Shown here: in pieces, positions 1 through 64,000 of the stretch
Numbering within the stretch: the stretch's first letter is position 1
Layout: every line of letters begins with the position of its first letter
From: Sphingosinicella sp.
Lineage (GTDB): Bacteria; Pseudomonadota; Alphaproteobacteria; Sphingomonadales; Sphingomonadaceae
DNA length: 64,000 bases
Reading direction: 5' to 3'
Assembly (NCBI GenBank): GCA_013816585.1
Contig: JACDEE010000001.1
Span: forward strand, 201,001 to 265,000
Notes under the pieces: generated by a model
The model's database searches: none
Told to the model about the DNA's origin: nothing
Seen by the model: only the letters and a program-made list of their open reading frames with translations
Program-made: the position numbers and the translations under genes

Positions 1-356
1 AATTCAGCATCGGCCGATTGCGCGATTCGCCGGCCATGGCGCTTTCGGGCGGCGAGCGGCGCCGATGTGAGATTGCTCGCGCTCTGGCCGCGGACCCTTC
101 GATCATGCTGCTCGACGAACCCTTTGCCGGCATCGATCCCATTTCGATTTCTGACATTCGCGATCTGGTGGGGGAATTGAAAAAGCGGGATATCGGCGTA
201 CTCATTACCGATCATAATGTCCGCGAAACGCTCGACATCGTGGATCGCGCCTGCATCATCTATGATGGACAGGTGCTGTTCGCGGGCAGCCCGGAAGCGC
301 TTGTCGCCGACGAGAATGTCCGGCGCCTCTATCTCGGCGAGAGCTTCGAGTTGTAA
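1..356 (+). CDS. lptB: LPS export ABC transporter ATPase LptB (3' end only)
   Basis: The reading frame is open from the first bases and ends at TAA 354-356, so only about 117 C-terminal residues are present. It carries the ABC signature LSGGERRR, a Walker B stretch (IMLLDEPFAGIDP) and the switch histidine region (LITDHNVRETLDI), all typical of LptB. LptB is the cytoplasmic ATPase that drives LptFG to extract lipopolysaccharide from the inner membrane towards the LptA bridge. rpoN starts 2 nt downstream, and lptB followed by rpoN is a standard proteobacterial order, which supports the call. Walker A and the true start lie outside the window. Confidence 0.95.
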   Translation, partial: FSIGRLRDSPAMALSGGERRRCEIARALAADPSIMLLDEPFAGIDPISISDIRDLVGELKKRDIGVLITDHNVRETLDIVDRACIIYDGQVLFAGSPEALVADENVRRLYLGESFEL

Positions 357-358
357 AT

Positions 359-1891
359 ATGGCGCTCGGGCCTCGCCTGGACTTACGCCAAAGCCAATCG
401 CTGGTGATGACGCCGCAGCTGCAGCAGGCGATCCGCCTGCTCGCGCTTTCCAATCTCGAGATCGAAGGCTTCATCGCCGAGGAAATGGAAAAGAATCCGT
501 TGCTCGACAGCGGCGGATCGGACGATGACCCGAATCTGGAATCTCCACCGGTCGGCGAAACCGAAATGGCGGGCGATGGCGCGGACAGTCCCGACATCGT
601 CGACCTGGTCGCGTCAGGAGATGTCCAGCAGGATGCTCCGCTGGACGTCGATTATGACAGCGAGGATTTCCACCAGGACAGCGAAGCGGATTCGATGCGC
701 GGCGCGCCGGAAGGATTGGGCCTCGATGGCGGATTGGGTCTGGACCGGGCCGGACCGGGCGGTGGCGAGGACGTGGATTATGACAGCTTCGCCGCCGGGG
801 ACATATCGCTGCAGGATCATCTCCTGGCGCAGGCCGGCGCTTCGCTGTCGGATACGGACCTGCTGATAGCCACCCAGATTATCGAACAGCTCGAGGAAAC
901 CGGCTATTTTTGCGAGTCGTTGAGCGAGCTGGCCGGGCGGCTCGGCGCGCCGCTGGGCGAGGTCGAGCATGTGCTTGCGGTGGTTCAGACCTTCGACCCT
1001 GCCGGGATCGCCGCCCGGTCGCTGGCGGAATGCCTCGCGATCCAGGCGAAAGAGGCCGGCCGATACGATCCGGCAATGGCCCGGCTGATCGACAATCTGG
1101 ATTACCTCGCCAAGGGCAATCTTGGAGCGTTGAAGCGCATTTGCGGAGTCGATGACGAAGATCTGCGCGACATGATCCGCGAGCTTCGCGCCCTTGATCC
1201 GAAGCCTGGATGCCGCTTCGGGTCGGGGGACCGCATCGACGGCATCGTGCCGGACGTGTTCGTCGCCAGGCGCAGCCATGGCTGGGCAATCGAATTGAAT
1301 GGGGCGACGCTCCCAAGGCTGCTCGTCAACCGGACCTATTATACCGAACTGGCCGGCGGCGCTCAGGACCGGAAATCAAAGGCCTGGCTGGCCGAATGCC
1401 TGGCTAGCGCCAATTGGCTGCTGAAGGCGCTCGATCAGCGCGCGCGGACGATCATCAAGGTATCGACCGAGATAGTGAAACAGCAGGATGCTTTTTTTCG
1501 GCAGGGCGTCGCCCATCTCCGCCCGCTCACATTGAGGGCGGTTGCCGATGCGATCGGAATGCACGAATCGACCGTCAGCCGGGTCACTTCCAACAAATAT
1601 CTGGCCTGTGACCGCGGCCTGTTCGAGCTCAAATATTTCTTCACCAGCGGCATTCAGAGCTCGGATGGAGGAGACGCCGTGTCGGCCGAAGCGGTCAAGA
1701 GCCACATCAAGAGTCTGATCGGTGCCGAGGATCCAAAGGCAATCTTGTCCGACGATCAATTGGTCGACCTGTTACGCGCTAAGGGTTTCGACATAGCCCG
1801 CCGGACGGTCGCCAAATATCGAGAGGTGATAGGGATCGGATCGTCCGTCCAGCGCCGCCGCCAGAAAGCGATCGGCAGCCACGCCACCTGA
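359..1891 (+). CDS. rpoN: RNA polymerase sigma-54 factor
   Basis: 510 residues. Sigma-54 directs RNA polymerase to -24/-12 promoters and needs AAA+ activators to open them. The N-terminus has the Gln-rich Region I (LRQSQSLVMTPQLQQAIRLL, about residues 8-27), followed by an acidic linker (about 50-140) and the core-binding domain. A helix-turn-helix lies near residues 390-416 (AVADAIGMHESTVSRVTSNK). The diagnostic RpoN box ARRTVAKYRE is near residue 481. The ATG follows the lptB stop by 2 nt, suggesting co-transcription. Length and domain order are normal for the family. Confidence 0.98.
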   Translation: MALGPRLDLRQSQSLVMTPQLQQAIRLLALSNLEIEGFIAEEMEKNPLLDSGGSDDDPNLESPPVGETEMAGDGADSPDIVDLVASGDVQQDAPLDVDYDSEDFHQDSEADSMRGAPEGLGLDGGLGLDRAGPGGGEDVDYDSFAAGDISLQDHLLAQAGASLSDTDLLIATQIIEQLEETGYFCESLSELAGRLGAPLGEVEHVLAVVQTFDPAGIAARSLAECLAIQAKEAGRYDPAMARLIDNLDYLAKGNLGALKRICGVDDEDLRDMIRELRALDPKPGCRFGSGDRIDGIVPDVFVARRSHGWAIELNGATLPRLLVNRTYYTELAGGAQDRKSKAWLAECLASANWLLKALDQRARTIIKVSTEIVKQQDAFFRQGVAHLRPLTLRAVADAIGMHESTVSRVTSNKYLACDRGLFELKYFFTSGIQSSDGGDAVSAEAVKSHIKSLIGAEDPKAILSDDQLVDLLRAKGFDIARRTVAKYREVIGIGSSVQRRRQKAIGSHAT

Positions 1892-1981
1892 CGCCAGAGT
1901 TAAAGCAGCCGGGTCACACCTTAGATGAGGCGGTGACCAAGCCGGCAATCAAAGTGCCGTGTCGCGCAGGTCGTTGGGGGC

Positions 1982-2409
1982 CTAGCCGCGTTCAGGCGAG
2001 AAAGCGCGAATGAGTTGCTTGAGGTCGGGCTCATCGACCGCTTCGGCGGCCGCTTCACGATCGAACCATCGTGTTTCGCGTTCGCCGCGTTCGGGCCAGT
2101 CGTTGTTCTGCTCGTCGATCTGGAAAGGGAACAAGTCCACGAAGGCCGGCATCACCGAGCCATCTTTCTTTCTCTTGGCATAGCAATAATTGCCGATCGG
2201 CTCGCTCATGACAGCGCCAATTATTCCCGCCTCTTCCCAAGCCTCCTGCACGGCCGATTGGTGTGGTGCGAGCCCATCGATCGGATTGCCGCGCGGGACG
2301 ACCCAGCGCTGCGTGTCGCGCGAGGTGATGAGGAGGATGTGAATCTCTCCGCCCGCTCCCAAGCGGTAAGGGAGAACGCCGAACTGCTGGAGCGGTTCGG
2401 CTTCCGGCA

Positions 2410-2410
<1 letters not shown>
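1982..2410 (-). CDS. NUDIX hydrolase
   Basis: 142 residues, one NUDIX fold. NUDIX proteins cleave nucleoside-diphosphate-X compounds with metal bound by the Nudix box. The box here runs from about residue 41 (GNPIDG) to VQEAWEEAGI. The metal-binding EAWEEAG core is intact, but the usual Glu at box position 7 is Leu and the Arg at position 15 is Gln. Related alphaproteobacterial enzymes of the diphosphoinositol-polyphosphate/Ap(n)A group also vary at position 7. The start codon overlaps the gyrB stop (ATGA at 2408-2411), so it is probably translated with gyrB. The substrate cannot be told from sequence. Confidence 0.85.
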
Positions 2411-5001
<2,591 letters not shown>

Positions 5002-6075
5002 TCAAGCGGCGTGAATGCGTCCATTATCGACCGCCAACCAGGTCGCATCCCCCGCCGTTCCAAACAGTGACGGCTCGGTGCCGGTCATCCAGACCTGCCC
5101 GCCCGCGCCAGCCAGCCGCCCGAACAATGCTTCGCGCCGCAGCGGGTCGAGGTGGGCGGCGACTTCGTCCAAAAGCAGCACTGGCCTCGCCCGTGTCCTT
5201 TCGGCGACCAGATCCGCATGAGCGAGGATTATCGACAGAAGCAGCGCCTTTTGCTCGCCGGTCGAACATTGGTCCGCGGCACGGTTCTTGGCGATATGGG
5301 TAACGATCAGGTCGGTGCGGTGCGGTCCCGACAAAGCGCGCCCTGCCGCAGCTTCGCGTCCGCGGCCCTCGCGATATTCCCGCTTCAGGCCTTCCTCGGC
5401 ATTTTCGGCCGGACGCCATCGATCGAGCGCGAGGCCGGCCCTCGCGAACGGACCTTCCGGCTGCGCCTTCAATCGTTCGCCCAGCGAAGCCAGCGTCCTC
5501 TCCCGTGCTTCGGCGATCCGGGCGCCATGTTCCGCCATTCCGGCCTCCAGCGCCGCTAGCCATGACGGATCGGCAGTTTCAGGTTCCGCCAGCAACTTGT
5601 TGCGGGCGCGCATCGCCGCTTCGTAGCGCGCGCTATGGTGCGCATGCCCCGGCTCCAGCGCCAGCACCAGCCGATCGAAAAATTGCCGACGCCCGCTCGC
5701 GCTCTCGCTGAACAGCCGGTCCATCGCCGGGGTGAGCCAAAGCACCGACACCCATTTCCCGAGCGCATTGGCCGAGGCGGCGGCGCCGTTGATCCTGACC
5801 TGCCGTCGTTCCGGCGCGGTAGGAAGCGTGCCGGTGCCGATATCGACATCGCCGATCCGAGCCGCCACCGAAAAACCGCCCGGGCCCTCGCTTCTTGCCA
5901 TTTCGGAAAGACTGGCCCGGCGCAGTCCCCGGCCGGGCGAAAGTAGGGAAACGGCCTCTAGGATGTTGGTCTTGCCCGCGCCATTCTCGCCCGTGAGCAC
6001 AACGAAGCCCGGGCCGGGCGCGATCAGCGCGTCGGCATAGGATCTGAATTCGGTGAGCGAGAGGCGGCTAAGCAT
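5002..6075 (-). CDS. recF: DNA replication and repair protein RecF
   Basis: 357 residues, SMC-like ATPase that helps load RecA at single-strand gaps. Walker [10 protein letters not shown] is at about residues 29-37. The signature-like [19 protein letters not shown] and Walker [14 protein letters not shown] follow near the C-terminus. The length matches the family (about 360-380). It lies 30 nt after dnaN and 75 nt before gyrB on the same strand, the classic dnaN-recF-gyrB order. Confidence 0.97.
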
Positions 6076-6105
6076 CCGTCAAAGTACCACTTTGACGGAC
6101 CGTTA

Positions 6106-7218
6106 TTATACCCGCATCGGCATTAGCACGTAGAGTGCCTGCGCCTTGTCATTTTCGCGAAGGAGGGTCGGGGCGGCGGCATCGGCCAGATGAACCTCGA
6201 CCATGTCGCCTTCGATCTGGCCCAATATGTCTAGCAGATAACGGGCATTGAACCCGATTTCAAAGCTTTCCGATCCATATTCGCCGGACACTTCCTCGGC
6301 GGCGGTGCCGTTTTCGGGGCTGGTCACCGATAGCGTGATCTTGTCGCGGTCGAGCGCCATCTTTACCGCGCGCGTCTTCTCGCTGGCGATGGTGGCGACG
6401 CGGTCGACGCCCTCTTCAAAGCTGCGCGGATCGATCCTGAGCAGTTTGTCGTTCGCGGTCGGGATGACCCGGCTGTAATCGGGAAAGGTGCCGTCAATCA
6501 GCTTGGAGGTCAGGATCGCATTGCCGAGGCCAAATCGGACCTTGGATTCCGAAAGCGAAACCTGAACGGTGCCGTCGACCTCGTCGAGCAATTTGCGAAG
6601 CTCGGCGACGCATTTGCGCGGGATGATCACGTCCGGCATTCCCTCGGCTCCGGCGGGGCGCGGAACGGTGACCCGGGCAAGGCGGTGGCCATCGGTCGCC
6701 GCCGCCTTCAACACCGGCTGATCCTCATCCGATACGTGGAGGAATATGCCGTTCAGATAATAACGCGTTTCCTCGGTGGAGATGGCGAAACGGGTCTTGT
6801 CGATGATCTGGCGCAGGGTCGCGGCCGGAAGTTCGAAGGCGCAGGGCAATTCGCCCTCCGCGATCACCGGGAAATCGTCGCGCGGCAGGGTGGCCAGGTT
6901 GAAGCGGGCGCGACCGGCATTGACCTGCATCTTGCCTTCGGCGGCGTTCAGTTCGACCTGGCTGCCTTCGGGAAGCTTGCGGGCGATGTCGAACAAGGTG
7001 TGCGCCGACACGGTGGTCGCCCCGGCCTCGCTGACATTGGCCTCAATCGTCTCGTTCACCTGAAGGTCCAGATCGGTCGCCATCAGGCGGATGCCGCCAC
7101 CCGCCGTCGCTTCGATCAGGACATTGGACAATATGGGTATCGTGTTCCTGCGCTCCACCACGGACTGGACGTGGCCAAGGCTCTTGAGGAGCGTGGCCCG
7201 TTCGATCGTCGCCTTCAT
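6106..7218 (-). CDS. dnaN: DNA polymerase III beta subunit (sliding clamp)
   Basis: 370 residues with the three clamp repeats. Recognisable stretches include TIERATLLKSLGHVQSVVERRNTIPILSNVL at the start (motif given in part: VERRNTIPILSN) and YVLMPMRV at the end. The ring encircles DNA and tethers polymerase III and other partners. The ATG is preceded by AGGGGA at suitable spacing. It is the first gene of dnaN-recF-gyrB. dnaA is not upstream: the next gene is an outer-membrane barrel gene on the same strand with its own terminator. Confidence 0.98.
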   Translation of the reverse strand: MKATIERATLLKSLGHVQSVVERRNTIPILSNVLIEATAGGGIRLMATDLDLQVNETIEANVSEAGATTVSAHTLFDIARKLPEGSQVELNAAEGKMQVNAGRARFNLATLPRDDFPVIAEGELPCAFELPAATLRQIIDKTRFAISTEETRYYLNGIFLHVSDEDQPVLKAAATDGHRLARVTVPRPAGAEGMPDVIIPRKCVAELRKLLDEVDGTVQVSLSESKVRFGLGNAILTSKLIDGTFPDYSRVIPTANDKLLRIDPRSFEEGVDRVATIASEKTRAVKMALDRDKITLSVTSPENGTAAEEVSGEYGSESFEIGFNARYLLDILGQIEGDMVEVHLADAAAPTLLRENDKAQALYVLMPMRV

Positions 7219-7296
7219 TGGGATCCCCTGAAACTAGATTTGGGGCGGTTGTAAAGCGGCTCTGGTCCCATCGCCAGAACATTGTTCAGACGAACG

Positions 7297-7324
7297 AAAA
7301 AAGGCCGGGACATGTGTCCCGGCC
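7297..7324 (-). terminator. Rho-independent terminator of the barrel gene
   Basis: Inverted repeat GGCCGGGAC/GTCCCGGCC (7303-7324) with a 4-nt loop, followed on the minus strand by six T residues (complement of 7297-7302). It sits 36 nt beyond the stop of the barrel gene and insulates it from dnaN. Confidence 0.9.
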
Positions 7325-7359
7325 CTCTCATCCAGCCAGAAGATTTCCGGCGAGATTTA

Positions 7360-7932
7360 TCAGAAGCGGAAGCCGAAGCCGACCACGCCCTGATGCTTTT
7401 CAAAGTCCTGCTCGTAATTGGAATAGCGATATTCCGCCTTCACGAAGCTGTTGGGACCGATGGCATGCTCGATGCCGGCGCCAAGACGGATACCGTCCAG
7501 GTTGTCGCCGGTTTCGGTTTCGGTCGTGCCGTCATCATATTCCGCCTCGAGGCGGGCATTGGTATAGCCTGCCTTGGCGTAGAGAAGGGTGTTGGCACCG
7601 ACTACCGAACCGATGCGGCCACCGACATACAGGTCACGGCCGGCCTGGGCGCAAAGAGTATCGTTTGCGACGATCACGCCACTTTCGCATTCGTCGACGG
7701 TGGATTCGGTGAATTCCCCTTCGACGCCGGCGACAAGATTGCCAAGCTGGAAGTCGTAACCGATCCCGGCGCCGTAAACGACGCCGTCGCTGTCATCGAG
7801 ATCCTCGGTGCCGGCACGGTCGTAACCGATTATGCCTTCGACACGGGGGCCGGTAAACGGCGCAGCTTCCTGAGCCACGGCCGGAGCGGCGATGGTGCCG
7901 GCAAGCAGGGCGGCAAAAACATATTTACGCAT
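7360..7932 (-). CDS. Outer-membrane beta-barrel protein (OmpA-like/opacity family)
   Basis: 190 residues. MRKYVFAALLAGTIAAPAVAQ is a clear signal peptide cut after AVAQ. The mature part alternates polar and aromatic residues as in an 8-strand barrel (YGAGIGYDFQLGNLVAGVEGEF; GTIRLGAGIEHAIG-like strand; FVKAEYRYSNY) and ends in GFGFRF, with the terminal Phe that BamA recognises. No peptidoglycan-binding OmpA domain follows. The ATG at 7932 has GGAG 8 nt upstream. A TTG 6 nt earlier is possible but is badly spaced from that site. Two cysteines in a loop (DECESG, LCAQAG) could form a disulfide. Function unknown beyond surface or structural role. Confidence 0.85.
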   Translation of the reverse strand: MRKYVFAALLAGTIAAPAVAQEAAPFTGPRVEGIIGYDRAGTEDLDDSDGVVYGAGIGYDFQLGNLVAGVEGEFTESTVDECESGVIVANDTLCAQAGRDLYVGGRIGSVVGANTLLYAKAGYTNARLEAEYDDGTTETETGDNLDGIRLGAGIEHAIGPNSFVKAEYRYSNYEQDFEKHQGVVGFGFRF

Positions 7933-8070
7933 TATCAAAACTCCACATAGTCACTGGGTCCTTACGGAACGGGGGCCCAAGCGTTCGCAGGTGCAAAATG
8001 TTTCATGAATGGCGGATAAACGCGATTTTCTGTTGCCAATATGGCACGAACCGACCAGCGTGATGCTGCA

Positions 8071-8574
8071 ATGCGGCTAGCCATTTTCCTTATTGTTTTA
8101 CCGGTCGTTACGGCGACCGCGGCCGCCGCCGAGGCGCAAAGGCGACCCTTGGGAATTTTTTTCAAATGGGGTGCGTTTGAGGATCAGAAGCCTCGAAAAT
8201 GCTTCGCGATCACGGAACCGGCAGGCCACGAAGGCGCCAAAAGCGCGCCGGCGTTCGCCTCGGTGACCAGCTGGCCCGGTCGCGGCGCGGTCCCCCAATT
8301 GCACTTCCGGCTGGCGCGCAAGAAGCGACCTGGATCGGCCGTGATATTGAAAATCGACGGCAGAAGCTTCCAGCTGCTTGCCGGGGGCGCCAATGCCTGG
8401 GCACGCAATGAAGGAGCCGACGCCCAGATCATTGCCGCCATGCGAACCGGGGTCAGGATGAGCCTGAACACCCGCGCCGAGCAGGGCGGCCTCATTCGCG
8501 ATATCTATCCTTTGCGGGGCGCCGCCACCGCGATCGATGCGGCCATTATCGCCTGCGCGCGCCCAGATCGCTGA
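8071..8574 (+). CDS. IalB-like (invasion-associated locus B) secreted protein
   Basis: 167 residues from ATG 8071; an in-frame ATG 30 nt upstream would only add residues before the signal peptide (MRLAIFLIVLPVVTATAAAA). The mature protein resembles small periplasmic IalB-family proteins that sit beside rlmN in sphingomonads: GIFFKWGAFEDQKPRKCFAI, SWPGRG, and a C-terminal LRGAATAIDAAIIACAR with two cysteines likely to pair (CFAI and IACA). The biochemical role of this family is not established. rlmN follows after 66 nt on the same strand. Confidence 0.75.
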   Translation: MRLAIFLIVLPVVTATAAAAEAQRRPLGIFFKWGAFEDQKPRKCFAITEPAGHEGAKSAPAFASVTSWPGRGAVPQLHFRLARKKRPGSAVILKIDGRSFQLLAGGANAWARNEGADAQIIAAMRTGVRMSLNTRAEQGGLIRDIYPLRGAATAIDAAIIACARPDR

Positions 8575-8640
8575 AAACGGCAACGCTGAAAAACCGGGAA
8601 TACTGGAAAAACGCCGCGATAGAAGCTACATGGCGCCGAT

Positions 8641-9837
8641 ATGACAGCAGGAATGGCCATAGCCGGGCATATCGATCCGGTCCCCGTCCCTCGCGCTTTT
8701 CCCGCGAGCGAGGATAGGCGCGTCGATTTGGTGGGCCTTTCGCGCGATTCCATACGGACCGCTCTGGAAGAGGCCGGCCTTGACGACAGGCAGGCGAAGC
8801 TCCGCTCCAAACAGATCTGGCATCAGATCTACCATCGGGGCGCGGTCGACTTCGTGGCGATGAGCGATATCGCCAAGCCGCACCGCCTTTGGCTGGCCGA
8901 GCGCTTCACCATCGGCCGTCCCGAGGTGATCGAGCATCTCGTTTCGACCGACGGTACGCGCAAATGGCTGCTGCGCACGCCCGACGGCAATGATTTCGAG
9001 ATGGTGTTCATTCCGGACGCCGACCGCGGAACCCTGTGCGTGTCGAGCCAGGTGGGCTGCACGCTCAATTGCCGCTTTTGCCATACCGGCACGATGCGGC
9101 TGGTGCGCAATCTCACGGCCGGAGAGATTGTCGGGCAGGTCATGCTCGCGCGAGACACGCTTGGCGAATGGCCGTCGCAGCCGGAAGGACGGATGCTGTC
9201 CAACATCGTCATGATGGGCATGGGCGAGCCGCTTTATAATTTCGACAACGTCCGCGATGCGCTGAAGATCGTGATGGACGGCGACGGCCTTGGCCTGTCG
9301 CGCCGCCGGATCACCCTTTCCACCTCGGGCGTCGTTCCGATGATGGAGCGGGCGGGGAAGGAAATCGGTGTAAATCTGGCCGTGTCTCTCCATGCGGTTA
9401 CCAAGGAAGTTCGCGACGAGATCGTGCCGCTGAACCGCAAATATGGGATCGAGGAGCTGCTCGCCGCCTGCGCCGCTTATCCCGGAGCCAACAATGCCCG
9501 GCGCATCACCTTTGAATATGTGATGCTGAGGGACAAGAATGACAGCGACGAGGATGCCCGCGAACTGGTCCGACTGATCCGAAAATATGACCTGCCGGCC
9601 AAGGTCAATCTAATCCCGTTCAACCCCTGGCCCGGCGCGCCTTATGAATGTTCGAGCGCCGAGCGGGTCAATCGTTTCTCCACCATCATCTTCGAGGCCG
9701 GGATCAGCGCCCCGATCCGCCGACCGCGCGGGCGCGACATCATGGCCGCCTGCGGGCAGCTCAAATCCGCTAGCGAAAAAAAGAGCCGGGCCGAAATGGA
9801 CCGTCTCGCCGAGGAAAAACTCGCGGCCCTGGCCTGA
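8641..9837 (+). CDS. rlmN: Dual-specificity 23S rRNA/tRNA methyltransferase RlmN
   Basis: 398 residues. Radical-SAM enzyme that methylates C2 of adenine in 23S rRNA (A2503 in E. coli numbering) and in some tRNAs. The CxxxCxxC cluster motif is Cys140, Cys144 and Cys147 ([12 protein letters not shown]). [12 protein letters not shown] and the C-terminal [15 protein letters not shown], which carries the catalytic mono-methylated Cys, are both present. The N-terminal accessory region ([17 protein letters not shown]) is typical. An ATG 12 nt into the gene is an alternative start. Confidence 0.97.
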
Positions 9838-9875
9838 CAGCAGGTCGGCGCAAGCCAGCGCGCCTACCGCGCACA

Positions 9876-9906
9876 ATAAAAAGGCGCGGCGGTTGCCCGT
9901 CGCGCC
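9876..9906 (-). terminator. Terminator of rpmI-rplT
   Basis: Stem GGCGCGaCGG/CCGcCGCGCC with loop GCAA (one A-C mismatch), followed on the minus strand by TTTTTATT. It is about 20 nt after the rplT stop. The plus-strand reading has no good T-tract, so it acts mainly on rplT. Confidence 0.8.
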
Positions 9907-9927
9907 CATTTATAGGGATAGTTTGAA

Positions 9928-10293
9928 TCAGGCCTGGGCGGGAAGTGCCGCGCGCGCCTGGGCGATGATGCCCTTGAACGCGTCGCCTTCGTGCATCGCA
10001 ATGTCGGCCAGGACCTTGCGGTCGAGGTCGATATTCGCAAGCTTCAAGCCATGCATGAACTGGCCATAGGTAAGGCCTTCCACACGGACCGCAGCATTGA
10101 TGCGCTGGATCCACAAAGCGCGGAAGCTGCGCTTCTTAACCTTGCGGTCACGATAGGCGTATTGCCCGGCCTTTTCGACGGCCTGGCGGGCGATGCGGAT
10201 CGTATTCTTGCGACGGCCATAATAGCCCTTCGCCTGATCCAATAATCTTTTGTGGCGGGCCTTGGTGGTCGTCCCGCGTTTGACACGTGCCAT
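9928..10293 (-). CDS. rplT: 50S ribosomal protein L20
   Basis: 121 residues, very basic N-terminus ([20 protein letters not shown]) with [21 protein letters not shown], diagnostic of L20. L20 is needed early in 50S assembly and, in some bacteria, represses its own operon by binding the leader. It follows rpmI by 82 nt. infC and thrS are not adjacent; they lie 11-13 kb away in this window. Confidence 0.99.
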
Positions 10294-10375
10294 GGTTCAA
10301 TACCTTATTCTATCTGGCGGTCGCATTCCCGACCGCGAAAACCGGTTCCCGCTTTTTTGCAGGAACGCTCCGGAA

Positions 10376-10579
10376 TCAACGCAGCCCGTACGGCGCCCAA
10401 AGCTTAACACGCGCCGTATCGGCGTCTGCGAGAACATCGGTGCCGCGGTTCTGGCGGATATATTTGGCATTGTGGCTGATCAGGCGGTGACGCTTGCCGG
10501 CGACGCCGTGCTTCACCTTGCCCGTCGCGGTGAGCTTGAATCGCTTCTTCACACCGCTCTTGGTCTTCAATTTGGGCAT
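10376..10579 (-). CDS. rpmI: 50S ribosomal protein L35
   Basis: 67 residues, [20 protein letters not shown] then [20 protein letters not shown], the standard L35 sequence. The ATG is preceded by GAGGAGACGAAA, a strong ribosome-binding site. First gene of the rpmI-rplT pair, transcribed from the gap after prs. Confidence 0.99.
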
Positions 10580-10680
10580 TTTCGTCTCCTCTACCGCTGC
10601 TGGAGCGGACGTTTAGGAACAGCCATGGCAGCCCTCACTGGCCAGGCGGTTCATTTCTTCCAAAGCTTGGAAAGGACGCG

Positions 10681-10709
10681 CCTATAGAGCGCTCACCCCT
10701 TTTAGGCAA
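10681..10709 (-). promoter_or_regulatory. Candidate rpmI-rplT promoter
   Basis: Minus strand TTGCCT (10709-10704) and TATAGG (10686-10681) separated by exactly 17 nt. Transcription would start near 10674, giving a leader of about 95 nt before rpmI, long enough to hold an L20-type regulatory structure. The -35 box overlaps the last bases of the gap after the prs stop. Confidence 0.5.
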
Positions 10710-10710
10710 G

Positions 10711-11646
10711 TTAGTCGAACAGGCTGGAAACCGAGCTTTCGTCGGCGATGCGGCGGACTGCTTCGGCCAGCAAAGGAGCGATCGTCAGGATGCGGATCTT
10801 GCCGGTCCCCGCCACCGCTTCGTGGAGGCCGATAGAATCGGTGATGACCAGCTCGCGAAGCGCCGAATTCTCGACCCGCGGCACGGCGCCGCCGGACAGG
10901 ACGCCGTGGGTGCAATAAGCGACCACGTCTTCGGCGCCGGCCTCCTTCAAGGCGGCTGCGGCATTGCACAGGGTCCCGGCCGAATCGACGATATCGTCGA
11001 TCAGGATGCAGAAGCGTCCGGCGACGTCGCCGATGATGTTCATCACTTCCGATTCGCCCGGTTTCTCGCGGCGCTTGTCGACGATGGCGAGGGGCGCATT
11101 GTTGAGCCGCTTGGCGAGCGCGCGGGCGCGGACCACGCCGCCGACGTCCGGGGAGACCACCGTGATGCTTTTCCCCGAAAAGCGCGCCTGTATGTCCGCC
11201 GACATTACCGGCGCGGCATAAAGATTGTCGGTCGGGATATCGAAGAAACCCTGGATCTGGCCGGCGTGAAGGTCGATCGAAAGGACGCGGTCGGCGCCGG
11301 CAACGGTGATCAGATTAGCGACCAATTTGGCCGAAATAGGAGTGCGGGGTCCAGGCTTCCGATCCTGCCGGGCGTAGCCGAAATAGGGAAGGACGGCGGT
11401 GATTCTTTTGGCCGACGAGCGCTTCAGCGCATCGATGCAGATCAGCAGCTCCATCAGATTGTCATTGGCTGGATAGGAAGTGGACTGGACCACGAACACA
11501 TCCTCGCCGCGGACATTTTCGTGGATTTCGACGAACACTTCCTCGTCCGCGAAACGACGAACCGAGGCCTCGGTAATCGGCAGTTCGAGGTAGGCGGCGA
11601 TGTCCTTCACCAGGGGAAGGTTCGAATTGCCCGACATCAATTTCAT
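10711..11646 (-). CDS. prs: Ribose-phosphate pyrophosphokinase
   Basis: 311 residues from ATG 11646 ([12 protein letters not shown]). Makes PRPP from ribose 5-phosphate and ATP for nucleotide, histidine and tryptophan synthesis. Family landmarks include [20 protein letters not shown], the flexible-loop region [20 protein letters not shown] and the PRPP-binding loop [11 protein letters not shown]. An upstream in-frame start would add 17 Arg-rich residues that family members lack. Transcribed towards rpmI-rplT on the same strand. Confidence 0.97.
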
Positions 11647-11747
11647 AGGTGAGGTTCCCCGGCAGCGGCTCCGAGCCCTCTTAAGCGCGGCGGGCACGAA
11701 GGCAAGGGCGTTGCCGCAAGGCGCCCGGGCGCTTAGATGCTGGCCGG

Positions 11748-13082
11748 ATGAACGTCATTACCCGCTTCGCGCCTTCGCCCACCGGGCGGCTCCATATCGG
11801 CAACATCCGGACGGCGCTGCACAATTGGCTGTGGGCCCGGAACAATGGGGGCAAGTTCATCCTTCGCCTCGACGATACCGACAAGGAAAGGTCGACCGAG
11901 GAATTTGCCGGCGCAATCCGCGAGGATCTGGACTGGCTGGGGCTCATTCCGGATCAGGAATATCGCCAGTCTGACCGGTTCGGCCGCTATGATGAGGTCC
12001 TGGCGAAACTGCATGCGGCAGGGCGGGTCTATCCAGCCTATGAAACCGCGCAGGAACTCGACCTGAAGCGCAAGGTGCAGCTGAGCCGCGGAATGCCGCC
12101 CGTCTATGACCGCGCGGCAATCGGCCTCAGCGACACCGATCGCGCGCGATATGAAGCGGATGGCCGCCGCCCGCACTGGCGGTTCAAGCTGGACCATGAA
12201 AGCCGCATCCATTGGTATGACGGGATCAGGGGCGATCAGGATTTCGACCCGCATCTGCTGTCCGACCCAGTGATCCGGCGAGAGGAGGGGAGCTGGCTCT
12301 ATATGCTCCCAAGCGTAATCGACGATATCGACATGGAGGTCACCCACGTTGTTCGCGGCGAGGATCACGTGACCAATACCGGGCTCCAGATCCAGATGTT
12401 CGAGGCGATGGGAGCCGAGTCCCCGGCCTTCGCGCACGCCGCCTTGCTGGTCGGGTCGGAAGGAAAATTGTCGAAGCGGCTTGGCTCGCTGGGGGTCGAG
12501 GCGCTGAAGGAGGAAGGGATCGAGCCGATCGCCTTGCTCGCCAAACTGGCCCGGATCGGAACCAGCCAGCCGGTCGAGCCGGTCATCACCTCCGAGCCGC
12601 TGATACGGGGCTTCCATTTCGAATGTTTCGGCCGCGCCCCGGCCCGCTTCGACATGGAGGAACTGGCCGCGCTCAACGCCAGGATCGTCCATCAGCTGGA
12701 CTATCCGGCGGTGGCAGCGCGCTTGCCCAAGGGAATGACGCCCGCCGCCTGGGAAGCGATTCGGCCGAATTTGAAGACGGTCGGACAGGTGGAAGATTGG
12801 TGGGCGGTGATTGATGGGCATGTCGAGCAGCAGGCACCGGCGGAGGATCACGAATTTCTGCGACTGGCGGCGGCCACTGCGGAAGAAATGGATTGGGTGG
12901 ACAATCCGTGGGGCGCGCTCACCTCCGCCTTGAAGGAGCAGAGCGGACGCACCGGGAAGGCGCTTTTCCTGCCGCTTCGGCTTGCGCTTACCGGTGTTGC
13001 CAGTGGACCGGAAATGGCCGCCTTGCTGCCGCTGATCGGCCAGCAGGAAAGTGTTTCCAGATTGCGCGCTGCTGCCGGCTGA
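11748..13082 (+). CDS. gltX: Glutamate--tRNA ligase
   Basis: 444 residues, class I synthetase. The HIGH motif is in [16 protein letters not shown] (about residues 9-22) and the KMSKS equivalent is KLSKR at 240-244. The C-terminal anticodon-binding part is present, so this is a full synthetase rather than a truncated GluQ-type enzyme. Many alphaproteobacteria have two GltX paralogues, and this shorter one could charge tRNA-Glu or tRNA-Gln (for later amidation). Which one cannot be decided here. Divergent from prs. Confidence 0.93.
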
Positions 13083-13115
13083 ACCCTAATGCCAATAAAT
13101 AGTCAGCCATCAAGT

Positions 13116-13143
13116 TTGGTATAGTATATCATTACGATATTAT
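13116..13143 (+). promoter_or_regulatory. Candidate promoter of the tonB-like gene
   Basis: TTGGTA (13116-13121) and TATTAT (13138-13143) separated by 16 nt inside a markedly AT-rich patch of the 113-nt gap after gltX. The leader would be about 45 nt and ends with AAGGAGA at 13184-13190, 5 nt before the ATG. Confidence 0.5.
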
Positions 13144-13195
13144 GTATCATTCTCCTGCAGCCGGAAAACCGGCGCGAGTCTGAAAGGAGAAGGTC

Positions 13196-13846
13196 ATGGC
13201 CACCGGAGGTTTCTACGAACGCAAAAAAATAAGTCCGACCGGTCTTACGCTCGTCGTCACGCTGCACGCTGTGGCGCTAACTGCTCTGGCGCTGAGCAAG
13301 ATGGACGTGCCGATATTTATCAGGCCCCCGATTACACACGTCGATACCTATCGGGTTCCACCCGATCCGAAACCGAACCCGGAGCGGGAACAGCCCAAGT
13401 CGCGGCCCAAAACCGAGATTGAGTATGTGAAGCGTCTAGTCGAGCCGATGCCACTGCCTCGCGATCCGGACCTGGTCCTGCCCCCGATCGCCCCGCCCTT
13501 TTTCGGCTCCCAGCCTTCGGGCAGCGGCACCAAGCCGGTCGATACCCCAAAAATTGTCCCTCCCGTCCGCGTCGAAGCTCAGATGTCGCGGTCAAGCGAA
13601 TTGCAGCCGCCTTATCCTGCTTCGGAACAAAGGAGCGAAACCGAAGGTCGGGTCGCGATCCGGGTCAGGATCGGCACCGACGGAAGAGTCATTGCGGTCG
13701 AAAGGGTGTCGGCCACCAATGACGCTTTCTACCGGGCTACCGAACGCCATGCGCTCCGTGCCTGGAGGTTCAGGCCGGCTACGCTGGACGGCAAGCCCAT
13801 TGAAAGCAGCAAGGTCATCAATGTCACGTTCCGGTTGGACGGCTAG
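13196..13846 (+). CDS. TonB family energy-transducing protein
   Basis: 216 residues. The N-terminal membrane anchor is about residues 16-34 (GLTLVVTLHAVALTALALS). A Pro-rich periplasmic spacer follows (VPPDPKPNPEREQPKSRPK and onward to about 125), then a C-terminal TonB domain with PPYPASEQRSETEGRVAIRV and ALRAWRFRPATLDGKP. TonB proteins couple the ExbBD proton channel to outer-membrane receptors. No exbB or exbD lies nearby. A 937-residue TonB-dependent receptor is encoded 11 kb away. A strong AAGGAGA site precedes the ATG. Confidence 0.9.
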   Translation: MATGGFYERKKISPTGLTLVVTLHAVALTALALSKMDVPIFIRPPITHVDTYRVPPDPKPNPEREQPKSRPKTEIEYVKRLVEPMPLPRDPDLVLPPIAPPFFGSQPSGSGTKPVDTPKIVPPVRVEAQMSRSSELQPPYPASEQRSETEGRVAIRVRIGTDGRVIAVERVSATNDAFYRATERHALRAWRFRPATLDGKPIESSKVINVTFRLDG

Positions 13847-13870
13847 CCCGCCGGCGTGCGAGCGGGGGTC

Positions 13871-13899
13871 AGGGCTGGCGCTTCGAGCGCGCCAGCCCT
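13871..13899 (+). terminator. Hairpin after the tonB-like gene
   Basis: Perfect 11-bp stem AGGGCTGGCGC/GCGCCAGCCCT with a 7-nt loop, between the tonB-like stop and the ATG at 13911. There is no T-tract on the plus strand (ATCTTGCC follows), so it may be a weak terminator or a stem covering the start of the next gene. Confidence 0.5.
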
Positions 13900-13910
13900 A
13901 TCTTGCCGCC

Positions 13911-14231
13911 ATGTCACTGCCCCGCCCCGCCTCTCCCCGCGCGCTCTTGACCGACCTTTGTGCCTTTGCCCGCGAGCGGAGCCGCCACCAGTGGATCGCG
14001 GCCTTTTTCGCCGTCCTGATGCCGATCGTGATCGTGGTCGGTTTCTATTTCGATGCCCAGACCAACATCCTGCCGGGCGAGCAGATCGTCTATGTCGAAA
14101 ATTGGCCGGCCAACCGCACCGACGAGCAGATCAAGGCGCAGCAGAAGATCGATCAGGAGCGCAAGGAAAAGGCCATCGCCGAGCGTCAGCGCCAGTTTCA
14201 GGAGCTGGAAAAACGCCTCGGGATGGATTGA
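13911..14231 (+). CDS. Small single-span membrane protein upstream of ribD
   Basis: 106 residues, not assigned to a named family. One membrane helix at about 29-47 (IAAFFAVLMPIVIVVGFYF) is followed by a short exposed segment and a charged, probably coiled-coil tail (about 72-103, IKAQQKIDQERKEKAIAERQ). Its stop (TGA 14229-14231) overlaps a possible TTG start of ribD, so it is likely co-transcribed with the riboflavin genes. I know of no riboflavin role for such a protein. Confidence 0.75.
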   Translation: MSLPRPASPRALLTDLCAFARERSRHQWIAAFFAVLMPIVIVVGFYFDAQTNILPGEQIVYVENWPANRTDEQIKAQQKIDQERKEKAIAERQRQFQELEKRLGMD

Positions 14232-15208
14232 GCCGATTGGCCGACGATAAAAGCTGGATGGCCGCCGCCATCGCGCTGGGCGAACGGGGCCGCGGCCGCA
14301 CGGCCCCCAATCCCAATGTCGGGTGCCTCATCGTCAAACAGGATAAAATGATCGGTCAAGGGTGGACCCAGCCGGGCGGGCGTCCGCATGCCGAAGCGAT
14401 GGCCCTGGCCGATGCGGGCGCGGAAGCGCGGGGCACGACAATCTATGTGACGCTGGAACCCTGCGCGCATCAGAGCGCCCGCGGCCCGGCCTGCGCGGAA
14501 CTGCTGGTGGAGGCTCGCCCAAAGCGGGTGGTGGTGGCGATCGGGGACCCCGATCCGAGGACGAACGGCCGGGGCGCCGAGCGCCTGAAGGCCGCCGGGA
14601 TCGAGGTCGAAACCGGCGTCGGGGCGGGGGCCGCCGAGCACTCGCTTGCCGGATTCCTGAGCCGAATCCGCCGGGGGCGTCCTTTCATCAGTCTGAAGCT
14701 CGCCATGTCGCTCGACGGAAAGATCGCGCTCCCTTCGGGAGAGAGCCGCTGGATCACCGGAGAAGATGCACGCGCGCACGCCCATCACGAGAGAGCGCGG
14801 GCGGACATGATCCTGGTCGGGCGCGGCACCTATGAAGCCGACGCCCCCAAACTGGACGTGCGCTTGCCGGGCCTCGAAGACCGCTCGCCGCGCCGCGCCC
14901 TGCTGACGCGCGGTGAGACTGTCGAAGGCTGGACCCGGCTGGGATCTCCTGAAGAGGTATTTGATCTGGAGGACGTCAACGATCTGCTGGTCGAAGGCGG
15001 AGCCGGCGCGGCCACCGCTTTCCTCGCGGCCGATCTGGTCGACCGGTTGCTCATCTACCGCGCTCCGATCCTGATCGGGGAAGGCAAGCAGGCGCTGGGC
15101 TATATCGGCCTTGCTGCCCTCGCCGACGCGCATCGCCGTTGGGAGATGGGCGAGACGCGGATGCTTGGCATCGACCGGCTTGAGGTTTACGAGCGCGTCC
15201 GAAGCTAA
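14228..15208 (+). CDS. ribD: Bifunctional pyrimidine deaminase/reductase RibD
   Basis: About 326 residues. Carries out steps two and three of riboflavin synthesis: deamination of the pyrimidine ring and reduction of the ribose. The N-terminal zinc deaminase has HAEAMAL and the cysteine ligands in TLEPCAHQSARGPACAE. The C-terminal reductase begins near FISLKLAMSLDGKIALPSGE and includes GRGTYEADAP and LLVEGGAG. The start is uncertain: TTG at 14228 overlaps the upstream stop (TTGA), TTG at 14237 is 9 nt later, and ATG at 14258 is also in frame; none has a strong ribosome-binding site. First enzyme gene of ribD-ribE-ribB-ribH. Confidence 0.93.
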   Translation: MSRLADDKSWMAAAIALGERGRGRTAPNPNVGCLIVKQDKMIGQGWTQPGGRPHAEAMALADAGAEARGTTIYVTLEPCAHQSARGPACAELLVEARPKRVVVAIGDPDPRTNGRGAERLKAAGIEVETGVGAGAAEHSLAGFLSRIRRGRPFISLKLAMSLDGKIALPSGESRWITGEDARAHAHHERARADMILVGRGTYEADAPKLDVRLPGLEDRSPRRALLTRGETVEGWTRLGSPEEVFDLEDVNDLLVEGGAGAATAFLAADLVDRLLIYRAPILIGEGKQALGYIGLAALADAHRRWEMGETRMLGIDRLEVYERVRS

Positions 15209-15810
15209 TGTTCACCGGCATCATCACAGACATTGGCCGAATCGAGGCCGCCGAACAAAAGGATGATCTGCGCCTGCAGATTGCCTGTGCCTACGACATG
15301 GTGACTATCGACCTTGGCGCATCGATCGCCTGTTCGGGCGTGTGCCTGACCGTGGTGGACAAAGGGGATGACTGGTTCGCGGTCGACGTGTCGGCTGAAA
15401 CGCATGGCTGCACCGCCAGCGACATGTGGGAAGAAGGCCGCCGCCTCAATCTGGAGCGGGCCTTGCGCGTTGGCGACGAATTGGGCGGCCATATCGTGAC
15501 CGGCCATGTGGACGGCGTCGGAACCGTCGAAGGCGTTACCAAGGTCGGCGGGTCCACCCGGATCATCATCATCGCCGGGGACGAGCTGGCGGGCTTCATC
15601 GCCGCCAAGGGGTCGATCACCCTGGATGGGGTCTCGCTGACCGTCAACGAGGTCGAACCCCTGTCAGAAGGGGTCCGCTTCGCGGTCAACATCATTCCCC
15701 ATACAGCCGAACAGACAAGCTTTTCCGAGATTGTCCCGGGCCGCCAGGTCAATATCGAGATCGACATTCTCGCCCGCTACCTGGGCCGGATGATGCAATC
15801 ACGCCTCTGA
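15208..15810 (+). CDS. ribE: Riboflavin synthase alpha subunit
   Basis: 200 residues with the two lumazine-binding repeats: MFTGIITDIGRIE opening the first, and GHIVTGHVDGVGTVE opening the second. Joins two 6,7-dimethyl-8-ribityllumazine molecules to give riboflavin. SGVCLTVVDKGDDWFAVDVS and the paired VSLTVNEVEP segment are typical. The ATG shares one base with the ribD stop (TAATG), implying coupled translation. Confidence 0.97.
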   Translation: MFTGIITDIGRIEAAEQKDDLRLQIACAYDMVTIDLGASIACSGVCLTVVDKGDDWFAVDVSAETHGCTASDMWEEGRRLNLERALRVGDELGGHIVTGHVDGVGTVEGVTKVGGSTRIIIIAGDELAGFIAAKGSITLDGVSLTVNEVEPLSEGVRFAVNIIPHTAEQTSFSEIVPGRQVNIEIDILARYLGRMMQSRL

Positions 15811-15850
15811 TGTGATCTCCTATTGCGATATCACATTGTGATGTGATATC
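15810..15850. promoter_or_regulatory. Palindromic operator candidate before ribB
   Basis: Perfect inverted repeat at 15827-15850: arms GATATCACAT and ATGTGATATC around TGTG. A third half-site ATGTGATCTC at 15810-15819 matches the right arm in 9 of 10 positions, in the same orientation, 31 bp away (about three helical turns). The palindrome ends 7 nt before the ribB ATG and fills the ribE-ribB gap. It is AT-rich compared with its surroundings and has no T-tract, so it is not a terminator. It could act as DNA (operator) or as an RNA hairpin at the start codon. Confidence 0.6.
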
Positions 15851-15857
15851 GGGCGCC

Positions 15858-17147
15858 ATGAGTAGCATCTTGATCGACCGGCTGTGCGAAATCGTCGAAG
15901 CCACCGACATGTCCCGGTCCGGCCTCGCCCGCGCCGCCGGCCTTCATCCCAATTCGCTTCGGAAGCTTGGCGACCCCGACTGGAATCCGACCGCGGAAAC
16001 ATTGCTCAAGCTGGAGAAATTTCTGGCCAGCGGCAGAAGCGGCGTGATGGCGAGCGCCCAGCAGATCATCGACGAAGCGCGCAACGGCCGCATGTTCATC
16101 CTGGTCGACGATGACGACCGCGAGAATGAGGGCGATCTGGTGATCCCGGCGCAAATGGCTACTCCCGATGCGATCAATTTCATGGCGCGGTACGGACGGG
16201 GCCTGATCTGCCTGGCGCTTTCCAAGACCCGCGTCGAGCAGCTCGGCCTCGGTCTCATGAGCCGCCACAACGGGACGCGCCATGAAACGGCCTTCACCAC
16301 CTCGATCGAAGCCAAGGAGGGAGTGACCACCGGCATTTCGGCCGCTGACCGCGCCCGCACCGTTTCGGTAGCGATCGACGCATCCAAGGGCCCCGAACAT
16401 ATCGTCACCCCCGGGCATGTCTTTCCCCTGGTGGCCAAGGAAGGCGGCGTGCTGATCCGCGCCGGGCATACCGAGGCCGCGGTGGATGTCTCGAGGCTCG
16501 CCGGCCTCAACCCTTCCGGTGTGATTTGCGAGATCATGCGCGACGACGGAACGATGGCGCGGATGGACGACCTGATCGAATTCGCCCAGATCCATAATCT
16601 CAAGATCGGCACCATTTCCGACCTGATCGCCTATCGGCTACAAAAAGACCGGCTGGTCGAACAGACCGCCGAAGCGCCGTTCGAAAGTCGCTGGGGCGGC
16701 ACCTGGACGGCCAAGACGTTCCTCAACAAGGCGCTGGGCAACGAACAGATCGCGCTGGTCAAAGGCAAGGTCGATCCCGAAAAGCCGACCTTGGTCCGGA
16801 TGCACGCGATGAGCATGTTTGCCGACGCCTTCGCCGAATCCGGTCCGCGCGGCGGACTGCTCGAGGGAGCGATGAAGACGATCGCCGATGAAGGTGCCGG
16901 GGTGATCGTGGTGATCAACCGGCCGATCCCGGACGGCCTGTCCCACGCGCTCGATGTCCGTTCGGGCAAGGCGGAGCAGAAGGATATGGAGGCGCTTCGC
17001 GATTATGGCGTGGGTGCACAGATCCTCGCCGCCCTTGGCGTACAGGACATGATCCTGCTGACTAATACCCATCACACGCCGGTCGCGCTTGGCGGCTATG
17101 GCCTCACCATAATCGGCGAACGACCGATCCCAACGGGGAAGGCTTGA
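15858..17147 (+). CDS. ribB: HTH-fused 3,4-dihydroxy-2-butanone 4-phosphate synthase with degenerate RibA-like domain
   Basis: 429 residues. Residues about 2-56 form an XRE-like helix-turn-helix ([20 protein letters not shown] at 18-37). Residues about 66-270 are the RibB enzyme that makes the four-carbon riboflavin precursor from ribulose 5-phosphate: [12 protein letters not shown] (83-94), [37 protein letters not shown]. The C-terminal part (about 275-429) has the fold pattern of GTP cyclohydrolase II but no cysteine at all, so the zinc site of RibA is missing and that activity is unlikely. ATG 15858 is preferred; an in-frame GTG at 15843 lies inside the palindrome. There is no clear ribosome-binding site. 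Confidence 0.93.
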
Positions 17148-17149
17148 GA

Positions 17150-17572
17150 ATGGCAAAGCTGCTGATCGTCGAGGCGCGTTTCTACGACCATTTGAACGAT
17201 TTGCTGATCGAGGGCGCCCGCGCGGCGATCGAGGCGGCAGGCCACGGGCATGAGATTGTCACTGTCCCGGGAGCGCTGGAAATTCCAGGCGCCGTCGCGC
17301 TGGCCGCGGAGACCGGACGTTATGAAGGCTTCGTCGCGTTGGGCGTGGTGATCCGCGGCGAAACCTATCATTTCGAAATCGTCAGCGGCGAAAGCGCGCG
17401 CGGCCTGATGGCGCTCAGCATGGACGGGATTGCGATCGGCAACGGCATCCTGACCGTCGAGAATGAAGCGCAGGCCCTGACCCGCGCCAGGCGCGACGAA
17501 AAGGATAAAGGCGGCGAAGCCGCCAGGGCCGCGATCACGATGATGGAATTAAAGGCGCGATTTGCGTCCTGA
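17150..17572 (+). CDS. ribH: 6,7-dimethyl-8-ribityllumazine synthase
   Basis: 140 residues. Condenses the RibB product with the pyrimidine from RibD to form lumazine. [41 protein letters not shown] (seen as [10 protein letters not shown] and [14 protein letters not shown]) and [14 protein letters not shown] are diagnostic. ATG 17150 lies 2 nt after the ribB stop and has GGGGAAGG upstream; a TTG at 17144 is an unlikely alternative. Last gene of the operon, convergent with the lipoprotein gene 14 nt away. Confidence 0.96.
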
Positions 17573-17586
17573 GCCGCCGATCGGCT

Positions 17587-17985
17587 CTAATTCACACGCC
17601 GGTAAGGGGTGAATTCGCCAAGCGTGCAGCCTCCATAGCCAAAGCCGTTGCCCGGATCGACGACCGACGCGATATCGCCGCGGCAGAGCCGGTTGCTGGT
17701 GGTCCGGATGACCAGCGCGCGCGAACTGTCGATGATCGGACACCCCGCCGCCGGCCGGTTGACATAGATGATTTTGTCGCCCCGATCACCAAACAGGACG
17801 ATGCCTTCGCCGATCGAACGGTTACCGCCGGCATTGCGCTGGTCGATGCACGAGACCGTAGCCTCGGCGGTCCGGCCCCTCAGGGCCTCCGCCAGATCGC
17901 CCTGTTCCGCCGCGCTCATCTCGACCGGCCCCGCGGGCTGGCAGGCGGCCAATATGGCTAGCGGGAAAATGAGAAATATTTTCAT
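17587..17985 (-). CDS. Small cysteine-containing lipoprotein, function unknown
   Basis: 132 residues. MKIFLIFPLAILAACQ is a lipoprotein signal with lipobox LAAC, so the mature protein is probably lipid-anchored in the periplasm. The mature part has four cysteines (SCIDQR, AGCPII, RLCRGD, GGCTLG) that could form two disulfides, and ends in LGEFTPYRRVN. A strong AAGGAGG site fixes the start. It resembles small secreted proteins common in sphingomonads, but I cannot assign a function. It lies 40 nt after gloB on the same strand. Confidence 0.75.
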   Translation of the reverse strand: MKIFLIFPLAILAACQPAGPVEMSAAEQGDLAEALRGRTAEATVSCIDQRNAGGNRSIGEGIVLFGDRGDKIIYVNRPAAGCPIIDSSRALVIRTTSNRLCRGDIASVVDPGNGFGYGGCTLGEFTPYRRVN

Positions 17986-18025
17986 CCTGACCTCCTTCGG
18001 CTGGCGAACATAAGCGACCGGCGAG

Positions 18026-18763
18026 CTATCCTTTATACCCGTCTTTGGCATGACGGCGCGCGGCGAATTCATCCGCAGTAGAAACGCGCATGAAGGGATT
18101 TGTGGCCCGCTCCAGTGCGATTGTGGTGGGCACGGTGCGCTCGCCGCCCGCGCGCGCCTTTTCCACCTGAACCATCCGCTCCACCAGAGCTTGGTTTTCC
18201 GGCTCAATGGTCAGCGCGAAACGGCCGTTGGCGAGCGTATATTCGTGGGCGCAATAGACCCTGGTTTCCGGCGGCAGTTTTGCCAGCCGCTGCAAATTGG
18301 AATGCATCTGTTCGGCCGTGCCTTCGAACAATCGGCCGCACCCCATCGCGAACAAGGTGTCACCGACGAAGACCATCTCTTCCTGCGCCAGATGATAGGC
18401 AATATGGCCTGCGGTGTGCGCCGGCACTTCGATCACCGCCGCTTCCACGGGGCCAAGCCGAACCCGATCGCCCTCAGCGACCCGCCGGTCGAGCGTCGGG
18501 ATACGCGCGGCTTCGGCCGCGGGGCCGGTGATCAGGCACCCGGTCGCCTGTTTGATCGCCTGATTGCCGCCTGTGTGATCCGGATGCCAATGGGTGTTCC
18601 ATATCTGGCTGATCTTCCAGCCGCGCGCCTCCGCCTCGGCCAGGACCGGATCGGCGACGGCCGGATCGATCACCAAAGTCTCGCCGGTTTTCGGCTCGTG
18701 CACCAGCCAGATATAATTGTCGCTCAGCGCGGGGATACAAACGATCTCAAGAGGCGACGGCAT
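18026..18763 (-). CDS. gloB: Hydroxyacylglutathione hydrolase (glyoxalase II)
   Basis: 245 residues. Hydrolyses S-lactoylglutathione to lactate and glutathione. The metallo-beta-lactamase motif THWHPDHTGG, then VPAHTAGHIAYHL, FVGDTLFAMGCGRLFEGT and the C-terminal CAHEYTLANGRFAL substrate-binding region are all present. Two adjacent ATGs follow GGAGGG; the second (18763) has the better spacing. The start overlaps the end of the upstream VOC gene by 17 nt. Confidence 0.95.
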   Translation of the reverse strand: MPSPLEIVCIPALSDNYIWLVHEPKTGETLVIDPAVADPVLAEAEARGWKISQIWNTHWHPDHTGGNQAIKQATGCLITGPAAEAARIPTLDRRVAEGDRVRLGPVEAAVIEVPAHTAGHIAYHLAQEEMVFVGDTLFAMGCGRLFEGTAEQMHSNLQRLAKLPPETRVYCAHEYTLANGRFALTIEPENQALVERMVQVEKARAGGERTVPTTIALERATNPFMRVSTADEFAARRHAKDGYKG

Positions 18764-19172
18764 CATAACCCTCCGCGTTGAATTCGATAAGGCAAAAGCC
18801 ATGCCCAAACGGATCGGCAAGCATCGCGAGCCGACCGTAAGGCGCCTCGCGAATTTCACCCTCCTGCCTTGCGCCGGCTGCGATCACGCGGTCGATGGCC
18901 TGACCGAGATTTTCCACCACGAAGTCCGGATGGACGGGAGTCCAGTGCCGTTCGTAACGCCGAACGTCACCCCCGTCGGGTCCGATCAAGCTGCCGGAAT
19001 CCTTCTTCAGAAGGTAGATGGGCACATCCCTTCCGAGAAGTTCGATGAAATCAGCATCGAAGCGGCGCCCAACCCGAAGACCGAATGCGGCGGTGTAAAA
19101 GGCCTCCGCTGCCGCCATGTCCGGCACGTCGATATTCACCAGGAGGTCGGCCGCGAAAGAACTTTCTACCAT
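18747..19172 (-). CDS. VOC-superfamily (glyoxalase/bleomycin-resistance-like) protein
   Basis: 141 residues with the paired beta-alpha-beta-beta-beta pattern: NIDVPDMAAAEAFYTAAFGL in the first half and VVENLGQAIDRVIAAGARQEG then RLAMLADPFGHGFCLIEF in the second. The position usually holding the first metal His is Asn (VNIDV), but FGHGFCLIEF has His and Glu. The substrate is unknown. It lies between gloA and gloB and overlaps both, so a role in the same detoxification pathway is plausible but inferred from context. Confidence 0.85.
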   Translation of the reverse strand: MVESSFAADLLVNIDVPDMAAAEAFYTAAFGLRVGRRFDADFIELLGRDVPIYLLKKDSGSLIGPDGGDVRRYERHWTPVHPDFVVENLGQAIDRVIAAGARQEGEIREAPYGRLAMLADPFGHGFCLIEFNAEGYDAVAS

Positions 19173-19582
19173 GTGCCTTCATTCTCCATCGACGCCCAAG
19201 GTTCCTGCGCAGGCAGCTTATCGCCCTGTTGGAGCAATTCGATCGAAATGCCGTCGGGCGTTCGAACGAACGCCATATGCCCGTCGCGCGGAGGGCGGTT
19301 GATAAGGATCCCATTGTCCATGAGCCGCTGGCAGGTCTCGTAGATATTCTCGACGCTATAGGCGAGGTGGCCGAAATTGCGGCCGCCTTCATAGCCCTTC
19401 TCATCCCAATTATGAGTGAGCTCCACCTGCGCATCGTCGTCACCGGGCGCCGCGAGGAAGATCAGGCTGAAGCGGCCCGCCTCGCTATCCTGTCGGCGAA
19501 GCTCGCGAAGCCCGACCAGGTTGAAAAACCGGATCGTTTCGTCCGGGTCGGAAACCCGGATCATCGTGTGGAGATATTTCAT
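19166..19582 (-). CDS. gloA: Lactoylglutathione lyase (glyoxalase I)
   Basis: 138 residues. Converts the methylglyoxal-glutathione hemithioacetal to S-lactoylglutathione. Metal ligands can be read in order: His5 (YLHTMIRV), Glu in DAQVELTHNWD, His in NFGHLAYSVEN and Glu in GISIELLQQG. First gene of an overlapping gloA-VOC-gloB operon; it overlaps the VOC gene by 7 nt. Confidence 0.95.
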   Translation of the reverse strand: MKYLHTMIRVSDPDETIRFFNLVGLRELRRQDSEAGRFSLIFLAAPGDDDAQVELTHNWDEKGYEGGRNFGHLAYSVENIYETCQRLMDNGILINRPPRDGHMAFVRTPDGISIELLQQGDKLPAQEPWASMENEGTW

Positions 19583-19629
19583 GCACGCCTATATGGGGCA
19601 AGGCGGTGGGACCTTCCAGCCAGGAGGAA

Positions 19630-20412
19630 TTATTCCTCTTCCTCCTCTTCCTCCTCTTCCGGCGCCTCGGCGGGAGCGGGCTGGTTGCTCGCCAGAAGCG
19701 CGGCCTGTGCGGCGCGGCCGGCCTCCGAACTAGGGGCCAGCTTCACCACTTGAGCATAACGCTGTTTGGCGAGCGCGATGTCGCCGGTCGTGCCGGCTAT
19801 CGTTCCCGCCTGTAGCAGCACGTTGGGATCGTCCGGGGCGAGCGTGACCGATTTGGCAGCATCGGCATTGGCCCGCGCCATATTGCCTTCGCGGATCGCG
19901 AGCGCCGCCGACAAATACCATGCGAATGGGTCTTTTCCGACCAGTTCGATACCCTTGTCGATATCGGCCCGGCCCGACGCGAGATTGCCCGCCGCCACAT
20001 GGGCGCGGGCGCGATCCAGATGCACTTCGCCCCGGAGCTCGGGCGAAAGGCTTGTGGTGGCGAGCGCCGCATCGAATGCGGTCAGCGCTTTGGCCGCATC
20101 GTCCGCGGCGAGCCAGGCATTGCCCGACTGCACCCAGAAATCGGAACGGCGCGGATCTTGCGAAGTCTCCGCCGCCCGAGCGGCCTGTTCGAAGGCTGTC
20201 GCCGCGGGCGCCCACCGGCCGAGTTCGGAATAAGCAAGTCCAAGGCACACCCGGGCGAGCGATCCGCCGCCCCTGAGGCGCCACGCGCTTGCGGTCGAGA
20301 CGGCCTTTTGCGCATCGCTCTTCACCAGCGACGTGCAATCCTTATACGTGGCTTCTTCGCTTGCCGGGACGCCCTGCACGAGGGCCAGAGCGGCGATCAG
20401 AAACAGGGTCAC
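19630..20412 (-). CDS. Secreted TPR-repeat protein with poly-glutamate tail
   Basis: 260 residues. GTG 20412 overlaps the alpha/beta hydrolase stop (GTGA), implying coupling. MTLFLIAALALVQGVPAS is a likely signal peptide. At least four TPR-like helix pairs follow (LGLAYSELGRWAPAATAFEQ; NAWLAADDAAKALTAFDAAL; ARAHVAAGNLASGRADIDKG; AGTIAGTTGDIALAKQRYAQ). The C-terminus is a run of nine Glu residues after PAEAP. TPR proteins bind other proteins; the partner is unknown. The long open frame continuing upstream is only the shadow of the hydrolase gene. Confidence 0.8.
   Translation of the reverse strand: MTLFLIAALALVQGVPASEEATYKDCTSLVKSDAQKAVSTASAWRLRGGGSLARVCLGLAYSELGRWAPAATAFEQAARAAETSQDPRRSDFWVQSGNAWLAADDAAKALTAFDAALATTSLSPELRGEVHLDRARAHVAAGNLASGRADIDKGIELVGKDPFAWYLSAALAIREGNMARANADAAKSVTLAPDDPNVLLQAGTIAGTTGDIALAKQRYAQVVKLAPSSEAGRAAQAALLASNQPAPAEAPEEEEEEEEE
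19633..19659 (-). repeat. Glutamate-codon microsatellite
   Basis: Nine consecutive GAA/GAG codons just before the TPR-protein stop, built from a 9-nt period (GAA GAG GAG on the coding strand). Such a tract could vary in length by slippage without changing frame. Confidence 0.85.
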
Positions 20413-21149
20413 AAACTCTCCAGCAATGCCTTCAGGGTGCCGATGATCGTGCCAATGTCCCGCTCGCGGGACAGGCGATGATCGCCATCCTTGATGAAGC
20501 ATCCCTGCACATCGGATGAACGGAGCTGCCGCATGAGGTCCAGCGACCAGGTCCAAGGGACATCCGTATCCGCCTGGCCGTGAAGCAGGCGCACCGGGCA
20601 ATCGATCGGGATTTCCTGATGGAGAAGCCGCAGCGCTTCTCCGCTTTCCCAGAAGGCGCGGGTGGTGACATAGGGCCGCTCGCCATAAGCCGAAGGCTCC
20701 ACCAGACGCCCGTCGCGAAGGATCGTCATCTTCTGTTCTTCGGTGAAGCCCCAGCCGGTGAAATCGGGGGCCGGCGCTATTCCGACCAGCCCTTTCACCT
20801 GTTCCGGCCGGGCCAGCGCCGCCAGCAGCATCAGCCATCCGCCCATCGACGAGCCCACCAGAACGACCTGGCCTTCCGCTACATCCTCCATCATCGCCAG
20901 CACGTCGCCGCGCCAGCCGTTCAGCGTTTGCGCCTCGAAATCGCCGCCGCTGGTGCCGCAACCGGCATAGTCGAAGCGCAGCATCGCGCGCCCTTCCGCG
21001 GCCGCCCAGGCATCCAGCGCGGTCGCCTTGCTTCCATCCATGTCGGACATGTAGCCGGGAAGGAAAAGTATGGTCGGACCGCGCCCTGGGCGGTGGCGAT
21101 AAGCCAGGCGAAGATTTTCACCGATTTTGAGATAGGATATTTCGGGCAT
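20409..21149 (-). CDS. Alpha/beta hydrolase
   Basis: 246 residues. The fold landmarks are TILFLPGYMSDMDGSKA near the start, the nucleophile elbow VGSSMGGW, the acid in HGQADTDVPW and the catalytic His in KDGDHRLS. It resembles the serine hydrolase group that includes ABHD10-type thioesterases, but the substrate cannot be stated. ATG 21149 (MPEISYLKIGENLRLAY) is preferred over an in-frame start 36 nt upstream. Divergent from thrS, with 47 nt between. Confidence 0.88.
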   Translation of the reverse strand: MPEISYLKIGENLRLAYRHRPGRGPTILFLPGYMSDMDGSKATALDAWAAAEGRAMLRFDYAGCGTSGGDFEAQTLNGWRGDVLAMMEDVAEGQVVLVGSSMGGWLMLLAALARPEQVKGLVGIAPAPDFTGWGFTEEQKMTILRDGRLVEPSAYGERPYVTTRAFWESGEALRLLHQEIPIDCPVRLLHGQADTDVPWTWSLDLMRQLRSSDVQGCFIKDGDHRLSRERDIGTIIGTLKALLESL

Positions 21150-21196
21150 AAGCTTCGCCTTGACAGGCTTTCCCGCGCTTTCCAAGGGTAGCCGCC

Positions 21197-23191
21197 ATGT
21201 CCCAAATGTTCAAAATCACCCTTCCCGACGGCTCGTCACGCGAAGTCGCGCCCGGCACGACGCCGGCTAATATCGCCGCCGCCATCGGGCCTGGCCTCGC
21301 CAAGGCGGCGTTGGCGGCGCGGGTGAATGGCGAAGTGCGCGACATCATGCGGCCGTTCGATGGCGATTCCGACTTGGCGCTGATCACGGCCAGGGACGAG
21401 GCCGACGCGCTGGAACTGGCGCGGCACGATTTCGCCCATGTCCTTGCCGAAGCCGTGCAGAATCTCTTCCCCGGTACGCAGATCACCTTTGGCCCGGCCA
21501 CCGACGACGGCTTTTATTATGATTTCGCACCCAAAGAGCGCCCGTTCACCGACGAGGATCTGCCGGCGATCGAGGAAGAGATGCGCCGTGTAATCGCCCG
21601 CGACGAGCCTCTGGTCCGCGAAGTCTGGAGCCGCGACGAGGTCCGCGCCTTTTTCGAAAAGCAGGGTGAGGCCTTCAAGGCCGAATGGGTGATGGAGCTG
21701 CCTGCCGACGAAACGATCACCATGTACCGCTCGGGCGGCTGGATGGACCTTTGCCGCGGCCCGCATCTGGCCTCGACCGGCAAGCTCGACCCACAGGCGT
21801 TCAAGCTGACCCGCGTCTCGGGCGCTTATTGGCGCGGGGATCAAAAGAATGCGATGCTTTCGCGCATCTACGGCACTGGCTGGCTCAACAAAAAGCAGCT
21901 GGACGCGCATCTGACGCGGATGGAGGAAGCGGCCAAGCGCGATCATCGCCGGATCGGGCAGGAAATGGACCTGTTCCACCTGCAGCAGGAAGCGCATGGG
22001 TCGGTCTTCTGGCACCCCAATGGCTTCGTCATGTGGCGCCAGCTGGAGGCCTATATGCGCCGCAAGCTCGACGCGGCCGGCTATGAAGAGATCAAGACTC
22101 CGCAGTTGATGGACGTGAAATTGTGGGAGGCCTCCGGCCATTGGGGCAAGTTCCGCGAGAATATGTTCGTTGTGCCCGACGAAGTCCCGGGAACGGACCC
22201 GGACAAGCCGGTGCTGACGGGAACGGGCGACCTGATGGCGCTGAAGCCGATGAACTGCCCGGCGCACGTCCAGGTATTCAAGCAGGGCATCACTTCCTAT
22301 CGCGACCTGCCGCTTCGCCTCGCCGAGTTCGGCACCTGCCACCGCAACGAACCGCATGGCGCGCTGCACGGCATTATGCGGGTGCGGCAATTCACCCAGG
22401 ATGACGCCCACATCTTTTGCACGCAGGAGCAATTGGTCGCCGAGACCAAGGCCTTTTGCGAGTTGCTGGATTCGGTCTACCGCGACCTGGGCTTTGCCGA
22501 TTATTCGGTCAAGCTGGCGCTGCGACCTCAACAACGGGTGGGAACCGAGGAACAATGGGATTCGGCCGAAGAGGGGCTTCGCGAAGCGCTTCGGCAGACC
22601 GGGTTGATGGATCCGCGCTATAATTTCGAAGAACTTCCGGGCGAGGGCGCCTTTTATGGTCCGAAGCTCGAATTCCATCTGACCGACGCGATTGGCCGGA
22701 CCTGGCAATGCGGAACGCTGCAGCTCGACCCGCTGATGCCCGAGCGGTTGGACGCCTCCTATATCGGCGAGGACGGAAGCAAGCATCGGCCGCTGATGCT
22801 CCATCGCGCGATCCTCGGCACGTTCGAACGCTTCCTTGGAATCCTGATCGAGCATCATGCCGGCCGCTTCCCGCTCTGGCTCGCACCGGTCCAGGCGGTG
22901 GTGGCGACAATCGTTTCCGACGCCGATCCCTATGCGAACGAAGTGCTGGAAACGCTCCGGAAAGCAGGAATCCGCGCCGAAGCCGATCTTCGCAACGAAA
23001 AGATCAATTACAAGGTTCGCGAACATAGCCTGGCCAAGGTCCCGAACCTTCTGGTCCTCGGTAAACGGGAAGCCGAGGAGCGGACCGTTGCGCTTCGGCC
23101 GCTGGGCACCGATGCCCGGCAGGAAGTGCTGAGCCTCGACGATCTGGTGGAGCGGCTGAAGACGGAAATGCTGGCCCCCGATCTTCGCTAG
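21197..23191 (+). CDS. thrS: Threonine--tRNA ligase
   Basis: 664 residues. Domains in order: TGS ([14 protein letters not shown]), N2 editing domain with His77 and His81 (HDFAHVL) and Cys186/His190 (LCRGPHL), class II catalytic core ([43 protein letters not shown]) and anticodon-binding domain ([18 protein letters not shown]). The length is normal. infC lies downstream on the same strand, as is usual. Confidence 0.98.
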
Positions 23192-23346
23192 CAGGCCCGG
23201 ACTTTGCCGGGTTCGAGAGCGGACCCTGCGACAATAGCGTCACGTTTCGCAGCGAAAACGGATCGACCGGCCCGTCCCGCCTTTCAATTCGCGCGACAAA
23301 TCACTAGGTGGGGCGCTTCGTTTCAGGCATTTTGGGAGAATCCGCT

Positions 23347-23889
23347 ATACGTCCGCCTCTTACCCGGCGTCCACAGACGCCGCCGATGAACGGCCCCCGT
23401 TTCAATGAATTCATCGTCTCGCCCAAAGTGCGCGTGATCGATGAAAATGGTGAAAATCTGGGCGTAATGCTGACCCAGGAAGCGATGGAACAGGCTGCTT
23501 CAGTGGGCCTGGACCTGGTCGAAGTCTCCCCCAATGCGGACCCGCCGGTCGCCAAATATCTGGACGTCGGCAAATATAAATATGAGGCGCAGAAAAAGGC
23601 GAACCTCGCGCGCAAATCGCAAAAGACGCAGGAGATCAAAGAGATCAAGATGCGTCCCAATATCGACGACCATGATTATGACGTGAAGATGAAGAAGGTA
23701 TTTTCCTTCATCGATGAAGGCGACAAGGTGAAGATCACCCTGCGCTTCCGCGGCCGCGAACTGGCCCATGGCCAGCTTGGCATGAACTTGCTGCAGCGGG
23801 TCCAGGAAGACGTGTCCGAAACCGCGAAGGTCGAACAGCATCCGCGCATGGAAGGCCGCCAGATGCTGATGGTGCTGGCCCCGAAATAA
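23347..23889 (+). CDS. infC: Translation initiation factor IF-3
   Basis: About 180 residues. The N-domain ([34 protein letters not shown]-type segment) and C-domain ([34 protein letters not shown]) are canonical. IF-3 blocks premature subunit joining and checks the initiation codon. The best start appears to be ATA at 23347 (reading [17 protein letters not shown] after the first residue): GGGAG at 23334-23338 is 8 nt upstream, while the first ATG (23386) has no ribosome-binding site. Rare start codons on infC underlie autoregulation in E. coli (AUU). If the ATG is used, the protein has 167 residues. Confidence 0.95.
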
Positions 23890-23898
23890 GAATCACGC

Positions 23899-23933
23899 GC
23901 CGTCCGAGCGATCGGACGGCGAGCGGCCTTTTT
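23899..23933 (+). terminator. Probable infC terminator
   Basis: Perfect 9-bp stem GCCGTCCGA/TCGGACGGC with loop GCGA at 23899-23920. A run of five T residues follows at 23929-23933, 8 nt beyond the stem. The offset makes it weaker than a standard intrinsic terminator. Confidence 0.55.
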
Positions 23934-24058
23934 AAAACGAAATTGTGGGAGTCACGGCAAATGGCGCTTTCCGTAGGGGCAAAGCTCGCCCGCTGATTTT
24001 GCTCGGTTTTTATTCGCAACTGGTATGTTGCCTAAATGCCATCAACCCAATGAGACGT

Positions 24059-24080
24059 GCGGAAAAGTAAGGTTTTCCGC
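24059..24080. other. Hairpin upstream of the TonB-dependent receptor
   Basis: Inverted repeat GCGGAAAA/TTTTCCGC with a 6-nt spacer in the 257-nt gap between infC and the receptor gene, 67 nt before its ATG. It could be an operator or leader stem. No matching regulator is known. The rest of the gap shows no recognisable feature. Confidence 0.35.
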
Positions 24081-24146
24081 TGGCGGAGCTCAAGGTTTTT
24101 CAGCTAGCTTGACCTAAACGTAAAGCAAAAAAAGCTGGAGGGGTTT

Positions 24147-26960
24147 ATGTCTAAATATATGTGGCTGATGTCCGCAGGTGTCATGGCGCTGGCGACGCCC
24201 GTCAACGCGCAGGACAATACGCAGCAAACCGGCGAGACGACGGTCACCGAGCAATCCGCCGCCGTCCAGCAAGATACTGACATCGATTCTAATTCCGATA
24301 TCGTCGTTACGGCGCAAGGTCGCCGCCAGATCCTTCAGGACATTCCGCTTGCCGTTTCGGCTGTATCTGCCGACCAGCTTCAGAATTCAGGCGCCAGCGA
24401 CATTCGAGCGCTCAACCAGCTTGCACCGTCTCTGCTCGTCTCTTCGACCGGTAGTGAAGCTAACGGCTCTGCGCGTATTCGGGGTATCGGCACGGTGGGC
24501 GACAATCCCGGCCTCGAAAGCTCCGTCGCCGTGTTTATCGACGGCGTCTATCGTTCGCGTACCGGTATCGGCCTGAATGAACTCGGCGAAATCGAACGGA
24601 TCGAAGTGCTGCGCGGCCCCCAAGGAACGCTGTTTGGGCGCAATGCGTCGGCAGGCCTCATTCACATAATCTCAAAGCGTCCGAACATGAATGAGTTCGA
24701 AGGCTATGGCGAGCTAACATACGGCAATTACGATTATCTGCGCGCAGGTGCCGGGGTCACTGGTCCGATCGGCAACGGCGCCCTTGGCTATCGCCTTGAC
24801 GGTGTTTACGTGAAGCGCGACGGTTTTTATAAGGTAAACAACCCCGGGGCAGGGACGGAAAGCAGGGTCAACGACCGCGATCGCTTTTTTGTTCGCGGCC
24901 AACTCATGTACGAGCCCACCGATCTCCTGACTTTCCGCGTGATTGGCGACTACACTAGGCGCGACGAAAGCTGCTGCGGCGCGGTATACACCGAAACTCG
25001 CGAAACTTTCGATCCTACCCCAGGTCAGCCTGGAGACTTCAGATATTCCACAGGCGAGAACCGCATCGCGACCATCCTTCGCAGCCTCGGCGAGACATTC
25101 CCGTCCCTTGCCGACCCTTATAGCCGGGTCATCAGCGTTTCGCCGGGCAAGACATATCAGAACAAGACCACCGACTGGGGCTTGTCGGGCCACCTCGATT
25201 GGGAACTTGGTTTCGGCAACCTGACCTCGATCACCGCATATCGCGACTATAAAGCTGGCGGCGCCGGCGACGTCGATTATAGTCGGGTCGACATCTTCAA
25301 CCGCGCAGATGACGGAAATACCTTTAGGAAATTCCAGACCTTTAGCCAGGAATTGCGACTCCAAGGCTCTGCCTTTGACGACAAGCTCGACTGGCTGGTG
25401 GGCGCTTATTATTCCAACGAAGACCTGCAGCTCGTCGACAATCTCAAGTTCGGCTCGCAATATGGGGCCTTCGCGGCCTGCCGCGTGGTAGCGGGCTCCG
25501 GCGCGGCCCCCACCCCTGCTGCCCTGCGCAATCCGGCCGCTCCCGGATGCCTCAGCACCTCGCTGATCGCACCTGGCGTGACCGGCCGCGCCGCCTTTGG
25601 TAACAATTTTGGCCCGGCCGCACCGATCTTCCTTGCTGCATTGGATCGGCTAAGCACGGTCAATGGTGTCGGTGACGCAGGCTCCACCTATAATCAGAAG
25701 AGCGAGAATTACGCTCTGTTTACGCACAATATTATCAACATCACCGACCAATTGAGCCTGACGCTTGGCGCTCGCTACACGCATGAGAGCAAGGATTTCA
25801 GCGCAGATTTCAACAACACCAATACGATCTGCCCTGTGCAGCAGGCGGCGCTCGCTCCGTTCCTCAATCCGGCAAGCCCGACGTTCAACGCTGCGCTGGC
25901 GAGCGCCGCCGGGTCGATCATCACCTTGACCTGCGTCGGCAATTCGAGCTCCGGCCTCAACGCACTTGATATCAATGACGACTTCTCGGACGGCGAATGG
26001 ACCGGCACGGGCGTGCTTTCCTACAAACCCGATGCCGACACCTTGCTCTACGCCAGTTATTCGAAAGGCTATAAAGCGGGTGGCTACAACCTCGATCGAT
26101 CCGATCTCGGCAGCGCCATATTCCCGCGGAGCAATGCCAATGCTGCGAACCTGAGATTCGCAGCGGAAAAGGTAGACGCCTATGAAATCGGCGCCAAGAT
26201 TTCAGGACGCGGGCTGACTTTCAACATAGCCGCCTTCCGCCAGGATTTTCAGGATTTCCAGTTGAACACCTTCAACGGTACCGTCTTTATTGTCCAGAAT
26301 ATCAACGCTTGTAAGACGAATCTCAACGGTGCGGACCGGGATGCCTCGATCGCAACCGGTGGCTGCGCTGCGGGCGATTCGAAGCCGGGCGTCCGGTCCG
26401 AGGGAATCGAACTCGAGATGTCGGGCTCGCCCACACGCGATCTTCGCGTGACCGGCGGATACACCTACGCAAAGACCAAATACCGGAAGAACTTGGTCGG
26501 CAGCTCGGCGGGAGAGCCGCTCGACCCGTTCTTGTTCCTTTTGCCGGGCGACAATTTATCGAACGCGCCGGAGCATGTCTTGACCGGCTCCCTGGCCTTC
26601 ACTCCGAAATTAGGGGCAAGCGGTCTTAGTGGGCTCTTCTACGTCGACGGCCGCTATACCTCGACGTTTAACACGGGCTCGGACTTATTCCCGGAGAAGG
26701 AGCAGGAATCCTTCTTCCTGATGAACGCTCGCGTCGGCCTCCGCGGACGCGATGAGCGGTGGGCGGTGGAGCTCTGGGCGCAAAACCTGCTCGACGAAGA
26801 TTATAAGCAGGTTGCATTCAACTCGCCGCTCCAAGGTGCCAATTCGCGGGCTCAGGTGGCGGCCTTTGGCGCGCCGTCCTTTGCTTCAGGGACCCAACTC
26901 TTTTCGAGCTTCCTAGCGGAGCCACGCACCTACGGCATCACGCTTCGCGGCCGCTTCTAA
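24147..26960 (+). CDS. TonB-dependent outer-membrane receptor
   Basis: 937 residues. The signal peptide ends near ATPVNAQ. A TonB box-like SDIVVTAQGRRQ (about residues 51-62) opens the plug domain (DIPLAVSAVSADQLQNSG; ARIRGIGTVGDNPGLES; VAVFIDGVYRSR; IERIEVLRGPQGTLFGRNA). A 22-strand-type barrel follows and ends in GITLRGRF with a terminal Phe. GGAGGGG precedes the ATG. Receptors of this type import siderophores, sugars or other large substrates, and nothing adjacent identifies the ligand. Codon choice looks less GC-biased than in neighbouring genes. Two cysteine-containing extracellular loop segments (ESCCGAV, INACKTN) stand out. Confidence 0.93.
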   Translation: MSKYMWLMSAGVMALATPVNAQDNTQQTGETTVTEQSAAVQQDTDIDSNSDIVVTAQGRRQILQDIPLAVSAVSADQLQNSGASDIRALNQLAPSLLVSSTGSEANGSARIRGIGTVGDNPGLESSVAVFIDGVYRSRTGIGLNELGEIERIEVLRGPQGTLFGRNASAGLIHIISKRPNMNEFEGYGELTYGNYDYLRAGAGVTGPIGNGALGYRLDGVYVKRDGFYKVNNPGAGTESRVNDRDRFFVRGQLMYEPTDLLTFRVIGDYTRRDESCCGAVYTETRETFDPTPGQPGDFRYSTGENRIATILRSLGETFPSLADPYSRVISVSPGKTYQNKTTDWGLSGHLDWELGFGNLTSITAYRDYKAGGAGDVDYSRVDIFNRADDGNTFRKFQTFSQELRLQGSAFDDKLDWLVGAYYSNEDLQLVDNLKFGSQYGAFAACRVVAGSGAAPTPAALRNPAAPGCLSTSLIAPGVTGRAAFGNNFGPAAPIFLAALDRLSTVNGVGDAGSTYNQKSENYALFTHNIINITDQLSLTLGARYTHESKDFSADFNNTNTICPVQQAALAPFLNPASPTFNAALASAAGSIITLTCVGNSSSGLNALDINDDFSDGEWTGTGVLSYKPDADTLLYASYSKGYKAGGYNLDRSDLGSAIFPRSNANAANLRFAAEKVDAYEIGAKISGRGLTFNIAAFRQDFQDFQLNTFNGTVFIVQNINACKTNLNGADRDASIATGGCAAGDSKPGVRSEGIELEMSGSPTRDLRVTGGYTYAKTKYRKNLVGSSAGEPLDPFLFLLPGDNLSNAPEHVLTGSLAFTPKLGASGLSGLFYVDGRYTSTFNTGSDLFPEKEQESFFLMNARVGLRGRDERWAVELWAQNLLDEDYKQVAFNSPLQGANSRAQVAAFGAPSFASGTQLFSSFLAEPRTYGITLRGRF

Positions 26961-26976
26961 AGCCTACAGCAAACTA

Positions 26977-27009
26977 GAAAGGGCCTCGCCGGCAACGGCG
27001 GGGCCTTTC
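26977..27009. terminator. Bidirectional terminator between the receptor and glnD
   Basis: Stem GAAAGG(g)CCTCGCCG/CGGCGGGGCCTTTC around GCAA, with one bulge and one G-T pair. The A/T ends of the stem give a T-tract on both strands (TTTCTTTAT on plus, CTTTCTAGTTT on minus). It lies between the convergent ends of the receptor gene and glnD and can serve both. Confidence 0.8.
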
Positions 27010-27020
27010 TTTATGGTGCA

Positions 27021-29774
27021 TTAAGCGGCCGCTTCTCGCCTGCGCGGCCTTGCGGTTGCCGCCGCCAGCAACCGTGCGTGCAGCGTCTTGCGCTTGGCGG
27101 GGCTGACGATCTTCTGTCCGCCGAGGTCGGTCAGATAGAAAACGTCCACCGCGCGCTCGCCATAAGTGGCGATATGGGCGGAATGAATCGTGACCTTCGA
27201 CTGATAGAGCGCGTAAGCGAGCCCGCTCAGCAATGCGGCGCGGTCGCGCGCATTCACTTCGATCACCGTGTAACGGCTCGACGCTTCGTTGTTGATAAAG
27301 ACCGCCGGCTGGATCGGGAAGGCGCCGGCGCGGGCCAGCGGCAACGCCTTGGCCTCGAGCTTGTCAGTTTTCGGTTCTTCGCCCTGGACGGCCTTCGCCA
27401 CCGCCGCTTCGAGCCGGGTGAGCTGATGCGGGTCGCAGAACGTCCCTCCGGAAAGATCCTGTACCAGGAAATTGTCGAGCGCCATTCCGTCCAGAGTGGT
27501 GTGGATCCTCGCGTCGATGATGTTTCCGCCGACGAGGCTGATGGCGCCGGCGACGCGATAGAACAAGCCGGGCTGATCATTAGCATAAATGGTGACCAGG
27601 GTGGCGCCCCTTTCCTCCTGAATCCAGGTCGCCAGCGACAGCGCGGCTTCGGAATCACGGTCGGCAGCATCCAGAAAGCGCGCATTGCGTTCCAGGACTT
27701 CGGGCGGCTCTGCGAGCCAATAACTGTCGGGAAGGCGCCAGGCCAGGCGGGTGAAATGGGGATCGTCCCAGCCGAGTTTCGCCGCCAGATCCTCCTGCGT
27801 CGCCGCAATCCGATCGCGCCGTCCTTTCTGCTTGTGGCCCAGGCGAAGCACCTCCTCTGCCTGTTCGAACAGGTCCCGAAGCAATTGGCGCTTCCAGCTG
27901 TTCCAGACGCCGGGTCCGACGGCGCGGATATCGACCACGGTCAGAATCAGGAGAAGACGCAGCCGCTCCATGCTTTTCACCTGCGCGGCGAAATCGTCGA
28001 TCGTCTTGGGGTCGGACAAATCACGCTTGAACGCCGTCGCGGACATCAACAGATGCCAGCGGACCAGCCAGGCGACGGTCTCCGTCTCCGCCTGGTCCAG
28101 CCCGAAACGAGGGCAAAGCTGGTGCGCGATCTCCGCGCCCAGCAGGCTGTGATCTCCGCCCCGGCCTTTCGCAATATCGTGCAGCAACACCGCAACGTAC
28201 AGGATTCGGCGCGAGGCGAGTTGCTTGAACAAGGCGCTCGACAACGGGTGATCTTCCTTGAGCTCGCCCCGTTCGATCTGGGAAAGAAGACCGATCGCCC
28301 TGATCGAGTGCTCGTCGACCGTATAATGATGATACATGTCGAACTGCATCTGCGCGACGACGCGTCCAAAATCGGGAACGAAGCGGCCGAATACGCCGGC
28401 CTCGTTCATCCACCGCAGCACCGTCTCTGGATCGCGGGGGCTTATGAGGACGTCCAGGAACATTGCATTGGCCTGGCGGTCGGAGCGGACCTTATTGTCG
28501 ATCAGCCTCGCATCGCGGCCCGCTTGGCGCATCGCCAGCGGGTGTATTTCGAGGCTATATTTATCCGCCAGCGCGAACATCTGGATAAGGCGCGACGGGT
28601 CTTCGGCGAGGAATTGCTCGTGCGGGAGCGCCAGCCGCCCCCGGTCGAGCATGAAGCCTTCCAGTTTCCTGGGGCGCCGGCGAAGCGTCGGCAGGCCGAA
28701 ACGCCGCCCTCGCCCCGCAAACTTCTCATCCATATGTGCCAGGAACAGGCCGGTCAGGTCACCCACCGTTTTCGCCTGCAGGAAATAATGCTGCATGAAC
28801 CGTTCGACCGACGATTTCCCGGTGCGGTCGGCATAATTCATGCGGGCGGCGATTTCGCGCTGATAGTCGAAGGTCAGCCGGTCCTCGGCACGGCCGGCGA
28901 TGACGTGAAGATGGCAGCGCACCGCCCAGAGGAACCCCTCCGCCCGCTGGAACCGCCGAAGCTCCTGCGCCGATAAAAGACCGGTGCCGACCAGTTCGGC
29001 GAGCGATCCTACCTGATAGGCATATTTGCCGATCCAGAATAAGGTGTGGAGGTCGCGAAGGCCTCCCTTCCCCTCCTTTACATTGGGTTCGACCACATAG
29101 CGGCTGTCCCCCATGCGCCGGTGGCGCGCGTCGCGTTCCTCCAATTTCTGAGTGACGAAGGCGGGGGCGGTGCCGCTCACCACCTCCTTTCGGAAGCGCG
29201 CCTGAACCTCGTCGAACAGACTTTCCTCGCCCCACACATAGCGGGCCTCTAAAATCGCGGTGCGGACCGAAAGATCGGCCGTGGCCGTCCGGATCATGTC
29301 GTCCACCGACCGGCTCGAATGGCCAACCTTGAACCCCAGGTCCCAGAGCAGATACAGCAGGGCTTCGATCGCCTGTTCGGTCCAGCCGGTCGGCTTCCAC
29401 GGAGTCACCAGGGCGATATCGACATCCGAATGGAGCGCCATTTCGCCGCGCCCGTAGCCACCGATCGCCATCAGCAGCAGCCGTTCGGAATGGGTCGGAT
29501 TGGCGATCGGATAAAGCCGCGTGACCACGAAATCATAAGCGAGGCGGAGAATCTGGTCGGTCAGAAAAGCATAAGCGGCGGCGCTTTCCGATCCCTGATA
29601 CGGTTTTTCCTCCAGCCGACGGGCGATTTCCGCGCGCCCTTCGGCCAGCGCCTGGCGAAGCAATTTCGTGGCCTGGGCCCGGCCCTCCTTGTCCAGCGCC
29701 GCCATCTCGTCGCTTAGCCGTCGCCGATCGATGATCGAGCGGCGATGGGGAATGGAGGAGAAAGAAACCGCCAT
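27021..29774 (-). CDS. glnD: [Protein-PII] uridylyltransferase/uridylyl-removing enzyme
   Basis: 917 residues. Senses glutamine and adds or removes UMP on PII proteins, controlling nitrogen assimilation. The nucleotidyltransferase motif GGYGRGEMALHSDVDIAL is at about 105-122. The HD domain (VLLHDIAKGRGGDHS) is in the middle, and two ACT domains are at the end (YANDQPGLFYRVAGAISL; VNARDRAALLSGLAYALY). ATG 29774 is preferred; a TTG 9 nt earlier is possible. It begins about 10 nt after the mutS stop, and mutS-glnD adjacency is known in alphaproteobacteria. rpoN, another nitrogen-related gene, is at the start of this window but not linked. Confidence 0.97.
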   Translation of the reverse strand: MAVSFSSIPHRRSIIDRRRLSDEMAALDKEGRAQATKLLRQALAEGRAEIARRLEEKPYQGSESAAAYAFLTDQILRLAYDFVVTRLYPIANPTHSERLLLMAIGGYGRGEMALHSDVDIALVTPWKPTGWTEQAIEALLYLLWDLGFKVGHSSRSVDDMIRTATADLSVRTAILEARYVWGEESLFDEVQARFRKEVVSGTAPAFVTQKLEERDARHRRMGDSRYVVEPNVKEGKGGLRDLHTLFWIGKYAYQVGSLAELVGTGLLSAQELRRFQRAEGFLWAVRCHLHVIAGRAEDRLTFDYQREIAARMNYADRTGKSSVERFMQHYFLQAKTVGDLTGLFLAHMDEKFAGRGRRFGLPTLRRRPRKLEGFMLDRGRLALPHEQFLAEDPSRLIQMFALADKYSLEIHPLAMRQAGRDARLIDNKVRSDRQANAMFLDVLISPRDPETVLRWMNEAGVFGRFVPDFGRVVAQMQFDMYHHYTVDEHSIRAIGLLSQIERGELKEDHPLSSALFKQLASRRILYVAVLLHDIAKGRGGDHSLLGAEIAHQLCPRFGLDQAETETVAWLVRWHLLMSATAFKRDLSDPKTIDDFAAQVKSMERLRLLLILTVVDIRAVGPGVWNSWKRQLLRDLFEQAEEVLRLGHKQKGRRDRIAATQEDLAAKLGWDDPHFTRLAWRLPDSYWLAEPPEVLERNARFLDAADRDSEAALSLATWIQEERGATLVTIYANDQPGLFYRVAGAISLVGGNIIDARIHTTLDGMALDNFLVQDLSGGTFCDPHQLTRLEAAVAKAVQGEEPKTDKLEAKALPLARAGAFPIQPAVFINNEASSRYTVIEVNARDRAALLSGLAYALYQSKVTIHSAHIATYGERAVDVFYLTDLGGQKIVSPAKRKTLHARLLAAATARPRRREAAA

Positions 29775-29784
29775 AGCGGGCAAC

Positions 29785-32472
29785 CTAGGCGTGGCCTTGC
29801 CCGTCCGCCAGCCGCTTCAGCCGATAGACGAGGTCCAATGCCTCGCGTGGACTGAGCGAATCGGCATTCACTTCGTCCAGCAGCGCGATCAGGGGATCGG
29901 GCGCGGCCTCATCCTTCTCCACGGCGGCGAACAGGGGAAGGTCGTCGAGCCCGGCCGCTATCCCGCCGGTGGCCTTGCGGCCTTCCTCCAGCTTCGCGAG
30001 TACCGATCGCGCCCGTACCAGCACCGGCGGAGGCAGACCGGCGAGCTTGGCGACCGCGAGGCCATAGCTGCGGTCGGCGGGGCCGTCGGCGACCTCGTGC
30101 AGGAAGACCAGTTCGCCCTTCCATTCGCGCGCGCGGACATGATGAAGCGATAACGCGTCCAGCCGCTCGGCCAGCCGTGTCAGCTCGTGATAATGGGTGG
30201 CGAACAGGCAGCGGCAGCGATTCCGGTCATGGATCGCCTCGACCACCGCCCAGGCGATGGCAAGGCCGTCATAGGTCGAGGTTCCGCGTCCCACTTCGTC
30301 GAGGATCACGAAACTCCGCTCGGTCGCCTGGGCGAGGATCGCCGCGGTTTCGACCATTTCGACCATGAAGGTCGATCGCCCGCGCGCGAGATTGTCCGAA
30401 GCCCCCACGCGGCTGAACAGGCGATCGACCAGTCCCAGCACCGCCTTGGCCGCGGGAACATAAGAACCGGCCTGCGCCAGCAGCGCAATCAGCGCATTCT
30501 GGCGCAAGAAGGTCGATTTGCCGCCCATATTGGGACCGGTCACCAGCCACAGCCTCTGATCTTCGGAAAGCCCGCAATCATTGGCGACGAAACGTCCCCC
30601 GCTGGCCCTGAGCGCGTCCTCCACCACCGGGTGCCGCCCGCCTTCGATCTCGAAGCAAACATGACCCATGAAGCGCGGGCGGCACCAGCCGCCTTCGGCC
30701 GCCCTTTCGGCCAGAGATCCCGCGACGTCGAGCCGCGCCAGTGCGTCGGCGGCCGCCGAGATCGCGTCGGTCCGCTGCAAGGCGGCGGCAACCAGTTCCT
30801 CGAAATGGGCGGCTTCGGCAGCCAAAGCGTGCGCGCCGGCCTGACCGACCCGCTGCGCCTGTTCGTGCAGGTCCGGCGCGTTGAACCGGACCACGCCCGC
30901 GAGGGTCTGACGATGGGTGAAGTCCGAATCCGCGCTCATCAGCGGATCGGCATGCCTGGCCGCGACCTCGACATGGTAGCCGAGCACTCCGTTATGCCGG
31001 ATCTTGAGCGAGGCGATCCCGGTCTGCTGGCGGTATCGGGCCTCCAGCGCCGTGATCGCGCGCCGCCCTTCGCCCCCGGTCGCGCGAAGATCGTCGAGGC
31101 CAGCGTCATACCCTTCGGCAATATACCCGCCCTGGGCGGTATCGATCGGCGGCGCGGGGACCAGAGCGCGGGCGAGGAGATCGACCAAAGCGCCATGGCC
31201 GGTCAAAGCAGGAAGCAATTGGGTCAGCAGGTCCGGGAGATCCTTCAGTCCCGCGAGGCGATCGTGCAGCCGGCGGGCTTCGTCCAGCCCGTCGCGAAGC
31301 TGACCCAGATCGCGCGGACTTCCCCGTCCCGAGACCAGCCTTCCGAGCGACCTTCCGATGTCGGGAAGCGCCTTCAACTGCCGCCGCAGGGCGTCGCGCG
31401 CACCGGCATCGCCTTCGAACAAGGCAACCAGATCCAGCCTCGCTTCGATCGTGTCGCGGTCGAGCAGGGGCGCGCCGATATCGGCCGCGAGCAAACGGGC
31501 TCCGGCACCGGTCACCGTCCGATCGATCGCCGCCAGAAGGCTTCCCGAACGGCTTCCTCCCGCCGACAGCGTAAGCTCCAGGCTTTCCCGCGTTGCCGCG
31601 TCGATCATCATATGCGCGCCCGACGCGCGGCCGATCGGCGGCCGAAGGAAAGGAAGCGATTCACGCGCCACCTCGTCCAGATAGGCCAGCAGACCTCCCG
31701 CCGCCGCCAGGCTGGCGCGGTCGAAACTGCCAAAGCCATCGAGCGTCGCCACCCCGAACCGTTCCTTGAGCCGCGCCTCTGCCGCGATGCTGTCGAAGCC
31801 TGCACGCCTTTGCTGGACCGGATGATCGTGCAGCTCTCCAAAAATTTCGGGAGCCACGATTTCGGCGGCGCCCAGCCGCGCCAGTTCGGCATCGAGCGAG
31901 GCGGGATCGACCGAACTCAATTCGAACCTCCCGGTCGATATGTCCGCTGCGGCAAGACCGAAACGCTCGCCTACCCGAGCCACGGCCACCAGCCAGTTGG
32001 AGGCGCGCGAATCCAGCAAAGTTTCTTCCGTGAGCGTGCCCGCGGTCACCACCCGGACGATGCCGCGCGCGACCAGGGATTTGGACCCCCGCTTCTTGGC
32101 CTCGGCCGGGCGTTCGGTCTGTTCGGCGATCGCCACCCGGTGCCCGGCCTTGATCAGGCGAGCGAGATAGGCCTCGGCGGAATGCGCCGGGACGCCGCAC
32201 ATCGGGATCGGTTCGCCATTATGTTCGCCGCGCGCGGTGAGCGCGATATCGAGGCAGGAAGCGGCAGCCTTCGCATCGTCGAAAAACAATTCGAAGAAAT
32301 CGCCCATCCGATAGAAAAGCAGGCAATCCTGCGCCTCCGCCTTCAGCGCGAAATATTGCACCATCATCGGGGTCGGCGCCGAAGGCGCGGTGAAGATGCG
32401 GGGCTTGGCGGCGATCGGCCCCTCTTCGGTCGGCGCCACCGCCGCCCCTTGCATCTTCGTCTCGCTTTCCAT
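29785..32472 (-). CDS. mutS: DNA mismatch repair protein MutS
   Basis: 895 residues. Binds mismatches and recruits MutL. The mismatch-binding Phe-x-Glu is in YRMGDFFELFFDDA near residue 55. Walker A GPNMGGKST is at 646-654, Walker B/signature FVILDEVGRGTSTYDG follows, then ATHYHELTRLAERL. The C-terminal dimer/tetramer tail is present. Length is normal (E. coli 853). Divergent from maeB, with 117 nt between. Confidence 0.98.
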   Translation of the reverse strand: MESETKMQGAAVAPTEEGPIAAKPRIFTAPSAPTPMMVQYFALKAEAQDCLLFYRMGDFFELFFDDAKAAASCLDIALTARGEHNGEPIPMCGVPAHSAEAYLARLIKAGHRVAIAEQTERPAEAKKRGSKSLVARGIVRVVTAGTLTEETLLDSRASNWLVAVARVGERFGLAAADISTGRFELSSVDPASLDAELARLGAAEIVAPEIFGELHDHPVQQRRAGFDSIAAEARLKERFGVATLDGFGSFDRASLAAAGGLLAYLDEVARESLPFLRPPIGRASGAHMMIDAATRESLELTLSAGGSRSGSLLAAIDRTVTGAGARLLAADIGAPLLDRDTIEARLDLVALFEGDAGARDALRRQLKALPDIGRSLGRLVSGRGSPRDLGQLRDGLDEARRLHDRLAGLKDLPDLLTQLLPALTGHGALVDLLARALVPAPPIDTAQGGYIAEGYDAGLDDLRATGGEGRRAITALEARYRQQTGIASLKIRHNGVLGYHVEVAARHADPLMSADSDFTHRQTLAGVVRFNAPDLHEQAQRVGQAGAHALAAEAAHFEELVAAALQRTDAISAAADALARLDVAGSLAERAAEGGWCRPRFMGHVCFEIEGGRHPVVEDALRASGGRFVANDCGLSEDQRLWLVTGPNMGGKSTFLRQNALIALLAQAGSYVPAAKAVLGLVDRLFSRVGASDNLARGRSTFMVEMVETAAILAQATERSFVILDEVGRGTSTYDGLAIAWAVVEAIHDRNRCRCLFATHYHELTRLAERLDALSLHHVRAREWKGELVFLHEVADGPADRSYGLAVAKLAGLPPPVLVRARSVLAKLEEGRKATGGIAAGLDDLPLFAAVEKDEAAPDPLIALLDEVNADSLSPREALDLVYRLKRLADGQGHA

Positions 32473-32589
32473 CCGCCCAGCCTAAAGCCTCCTTCCCGCG
32501 CAGGGAACAGCCGGTTTCAACTTATCCCCAACCCTTGCAGCCTTGGCAAAAGCGCGCCTAAGGCATGCCGTGCGTCCAGGGAGATGAGG

Positions 32590-34854
32590 ATGAGCGAAGG
32601 CAGCAACGTTAAATTTTCCGAAGACGAAGCGCTCCGCTATCATTCGCAAGGGCGCCCCGGAAAGATCGAGATCGTCGCCTCCAAGCCGATGGCGACCCAG
32701 CGCGACCTCAGCCTCGCTTACTCCCCCGGAGTAGCCGTTCCGGTCCGCGCCATAGCCGCCGATCCCGCCGCCGCCTATGAATATACGGCGAAGGGTAATC
32801 TGGTCGCGGTCATTTCCAATGGCACCGCGATCCTTGGCCTCGGTAATCTCGGAGCGCTCGCCTCCAAACCGGTGATGGAAGGCAAGGCGGTGCTGTTCAA
32901 GCGCTTTGCCGACGTCGATGCGATCGATCTGGAACTCGCGACCGAAGATACCGATGCCTTCATCAACGCGGTCGCCCTGATGGAGCCAAGCTTCGGCGGA
33001 ATCAATCTGGAGGATATCGGCGCGCCCGCCTGTTTCATCATCGAACAGGCGCTTCGGGAGCGCATGAACATTCCCGTCTTCCATGACGACCAGCATGGCA
33101 CCGCGATCATCACCGCCGCGGGCCTGATCAACGCCTGCTACCTGACCCAGCGCGAATTGAAGGACGTGAAGGTCGTCGTGAACGGCGCCGGGGCGGCGGC
33201 GATCGCCTGCACCGAGCTTATCAAGGCGATGGGCGTCCGCCATGACAATGTCATTATGTGCGACCGCAAGGGCGTGATCTATCAGGGCCGCGCCGAGGGC
33301 ATGGACCAGTGGAAATCCGCCCATGCCGCGGTGACCGAAGCGCGCACGCTGTCCGAAGCTCTTGCCGGCGCCGACATCTTCCTTGGCCTTTCGGCCGCGG
33401 GCGCGCTGAAGCCCGAAATGGTCAAGGACATGGCGCCAAGCCCGATTATCTTCGCCATGGCCAATCCGGATCCGGAAATCTCGCCGCCCGATGCGAAGGC
33501 GGCGCGGCCCGACGCGATCATCGCCACCGGCCGCTCGGACTATCCCAACCAGGTCAACAACGTCCTTGGTTTTCCCTTCATCTTCCGCGGCGCGCTCGAC
33601 GTACGCGCGACCACGATCAACGATGCGATGAAGATCGCGGCGGCCGAAGCCCTGGCGAGCCTGGCGCGCCAGCAAGTGCCCGAGGAAGTTGCGGCAGCGT
33701 ATGGCGGAATGGCGCACAGTTTCGGCCCCGATTACATCATTCCAGCCCCGTTCGACCCGCGCCTGATGGAGGTCGTGCCGGCCGCGGTCGCGCAGGCGGC
33801 GATGGATAGCGGCGTGGCGCAATTCCCGATCAAGGACATGGTGACCTATCGGACTTCTTTGCGGTCCCGGCTCAACCCGACAACATCGGTGCTGACACTA
33901 GCTTATGAAGCGGCGCGGGCCAATCCGAAACGCGTGATCTTTGCCGAGGGCGAGGAAGAGGTCGTGCTTCGCGCGGCGATCGCGTTCCGCGACGGAGGCT
34001 ATGGGACGCCCGTGCTCGTCGGCCGCGAAGATGTACCCGACCGCCTTCGCGCGCTGGGCGTCGACGACCCGGAAAGCTTCGAGCTGCAGAACAGCCGCAA
34101 TTCGGAGCTGATCGGCGAAATGGTCGATTATCTCTACGAGCGTCTGCAACGGCGTGGCTATCTACGCCGCGAGGTGGAACGGATGGTCAATCAGGACCGC
34201 AATATCTTTGCCGCTTTGCTGCTCGCTTTGGGTAAAGCCGACGTGATGATCACCGGCGTCACTCGGCGCTACAGCCAGACGCTCCGGCAGATCCGCCGGG
34301 TGATCGATCCGATGCAGGGCTGCACACCGTTCGGCCTGCACGTGCTGGTGGGGCAAAATCATACCATATTCATGGCCGACACCACGGTGACCGAGCGTCC
34401 GTCTTCCGAGCAACTGGTCGATATCGCGGTGCAAACCGCCGCAGTCGCGCGCCGAATGGGTCACGAGCCGCGCGTGGCATTTCTTTCTTATTCCACCTTC
34501 GGCAATCCCGAAGGCACGTTCCTCGACAATATTCGCGACGCGGTGGGGCTGCTCGACGAACGCGGGGCCGATTTCGAATATGAAGGCGAAATGCCGCCCG
34601 ATGTGGCGCTCAACCCGGGCATGGCCAAATTCTACCCGTTCAGCCGCCTTTCGGGGCCGGCCAACATCCTGGTGATGCCCGGACTCCAGTCGGCCAATCT
34701 GTCCGCCAAATTGCTGCGCGAGCTTGGTGGGGATTCGGTGATCGGGCCGATGCTGGTCGGGATGGCCAAGCCCGTCCAGGTCGCCACCATGACCTCGACC
34801 GCGTCGGACCTGGTGACACTGGCGGTGTTAGCGGCCGGCGGTATCGCGAGGTAA
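32590..34854 (+). CDS. maeB: NADP-dependent malic enzyme with phosphotransacetylase-like domain
   Basis: 754 residues. Decarboxylates malate to pyruvate, feeding acetyl-CoA and NADPH pools. The malic domain has [25 protein letters not shown] and the dinucleotide site [12 protein letters not shown]. From about residue 430 the C-terminal part ([36 protein letters not shown]) resembles phosphotransacetylase; in MaeB proteins this domain is thought to be regulatory (acetyl-CoA sensing). ATG 32590 has GGGAG 6 nt upstream; ATG 32584 is an alternative. The much longer open frame reaching back to 30187 is antisense to mutS and is not coding. Confidence 0.96.
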
Positions 34855-34900
34855 AAGCCGCTTTGTAGTTGGAGTGCCGCGCCAGGCTTTTTGTTTGAGT

Positions 34901-34981
34901 GCTGCACCGGCCCGCTCCCCCACCCAGCCTCCCATAGCCTACACTGCCGGGAGGCTGGGTGGGGGAGCGGGCTGGTGCAGT
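34901..34981. repeat. Long hairpin repeat between maeB and bamE
   Basis: Two 32-nt arms (34902-34933 and 34949-34980) are reverse complements with one mismatch, around a 15-nt loop. Arm cores read CCCGCTCCCCCACCCAGCC and its complement. It lies between the convergent ends of maeB and bamE. A shorter direct echo of its left end (GAGTGCCGCGCCaGGC versus GAGTGCTGCACCGGCC) sits about 26 nt upstream. It looks like a dispersed palindromic element of the REP/MITE kind, and it could also stop transcription from both sides. Confidence 0.85.
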
Positions 34982-35017
34982 TCTTCGCTAACAAGAAACT
35001 CGCGTTAGCGGAAAAAG

Positions 35018-35491
35018 TTATTGCGGATTATCCGCAGTACCTGTGGACTGTCCGGCCGCACCGACCGCGCCGATATTGCCGAACAATTCCTGGAAGAAGC
35101 CGCGCTTGCGGCCCAAAGTTGGGGTCTTGTCGTCCGTCGGATTGATCGAGGCGACGCGCTCAAGCCCGGTGCGTTCCACCGCGACCACGTTGCCGGCTTC
35201 GTCGAAACGCACGTGCAACACGGTCTGTGAGACCGGCGTCGGGTTGTTGAAACCAAGGTTGCGGGTTTCACGCGAGACATAATACCAATCGCGTTGGTCG
35301 AACTGGCCGACGAAGCTTGGGCGACCCAGCGATCCGGTGACCGAATCGCGATTGTCCACACCCGGCTGAACCGACGCAACCAGCGCGTCGTCCAGGATAT
35401 AACCCTGCCGGTCCTTGATCCGCGCGCAGCCGCCCAGGACCGAGATCGTCGCAATCGCCAGAGCGAGTTTACGTCCGTGCCGGAGGGTCAT
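35018..35491 (-). CDS. bamE: Outer-membrane assembly lipoprotein BamE (SmpA/OmlA family)
   Basis: 157 residues. The signal ends in a lipobox (TISVLGGC). The BamE core is recognisable: GYILDDALVASVQPGVDNRDSV, LGRPSF, DWYYVSRETRNLGF and VLHVRFDEAGNVVAVER. BamE stabilises BamA-BamD in the complex that folds barrel proteins. ATG 35491 has AGGAGA upstream. The C-terminal tail (GFFQELFGNIGAVG onward) is longer than the E. coli protein. It is divergent from the CBP3-like gene. Confidence 0.93.
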   Translation of the reverse strand: MTLRHGRKLALAIATISVLGGCARIKDRQGYILDDALVASVQPGVDNRDSVTGSLGRPSFVGQFDQRDWYYVSRETRNLGFNNPTPVSQTVLHVRFDEAGNVVAVERTGLERVASINPTDDKTPTLGRKRGFFQELFGNIGAVGAAGQSTGTADNPQ

Positions 35492-35625
35492 CGATAATTC
35501 TCCTGAAAGTCGCTTTATGCCGTCAAACATCCGACGGCGCCTTGCCGGGCGCGGTTCGAGACCCCAATATGCGACAAAAGCTGAACGGCGCAAGTACGGC
35601 GCGGAGCTTTAAAAGGTAAAATCCA

Positions 35626-36150
35626 TTGTCCTTTCTATCGCATATCTTCCGCCCCAATGCCGACCGCGAGCGATACAGGCCGTTATATGATGCAGTGGTG
35701 AGTGCCGCGCGGGACCCCGCATGGTATCGCGACGGCCATGTACCGGACACGCTGGATGGGCGATTCGACATGATCGCGGCCCTACTGGCGCTGGTTCTGC
35801 TGAGGCTCGAGCGCGAAGGCAAGGCGGCCAGCAAGGCGTCGGCGTTGATCGCCGAGACCTTCATCGACGATATGGAAGGGTCCATCCGGCAGATCGGCAT
35901 TGGCGACCTGATGGTCGGCAAGCATGTCGGCAAGATGATGGGCGCGGTTGGGGGACGGATCGCCGCGTTCCGGACGGCAATCGAAGGGAATATTGAGTTC
36001 AAGGAGCCGGTTCGCCGCAATATCTTCCACGACGCGCCGCCGTCTGACCGGGCAGTGGATTGGGTCGCCGGAAAATTTGAACGCTTTCACAAGGGCCTTG
36101 CAGCGATCGGGCTGGAGCGGGTTCTTGAAGGGGAGGTTCCGCACCCATGA
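35626..36150 (+). CDS. Ubiquinol-cytochrome c chaperone (CBP3/UQCC1-like)
   Basis: 174 residues with a probable TTG start; no other suitable start is nearby. The CBP3 signature includes YDAVVSAARDPAWYRDGHVP, DTLDGRFDMIAALLALVLLR and SIRQIGIGDLMVGKHVGKMM. In mitochondria CBP3 assists cytochrome b synthesis and complex III assembly; the bacterial relatives are presumed to do likewise. Its stop overlaps the start of the DUF177 gene (ATGA at 36147-36150). Confidence 0.9.
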   Translation: MSFLSHIFRPNADRERYRPLYDAVVSAARDPAWYRDGHVPDTLDGRFDMIAALLALVLLRLEREGKAASKASALIAETFIDDMEGSIRQIGIGDLMVGKHVGKMMGAVGGRIAAFRTAIEGNIEFKEPVRRNIFHDAPPSDRAVDWVAGKFERFHKGLAAIGLERVLEGEVPHP

Positions 36151-36674
36151 TCCCGCCGGAATTCAGCCGGCCGGTCCGGATAGACACGCTCGCGGACGAG
36201 CCGCGCCATTTGTCGATCGAGGCGGATGAGGTCGAATGCTCGGCGCTCGCCCGGCGCTTCGGCCTGGTCGGAATAAAGGGGCTTTCCGCCGAAGCCGCGC
36301 TCGGCCGCCATGACCAGGAGATTGTAGCGATCGGCGCGTTCAGCGCCGATGTCAGGCAAAGCTGCGTCGCCAGTGGAGCCGAAATCGCGTCCAGGATAGC
36401 GGAGCCGTTCAAGATCATCTTCCGTCCGCAGCCGGCGATGCCGGCCGCGGAGGACGAGGTCGAATTGAGTGCATCCGAGATGGATGTCGTCTTTTACGAC
36501 GGCGCGTCGATCGACATCGGCGAGGCTGTGGCGGAGACGCTTTCGCTTAGCCTTGATCCCTATCCGCGAGCGGCCGATGCCGAACAATTGCTGAAGGCAG
36601 CCGGCGTGAAAAGCGAAGCCGAAGCCGGCCCGTTCGGCGCGCTCGCGGGACTCAGGGACAAATTGAGTAAATAG
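36147..36674 (+). CDS. YceD/DUF177 family protein
   Basis: 175 residues. The region FSADVRQSCVASGAEIASRIAEPFKIIF matches the DUF177 core with its single Cys, and the acidic LSASEMDVVFYDGASIDIGEAVAETL segment is typical. YceD-type proteins are linked to 23S rRNA and ribosome accumulation in plants and often precede rpmF in bacteria. Here rpmF is absent and a CBP3-like gene precedes with a 4-nt overlap. Confidence 0.88.
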   Translation: MIPPEFSRPVRIDTLADEPRHLSIEADEVECSALARRFGLVGIKGLSAEAALGRHDQEIVAIGAFSADVRQSCVASGAEIASRIAEPFKIIFRPQPAMPAAEDEVELSASEMDVVFYDGASIDIGEAVAETLSLSLDPYPRAADAEQLLKAAGVKSEAEAGPFGALAGLRDKLSK

Positions 36675-36679
36675 CGCCG

Positions 36680-37384
36680 TTACCGCCCGTAATTTTCGAT
36701 GATGTCGGCGAGCGGGATCTGGCCGCGCATAGCGCCCGAGCCGTTCGGGCTACCTCCATTTTCCAGCTCGATAGCGAAGGGCACGGCCGCCTCGGCCTCG
36801 ATCCGCTGTCGTACTGCGGCGAGGCGGGGCCAGCGGCCGATTTCGGCCACCTGATGATATTCCAGCCACCGTGCCACGCCGACCAGAATAGCGTCCGCGA
36901 GGGTCGGACGGTCGCCGACCAGATAAGGCGAATCGCCGATCATGCTCTCCAACTTGTCGTGCCGGTTGACCACCAGCTCCCGCCCCAATCGCCGCAAGGA
37001 TTCTTGAAATGCAGGATCGGGATCCTGCATTTCAAGCGCGGCCCACAAGGGCGTGAAGGCGCCGGTAAAGCCCGTATTGATGAAGGCCATCAACTGATGC
37101 ATTCGATCCGCTTCGCGCGACATCGGGTCGAAGCTGATCCGGCGTTCCGCATCCCGGGCTTCGAACCAGCCGGCGATTGCCATAGTCTCCGTCAGGAGTT
37201 CGCCTTCGCTGGTGATCAAGGCCGGCGTTTCGTGACGAGCATTGATCCGGGCGTAAGAAGGCTCGCGCATTTCACCCAGCATGTCGACGCGGCTTAATTG
37301 GTAGGGCTGCCCGAGCCATTCTAGCGCCGCGATAAGCCCCATCGAGCTGCCCGACGGGAAGCCGTAAACCAGGATCGGGTCCAT
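36680..37384 (-). CDS. Glutathione S-transferase family protein
   Basis: 234 residues. The N-terminal thioredoxin-like domain contains YGFPSGSSMGLIAALEWLG and the glutathione-binding ETPALITSEGELLTETMAI (TPAL and the ETM equivalent of the usual ES pair). The helical C-domain includes PYLVGDRPTLADAILVGVARW. AAGGAAA precedes the ATG. The substrate is unknown. It is divergent from an HxlR regulator gene, which would be its natural controller. Confidence 0.88.
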   Translation of the reverse strand: MDPILVYGFPSGSSMGLIAALEWLGQPYQLSRVDMLGEMREPSYARINARHETPALITSEGELLTETMAIAGWFEARDAERRISFDPMSREADRMHQLMAFINTGFTGAFTPLWAALEMQDPDPAFQESLRRLGRELVVNRHDKLESMIGDSPYLVGDRPTLADAILVGVARWLEYHQVAEIGRWPRLAAVRQRIEAEAAVPFAIELENGGSPNGSGAMRGQIPLADIIENYGR

Positions 37385-37464
37385 TGTTCATTTCCTTTTC
37401 TCGTGCTGCGCTGTCCATTCGGAGAGCGCGTCCGGGTCTGGAAATGGGAGAGCCCGGCACCCAA

Positions 37465-37488
37465 GTAAATTACGCACATTTTTGTAAC
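37465..37488. promoter_or_regulatory. Candidate HxlR operator between gst and hxlR
   Basis: GTAAATTAC (37465-37473), a perfect short palindrome, and GTAAC (37484-37488) lie in the 121-nt divergent gap. HxlR proteins typically bind GTAC-like inverted repeats in such gaps. The match is suggestive only. Confidence 0.35.
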
Positions 37489-37505
37489 CAGCAGCGGGGT
37501 CGCTC

Positions 37506-37866
37506 ATGAAGCAATTGGTATCGCAATGCCCGATCGAGGACGTAATGCGCATGCTGAGCGGCCGTTGGCCGGCCTTGCTGCTTTACTATCTGAAGGACGG
37601 CACCAAGCGCTTCAGCGATTTAAGGCGCGACAATCCGACCGTGTCGCACCGGATACTGACGCTTGAGCTGCGCAAGCTGGAACACCGGCGTGATCGGGCG
37701 CACTGATTACGAAACTTATCCGCGCCGGGTCGAATATGACCTGACCGCTTACGGCCAGCAATTGGTGCCGCTGATCGACGCGCTTGGAGATTGGTGGGAG
37801 GCCGGACAGCGGGCCGCCCGAAATCAATCAGAATTGCCGGTCGAGCCACTAATGCGGGTTGCATAA
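37506..37866 (+). pseudogene. HxlR-family regulator, frameshifted
   Basis: The first part (MKQLVSQCPIEDVMRMLSGR onward) is a typical HxlR winged helix with the N-terminal CP motif, reading to LRKLEH. The rest (GVIGRTDYETYPRRVEYDLT, QQLVPLIDALGDWW) continues in the +1 frame. One extra C at about 37686, in the run ACACCGGC, explains the break; removing it gives a normal protein of about 119 residues. HxlR proteins often sense electrophiles or oxidants through the N-terminal Cys. Either a recent inactivation or a sequencing error. Confidence 0.85.
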
Positions 37867-37954
37867 AGAGGCACTGGACGGCCCGATTGCGGTCGCTTGC
37901 TGGGCGGCGGCGGGCCACGGAAAGTGCTCGCCGCAGCCGGAAGGCAGAAGACGA

Positions 37955-38437
37955 TCAGAAGGGAACGTCGTCGTCCAGGTCGCTGTCGAACGCGGGCTGC
38001 GGACGCGATTGCGGCCGACTGGCCCCGCCGCCGGAAGAACCGCTTTCATAGCCGCCGCTAAAATCGTCGCCGCCACCGGCGCCCGATCCGCCACGGGCAT
38101 CGAGCAGGACCAATTCCCCGCGAAAACGCTGCAGCACCACTTCGGTGGAATATTTATCCTGGCCGGAATTGTCCTGCCATTTGCGGGTCTGGAGCTGGCC
38201 TTCCAGATAGACCTTGGAGCCCTTTTTCAAATAGGATTTGGCGACGCGTCCGAGATTCTCGTTGAATATGACCACGCGGTGCCATTCGGTACGTTCCTGG
38301 CGGTTGCCTTCCTTGTCCTTCCAGGTTTCGGACGTCGCGACCGACAGGTTCACCACCTCGCCGCCATTGCCGAGCGAGCGCGATTCGGGATCGTTGCCGA
38401 GATTGCCCACCAGAATGACCTTGTTGACGCCCGCCAT
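37955..38437 (-). CDS. ssb: Single-stranded DNA-binding protein
   Basis: 160 residues. The OB fold has [40 protein letters not shown] and [19 protein letters not shown] Gly/Ser-rich linker follows, and the acidic tip DDDVPF binds partner proteins. AGGAGA precedes the ATG. SSB coats single-stranded DNA in replication and repair. Confidence 0.98.
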
Positions 38438-38535
38438 CTAACATTCTCCTAAAAGCCGGGGTGCTTCCTGCCCCAATATTGCGTCCGCCGCCAGCCCGCG
38501 GCGATGAACCGCGACGCTAGCATCAACGACCGCCT

Positions 38536-40482
38536 TTACGCCACCATTGCCGGCCTGATTTCGCGCCGATTGTACAAGAAGCCGATGATCAGGATCAGCA
38601 ATGTGGCAAGTTGCGCTGCGATCGACTCCAGGGTCGGAGAGATCCCGAGCATCGACAGGCGCGGCGCCCCTGCGATCGGACTGACCCCGATCATCCCGGC
38701 TTCCTGCAGCGCGCTTACGCCCTTGCCCGCCAACACCACCGCGAGGACCGCGATCAGCGCCGAACTGTAGCCAAAGAATTTGGCGATCGGCAGCCGCTGG
38801 CTGAAGCGGAACATGGCTATGGCGATCAGCGCCAGGCACAGCAAACCGGTGGCGGCGCCGGCCAGCAATGCCGCCTCGCCGCCCTGCGCCGCCATCGCCG
38901 TGTAGAACAGGATGGTTTCGAACACTTCGCGATAGACGGCGATGAAGGCGAGGCCGAACAGAAACCAGGCCGAGCGGCCAGAAAGCGCGTGGCCCATCTT
39001 GGCCTTGATATATTTCTGCCATTCATCGGCCTGCGACTTGCCGTGCATCCAGATGCCCACGAACAACAGGATGAGCGCCGCCAGCAGCGACCCGAAACCC
39101 TCGGTAAGCTCCCGTTGCGCGCCGCTGATGCTGATGAGATGGGTTGCCGCCCACCAGGTCGCGACCCCTGCGACCAAAGCCACCACCCAGCCATAATGAA
39201 CTGGACGGATCATGTCGGTGCGGTCGGCCTTGCGAAGGAATGTCAGCATTCCAACGATGATCAGCAAAGCCTCCAGCCCTTCGCGCAACAGGATCGTGAA
39301 AGCGCCGAAGAAGGTGGACGCGTTGCTCGCCGATTCCGGGGACAAAGCGGTTTCGGTCTCATCGAACAGGCCGTTCAAATTCGCGACCAGGGTGCGGACT
39401 TCCCCTGCCGGACGGTCGCGGCCGATCGCCGAGCGAAGCTCCGCCATCGCCCGCTCAACTCTGGACATGAGCGCCGCGTCGCGTGCGCTCAGGATCGGTT
39501 CGACCGGCTCGAACCCATCCAGATAAGCCGCCAGAGCGAGCTGCTCTGCCCGCTGATGATCGCCGGCCTCATAGGCGGCCAGGCTTTGCCGAAGTTTTTC
39601 CCGCGCGATCGACAGGCTGGCGACCCCGCCGACCCCGCTGACGGCCCTGACCGCGCCGGGATTGCTGCGCAAATAGGCCGTAACCGCATTGGCTTTCTCC
39701 GCCCCGATATCGTTGGCGAGCGTCGCGGGTGTCAGGCCGGCGAGCGTGGCAAGATCGGGAATTCGGGCGCGAAGCGCGGCATCGCCTTCCCACAGGCTCT
39801 TGCCCCGCGCGACCAGCGCCTCGGGATAGGCGAAGCGTCCGGCGTGGAAGGCGAGCGCCCATTTGTCCTCTGACGGGAGCCTGGCGAAGCTCTGCATCGC
39901 GGTCCCGTCCAAGCCCTGTTCGATCACCTGGTACAAAGCGAACACGCTCCGTTCCTTGGCGCGTTCCCCGTCGGCAAAGGCGATCGGTGGGGGGTCCATT
40001 TTTTCCGAAAGCGGACCCTGCGCGTCGCCGGAAATGCCGTGGCAGCTGGCGCAATTTTCGGCGTAGAGCGCGGCGCCCCTGCCAAGGTCGGGGGCCCTGG
40101 GCGGCGCCAGCGGAACCGGATGCGCCTGCAACAGATTGGCGGCAAGGTTCCGGGCCAGTTTTTCGACTTCGGCCGGAGCGGCCTTGGCCGCAATGGCCGC
40201 CTTCAGCACTTTCGATTGATTGAGCAACGCGGCCTGGCTGTTTCCGGGCGGCAGCGCGCCAAGCTGTTTTTCCACAGTCGCGGAAAATTCCTGCATCTCC
40301 TGATATTCGGCGGCGCTGATCACCTTGCCGCCGGAAATGGCGCCGGGATAATCGACTGCGATATAATCCAGCAGGCGCCAGGTTGTCCGTACATCGGGGC
40401 TTTGCGCCGGCGCCGCCGCCGGAACCGCACCGATCAGCAGCGTCACGGCGAGCAGGAACAAACGGCTACGGAGGAAAAGCAT
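38536..40482 (-). CDS. Cytochrome c/FTR1 family iron permease
   Basis: 648 residues. After a signal peptide (LFLLAVTLLIGAVPAAAPAQ), the periplasmic part carries one haem c motif (CASCHGISGDAQG, about residues 145-155) and a helical spacer. The C-terminal FTR1 permease has two REXXE iron motifs (LLREGLEALLII and YREVFETILFYT) and seven or so membrane helices. Such fusions are thought to pair haem-linked redox chemistry with high-affinity iron uptake. ATG 40482 has GAGG 4 nt upstream; the longer open frame adds residues before the signal peptide. Confidence 0.92.
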   Translation of the reverse strand: MLFLRSRLFLLAVTLLIGAVPAAAPAQSPDVRTTWRLLDYIAVDYPGAISGGKVISAAEYQEMQEFSATVEKQLGALPPGNSQAALLNQSKVLKAAIAAKAAPAEVEKLARNLAANLLQAHPVPLAPPRAPDLGRGAALYAENCASCHGISGDAQGPLSEKMDPPPIAFADGERAKERSVFALYQVIEQGLDGTAMQSFARLPSEDKWALAFHAGRFAYPEALVARGKSLWEGDAALRARIPDLATLAGLTPATLANDIGAEKANAVTAYLRSNPGAVRAVSGVGGVASLSIAREKLRQSLAAYEAGDHQRAEQLALAAYLDGFEPVEPILSARDAALMSRVERAMAELRSAIGRDRPAGEVRTLVANLNGLFDETETALSPESASNASTFFGAFTILLREGLEALLIIVGMLTFLRKADRTDMIRPVHYGWVVALVAGVATWWAATHLISISGAQRELTEGFGSLLAALILLFVGIWMHGKSQADEWQKYIKAKMGHALSGRSAWFLFGLAFIAVYREVFETILFYTAMAAQGGEAALLAGAATGLLCLALIAIAMFRFSQRLPIAKFFGYSSALIAVLAVVLAGKGVSALQEAGMIGVSPIAGAPRLSMLGISPTLESIAAQLATLLILIIGFLYNRREIRPAMVA

Positions 40483-40511
40483 GAAACCTCGACTACTCGG
40501 GGAAAGAAGAT

Positions 40512-40530
40512 GCAAGTGATTATCAATAAC
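40512..40530 (-). promoter_or_regulatory. Fur-like box before the FTR1 gene
   Basis: The minus strand reads GTTATTGATAATCACTTGC. GTTATT and GATAAT are good matches to the repeated hexamer of Fur boxes; the third unit is poor. It lies 30-48 nt before the FTR1 ATG, and iron control of this permease would be expected. Confidence 0.4.
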
Positions 40531-40670
40531 GACAAGGAAATACCAGCGCCGCTGATTTGCGCTTTCCCCTCTGACGCGGAAACTGTTAAGCTATGGCTCA
40601 TCCGGCCCGGCGCACGTTGTGGCGCGGCAAGGGTGGAACGATCCGCACAATCGAAAGACGGCTCAAGACG

Positions 40671-41804
40671 GTGAGAAGATTTTCGTTATCTGCCTGTGTG
40701 GCGCTCGGACTATCGGTCCTTGCAGTGCCCGCCGCGCATTCACAGAATGGCGGCGCCACCACTCCGCCCGCCTCCGCCGGCAATACGGTCGGGTCGCCGC
40801 TGCTGCGCGATTTCAATATTGGCGGAGAGCGGACCACGCCGTCGGCCGAGCCATCGCCGGCGGTGACGCCGCCTGCCTCCAACGCGCAGCCCGATACACG
40901 GCCAGCCGAAACCCGCCCGCAGGTTCGGCCACCCGTTCAGGCCGCGCCCCGTCCGGAAAACCCCATTTCCCGCGCGCCGCAAACGCCGGGGCTAGGCGAC
41001 TATCTTTCGCCGGAATCGGCCCCGGCTGCTCGCGCCATCCCCTCGGACACAATCGCCGCTCCCGAAGCGATTCCCGAAAACCCATCGGATCCGGCCGCCG
41101 ATTTGCCGGAGCCGACGACGCAGCCCAGCGGCCTGCCGACCCTTATTTGGGCGGCTCCTGCGGGGTTGGCCCTTCTCCTGCTGGGCTTTTTCCTGTTCCG
41201 GCGGCGCCGGCGCGATCTGGTCGTCGAAGCGCCGGTCGCCCCCGCGTCGCTTGCCGATACCGTGCCTCCGGCTCGGCCGATCCCCGCCGGGACGGTCGAG
41301 GTCGATCTTCGTCCCTGGCTGGAAGTCGAATTCAAGCCGGAAAAGATGGTCGCGACCGCCGACGGCGCAACCGTTCATTTCGATCTGATGGTCAAGAATG
41401 TCGGGAAGAGTCCGGCGCGCAACGTCAGGATCCAGGCGCAGATGTTCAATCCGAGCGCCGAACAGCAGCGCGACATCAAGGCCTTCTTCGCGGCGCCTTC
41501 GGCCGGGGGCGACGCCTTCAACGTCCCGCCGCAGCTCGCGGCACGATTCAAGAGTTCGGTATTGATGCCGCGCGACCGCCTGCGGCAGATCGAGGTGCAG
41601 GGCCGGCCGCTCTTCATTCCGACCGTCGCGGTCAATATCGTCTACGAATATGGCGACGGCCGCACAGGGCAGACGTCGAAATCCTATGTGATCGGCACCG
41701 AACAGCAATCCGCTGAAAAGATGGGTCCATTCCGGCTAGACCTTGGTCCGCGCATCTACCGCCAGGTAGGCGGCCGGCCGCTGGATCTCGCCCGCGCCGT
41801 CTAA
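40671..41804 (+). CDS. Signal-anchored membrane protein of unknown function
   Basis: About 377 residues from GTG 40671, which starts right at a signal peptide (RRFSLSACVALGLSVLAVPA). An ATG 78 nt earlier is an alternative but adds an Arg-rich lead. A Pro/Ala-rich low-complexity region follows (about 30-155), then one membrane helix (TLIWAAPAGLALLLLGFFLF) and RRRRRD. The C-terminal globular domain (VEVDLRPWLEVEFKPEKMVA; HFDLMVKNVGKSPARNVRIQ) looks like an immunoglobulin-like or CARDB-type beta-sandwich, probably cytoplasmic given the Arg cluster. I do not recognise the family. Confidence 0.75.
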   Translation: MRRFSLSACVALGLSVLAVPAAHSQNGGATTPPASAGNTVGSPLLRDFNIGGERTTPSAEPSPAVTPPASNAQPDTRPAETRPQVRPPVQAAPRPENPISRAPQTPGLGDYLSPESAPAARAIPSDTIAAPEAIPENPSDPAADLPEPTTQPSGLPTLIWAAPAGLALLLLGFFLFRRRRRDLVVEAPVAPASLADTVPPARPIPAGTVEVDLRPWLEVEFKPEKMVATADGATVHFDLMVKNVGKSPARNVRIQAQMFNPSAEQQRDIKAFFAAPSAGGDAFNVPPQLAARFKSSVLMPRDRLRQIEVQGRPLFIPTVAVNIVYEYGDGRTGQTSKSYVIGTEQQSAEKMGPFRLDLGPRIYRQVGGRPLDLARAV

Positions 41805-41826
41805 GCCAAAAAGTCGCTTTGAGCCG

Positions 41827-42492
41827 CTAGACCGCCGGGTAGCGCAGTCGTCCGAGAAACCGGCTGAGCGACGGCAGGCGTTCGCTGCTTCCCCGCCAGC
41901 TTGCCTTGAACTTTTCGAACCGCATCACATCGTCGATCCGCCGGTCGAGGAAGCCGCGCGTTCCGGCGATTTCCTCGCTGTCGTCGTCCAGGAAGACCAG
42001 CATGGTCGATGTGTAGAGCGCCGACAATATGCCGCGCTTGCTATAATGATTGAAATCGGTCGCCTTGTCGCCGGCGATACGCCACATCCGGTCCGCGGCG
42101 CGCCAGGCAAGCTTGGCCCCGGTCATAGCATTTTGCGGCTGAGCGAGAATCGCCAGCGCTCGGCGAAGCGCTTCCTTGTGCGGGGTAACGATTTCGATCC
42201 GGAACAGGACAAGATCGCGGATCCGTTCGCGTATCTTGAGCTTCGCGATCCGTGGCAGCGGATAGGCATCAGCCATGGCGCGATCGATGGCGTCGAACCA
42301 GGCATCGATCATCGGCACGGCGCCGCCTGGAAAACAGAGATTCGCGCGGGCCGCCGGAACGCCGAGCTCCGCCGCGGCCATTGCCACCGCCTTTTCGCTC
42401 CAGCCGTCGAAGGCCGCATGCGCGGGAATGAGGGGAGCGAGCGCGTCCTTGAGCTCGTCCAGATTCATGTCGCCCGGTGCAATGCGTTCCAT
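41827..42492 (-). CDS. COQ9 family protein
   Basis: 221 residues, TetR-like fold. The COQ9 features include AFDGWSEKAVAMAAAELGVP, IRERIRDLVLFRIE, WRAADRMWRIAGDKATDFNHYSKR and STMLVFLDDDSEE. In mitochondria COQ9 binds lipid and helps COQ7 hydroxylate ubiquinone precursors; bacterial members are presumed similar. TAGGAAAA directly precedes the ATG. Confidence 0.93.
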   Translation of the reverse strand: MERIAPGDMNLDELKDALAPLIPAHAAFDGWSEKAVAMAAAELGVPAARANLCFPGGAVPMIDAWFDAIDRAMADAYPLPRIAKLKIRERIRDLVLFRIEIVTPHKEALRRALAILAQPQNAMTGAKLAWRAADRMWRIAGDKATDFNHYSKRGILSALYTSTMLVFLDDDSEEIAGTRGFLDRRIDDVMRFEKFKASWRGSSERLPSLSRFLGRLRYPAV

Positions 42493-42529
42493 TTTTCCTA
42501 AATGAGCATCGAGGTCGCGCGATGCAAGC

Positions 42530-43426
42530 TCAGGCCTGCTTCCCGCTCCCGCCGGGAAGGCGGATCAGGACCAAAGCGGCGCAGATCAGCAAGGCGCCGG
42601 CGCCGTCGGTGAGGCTCAGTCTTTCGTCATAAGCCAGCCATCCGATCATGGCGGTGACCGCAGGCTGGGTAAGCATGCCGAGGCCAACCACGACGGGGCT
42701 GAGATGTCCCATCGCATAGACCAGCAAACCCTGCCCAACGACCTGGCTGCCCAGCGAAAGCAGGATGAGCGGGGTCCAGGCGCCGGGAATGATCTGTTCG
42801 CCCAGGACAAAAGCGAGGAGGAGCAGGGGCAAAGCACCGGCCGCCGTCGCGAGCGCCAGGACCGGCATCGGCTTCAATGTACGGCGCGCCTGATCGATCG
42901 CGATCAGGTAGAAAGTGTAGAACAGGCCCGCGAGGATCGCGAACAGGTCGCCCCGCAAAGGGCGGGCCGAAAGTTCGTAGCTGCTTCCCAGCAGCAAGGC
43001 GGCGCCGAGCCCTGCAAGAATGAGCGCCAGCGTCTGCATTCCACGGGGAAGCATGCGCGCGGCGATGAAGCCGTAAGCGGCGAACAGGAAACTGGAAGAA
43101 TTACCGAACAGGGTCGCGTTGGCGAGCTTGGTGAGCTTGATGCCAGTATGCCAGGCAGCAAGGTCAGCCGCGAAGAACAGCCCGCCAATGACGATCATCG
43201 CTCCGATCGCCCATCCGGGCCGAAAACTTTGTTTGTCGGTCATTCGCGCGAACAGCAGCAACAAGGGGATTGCCAGTGCCAGCCGCCAGAATCCGGCCGC
43301 GACTGACCCAACATCGGACAGCCGGACCATCCAGGGTCCGACCGCCAGAAACAGGTTGGAAATGATCAGAGCGGCAAAGGCGTAGCGCCCTGTCTGATTT
43401 ATCGGCAGGGATCGGGACTGGTGCAT
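42530..43426 (-). CDS. EamA/DMT family transporter
   Basis: 298 residues with about ten membrane helices in two EamA repeats (first from ALIISNLFLAVGPWMVRLS, second from GDLFAILAGLFYTFYLIAID). This family exports or imports small metabolites, and the substrate cannot be predicted. It lies 15 nt upstream of the stop of the acyl-CoA synthetase gene on the same strand. Confidence 0.88.
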   Translation of the reverse strand: MHQSRSLPINQTGRYAFAALIISNLFLAVGPWMVRLSDVGSVAAGFWRLALAIPLLLLFARMTDKQSFRPGWAIGAMIVIGGLFFAADLAAWHTGIKLTKLANATLFGNSSSFLFAAYGFIAARMLPRGMQTLALILAGLGAALLLGSSYELSARPLRGDLFAILAGLFYTFYLIAIDQARRTLKPMPVLALATAAGALPLLLLAFVLGEQIIPGAWTPLILLSLGSQVVGQGLLVYAMGHLSPVVVGLGMLTQPAVTAMIGWLAYDERLSLTDGAGALLICAALVLIRLPGGSGKQA

Positions 43427-43441
43427 TCAAATGGCAAGCCA

Positions 43442-45238
43442 TCACGCCTGGCGTTTGTAAAGCGCGTCCAGCCGCTCCCCATATATTTCCTTCAGCACAT
43501 GGCGCCGGATCTTGATCGAAGGAGTCAATTGCTGGTTCTCGACGGTGAAGGGTTCATCCGCGACAATGAAGCGGCGGACCTTCTCGATCACCGACAGATC
43601 GGCATTGACCCGATCGACCGCCGCAGAGAGGCCGCGGATATAATCGGGATCGGTGCGAAGCTTGGCAAAATTGCAGCCCCGCCGGTTGGCGGCGCACCAT
43701 TCGGCGGTCCATTCGGGGTCGGGAACGACCAAGCCGACCACATAGGGCCTCTTGTCGCCCACCACCATCGCCTGGACGATTTCGGGTTGAAGCGTCAGCA
43801 TCCCCTCGACCTTTTGCGGGGCGACATTGTCACCCTTGTCGTTGACGATCAGATCCTTCTTGCGGTCGGTGATCACGATCCGGCCGTCCTCGTCGAGATG
43901 GCCGACATCGCCGGTATGCAACCATCCATCGATGATGGCGCGTTCGGTCAGCGCGGGATTGCGCCAATAGCCCATCATCACCAGTTCGCCTCGCACCAGG
44001 ATCTCGCCATCCTCGGCAATCCGCACTTCGGTGTTGAGCATCGGGGGCCCGACCGTATCCATCCTGACACCGGCCTTGGGGCGATTGCAGCTGATCACGG
44101 GCCCGGTCTCGGTCTGCCCATAACCCTGCAGCAAGGTCAGCCCGACCGACTGAAAGAAGATGCCGACTTCCGGATTGAGCGGCGCGCCGCCCGACACCAT
44201 TGCCTTGATCCGCCCGCCGAACCTCTTGGCGATCTTGGGCCGCAAGGTCCGTCCCAATATCAGATCCATCGGCCGGTCCCAAAGCGGCAGGCCGCGCCCG
44301 TGTTGCCTGGCGCCGATCGCCAGCGCCCGGTCCATCAGATAATTGGCCAGCCGACCCTGTTTCTCGACATTCTTCATGATCCGTTGACGGAGCACTTCGA
44401 ACAGGCGCGGGACCACGACCATGATGGTGGGACGGACTTCCTCGATATTGGAGGCGAGCTTTTCCAACCCTTCGGAATAATAGATCTGGCCACCGAGTCC
44501 GATCGGGAAAAACTGCCCGCCGCTATGTTCGTAGGCATGGCTGGACGGGAGGAATGAGAGGAAAACTTCGTCGTCCCAGCCGAAATCGGTCGCGATGATG
44601 TCGACGCATCCCTCGACATTGTGAAGGATCGACCCGTGATGCTGCATGACGCCGCGCGGAGCTCCGCCGGTGCCGCTGGTGTAGATGATGCAGGCGAGGT
44701 CGCTTCGGGCAAAGTTCGCGGCCGCCGCGCAGGAGGCCACATCGGGCGTCTGCGACGCGATCATGGCGTCCCATTGGTGGAAGCCGACGGTGCTGGACTG
44801 GCCGGCAAGAATGGGTTCGATGCCGATCACATGTTCGCAGCCCGAAGTGCGCAACGCCGCCGGTAGCAGCGTCTGCGCCAATTTGTGCGTGGAAACGATC
44901 ACTGCTTTTGCGCCGCTATCGTCCAATATATGCTGGTGATCGCGCGTGGTGTTGGTGGTGTAGGTTGGAACGGTGGTGCACCCCGACGCCATGATCGCAA
45001 GATCGGCGATGCACCATTCGGGCCGGTTTTCCGACACCAGCATGACATTATCGCCGCGCCTTAGGCCGATAGCCTTTAGCGCCGCGGCAAGCGAGGCGAC
45101 CGTCTCAGCCGCCTCCCGCCAGCTAATCGAGCGCCAGGCGCCTTCCTTCTTGGCCCACAGGAACGGCGCGTCGCCTTTCTCCGCGGCGCGCACGAAGAAC
45201 ATGGTGACGAGGTTGGGAAAATGTTCGAACTCTCGCAT
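43442..45238 (-). CDS. Long-chain acyl-CoA synthetase (AMP-forming)
   Basis: 598 residues. ANL-superfamily enzyme that activates fatty acids to acyl-CoA through an acyl-AMP. The P-loop YTSGTGGAPRGVM, QGYGQTETGPVISCN, the ADP-forming core GWLHTGDVGHLDEDGR and ITDRKKDLIV with the hinge are all present. The catalytic Lys lies in LTPSIKIRR near the end. It resembles the large bacterial FadD15/bubblegum-like group. GGAGAGG precedes the ATG. Confidence 0.92.
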   Translation of the reverse strand: MREFEHFPNLVTMFFVRAAEKGDAPFLWAKKEGAWRSISWREAAETVASLAAALKAIGLRRGDNVMLVSENRPEWCIADLAIMASGCTTVPTYTTNTTRDHQHILDDSGAKAVIVSTHKLAQTLLPAALRTSGCEHVIGIEPILAGQSSTVGFHQWDAMIASQTPDVASCAAAANFARSDLACIIYTSGTGGAPRGVMQHHGSILHNVEGCVDIIATDFGWDDEVFLSFLPSSHAYEHSGGQFFPIGLGGQIYYSEGLEKLASNIEEVRPTIMVVVPRLFEVLRQRIMKNVEKQGRLANYLMDRALAIGARQHGRGLPLWDRPMDLILGRTLRPKIAKRFGGRIKAMVSGGAPLNPEVGIFFQSVGLTLLQGYGQTETGPVISCNRPKAGVRMDTVGPPMLNTEVRIAEDGEILVRGELVMMGYWRNPALTERAIIDGWLHTGDVGHLDEDGRIVITDRKKDLIVNDKGDNVAPQKVEGMLTLQPEIVQAMVVGDKRPYVVGLVVPDPEWTAEWCAANRRGCNFAKLRTDPDYIRGLSAAVDRVNADLSVIEKVRRFIVADEPFTVENQQLTPSIKIRRHVLKEIYGERLDALYKRQA

Positions 45239-45462
45239 GACCTCTCCAGCCCGCGCAGGTTTGCCCGCGTCACCTGCCTCCTTATCGCCCGGACGCCGGT
45301 TTCGCCAGCGCCACCGGGCCGCGGCTTGTGCGGGCCATCATTCGAAAAAGTTATAGGACCTACAACCCGTGCGGCTTGCGCGGAGCCCGGACTGACTTCA
45401 AAGCTTGGTCACGAATTCTCGCGCTGGACACCCAGTGCGGCACACGGATCGGCGGGCTGACT

Positions 45463-47169
45463 ATGAAGCGGTTGATGATTTTGTTTTCGGTTGCGGCGGC
45501 TTTTGCCCTCGGCTCCTGCACCACGCCTGTCATATCGTCCGCCGAGCCCCGTTCGGCACAGATTTTCGTAACGACGGCCAATCCGCTAGCGACCGAAGCG
45601 GGCCTTGCGGTGCTGCGCCGGGGCGGGAGCGCGGTCGATGCCGCCATTGCGGTGCAAGCCATGCTGTCGCTGGCCGAACCGCAAAGCTCGGGCATCGGCG
45701 GGGGCGCGTTCATGAACTATTATGACGCCGCCACCCGCAAGATCATTATCTATGACGGCCGCGAAGTGGCCCCCGCCGGCGCGACCGCCGATATGTTCCT
45801 CGATGATAATGGAAAGCCTGTGAGCCAGCCGGCGCTGACCGGCCGCGCGACCGGGGTGCCCGGCGCCGTCAGGATGCTGAAGCTGGCGCATGAGGAACAT
45901 GGCCGGCTTGCATGGGCCGGGCTGTTTGCGGATGCCGAACGGACGGCGCACGAAGGTTTCATCGTCAGCCCCCGTCTTTCGCGCTTCATCAACAGCAATG
46001 CGGCGCAGGCGCGCGCACCCGACGCCCGGGCTTATTTCTCCGAAGGGGATGGAAGCCTGGTCGAAACCGGCGACCGGCTCCGCAACCCCGCATATGCCGG
46101 GTTCCTGCAGCGTCTCGCGGCGGAAGGTCCCGACGCTTTGTATCGCGGGCCGACAGCGGTGAGAATCGCCGAGCGCACGCAGGCCGCTCCCCTCGGTGGA
46201 TCGATGACCGTCGCCGATCTGGCGGCGTACCAGCCGATCAGGCGTGAAGCGCTTTGCGGTCCCTATCGCCTTTATCTTTTGTGCGTTCCGCCGCCCCCGT
46301 CGAGCGGTGTCGGCTTGCTGCAATTGATGGCGATGCTCGAGCGTACCGACATCGACAAGCGCGGGCCCGACGATCCCCAGGCCTGGTTCCTTTTCGGGGA
46401 GGCGAGCCGGATCATGTATGCCGATCGGGATCAATATGTCGGGGATCCGGCCTTCGTCGATGTCCCTGTCGCCGGGCTGCTCGAACCCGCTTATGTCGCA
46501 TCCCGCGCCGCCCTGATCGGCAGCCGAGCCGGGCCGATGCCTGTAGCAGGACGGCCGGCCGGCGCGCCCACTGCCGCGCTTGACCGGACGCTGGAACCCG
46601 CCGGCACCTCGCATTTCATCGTTGCCGACGCCTGGGGCAATGTCGTGTCGATGACCACGACCGTAGAATCCCTGTTCGGGTCGGGTCGGATGGTCGATGG
46701 ATTCTTCCTGAACAACCAGATGACCGACTTTTCCCTGGCTCCGCGCGATGCGGCGGGCCGCCTCTCGGTCAACGCGGTGACGCCCGGCAAGCGGCCGCGA
46801 TCTTCCATGACACCTGTGATCATCCTCGACACCGAGCGGCGCTTTGTCGGAGCGGCCGGTTCGGCCGGCGGCAATGCCATCATCGTTTACGTCGCCAAGG
46901 CGCTGGTCGCGGCGATCGACTGGGGCCTGCCGATGCAGGATGCTCTCGCCCTTCCCAATCTGGTCGCCCGCTGGACGTTCAACGGCGAAAACACCAAATT
47001 TTCGCCGCAAATCCTTGAGGGATTACGGGCGAGAGGCGTCCAATTAGAGCCCGGCCAGGGGGAGGATTCGGGGCTGACCGGCGTGATGTTCCGGCAAGGG
47101 CGTTTTGACGGCGGCGCCGATCCGCGGCGCGAAGGCGTGGCACGCGCCGAACGGGTGAACAGGCGCTGA
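45463..47169 (+). CDS. ggt: Gamma-glutamyltransferase (lipoprotein)
   Basis: 568 residues. Cleaves the gamma-glutamyl bond of glutathione in the periplasm. The leader MKRLMILFSVAAAFALGSC has a lipobox (ALGSC), so it is probably membrane-anchored. Family motifs are GGSAVDAAIAVQAMLSLAEP, QSSGIGGGAF, and the autoprocessing site before Thr382 in AGTSHFIVADAWGNVVSMT, which becomes the nucleophile. SSMTPVIILD and SAGGNAIIVYV follow. The 224-nt divergent gap before it has no recognisable element beyond possible promoters. Confidence 0.93.
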   Translation: MKRLMILFSVAAAFALGSCTTPVISSAEPRSAQIFVTTANPLATEAGLAVLRRGGSAVDAAIAVQAMLSLAEPQSSGIGGGAFMNYYDAATRKIIIYDGREVAPAGATADMFLDDNGKPVSQPALTGRATGVPGAVRMLKLAHEEHGRLAWAGLFADAERTAHEGFIVSPRLSRFINSNAAQARAPDARAYFSEGDGSLVETGDRLRNPAYAGFLQRLAAEGPDALYRGPTAVRIAERTQAAPLGGSMTVADLAAYQPIRREALCGPYRLYLLCVPPPPSSGVGLLQLMAMLERTDIDKRGPDDPQAWFLFGEASRIMYADRDQYVGDPAFVDVPVAGLLEPAYVASRAALIGSRAGPMPVAGRPAGAPTAALDRTLEPAGTSHFIVADAWGNVVSMTTTVESLFGSGRMVDGFFLNNQMTDFSLAPRDAAGRLSVNAVTPGKRPRSSMTPVIILDTERRFVGAAGSAGGNAIIVYVAKALVAAIDWGLPMQDALALPNLVARWTFNGENTKFSPQILEGLRARGVQLEPGQGEDSGLTGVMFRQGRFDGGADPRREGVARAERVNRR

Positions 47170-47170
47170 T

Positions 47171-48211
47171 TCAGAGCGATTCGGCCCCGACCGCCGCGCC
47201 GACAGTGTCAAACCCGTCGCGCATCAAAAGGACTTTAAGCTCGCCCGCAATCATCCGGGCGAGCCCTGGACCTTGATAAACCAGGGCGGAATAGAGCTGG
47301 ACCAGGCTCGCGCCGGCTTTGATCCGGGCATAGGCATCCACTCCATTTTCAATTCCCCCCACGGCGATCAGCGGCATTCGGCCCCCCGTCGCCCGGCGCA
47401 AATCGCGGATGCGCTGCAGCGCAAGATCCTTGATCGGGGCTCCGGAAAGTCCGCCGGCTTCGCCTCTATGGTGCGATCGAAGATCGGGCCTCGATAGGCT
47501 GGTGTTGGCGACGATCAGCGCGTCGATTTTTCCGTCGATCGCCGCGCCGGCAATATCGTCAATCTCGCCCGGCTCCAGATCCGGCGCGACTTTCAGGAAC
47601 AAGGGCGGCCCGCTTGCATCGCGGGCTTCGCCTACCGCCGCGAGCAGATCCAGGAGCGCCGCCTTTTCCTGGAGGCCGCGCAGCCCCGGCGTGTTGGGCG
47701 ACGAAATGTTGACGGTCAGATAATCGGCGAGCGGTGCCATCGTCCTGACGCCCAGCGCATAATCGGCAATCCGGTCGGCACTATCCTTGTTGGCGCCGAT
47801 ATTGATTCCAACAATGCCGTGGCTTCGCTTTCGCTTCAGCAACCTGGACCTGGCGGATTCGAGGCCGTCATTGTTGAACCCCATACGGTTGATCACCGCC
47901 CGGTCCTCGGTCAGGCGAAACAGGCGCGGCCTTGGATTGCCCTGCTGCGGCAAAGGCGTCAGCGTGCCGACTTCGGTGAAGCCGAAGCCGAGCTCCAATA
48001 TCTGCCGGAATACCTGGGCATTCTTGTCGAAGCCGGCTGCGAGCCCGATCGGATTGGGAAAATCGAGGCCCGCGACCCGCATCGCCAGCCGCTTATCTCT
48101 CATCGGCCCGGAAATGGCGGGCAGCAATTTCAGCGCGGCCAGGGTCAATCCATGCGCGCGTTCGGCGTCGAGCGCGAAGATCAGGGGGCGGAGAAGCGGA
48201 TAAAGCGGCAC
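47171..48211 (-). CDS. pyrD: Dihydroorotate dehydrogenase (quinone), class 2
   Basis: 346 residues with a GTG start. Oxidises dihydroorotate to orotate and passes electrons to the quinone pool. The N-terminal membrane-associating helices (PLLRPLIFALDAERAHG), FMN-binding NPIGLAAGFDKNA, catalytic Ser in NISSPNTPGLRGLQ and IAVGGIENGVDAY identify class 2. It starts 2 nt after the exonuclease stop, so the two are probably co-transcribed. Convergent with ggt, 1 nt apart. Confidence 0.96.
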   Translation of the reverse strand: MPLYPLLRPLIFALDAERAHGLTLAALKLLPAISGPMRDKRLAMRVAGLDFPNPIGLAAGFDKNAQVFRQILELGFGFTEVGTLTPLPQQGNPRPRLFRLTEDRAVINRMGFNNDGLESARSRLLKRKRSHGIVGINIGANKDSADRIADYALGVRTMAPLADYLTVNISSPNTPGLRGLQEKAALLDLLAAVGEARDASGPPLFLKVAPDLEPGEIDDIAGAAIDGKIDALIVANTSLSRPDLRSHHRGEAGGLSGAPIKDLALQRIRDLRRATGGRMPLIAVGGIENGVDAYARIKAGASLVQLYSALVYQGPGLARMIAGELKVLLMRDGFDTVGAAVGAESL

Positions 48212-48213
48212 GG

Positions 48214-48675
48214 TTACGCTTCCCAGCCGAGCACGAAATCGCGCAGCGCCCGCGCATCATGCAGGGCGTTATGCGGGACCTTGCTATTGCGTGCGGTGCT
48301 GAACCCCGGGTTGCGCAGCAGTTCGAACTGAAGGCTTCCGACTGGCGCCATGTCGCCAGGCTCGGTCACCAGAAGATGGCAGAAATATCCGATATCGTCG
48401 GGCCAGTCGGCAACGATCATCGGATTGCTATCCCCCTGCAGATAATAAGCGATCTCGGCCGCGGCCGAAATGCGCGTGGTGCGCCCGCCCGGAAACCCGG
48501 CGGGGATCGTATCCAAATAGGGGACGACATGCCGTTCGACCCAGGGATGCAAGGTTTCCGGCAGCGGCAGGACCAGATAGAGTTCCTCGTCGCCCTGTTC
48601 CGGGACCAGGGCCAAGCTGATCAATTCGCCGCCAAAGCCGTTGAATTCGGTATCCAGGAAATAGCGCATGTCCAT
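48214..48675 (-). CDS. 3'-5' exoribonuclease-like DEDD nuclease
   Basis: 153 residues. The three exonuclease motifs are visible: YFLDTEFNGFG (Asp8, Glu10), MIVADWPDDIGYFCHL and HNALHDARALRDF (DEDDh-type). The family removes nucleotides from 3' ends of RNA or DNA. An ATG two codons in (48669) is an alternative start. It is divergent from the DUF885 gene and coupled to pyrD. Confidence 0.88.
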   Translation of the reverse strand: MDMRYFLDTEFNGFGGELISLALVPEQGDEELYLVLPLPETLHPWVERHVVPYLDTIPAGFPGGRTTRISAAAEIAYYLQGDSNPMIVADWPDDIGYFCHLLVTEPGDMAPVGSLQFELLRNPGFSTARNSKVPHNALHDARALRDFVLGWEA

Positions 48676-48846
48676 GCCATAGCGGGAGAATTGCCGGGGC
48701 GCGACGGCTGGTTTGCGGCAGCCCGAATGCTGTTTGGCGACCGCTGCGCCATCCTGCCTTCCGGGTCCGCGGAGCGGTTCCGATCCTCTCTTTCAATGTC
48801 CGCATTTCCCTCTAGGATCGGCAGAACATTCCCAATGGAGAGCCTG

Positions 48847-50670
48847 ATGAAATTTGCCCTTCGCGCTGCCGCATCCCTGCTGGCGATCACCGTCCTTCCC
48901 ATGGTCGCCGCACCGGCAGCGGCCCAGGCCTCCACGCAGGCCGACCAGAATCAGGCGTTGCTCCAATTCTTCGCCGATTATGACAAGGCCCAATTGTCGC
49001 GCTCGCCCCTTGCCAAATCCTTCCGTGGGATGCGCGACGCCGATTACGGCAAATGGGACGAGGTCGGCGAGGCGGCGGAGCGCCGCGAATATGAAGCGGA
49101 CCTGGCGGCGCTGAAGTCAATGCGCGCGCGGTTCGACCCGGCCAGGCTCAATGCCGACAACCGGCTTTCCTATCGCCTGTTCGAAAAGATGATCGAGCGC
49201 CGCACCAAAGCCTATGAGTTCCGCGATTACGGCTATGTGTTCGACCAGATGAACGGCCCGCAAAGCCAGTTCCCCGCATTCCTGATCAACATCCATCGGG
49301 TCGAGAATAAGAGCGACGCCGAAGCCTATGTAAGCCGCCTCAAAGGCCTTGGCCCTGCGATCGACCAGCTCATCGCCGATTCGAGGGACAGCGCCGAAAA
49401 GGGGCTGATGCCGCCCAAATGGGTCTATCCTTACGTGACTGCCGACGCGAAGAATGTCGTTTCGGGCTTTCCCTTCACCAAGATCGCGACCGAAGCGCCC
49501 CTTTATGCGGATCTGAAGTCCAAGGTCGCAAAGCTCGACATAGCGCAGGCCGAAAAGGACGCTCTGCTCGCCGCGGGGGCCGACGCTTTGATCATGTCGG
49601 TGAAGCCCGCTTATGCCCGCCTTATCACCGAAATGGAGCGCCAGGAAAAGATCGCCTCTACCGACGACGGCATCTGGCGGATGAAGCGGGGCGCCGAATA
49701 TTATACTGAGCGACTGGGCAATTACACCACGACCGACATGACGCCCGACCAGATCCACCAACTGGGTCTGGCCCAAGTGGCGCGGATCCATGGAGAGGTC
49801 CGCGAAATCATGCAGCGGACCAATTTCCAGGGTGACCTGACGGCCTTCTTCAAATTCATGCGCGAGGATCCCCGCTTCTACGCGCCCAACACTGACGAGG
49901 GCCGCGCGCTCTATCTGGCCGAAACCGAAAAGGCGAAACAGGCCGTCACCGCCAAATTGCCTGCATGGTTCGGTACCCTGCCGCAATCGCCGATGGAGGT
50001 GAAAAGAGTCGAGGAGTTTCGCGAAAAGTCTGCCGGCAAGGCATTCTATCAGCGGCCCGCCCCGGACGGTTCGCGCCCCGGCGTCTATTACGCCAACCTC
50101 TACGACATGAAGGACATGCCCCTGACCGAGGTAGAAGCCTTATTCTACCATGAGGGGATTCCGGGCCACCATCTCCAGCTCGCCATTCAGACCGAGCTGA
50201 AGGACGTTCCCGCCTTCCGCCAGTTCGGAGGAGTCACCGCTTATTCCGAAGGCTGGGGCCTTTATTCGGAGAAGCTCGCCAAGGATATGGGCCTCTATAC
50301 CGACCCCTATCGCGACTTCGGGCGGCTGCAGCTGGAACTGCACCGGGCGATCCGCCTGGTGGTCGATTCGGGGCTGCACCACAAACGCTGGACCCGCGAA
50401 CAGGCGATCAAATATGTCGAGGATAATAGCGCGGATGCTCCGGGCGGCATCGTCAAGGCGATCGAGCGTTACATCGTCTATCCGGGCCAGGCGACCGCTT
50501 ATATGGTCGGACGCCTGAAGATCACCGACCTTCGCGACAAGGCGCAAAAGGCGCTGGGCGACAAGTTCGACATACGCGGATTTCACGACGTTATCCTGCG
50601 CAGCGGCCCGGTGCCACTGGACGTGATGGAAGAGCGCGTCGACGCCTGGATTGCGTCCAAACAGGCATGA
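48847..50670 (+). CDS. DUF885 family secreted metalloprotein
   Basis: 607 residues. MKFALRAAASLLAITVLPMV with APAAAQA is a signal peptide. The zinc-type motif YHEGIPGHHLQ with a downstream YSEGWGLYSEKL is characteristic of DUF885, a family related to M3/M32-like peptidases. The periplasmic substrate is unknown. ATG 48847 has GGAG 6 nt upstream; the longer open frame that reaches back to 48259 runs antisense to the exonuclease gene. Confidence 0.9.
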   Translation: MKFALRAAASLLAITVLPMVAAPAAAQASTQADQNQALLQFFADYDKAQLSRSPLAKSFRGMRDADYGKWDEVGEAAERREYEADLAALKSMRARFDPARLNADNRLSYRLFEKMIERRTKAYEFRDYGYVFDQMNGPQSQFPAFLINIHRVENKSDAEAYVSRLKGLGPAIDQLIADSRDSAEKGLMPPKWVYPYVTADAKNVVSGFPFTKIATEAPLYADLKSKVAKLDIAQAEKDALLAAGADALIMSVKPAYARLITEMERQEKIASTDDGIWRMKRGAEYYTERLGNYTTTDMTPDQIHQLGLAQVARIHGEVREIMQRTNFQGDLTAFFKFMREDPRFYAPNTDEGRALYLAETEKAKQAVTAKLPAWFGTLPQSPMEVKRVEEFREKSAGKAFYQRPAPDGSRPGVYYANLYDMKDMPLTEVEALFYHEGIPGHHLQLAIQTELKDVPAFRQFGGVTAYSEGWGLYSEKLAKDMGLYTDPYRDFGRLQLELHRAIRLVVDSGLHHKRWTREQAIKYVEDNSADAPGGIVKAIERYIVYPGQATAYMVGRLKITDLRDKAQKALGDKFDIRGFHDVILRSGPVPLDVMEERVDAWIASKQA

Positions 50671-50734
50671 CCTTCTGAAACCCGGCCGGGGCAGCAAGAT
50701 ATTCTTGATTTCCCCGGCTTTCGGGACCACATGG

Positions 50735-50759
50735 CAATCGGAACAGATTGATCCGATTG
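50735..50759. promoter_or_regulatory. Operator candidate before the rrf2-suf operon
   Basis: Inverted repeat CAATCGGA/TCCGATTG with a 9-nt spacer (25 nt in all) that ends 6 nt before the rrf2 ATG. Rrf2 regulators bind dyads of about this size, so autorepression is a reasonable guess. Confidence 0.55.
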
Positions 50760-50765
50760 GACCCC

Positions 50766-51221
50766 ATGCGCCTGACATCCCTTGCCGACTATGCCGTCGT
50801 AATGATGGCCGCTGCCGCCCGCCATGGCGGCGCGGTGCGTTTGTCAGCGTCCCTGCTGGCCGCAGAGACCGGCGTGCCTTTGCCGACGGCGCAGAAACTT
50901 ATGGGCCGGCTTGCCACGGCAGGACTGCTGACTTCCGCCCGGGGTACGGGCGGCGGCTTCCTGCTTGCGCGAGGTTCCGACCGGATCAGCCTTGCGGACA
51001 TTATCGAGGCGGTCGAAGGGCCGATCGCCATGACCAATTGCATCGAAGGTTCGCCGCAGGATTGCGCGCTGGAGGGAAGCTGCCGCGTGAAGCCCCATTT
51101 GAAGGCCGTTAACGGCGCGGTTCGCGGCGCGCTCCAGAATGTAAGCCTGGAAAGCCTTGCCGCCTCGTTCGTCGCGGAAACCGCCGACATGCCCATTGAG
51201 AATGCGGGGGCTTCGGCATGA
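50766..51221 (+). CDS. Rrf2-family SUF operon regulator
   Basis: 151 residues. The winged helix ([52 protein letters not shown]) is of the Rrf2/IscR type. Cysteines 92, 100 and 106 ([16 protein letters not shown]) match the spacing class that binds an Fe-S cluster in IscR. It is most like the SUF-linked regulators of this family. The stop overlaps the sufB ATG (ATGA). Together with the dyad upstream it suggests cluster-dependent self-control. Confidence 0.92.
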
Positions 51222-52690
51222 CCGACATCCGTAACCGCGAGGCCCAGGAAGCCGCCGACCGCGCCTCCACCTACGAATGGGGCTTCTCCTCCGACATCGA
51301 GCAGGATTTCGCGCCCAAGGGGCTCAATGAAGACACGGTCCGCTTCATTTCGGCCAAGAAAAACGAGCCCGAATGGATGCTGGAATGGCGGCTGAAGGCC
51401 TACCGCGCCTGGCTGACCATGGAGGAAGTGAGCTGGGCGAAGCTCGACATCCCCGCAATCGATTTCCAGGACGCTTATTATTATGCCGAGCCGAGGGCCA
51501 AGCCGAAGCTTGGTTCACTGGACGAAGTCGATCCGGAGATCCTGCGCGTCTATGAAAAGCTCGGCATTCCGATCGAAGAGCAGAAGGTCCTCGCGGGAGT
51601 CGAAGGCGCGCGCCGGGTCGCGGTCGACGCCGTGTTCGACAGCGTTTCGGTCGCCACCACTTTCCGCAAGGAGCTGGAGGCGGCGGGAGTCATCTTCCGT
51701 TCGATCAGCGAGGCTATCCGCGAATATCCTGATCTGGTCCGCCAATATCTCGGCTCCGTCGTCCCGCAGCGCGACAATTATTTCGCCTGCTTGAACAGCG
51801 CGGTCTTTTCCGACGGCACCTTCGTCTACATCCCCGAGGGCGTCCGCTGCCCGATGGAGCTTTCCACCTATTTCCGGATCAATGCCGAAAATACGGGGCA
51901 ATTCGAGCGCACGTTGATCGTCGCCGACAAGGGAAGCTACGTCTCTTATCTCGAAGGCTGCACCGCACCGATGCGCGACGAGAACCAGCTGCACGCCGCG
52001 GTGGTCGAACTGGTCGCCCTGGACGATGCCGAGATCAAATATTCGACCGTGCAGAATTGGTATCCGGGCGACGCCGAGGGCAAAGGCGGGATCTATAATT
52101 TCGTTACCAAGCGCGCGATCTGTGCCGGGGCGCGGTCCAAGGTTTCCTGGACGCAGGTCGAAACCGGATCGGCGATCACCTGGAAATATCCGTCCTGCAT
52201 CCTGAAGGGCGAAGGAAGCGTCGGCGAATTCTATTCGGTCGCGGTGACCAACAATCGCCAGCAGGCCGATACCGGCACCAAGATGATCCATATCGGCAAG
52301 AACAGCCGGTCGACCATCGTGTCCAAGGGCATTTCCGCCGGCAAATCGAACAACACCTATCGCGGGTTGGTGCGCGTCAATGCGGGCGCGGAGAACGTCC
52401 GCAACTTCACCCAGTGCGACAGCTTGCTGCTGGGCGACCAATGCGGCGCGCACACGGTTCCTTATATCGAGGTCAAGAATCCGAGCGCACAGATCGAGCA
52501 TGAAGCGACGACGTCCAAGATCAGCGACGACCAGATGTTCTACGCCCAGCAACGCGGCCTCAATGCCGAGGACGCGGTCGCCCTGATCGTCAACGGCTTC
52601 GCCAAGGAAGTGCTTCAGCAATTGCCGATGGAATTTGCCGTCGAAGCGCAGAAATTGCTGGGGATCAGCCTGGAGGGGTCTGTTGGCTGA
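51218..52690 (+). CDS. sufB: Fe-S cluster assembly scaffold subunit SufB
   Basis: 490 residues. SufB builds the nascent cluster in the SufBC2D complex. The region [18 protein letters not shown] places Cys400 where E. coli SufB has its key Cys405. [18 protein letters not shown]-type and [19 protein letters not shown] segments are typical. The first four bases overlap rrf2. First structural gene of sufBCDS-sufT-sufA. Confidence 0.97.
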
Positions 52691-52723
52691 CAGATATGCA
52701 GGCAAGACAGCCAGAACTTATCG

Positions 52724-53482
52724 ATGACGGAATCAAGAATGCTCAAAATTGAAAACCTCCACGCCGAAATTGACGGCAAGCAGATCCTGAACGGGCTGAC
52801 GCTCAGTGTGGGCGCGGGTGAGGTGCACGCGATCATGGGGCCCAATGGCGCGGGCAAATCGACGCTTGGCTACGTGCTGGGGGGGCGGCCCGGTTATGAA
52901 GTAACCCAAGGGTCGGTCAGCTTCGAGGGCCAGGATCTACTGGACATGGCCGCCAATGAACGCGCCGCCGCCGGTCTGTTCCTCGGCTTCCAATATCCGG
53001 TCGAGATACCCGGCGTTTCTAACGTCCAGTTCCTCCGCACGGCCTTGAATTCGCAGCGCCGCGCGCGCGGCGAGGCGGAGATTTCCGCCGGCGATTTCCT
53101 GCGGCTGTCTAAGGCTGAGGGAGAGGCGCTCGGCATGTCGATGGATATGCTGAAGCGTAACGTGAATGTCGGATTTTCGGGCGGCGAGAAAAAGCGCAAC
53201 GAAATGGTGCAGATGGGGGTCATCGATCCGAAGCTCGCCGTGCTCGACGAGACCGACAGCGGCCTCGACATCGACGCGCTTCGCGTTGTCGGCGACGGCA
53301 TCAACCGGATCATGCGCCAACCCCACAAGGCGGTATTGCTGATCACTCATTATCAACGCCTGCTCGACATCGTCGCGCCCGATTTCGTCCATGTTCTTGC
53401 CGACGGCCGGATCGTCCGTTCGGGCGGGCCCGAACTCGCGCTCCAGCTGGAGCGCGAAGGTTATGGAGCGATCGCCGCCTGA
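52724..53482 (+). CDS. sufC: Fe-S cluster assembly ATPase SufC
   Basis: 252 residues. ABC-type ATPase that powers the SufBD scaffold. Walker A GPNGAGKST (39-47), signature FSGGEKKRNEM and Walker B LAVLDETDSGLDIDAL are present. A second ATG (52739, MLKIENLHAEIDG) is a likely alternative start that fits the family better. It shares its last base with the sufD ATG. Confidence 0.97.
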   Translation: MTESRMLKIENLHAEIDGKQILNGLTLSVGAGEVHAIMGPNGAGKSTLGYVLGGRPGYEVTQGSVSFEGQDLLDMAANERAAAGLFLGFQYPVEIPGVSNVQFLRTALNSQRRARGEAEISAGDFLRLSKAEGEALGMSMDMLKRNVNVGFSGGEKKRNEMVQMGVIDPKLAVLDETDSGLDIDALRVVGDGINRIMRQPHKAVLLITHYQRLLDIVAPDFVHVLADGRIVRSGGPELALQLEREGYGAIAA

Positions 53483-54600
53483 TGCTGCTCGATCTTCCCT
53501 CGACTCGCACGGAGGCCTGGCGCTGGAGCGATCTTTCGGCGCTGCCGGAAATTGCGCAGCGGGCCAAATCGGGCGTGGTTCCGACAGCCCTGCCCTGGAT
53601 CGATTGCGGCAGCGAAAGCCCGCGCCTTGTTTTTGTCGATGGCCGCTATGACGAAGCGCGCAGCAAAGCCGGGCCGATCCAGATCGGCCGTGTCCTCGCC
53701 AGCGCTCCGGACCACGCGCTGGCGCGTCTCGCCGGGCAGCAAGGCTGGAGCCTGAAGCTTGGGGAAGGCCATGCCGCACCCGGCCTGATCCAGATCGTCC
53801 ACTTGACCAGCGGAGCCGCCGATCATCTGGCCGCCGAAATCGTGCTGGAGGCGGACGCGCAGGCGTCGATCGCCGAAACCTATATGGGTGAAGGCTGGAC
53901 CAACCGGCTGACCGTGATCGCCCTGGCGAAGGGCGCGCGGTTGATGCTCAACCGGCGCATGCTAGGCGCGGGCGGGTTTGTCAGCCTCACCGATCGCGCC
54001 GACGTCGGCGAGGGCGCGAGCCTTACCGTCGCGACGCTCGCGGCGGGCGGCAATGACAGCCGGGTCGATAGCCAAATCAATCTTTCGGGTCAGACCGCCT
54101 TTGCCGAAATCGGCGGCGCCCTGCTGGCGCGGGGCCGGCAAAGGCATGACGCCAATCTGGTGCTTCGCCATGATGCCATCGGCGGCGCAAGCCGGCAAAT
54201 GTGGCGATCGGTGGCGGACGACAGAGCCACTGCCTCGGTCGCGGCCCGGGTCGAGGTTGCGCGCGGGGCGCAGAAGACGGACGGGGTGCAATCGCTCAAA
54301 GGCCTGCTGCTGGCGCGAAGCGCGACGGTCAATCTGAAGCCCGAGCTCGAAATCTTCGCCGACGACGTCAAATGCGCGCATGGCGCCACGGTCGGCGAAC
54401 TCGATCGGAACACTCTGTTCTATTTGGCCAGCCGCGGCATCGGCGAAAGCGAAGCCAAGGCCTTGCTTACTCAAGCCTTCGTTGCTGACGCGATCGACCG
54501 GATCGGCGAGGAGGCCGTGCGTGAAGCCTACGCGACCGATGTAATCAACTGGTTTTCGCAATCCTCGCTCGTCCCGAGCGAAGTCGAGGGACGCTCATAA
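53482..54600 (+). CDS. sufD: Fe-S cluster assembly subunit SufD
   Basis: 372 residues, partner of SufB. The N-terminus TRTEAWRWSDL and the C-terminal core CAHGATVGELDRNTLFYLAS are typical; His300 matches the E. coli residue (His360) at the SufB-SufD interface. The last residues (SSLVPSEVEGRS) are encoded by one arm of a palindromic repeat and are not part of the normal family end near AYATDVINWF. Confidence 0.96.
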   Translation: MLLDLPSTRTEAWRWSDLSALPEIAQRAKSGVVPTALPWIDCGSESPRLVFVDGRYDEARSKAGPIQIGRVLASAPDHALARLAGQQGWSLKLGEGHAAPGLIQIVHLTSGAADHLAAEIVLEADAQASIAETYMGEGWTNRLTVIALAKGARLMLNRRMLGAGGFVSLTDRADVGEGASLTVATLAAGGNDSRVDSQINLSGQTAFAEIGGALLARGRQRHDANLVLRHDAIGGASRQMWRSVADDRATASVAARVEVARGAQKTDGVQSLKGLLLARSATVNLKPELEIFADDVKCAHGATVGELDRNTLFYLASRGIGESEAKALLTQAFVADAIDRIGEEAVREAYATDVINWFSQSSLVPSEVEGRS

Positions 54601-54639
54601 TATGAACGTTGCAACGCCCCTCGACTACGCTCGGGACGA
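54569..54639. repeat. Palindromic repeat pair across the sufD/sufS junction
   Basis: Arms at 54569-54590 and 54618-54639 are 22-nt reverse complements with one mismatch, cores GTCCCGAGCGAAGTCGAGGG and its complement. The 27-nt loop contains the sufD stop (TAA 54598-54600) and the sufS ATG (54602). The coding reading VPSEVEG is familiar from dispersed repeats in sphingomonad genomes. Confidence 0.88.
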
Positions 54640-55849
54640 ACGGACCGGAAAGAATGCCCGTCCGCTCGATCTGGTGTCGGACTTCCCGGCCATTCCCGCC
54701 GGCTGGGCCTATCTGGATACGGCCGCGACCGCGCAGAAGCCGAAGGCGGTGATCGACGCGATCGCTCGCGCTTATGGCGAGACCTATGCGACCGTGCATC
54801 GCGGCGTCTATCAGCGCTCGGCCGAGATGACGCTGGCGTTCGAAGCCTCCCGTGGCCGCGTGGCGCGCTTCATTGGCGCCAAGGCCGAAGAAGCGATCTT
54901 CGTCCGGGGCGCGACCGAGGGGATCAATCTGGTCGCGCAAAGCTGGGGCGGCACCAATCTGAAGCCCGGCGACCGCATCATGCTGTCGATGCTGGAGCAT
55001 CATTCGAACATCGTGCCCTGGCAGATGATCGCCGAGCGCACCGGCGCCGAAATCGACGTCGCGCCACTCACCAGCGACGGGCGGATCGATCTGGACGCGA
55101 TGGAATCGATGTTGACCGAGCGCCACAAGATGGTCGCCCTGGCGCATGTTTCCAACGTACTGGGATCGGTGCTCGACGTAAGGCGCGCGGCGAAGCTCGC
55201 CCACGCTGTCGGCGCGAAATTGCTGCTCGACGGCTGCCAGGCAGTGCCCAGAATGCCCGTCGACGTGCGCGCGCTGGATTGCGATTTCTACGTCTTTTCG
55301 GGCCACAAATTATATGGGCCCACCGGCATCGGCATACTCTGGGGCAGGGCCTCCTTGCTCGAGGCGATGCCCCCTTGGCAGGGCGGCGGCGCCATGATCG
55401 ACAAGGTCAGCTTCGCCGGCACTAGCTACGCTCCGCCGCCGGCCCGATTCGAAGCGGGGACGCCGCATGTCGTGGGCGTGATCGGGCTCCATGCCGCGGT
55501 CGATTATGTCGATGGGCTCGGTCTTGGGGCGATTGCGGCGCATGAAGACGCCCTGGTTTGCGAAGCGCGAAATGCCTTGTCGGCGATGAACTGCGTTCGC
55601 CTGCTCGGGCCCGAAGACAGCGCCGGAATCGTCAGCTTCGCGGTCGAGGGGGTGCATCCTCACGATGTCGGCACCATATTGGACGAGAGCCAGGTGGCGA
55701 TCCGCGCGGGACATCATTGCGCGCAGCCGCTGATGGAGCATCTGGGCCTCGATGCCACCGCGCGGGCAAGCTTCGGGGTCTATAACGGGAAACAGGATGT
55801 CGAGGCCTTGGTCCGCGGCATCGAGCGGGTAACGAGAATCTTCGCATGA
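54602..55849 (+). CDS. sufS: Cysteine desulfurase SufS
   Basis: 415 residues, PLP enzyme that mobilises sulfur from cysteine for the SUF scaffold. YLDTAATAQKP opens the fold. The PLP lysine is Lys236 (FSGHKLYGPTGIG) and the catalytic cysteine is Cys373 (RAGHHCAQP). Residues about 5-13 (TPLDYARDE) come from the repeat arm, so the N-terminus is longer and unlike typical SufS. No sufE lies in the operon. Confidence 0.96.
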   Translation: MNVATPLDYARDERTGKNARPLDLVSDFPAIPAGWAYLDTAATAQKPKAVIDAIARAYGETYATVHRGVYQRSAEMTLAFEASRGRVARFIGAKAEEAIFVRGATEGINLVAQSWGGTNLKPGDRIMLSMLEHHSNIVPWQMIAERTGAEIDVAPLTSDGRIDLDAMESMLTERHKMVALAHVSNVLGSVLDVRRAAKLAHAVGAKLLLDGCQAVPRMPVDVRALDCDFYVFSGHKLYGPTGIGILWGRASLLEAMPPWQGGGAMIDKVSFAGTSYAPPPARFEAGTPHVVGVIGLHAAVDYVDGLGLGAIAAHEDALVCEARNALSAMNCVRLLGPEDSAGIVSFAVEGVHPHDVGTILDESQVAIRAGHHCAQPLMEHLGLDATARASFGVYNGKQDVEALVRGIERVTRIFA

Positions 55850-56301
55850 ACCAGGAACGCAAGATCGAGATCGAGGAAGTCGAGGCGGCGGTGAAGCCGC
55901 CCAAGGCGCGCGTGGAAAGCGACTTCGAGCGAAAGCGCGATTATCTCGCCGGCTTCCTCGCCAAAAAGCCGGAAGAGCCCGCGCCGTCCGAAGCCGGCGG
56001 CGACCTTTACGAGGCGGTGATCACCGCTTTGAAGGAGATTTACGACCCCGAAATACCGGTCAATATCTATGACCTTGGCCTCATCTATGGCGTGGAGATT
56101 TCACCTGAAAATCACGCCAAGGTGACCATGACGTTGACCACGCCCCATTGTCCGGTGGCCGAATCCATGCCCGGCGAGATCGAGCTTCGCGTCGGATCCG
56201 TCCCTGGCGTGGGCCATGCCGAGGTTGAACTGGTCTGGGATCCGCCCTGGGACCCGCAGAAAATGAGCGACGAAGCCAAGCTCGAATTGGGAATGCTCTG
56301 A
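55846..56301 (+). CDS. sufT: SufT/MIP18-family Fe-S assembly protein (DUF59)
   Basis: 151 residues. After a charged N-terminal extension (about 1-47) comes the DUF59 domain: ALKEIYDPEIPVNIYDLGLI, TTPHCPVAESMPGEIE and VELVWDPPWDP. The single Cys in PHCPVAE is conserved in family members involved in Fe-S maturation. It overlaps sufS by 4 nt and the next gene by 1 nt (TGATG). Confidence 0.92.
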   Translation: MNQERKIEIEEVEAAVKPPKARVESDFERKRDYLAGFLAKKPEEPAPSEAGGDLYEAVITALKEIYDPEIPVNIYDLGLIYGVEISPENHAKVTMTLTTPHCPVAESMPGEIELRVGSVPGVGHAEVELVWDPPWDPQKMSDEAKLELGML

Positions 56302-56660
56302 TGAGCTCTGAGACCGGGACCCGCGCCCGCCCGGCCGCGCTCAATCTGACGCCCGCCGCCGAAGCGCGGATCGCGGAATTGATGGCGCGCGCGCCCGAAG
56401 GCGCCATTGGCGTCAAACTTTCCACGCCCCGGCGCGGCTGTTCCGGCCTCGCTTATTCGGTCGACTATATCACCGACGAGAAAGCGTTCGACGAGAAGAT
56501 CGAAACCGCCGGTGGCACTTTCTATGTCGACGGCGCTTCGATCCTCTATCTGATCGGAAGCCGGATGGATTGGGTCGAGGACGATTTCGCGGCCGGATTC
56601 ACCTTTGAAAATCCCAACGCCAAGGGCAGTTGCGGATGTGGCGAGAGCTTTACGGTCTGA
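56301..56660 (+). CDS. sufA: A-type Fe-S carrier SufA/ErpA
   Basis: 119 residues. Conserved cysteines are Cys47 (GCSGLAY), Cys111 and Cys113 (GSCGCGESF). A-type carriers deliver clusters from the scaffold to target proteins. It is the last gene of the SUF operon here. Which of SufA, IscA or ErpA it corresponds to cannot be settled by sequence reading alone. Confidence 0.93.
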   Translation: MSSETGTRARPAALNLTPAAEARIAELMARAPEGAIGVKLSTPRRGCSGLAYSVDYITDEKAFDEKIETAGGTFYVDGASILYLIGSRMDWVEDDFAAGFTFENPNAKGSCGCGESFTV

Positions 56661-56742
56661 GTTGAGTCGAGACCGGCAACCAAGCCGGGCTCTGCGGGTT
56701 CAGCATACGAACGAGGGCATGGGCGGCGGGCTTTGGAGAGCC

Positions 56743-57327
56743 ATGATGTTGAAGCCGTTGCTTGCCTTGAGTTTCTTCACCGCCATTCCGGCCCTGGCGC
56801 AAGGCCAGCCCCCCCGCCCGCATGGGCAATGGACTGTCGCGGGCAGCCAGGAGGCCTGCATGATCCATTCGGCGTCAAACCGGGGCACGACGATGTCGGT
56901 CACCGCCACGCCGGGCGAAGAGGCATTCCTGTTCGTGATCCAGAATCAATCGCTCGGCTCATTGACCGACGGCCAGCCCTATCCGATCGCCGTCGAGTTC
57001 GACAATAAGGGACCGTGGGAGATCGAGGCGCTCGCCCAGCACGAACTGGACCGCGATGGACCGGGTGTCATATTCGCCGTCCGTCCCGGCCGGGATGATG
57101 GCCGCAACTTCATCGAGGAATTCACTTCCGCCACCGGAATGCAGATCGGGCGCGGCGGAGCGGTGCTCGATAATTTCTTGTTGGCCAATGGCCGGGCGGC
57201 CATGACCGGCCTCGCCACCTGCCTCGGAAACATCTGGGCTGGCAACGGATCCGGAGCCGGCGGACAGGGTGGACCGTTGGAGGAAGTCGAAGAAGGCGCC
57301 CAGGGCGAGCAGCCCGTGCCGCTATAG
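56743..57327 (+). CDS. Secreted protein of unknown function
   Basis: 194 residues from ATG 56743; ATG 56746 is next to it, and GGAGAG is upstream. The signal peptide is MLKPLLALSFFTAIPALAQG. The mature part (HGQWTVAGSQEACMIHSASN; FVIQNQSLGSLTDGQPYPIA) has beta-rich character and two cysteines (EACMIH, LATCLG) that may pair. The end is Gly-rich then acidic (EEVEEGAQGEQ). I do not recognise a family. It lies 82 nt after sufA and may have its own promoter. Confidence 0.75.
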   Translation: MMLKPLLALSFFTAIPALAQGQPPRPHGQWTVAGSQEACMIHSASNRGTTMSVTATPGEEAFLFVIQNQSLGSLTDGQPYPIAVEFDNKGPWEIEALAQHELDRDGPGVIFAVRPGRDDGRNFIEEFTSATGMQIGRGGAVLDNFLLANGRAAMTGLATCLGNIWAGNGSGAGGQGGPLEEVEEGAQGEQPVPL

Positions 57328-57381
57328 CAGCAGGTTACGGTCCGGAAGTTGACCTGAAGCAGGGCCGCGCTACGGGGAGCC

Positions 57382-58050
57382 ATGCTCCCTGCGCTTCGCC
57401 ACATCAATTGCTGGATCTTCGATCTCGACAATTGCCTCTATCCGGCCTCCACTAATTTGTTCGAACTGATCGATATCCGGATGGGCCAATATATAGGCCG
57501 TCTGCTGGGGGTGGACCGCGCCGAGGCCCGCCGGGTGCAAAAGGGATATTTCCACGAACATGGTACCACGCTCGCCGGCCTGATGAAGACGCACGGCGCG
57601 GACCCGCACGAATTCCTTGATTTCGTCCACGATATCGAGCTCGCGCAGATCACCGCGGACCCTGAAGTCGTCGCCGCGATCGAACTTCTTCCGGGACGCA
57701 AATTCGTCTTCACCAACGGCTCTGAGCAATATGCGTCGCGGGTGCTCGAGAAACTGGGGCTCGCCAACGCGTTTGACGGGATGCACGACATTCATGCGAT
57801 GGAATATGTGCCCAAGCCCAATCCGATTTCCTACGCCGCCTTGTGCGATCGGCACGGCATTAATCCCAAGACCGCCCTGTTCGCCGAGGATATGGCGCGG
57901 AATCTGAAGCCGGCCAAGGCGTTGGGGATGACCACCGTCTGGATCGACAATGGGTCTGAGCAAGCGAGCGACAATGACGATCTGAGCTTCATCGACTATC
58001 GATCCTCGGACATAAATTTGTGGCTGAAGGACATATTGGGGAAAGCATGA
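57382..58050 (+). CDS. HAD-family pyrimidine 5'-nucleotidase
   Basis: 222 residues. HAD motif I is FDLDNCLYP (nucleophile Asp14, Asp16), motif II FVFTNGS, the motif III lysine in VPKPNP, and motif [19 protein letters not shown]. This set matches the SDT1/PHM8-like pyrimidine 5'-nucleotidases. The stop overlaps the dapD ATG (ATGA), so the two are translated together, although no metabolic link is known. Confidence 0.9.
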
Positions 58051-58874
58051 TCGACATTATGCAGCAGACGATCGAGGCAGCCTGGGAAGATCGGGATTCG
58101 ATCAGCGTTTCCACCAAGGGCGCCGTTCGCGAAGCGGTCCTCGCCGCGATCGAGGCGCTGGATGCAGGCTCGGTGCGGGTAGCGGAAAAGGGTCCGGGCG
58201 GCTGGCAGGTCAATCAATGGCTGAAGAAAGCGGTGCTTCTGGGCTTCCGCCTAAACCCGATGGAAGCCGTTGCCGGCGGCCCGGACGGGGCGAATTGGTG
58301 GGACAAGGTCCCTTCCAAATTCCTCGGTTGGGACGAGGCGCGCTTCGCCCAAGCCGGCTTTCGAGCGGTACCGGGTTCGATCGTGCGCAAGGGAGCGTTC
58401 ATTGGCCGCAATGCGGTCTTGATGCCCAGCTTCGTCAATATCGGCGCTTATGTCGGCGAAGGGGCGATGATCGACACCTGGGCGACCGTTGGCAGCTGCG
58501 CGCAGATCGGCAAGAACGTTCATATTTCCGGGGGCACGGGGATTGGCGGCGTGCTCGAGCCGCTCCAGGCCGGGCCGGTGATCATCGAGGATGATTGCTT
58601 CATCGGTGCACGATCGGAAGTGGCCGAAGGCGTAATCATCGAACAGGGGGCGGTGCTGTCGATGGGCGTGTTCATCGGAGCATCGACCAAGATCGTCGAC
58701 CGCGAAACCGGCGAGACCTTCATGGGCAAAGTGCCCGCTTTCTCGGTCGTCGTCCCGGGATCACTTCCGCCCAAAAATCCGGGCGGGCCATCGCTCGCCT
58801 GCGCGGTGATCGTCAAACGGGTGGACGCGCAGACCCGGTCGAAGACCAGCATCAACGAATTGCTGCGCGATTAG
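58047..58874 (+). CDS. dapD: 2,3,4,5-tetrahydropyridine-2,6-dicarboxylate N-succinyltransferase
   Basis: 275 residues. Succinylase-branch step of lysine and diaminopimelate synthesis. The N-terminal helical part ([12 protein letters not shown]) is followed by a left-handed beta-helix of hexapeptide repeats ([52 protein letters not shown]). ATG 58047 overlaps the nucleotidase stop. lysA, the final step of the pathway, lies about 4 kb downstream. Confidence 0.97.
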
Positions 58875-58951
58875 CTCTCATAAGCTCAGCTTGTCGTTTG
58901 ACCGCAACTTTCGTGGCGCGCCGGCGGCGATAAGCCGGTAGGAGCCGCGTG

Positions 58952-59875
58952 ATGAGCGGGCAATCGGGTCAAATGAGCAAGCGGGATTGGGGAATCCTGC
59001 TGTTGCTGTCGGTAGTCTGGGGCGGATCCTTCTTTTTCATCGAGATCGGGCTTCAATCCGTCGCTCCGCTTACTTTGGTCCTGATCCGTGTGTCGCTGGC
59101 CGCGGCCGCACTGTGGCTGTTCGTTTCGATCCGAGGGCAAAAGGCAAAGCTGCCGCCCGAGGCATTGCTGGCTTTCCTGTTCCTCGCTTTGTTGAACAAC
59201 GTCTTTCCCTTCATGCTGTTTGCATACGGGCAGACGGAGATTGCCAGCGGCCTGGCCTCCATCCTCAACGCAACCACGCCGATATGGGGGGTGGTGGTCG
59301 CGCATATCTTTACCAAGGACGAGCGGATGACTCCTGCGAAGGTCGCCGGCGTCCTGCTTGGCTTTGGCGGCGTCGCGGTCATGATCGGCGCGGATTTCCT
59401 GCGTGAAATCGGTGCCCAGGTCGCAGCGCAGGTCGCCTGCCTGATGGCAACTTTTTGCTATGCGCTCGCGGGCGTGTTCGCCCGTCGTTTCAGAAGGATG
59501 GGCGTAGAGCCGGTGATGGTGGCGACCGGGCAGCTCACTGCTGCCACCCTCGTCATGCTTCCGCTTGTCCTGATTTTCGATCAGCCCTGGAATGCGGGCG
59601 CTCCGTCCGCGCAATCCTGGGCCGCCTTGATCGCCTTGGCGCTGATCTGCACTTCTTTTGCCTATATCCTCTATTTCAAGCTGCTCGCATCCGCCGGAGC
59701 GACCAACAGCTTGTTGGTGACCTTCCTGATCCCGATCACCGCCATCTTGCTGGGGGCGGTGATACTCGGCGAAGTGCTGGAATTGCGCCACTTTGCCGGA
59801 ATGGCCCTGATCGGATGCGGGCTTGCCGCGATCGACGGACGCCTGCTGCGCCTTGGAAGACCCGCCCGCGCCTGA
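58952..59875 (+). CDS. EamA/DMT transporter, first tandem copy
   Basis: 307 residues with about ten membrane helices in two EamA repeats (WGILLLLSVVWGGSFFFIEI; ALINATTPIWGVVVAHIF-like segment). AGGAG lies 7 nt before ATG 58952; a GTG just before it is also possible. The next gene is a close paralogue. The substrate is unknown. Confidence 0.9.
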   Translation: MSGQSGQMSKRDWGILLLLSVVWGGSFFFIEIGLQSVAPLTLVLIRVSLAAAALWLFVSIRGQKAKLPPEALLAFLFLALLNNVFPFMLFAYGQTEIASGLASILNATTPIWGVVVAHIFTKDERMTPAKVAGVLLGFGGVAVMIGADFLREIGAQVAAQVACLMATFCYALAGVFARRFRRMGVEPVMVATGQLTAATLVMLPLVLIFDQPWNAGAPSAQSWAALIALALICTSFAYILYFKLLASAGATNSLLVTFLIPITAILLGAVILGEVLELRHFAGMALIGCGLAAIDGRLLRLGRPARA

Positions 59876-59956
59876 TGCGGGCAGCTCAACGACGGTGCCA
59901 CTCAATTGAAACGCAAATCCGGGACGTTCGGCGCTCCTCAAGGGTGCGACTTGCAG

Positions 59957-60862
59957 ATGAACCGGGGGATGAGCGGCCGCGACTGGGCCTTATTGCTCTT
60001 TCTCTCGATAATCTGGGGTGGATCCTTTTTCCTGATCGAAATCGCGCTCCGATCCGCGCAACCGATGACGGTAGTTCTGATCAGGGTCGGATTTGCCGCT
60101 GCGGGCCTGTGGCTGTTCGTGTGGGTTCGTCGCCAATATGTGAAGCTGCCACGAGAGACGATCGTCGCCTTCCTGCTTCTGGCCCTGCTCAACAATGTCC
60201 TGCCCTTCATCCTGTTCGCGTACGGGCAGACGCAGATAGCGAGCGGCCTTGCCTCCATACTCAACGCGACCACGCCGATCTGGTGCGTGATAGTCGCACA
60301 TCTGTTCACTGACGATGAGCGGATGACGCCCGCAAAAATCGTGGGGCTTTTATTAGGGTTTGCCGGAGTGGCGGTGATGATCGGCGCCGAATTCCTGCGC
60401 GAGATCGGCACGGAGGTCGCAGCGCAGCTTGCTTGCCTGGCGGCGACACTGTGCCACGCATCGGCCACCGTGTTCGCCCGGCGGTTCCAGCCTATGGGCG
60501 TGCCACCCGTAATGGTCGCGACCGGACAGGTTACCGCCGCTTCGCTGATATTGTTACCGATCGTGCTGATCTTCGAACCGCCCTGGGTGACGGCACCCTT
60601 GTCGTTCGAAACATGGTCGGCCTTGATCGTGCTTGCCATCATCTGCACCGCTTTGGCCTATATGCTCTATTTCAGGCTTCTCGCCTCGGCCGGAGCTACC
60701 AACAGCCTGCTGGTAACCTTTCTGGTTCCGATAACCGCCATCCTGCTTGGCGTCGTCGTGCTAGGTGAGACGCTGGCCCCGCGCCATTTTGCCGGAATGG
60801 CGCTGATCGCGGGCGGGCTGGCGGCGATCGATGGGCGGTTATTGCGGCTGGCCCGGCGCTAG
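59957..60862 (+). CDS. EamA/DMT transporter, second tandem copy
   Basis: 301 residues. Very similar to the preceding gene along its whole length: shared stretches include IASGLASILNATTPIW, DERMTPAK, ARRF, PVMVATGQ and LLASAGATNSLLVTFL. It arose by tandem duplication. ATG 59957 is chosen; a TTG at 59906 and ATG 59969 are alternatives. Convergent with the TlpA-like gene, with a 4-nt overlap of the 3' ends. Confidence 0.9.
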   Translation: MNRGMSGRDWALLLFLSIIWGGSFFLIEIALRSAQPMTVVLIRVGFAAAGLWLFVWVRRQYVKLPRETIVAFLLLALLNNVLPFILFAYGQTQIASGLASILNATTPIWCVIVAHLFTDDERMTPAKIVGLLLGFAGVAVMIGAEFLREIGTEVAAQLACLAATLCHASATVFARRFQPMGVPPVMVATGQVTAASLILLPIVLIFEPPWVTAPLSFETWSALIVLAIICTALAYMLYFRLLASAGATNSLLVTFLVPITAILLGVVVLGETLAPRHFAGMALIAGGLAAIDGRLLRLARR

Positions 60863-61446
60863 CGCGCTTCGGCAATCAATTTGGCGGCTTCGGCGCCGTT
60901 CCAGTCCAGCGCGCCGACCATTCGCCACACTTCACGGCCCTTGGAATCGTACAGGATGGTGGTTGGAAGCGTTCCCACCCCAAGCTTCTCCATCAACTGC
61001 AATTGGGGATCCTGATAAGGTTCGAGCGCGCCGAGCTTCCGCTCTTCGAAAAAGGCCTCGACCCTGGCTTCCTGCCCTTCCACATCCTGGCTTACCGTCA
61101 ATACCTGCAATTTGCCGCCCCCGGCCTTCCCGCCCTGGGCCGCTGCCAGCGCGTCGAGGGTCGGCATTTCGGCGACGCAGGGCGCACACCATGTGGCCCA
61201 GAGGTTGAGCAGCAAAGGCTTGCCTTTGAAATCAGCCAGCGAGGCGGTCTCGCCGGACGGGTCCCTGAATTCCACGTCGGGGGCCAATCGGCCGACATGC
61301 CGCCGGTCGAGGCCCTTTTCTTCGGCAGCAGGAGAGACGCCGGCACCTTGCGTGTCGGGTTGCGAGCCTGACGCCTTTTGCCTATCGCAGGCCGCAGCCA
61401 GAAGCATGAGGAACAAGGCGATCGACAGCCGCAACGGCAATTCCAA
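60859..61446 (-). CDS. TlpA-like thiol-disulfide lipoprotein
   Basis: 195 residues. The leader ends in a lipobox (LMLLAAAC), so it is anchored in a membrane facing the periplasm. The thioredoxin fold has the active site [15 protein letters not shown] and the cis-Pro region [12 protein letters not shown]. TlpA/ResA-like proteins reduce disulfides, for example for cytochrome c maturation. The apparent start is TTG 61446 (other TTG codons follow), and its 5' end faces and overlaps argH. Confidence 0.88.
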
Positions 61447-62827
61447 TCAGATGTGGGGCGGGCGCTTCGCCGATGGGCCTTCGGCACTGATGCGCGAGAT
61501 AAATGCCTCGATCGCCTTCGACAAGCGGCTTTGGCAGCAGGACATTGCCGCGTCCAGGGCGCATGCGGCGATGCTGTCGGCGCAGGGAATCATATCGCAG
61601 GAGGATGCCGACGCGATCGAAGAAGGGCTCGACCGGATCGCCGACGAATATGAAGAGGGGGGCGTTACCGAAGATGCCTCCCTCGAAGACATACATATGC
61701 ATGTCGAGCACCGGCTGACCCAGTTGATCGGGCCTGCGGCCGGCCGGCTTCACACCGCCCGGTCGAGGAACGACCAGGTCGCGACCGACTTCAAATTATG
61801 GGTGCGCGAGGCGATCGACGACGTGACCGAGGAGCTTCGCCGGCTGCAAGATGCTCTGGTCGACCGCGCCGAAGAGCATGTCGAAAGCGTCATGCCTGGC
61901 TTCACCCATCTCCAGGTGGCCCAGCCGGTGACTTTGGGCCATCATCTGATGGCTTATTACGAGATGCTCCGCCGCGACCGGTCGAGGTTCGTGGACGCCA
62001 GGACGCGCCTCAATGAATGCCCGCTGGGTGCTGCGGCATTGGCCGGGACCAGTTTTCCGATCGATCGCGCGGCGGTGGCACTGGCTTTGGGCTTCGACCG
62101 CCCTACCGCCAATTCGCTGGACAGCGTATCTGACCGCGATTTCGCGCTCGATTATCTGATGGCGGCGACCCAATGCGCGCTTCATCTGTCCCGCCTGGCC
62201 GAGGAATTCATTCTGTGGGCCAGCCAGCCATTCGGTTTCATCGCGCTCCCGGACGCTTATTCGACCGGGTCATCGATCATGCCACAAAAGAGGAATCCCG
62301 ATGCGGCGGAACTGGTGCGTGGCCATTCGGGACGCATAGCGGGCGCCATGACCGCCTTAGTGATGGTCATGAAAGGGCTGCCGCTCGCTTATTCCAAGGA
62401 CATGCAGGACGATAAGCAGCCGGTGTTCGAAGCCCATGATCTGCTAGCCCTGTCCATCGCGGCGATCAGCGGAATGGTAGAGACGGTGGAATTCCAAACT
62501 GAACGAATGCGCGAGGCCGCCGCATCGGGGCACAGCACCGCCACGGATCTCGCCGACTGGCTGGTCCGCGTCGCCAAGGTGCCATTCCGCGAGGCGCACC
62601 ATATTACGGGCCGCGCGGTGCAAATGGCCGACCAGCTCGGCAAGCCTCTATGGGAGCTTCCGGGCGACGCCCTTCGCGAGATCGATCCGCGCCTCGACGA
62701 ACAGCTTTTATCTGTCCTGTCGGTCGATGCGTCGGTAAGGAGCAGGACGAGCCATGGCGGCACCGCGCCCGATGCGGTGCGGGGCCGGATCGCCGCGGCC
62801 AGAAAAGCATTGGAGTTGGATGCGTGA
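61406..62827 (+). CDS. argH: Argininosuccinate lyase
   Basis: 473 residues from ATG 61406. Last step of arginine synthesis: splits argininosuccinate into arginine and fumarate. [28 protein letters not shown], the TRHTHLQ-equivalent [18 protein letters not shown] and the fumarase-superfamily signature [12 protein letters not shown] are present. ATG 61451 (MWGGRF) would give 458 residues with no 5' overlap with the TlpA-like gene; family members often have a short lead like the one encoded here, so I prefer 61406. Confidence 0.96.
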
Positions 62828-62841
62828 GCGGGACTGGTAGC

Positions 62842-63078
62842 ATGAGGATTGCCGCCTTAGGAGCCTTCTCCCTGCTCGCGGCCTGTGGTTCGCGCCAACC
62901 GCTGCAGCCCGCGCCCGGCCAGAAATTGCCGCCGCAACCGGCCGTGGCGACCAGCCCGCAAACCACGACCCAATTGTTGGAGATTCCTCCCATCGCCAAG
63001 CCCGAACGGATCGACGAGCCGCTGAAGCGTTCCGAGGAACGCGAAGTAGACCGCTTCGATCTCCCGCCGCCCAACTGA
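62842..63078 (+). CDS. Small Pro-rich lipoprotein between argH and lysA
   Basis: 78 residues. MRIAALGAFSLLAACGS has a lipobox (LLAAC). The mature part is short and Pro-rich (PLQPAPGQKLPPQPAVA), with an acidic/basic tail (KPERIDEPLKRSEEREVDRF). A GTG at 62824 that overlaps the argH stop is an alternative start. Its stop overlaps the lysA ATG (TGATG). Similar small lipoproteins (LptM/YifL-like) commonly precede lysA, and LptM helps mature the LptD translocon; this match rests on position and form. Confidence 0.75.
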   Translation: MRIAALGAFSLLAACGSRQPLQPAPGQKLPPQPAVATSPQTTTQLLEIPPIAKPERIDEPLKRSEEREVDRFDLPPPN

Positions 63079-64000
63079 TGGAAAATTTCGAATTGCGCGG
63101 CGGCGTGATGCACGCCGAAGATGTGCCGCTTCCGGAAATCGCCCAGGCGGTCGGGACGCCTGCTTATATCTATTCGTCCGCCGCGATGGAGCGACAGGCC
63201 CGGTTGTTTCGCGAGGCGCTCGCGCCTGTCGGCGATCCCCTGATCGCTTATGCGGTGAAGGCGAACCCCAATGCCGCCGTGCTCGCTACCCTGGCCAGGG
63301 CAGGGCTTGGCGCCGACGTGGTTTCGGGTGGGGAATTGCGGCGCGCGATAGCTGCGGGAATTCCTGCCGGAAAGATCGTCTTTTCGGGCGTGGGCAAGAC
63401 GCGCGAGGAAATGCAGTTCGCCTGCGACAGCGACATCTTCCAGTTCAATCTGGAATCCGAACCCGAGGCGGAAATGCTTTCCGAAGTCGCGGTAGCGGCC
63501 GGGTGCCAGGCGCGAGTAGCGTTCCGCATCAACCCCGCGATCGATGCCGGGACACATGCCAAGATTTCGACCGGCAAGTCCGAGAACAAGTTCGGAATCG
63601 CCGAAGCGCGCGCGCCCGCAGCTTATGCCCGCGCCGCTTCGCTTCCGGGCCTGGAGATACAGGGCATCGCGATTCACATCGGCAGCCAGCTTACCGATCT
63701 AAGCCCCCTGGAACTCGCTTATGCCAAGATCGGCAGCCTGATCGCGCGTCTTCGGGAAGCGGGTCACCCGATCAGTGTCGCGGACCTCGGCGGCGGTCTC
63801 GGCATTGCCTACGACCCCGACCAGCCCCCGCCACCGACACCCGCCGATTATGGGGCGATGGTGACGCGCGTGACGCGAGGGTGGAATGTCCGATTGGTGT
63901 TCGAGCCCGGGCGGCTATTGGTCGGCAATGCCGGCATTCTCTTGACCCGCGTTCTTCGGGTCAAGGAAGGCGCCGGAGGCCCCGAAGCCACTCCGTTCGT
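63078..64000 (+). CDS. lysA: Diaminopimelate decarboxylase (5' part)
   Basis: 307 codons are present and the gene runs off the window. PLP enzyme that decarboxylates meso-diaminopimelate to lysine. The PLP lysine is Lys61 in IAYAVKANPN. GADVVSGGELRRA, INPAIDAGTHAKISTGKSEN-type substrate loop, HIGSQLTDL, DLGGGLGIAY and FEPGRLLVGNAG are all as expected. It overlaps the small lipoprotein gene by 1 nt. Confidence 0.97.
   Translation, partial: MENFELRGGVMHAEDVPLPEIAQAVGTPAYIYSSAAMERQARLFREALAPVGDPLIAYAVKANPNAAVLATLARAGLGADVVSGGELRRAIAAGIPAGKIVFSGVGKTREEMQFACDSDIFQFNLESEPEAEMLSEVAVAAGCQARVAFRINPAIDAGTHAKISTGKSENKFGIAEARAPAAYARAASLPGLEIQGIAIHIGSQLTDLSPLELAYAKIGSLIARLREAGHPISVADLGGGLGIAYDPDQPPPPTPADYGAMVTRVTRGWNVRLVFEPGRLLVGNAGILLTRVLRVKEGAGGPEATPF

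Follow-up and report, generated by a model that had tools for sequence, protein, structure and literature searches.

A perfect dyad ahead of an HTH-fused ribB in Sphingomonadaceae as the likely operator of a self-regulating riboflavin enzyme

Introduction

The FMN riboswitch is a widespread bacterial control of riboflavin genes. Being an RNA aptamer, it is unlike the DNA operator described in this work, which has perhaps taken over its role ahead of ribB. A second close system is phage Cro, a small Cro/C1-type HTH protein with an autoregulatory-looking dyad right before its start codon, and both features appear to recur in the ribB case. RibB differs in that its HTH forms part of an enzyme of vitamin biosynthesis and is without a visible partner repressor; the gene of the enzyme itself is the sole target found.

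Enzymes that double as transcription factors, known as trigger enzymes, include PutA, BirA and NadR, and PutA has been counted among the single-target regulators (PMC8249747). These proteins differ from RibB in being other enzymes with other folds, and the part of that article available to us names no riboflavin enzyme. As far as the accessible portion of the source goes, archaeal RbkR is a riboflavin kinase with an HTH, bifunctional as gene regulator and enzyme (PMC8305020). On that description RbkR is like RibB in joining a riboflavin-pathway enzyme to an HTH and unlike it in being a kinase and archaeal, and common descent is not implied. No mention of an HTH-fused RibB, or of such an operator, was found in the literature consulted, which was available in part and consisted mostly of papers accessible without subscription (including PMC8249747, PMC12542839, PMC8305020 and PMC13028884).

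Here, we describe a perfect dyad directly upstream of ribB in a 64-kb window (the whole stretch of DNA that was analyzed), together with its distribution among relatives of the encoded enzyme and among phage proteins carrying the same type of HTH.

Materials and methods

By host family we mean Sphingomonadaceae, which by named loci includes Sphingomonas, Novosphingobium, Erythrobacter and kin. Relatives of RibB were drawn from 60 genomes, 57 of them with a match. Genome contigs served as a further source, with the best 80 of 371 relatives kept. A family-wide survey covered 149 host-family genomes, in which the HTH was called by profile A2 and the exact core was defined as TCACATN4RTGTGA. The 33 genomes scored as lacking the HTH comprise 20 that appear by name among those listed and 13 obtained by subtraction.

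Four loci at contig ends (L017, L028, L055 and L085) were left out when upstreams with and without the HTH were scored for the dyad, while L001 (identical to L002) and L035 (contig end) were left out of an upstream comparison. The HTH-less upstreams number 57, with 14 rows from the host family (L032 repeating L018) and 43 from outside it; a 58th scored row, L031, proved to carry the HTH. Among 115 pooled HTH upstreams, 80 show the RibB motif and the other 35 are stretches too short for it, with long open frames in the genome survey. The RibB tree was built from 68 rows with the HTH region excluded, L055 (HTH status unknown) and L028 being left out. The mechanical dyad search upstream of ten Cro-like genes did not include the relative L192. 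Of 30 further loci retrieved, four (L239, L244, L245 and L246) were inspected.

Results

The gene that follows the dyad, ribB (15858-17147, forward strand), encodes 429 amino acids plus a stop codon and carries an HTH, a DHBP synthase and a GTP-cyclohydrolase-II-like domain. It is preceded by ribE, encoding riboflavin synthase (15208-15810, forward strand), and followed by ribH, encoding lumazine synthase (17144-17572, forward strand), which probably shares with ribB a transcript that starts at the operator-controlled promoter inferred below. The N-terminal HTH domain, putatively of the Cro/C1 type (residues 1-58; 15858-16031, forward strand) is recognized by profile A2, by an AlphaFold2 model with a pLDDT of 87 and by a weak Pfam HTH_3 match that stays under the curated cut-off (E 0.0026). 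Its match to PHROG transcriptional regulators is weak as well (best E 0.0013), and the Foldseek list for the model contains XRE folds including HipB, P22 c2 and 434 Cro, none of which reaches E 0.001. The DHBP synthase domain (residues 69-259; 16062-16634, forward strand; PF00926, E 3.9e-82) shares one reading frame with the HTH, and RibB is predicted to be an enzyme with a DNA-binding domain, its catalysis being inferred.

The third domain (residues 269-422; 16662-17123, forward strand) was assigned by PF00925 and by alignment to 4i14, the RibBA of M. tuberculosis. Two features of the aligned protein have no counterpart in it, namely three cysteines and a stretch EGRGIGL, which we take to be zinc ligands and catalytic residues, respectively, in M. 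tuberculosis RibBA, and on these residues the domain is probably not catalytic. The same contig has, at a distance of about 106 kb, a stronger GTP cyclohydrolase II family match (G000:C32:324053-324547; 215.8 versus 110.3 bits). The missing residues and the separate, stronger match suggest that RibB probably works as a DHBP synthase and that its third domain is spare. Second RibB copies with an in-frame TGA inside the matched stretch occur in two other genomes (G013:C7:30817-31428 and G005:C62:50945-51607).

The sequence-only reading of the window had described a perfect palindrome with 10-bp arms just before ribB. A perfect palindrome can indeed be read directly, with arms of 11 bp, one base pair more per side than had been stated. 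This site, referred to as O1, is the dyad CGATATCACAT-TGTG-ATGTGATATCG (15826-15851, no strand assigned), with its arms at 15826-15836 and 15841-15851, its TGTG centre at 15837-15840, and a conserved core made of TCACAT (15831-15836), the 4-nt centre and ATGTGA (15841-15846). The third half-site that had been placed 31 bp from the matching arm was recovered as well: ATGTGATCTC at 15810-15819 starts 31 bp ahead of the right arm (15841) and overlaps the ribE stop codon (TGA, 15808-15810). The dyad ends 7 nt before the ATG (15858) when counted from the 10-bp arm, as had been reported, and 6 nt before it when counted from the 11-bp arm. The absence of a ribosome-binding site in this interval also stands, the best Shine-Dalgarno-like match being 3/6 to AGGAGG.

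A dyad pattern with 22 fixed bases has a single match in the 64-kb window; 100 shuffles gave no match with up to 3 mismatches allowed, and a version with 20 fixed bases occurs at a single place in the whole 2.82-Mb genome. Perfect inverted repeats with arms of at least 11 bp (loops 0-20) are found at five other places in the window (6075, 13871, 34910, 37003 and 53436), with arms of 11 to 24 bp and, at 53436, without a loop. Two of them, at 34910-34972 and 37003-37036, are longer than O1, with arms of 24 and 16 bp. The length of the dyad alone is not unique in the window; it is its conservation with the HTH that raises it above chance.

Profile A2 matches 116 of the 149 host-family genomes; one of these, G066, has the HTH only as a stand-alone protein, which leaves 115 genomes with an HTH-RibB. 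The exact core is present in 84 of the 149, that is, in 83/116 genomes with the HTH versus 1/33 without it (G098), as cross-tabulated by hand. For 82 of these 84 genomes the sites were listed: 75 of the 82 have an exact site ahead of the HTH frame at a distance of 0-120 bp, most commonly 12 bp. The 33 HTH-bearing genomes without an exact core have a dyad matching 10 or 11 of the 12 positions in 32 cases and 9/12 in one, at most 68 bp from the frame. Seven remaining HTH-RibB genomes (G079, G080, G088, G096, G151, G180 and G195), whose exact site is elsewhere or which are absent from the 82 listed, have a dyad of similar quality near the start.

Alignment of the ribE-ribB gap in related genomes, the check proposed in the sequence-only reading, gave a dyad that goes with the HTH. 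Pooled with the other loci, 114 of the 115 distinct HTH upstreams have a dyad of at least 10/12 (the exception, G082, scores 9), versus none of the 57 HTH-less ribB upstreams above 9/12, even in 260 bp. In a non-redundant set of 47 HTH-bearing upstreams of 75 bp, with relatives including the best 80 of 371, the match to TCACAT-N4-RTGTGA is 12/12 in 38, 11 in seven and 10 in two; shuffled HTH-bearing upstreams reach 12/12 in 1/9400 and at least 10 in 164/9400.

The slightly longer pattern TCACATN4RTGTGAT was found in 21 of the 60 relatives' genomes. Nineteen of these belong to the host family (36 genomes), each with the site solely at the start of ribB; the other two (G042 and G045), from outside the family, have no rib gene in the 3-kb stretch around it. 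The reversed control pattern gave one match in the 60 genomes (G053).

Twelve exact sites lie away from the ribB start among the 82 of 84 genomes listed. An exact copy stands downstream of ribH in G151 (L183:1430, at about 1.1 kb) and in G088 (L184:3456, at about 0.2 kb), the ribB dyad itself being inexact, and in G149 a second exact operator copy (L188:2186) stands at the end of an HNH-like gene before a terminase-like gene (by eye), in a prophage-like stretch. A wider regulon was considered and set aside: the longer pattern occurs only at ribB in the 19 host-family genomes, and three of the twelve other exact sites are located as just described.

On the RibB tree the HTH label requires six changes, four of them being forced by well supported branches (seven and five, respectively, when L055 is included). 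A single basal gain in the host family followed by about five losses would account for this pattern. The scorable HTH-less rows of the tree are also without the dyad, and seven of the thirteen HTH-less host-family rows listed have a stop codon adjoining or overlapping the ATG of ribB (for L017 no more than 8 nt of upstream sequence were available). HTH and dyad thus appear to have been lost jointly in about five lineages, which argues that the cassette behaves as one unit.

These observations bear on the possibility that a different host-encoded regulator binds the dyad, the RibB HTH having another target or none. Sequence alone names no binder, and TGTGA/TCACA resembles the half-site of CRP. 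The CRP/FNR site order, however, is TGTGA-N6-TCACA, and this order is not met at O1, where the half-sites are reversed (TCACAT-N4-ATGTGA, that is, TCACA-N6-TGTGA). The joint loss of HTH and dyad, the single site per genome in 19 host-family genomes and the presence, in Cro-like relatives, of dyads at the same place that vary with their own recognition helix (see below) all speak against a separate regulator, which we regard as improbable.

Same-sense right half-sites upstream of O1 are found at a distance of 31 bp in 24% and of 32 bp in 23% of the relatives (together 47%), and in 0-5% at other distances from 17 to 69. In addition, two dyads of at least 10/12 spaced 30-32 bp apart occur in 10/33 HTH-bearing genomes without the exact core. 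On this peak and on the paired dyads, the half-site ATGTGAT of the window (15810-15816, forward strand), which precedes the right arm of O1 by three helical turns, is read as the remnant of a second operator, O2, on the same face of the DNA. The missing left half of O2 would fall within the final ribE codons. The O2 half-site is absent from roughly half of the relatives.

O1 is embedded in promoter-like signals. In the window, a -35-like TTGCGA (15823-15828, forward strand) stands 18 nt ahead of a -10-like TATCGG (15847-15852, forward strand), which in turn is 5 nt ahead of the ATG. Across relatives, a TTG occurs 3-11 bp ahead of TCACAT in 70/114 versus 8/114 in the mirror-image control, and a TA right behind TGTGA in 76/114 versus 14/114. 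These one-sided signals fit a promoter with the operator as its spacer and a transcription start near the ATG. A scan with the strict sigma-70 consensus found no promoter at the site, and for this reason the promoter remains an inference. Shine-Dalgarno scores of at least 4 were obtained for 27/97 HTH-ribB starts, versus 92/100 ribH starts in the loci collected and 42% of shuffles. The ribB mRNA is probably leaderless, with an inferred transcription start at or beside the ATG. In one genus (L019, genome G026) 27 bp separate the dyad from the ATG and an AAAGGA stretch follows the dyad, an arrangement which suggests that the mRNA of this genus may carry a leader and a ribosome-binding site.

A further idea is that HTH-RibB binds the dyad to activate transcription, or acts as a ligand-free copy counter in the manner of phage Cro. 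O2 precedes the -35-like element, a common location for activators, and phage Cro works without a ligand. Against activation, O1, the best conserved part, is flanked by the -35-like and -10-like elements, and a protein bound at such a position normally blocks polymerase. We consider activation or ligand-free counting unlikely, although no result here rules out the ligand-free version, and repression rather than activation is inferred from the position of the site alone.

The same dyad could act as RNA, as the sequence-only reading had also suggested: in a ribE-ribB transcript it would fold over the start region and control translation. A read-through transcript from ribE would include the dyad, and folding of a 41-nt stretch gives -14.4 kcal/mol (z -2.13). 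For 81 nt, however, z is only -0.64, and pairing counts over 114 upstreams do not support a conserved hairpin. The first flank pair is kept in 79 upstreams, while the next five (35, 39, 52, 50 and 52) are at or near chance, as is pairing past 7 bp across relatives in general. Changes in the core mostly leave broken pairs (pair 1: TA 83, TC 7, GA 7, TT 6, AA 4), the innermost position R varies in the O2 half-site too, and the dyad would be absent from the mRNA if the start is leaderless. With both pairing counts and layout against it, an RNA hairpin or attenuator is disfavoured, and translational control by the dyad retains only a very slight chance.

Among stand-alone proteins, phage Cro-like ones are the closest to the RibB HTH. 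The survey of 149 host-family genomes yielded three clear stand-alone relatives (G066, G070 and G085) and weaker matches in G026, G103 and G148. Each of the three clear genes is divergent from a gene whose repressor-like product has an S24 peptidase domain and matches an HTH weakly, the arrangement of cro to cI. A stand-alone protein beside a divergent CI is a feature met by these relatives and not by the HTH of RibB; being fused to an enzyme, the latter is filed as Cro-like or Cro-derived, not as Cro. IMG/VR contigs yielded further members of this HTH type, and the G066 protein is found at 100% on a 38-kb viral contig. Upstream of the G066 prophage cro stands GATGTGAT-N7-TTGAAA-A-TCACAT-TCAG-ATGTGT, 13 nt before the ATG, with a half-site, a -35-like hexamer and a dyad (11/12) in the same order as before ribB; this 11/12 operator is also present on the IMG/VR contig L232.

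In the mechanical upstream search, seven of the ten Cro-like genes proved to have a perfect dyad around a 4-nt centre, situated 10-34 nt ahead of the ATG; no dyad of this kind was found for L191, L236 and L244. The seven fall into three classes: CACAT with the recognition helix LHPNTLR (L185), GCATAT with IHHNTLL and LHRNTLY (L186 and L187), and CGCAT with xxDTxLR (L190, L235, L225 and L239). Dyad classes therefore track helix classes, which suggests, on small numbers, that the operator follows the recognition helix; equally limited by numbers is the pairing of the RibB-type helix (LHPN/LHAN, S/T, LR) with CACAT, which appears to hold in phage and host. The covariation of dyad and recognition helix that had been anticipated is thus met among the phage Cro-like relatives and not inside the RibB family, where both are nearly invariant.

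On the HTH tree (60 columns), a supported branch groups the three host-family prophage proteins, L192 and one CoaBC row with the RibB side; the rest of the tree is unresolved. The RibB label requires four changes, with one change forced, and a single RibB clade is recovered in 0% of 200 bootstrap trees. Consequently, neither a single capture nor a direction of transfer is demonstrated. Stand-alone HTH relatives occur in other families of the class, and in the loci searched HTH-RibB frames occur solely in the host family; the phage-to-host direction is argued from this wider spread and is not shown. A 61-aa HTH query that we built had no match against annotated phage records, and the full 20-base dyad of the window was found in no viral contig, so that it is IMG/VR contigs and prophages which carry the link to phages. 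Within these limits, HTH and operator are probably phage-derived and resemble a Cro switch.

Another family of the order has a parallel fusion, in which this HTH type is joined to the coenzyme enzyme CoaBC (L223:991-2463 in G200, and L224 in G241). L223 matches Pfam DFP and Flavoprotein, L224 was assigned by its similar sequence, and no TCACAT dyad was seen by eye upstream of either.

Discussion

Taken as a whole, the comparative data make it likely that the dyad is the operator of an autoregulatory HTH-RibB, with O1 and O2, a leaderless promoter, repression and a cassette that most likely comes from a temperate-phage cro. The co-occurrence and joint loss of HTH and dyad support the autoregulatory operator that had been proposed from the window alone. 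Autoregulation itself is inferred in the absence of binding or expression data, as are binding, repression, ligand, transcription start and the direction of transfer.

We propose that a RibB dimer would read the O1 half-sites TCACAT/ATGTGA through its N-terminal HTH, O1 filling the spacer of a leaderless promoter directly ahead of ribB and ribH. Where O2 is present, a second RibB dimer could touch it three helical turns upstream. RibB bound at O1 would block RNA polymerase, and by this blockage RibB would limit its own synthesis. Possibly, a ligand that alters the RibB dimer would tune repression, the DHBP synthase active site and the degenerate cyclohydrolase-like domain being the candidates. 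HTH, operator and leaderless promoter most likely would have arrived as one temperate-phage cro cassette between ribE and ribB in the ancestor of the family. In line with this proposal, the RibB dyad stands mostly 12 nt before the start codon, with one-sided promoter-like signals and a layout as in the Cro-like relatives, although the promoter is inferred only.

At the gathering scores of Rfam, no match to the FMN riboswitch (RF00050) was found in the 64-kb window, and none was found in the source genome. Under strict filters, by which weak matches can be lost, 0/36 host-family genomes and 4/24 others of the order have one. Given the lack of such a match in the 36 genomes, the operator may fill the role of the riboswitch.

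On balance, we lean toward the broader view of a domesticated temperate-phage switch, in which cro, its operator and its leaderless promoter would have been inserted between ribE and ribB and fused in frame, giving a self-repressing RibB where no FMN riboswitch has been found. The separate fusion of the same HTH family to CoaBC hints at a recurrent route from phage repressor to metabolic regulator.

With a single target place per genome, the autoregulation idea is directly testable. If it is true, RibB would be, to our knowledge, the first DHBP synthase to serve as its own transcription factor, and the locus would stand as a clear example of a regulatory cassette, protein plus operator, co-opted from phage for metabolism. 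It would, moreover, explain how vitamin B2 synthesis is controlled in a large bacterial family in which no FMN riboswitch has been found.
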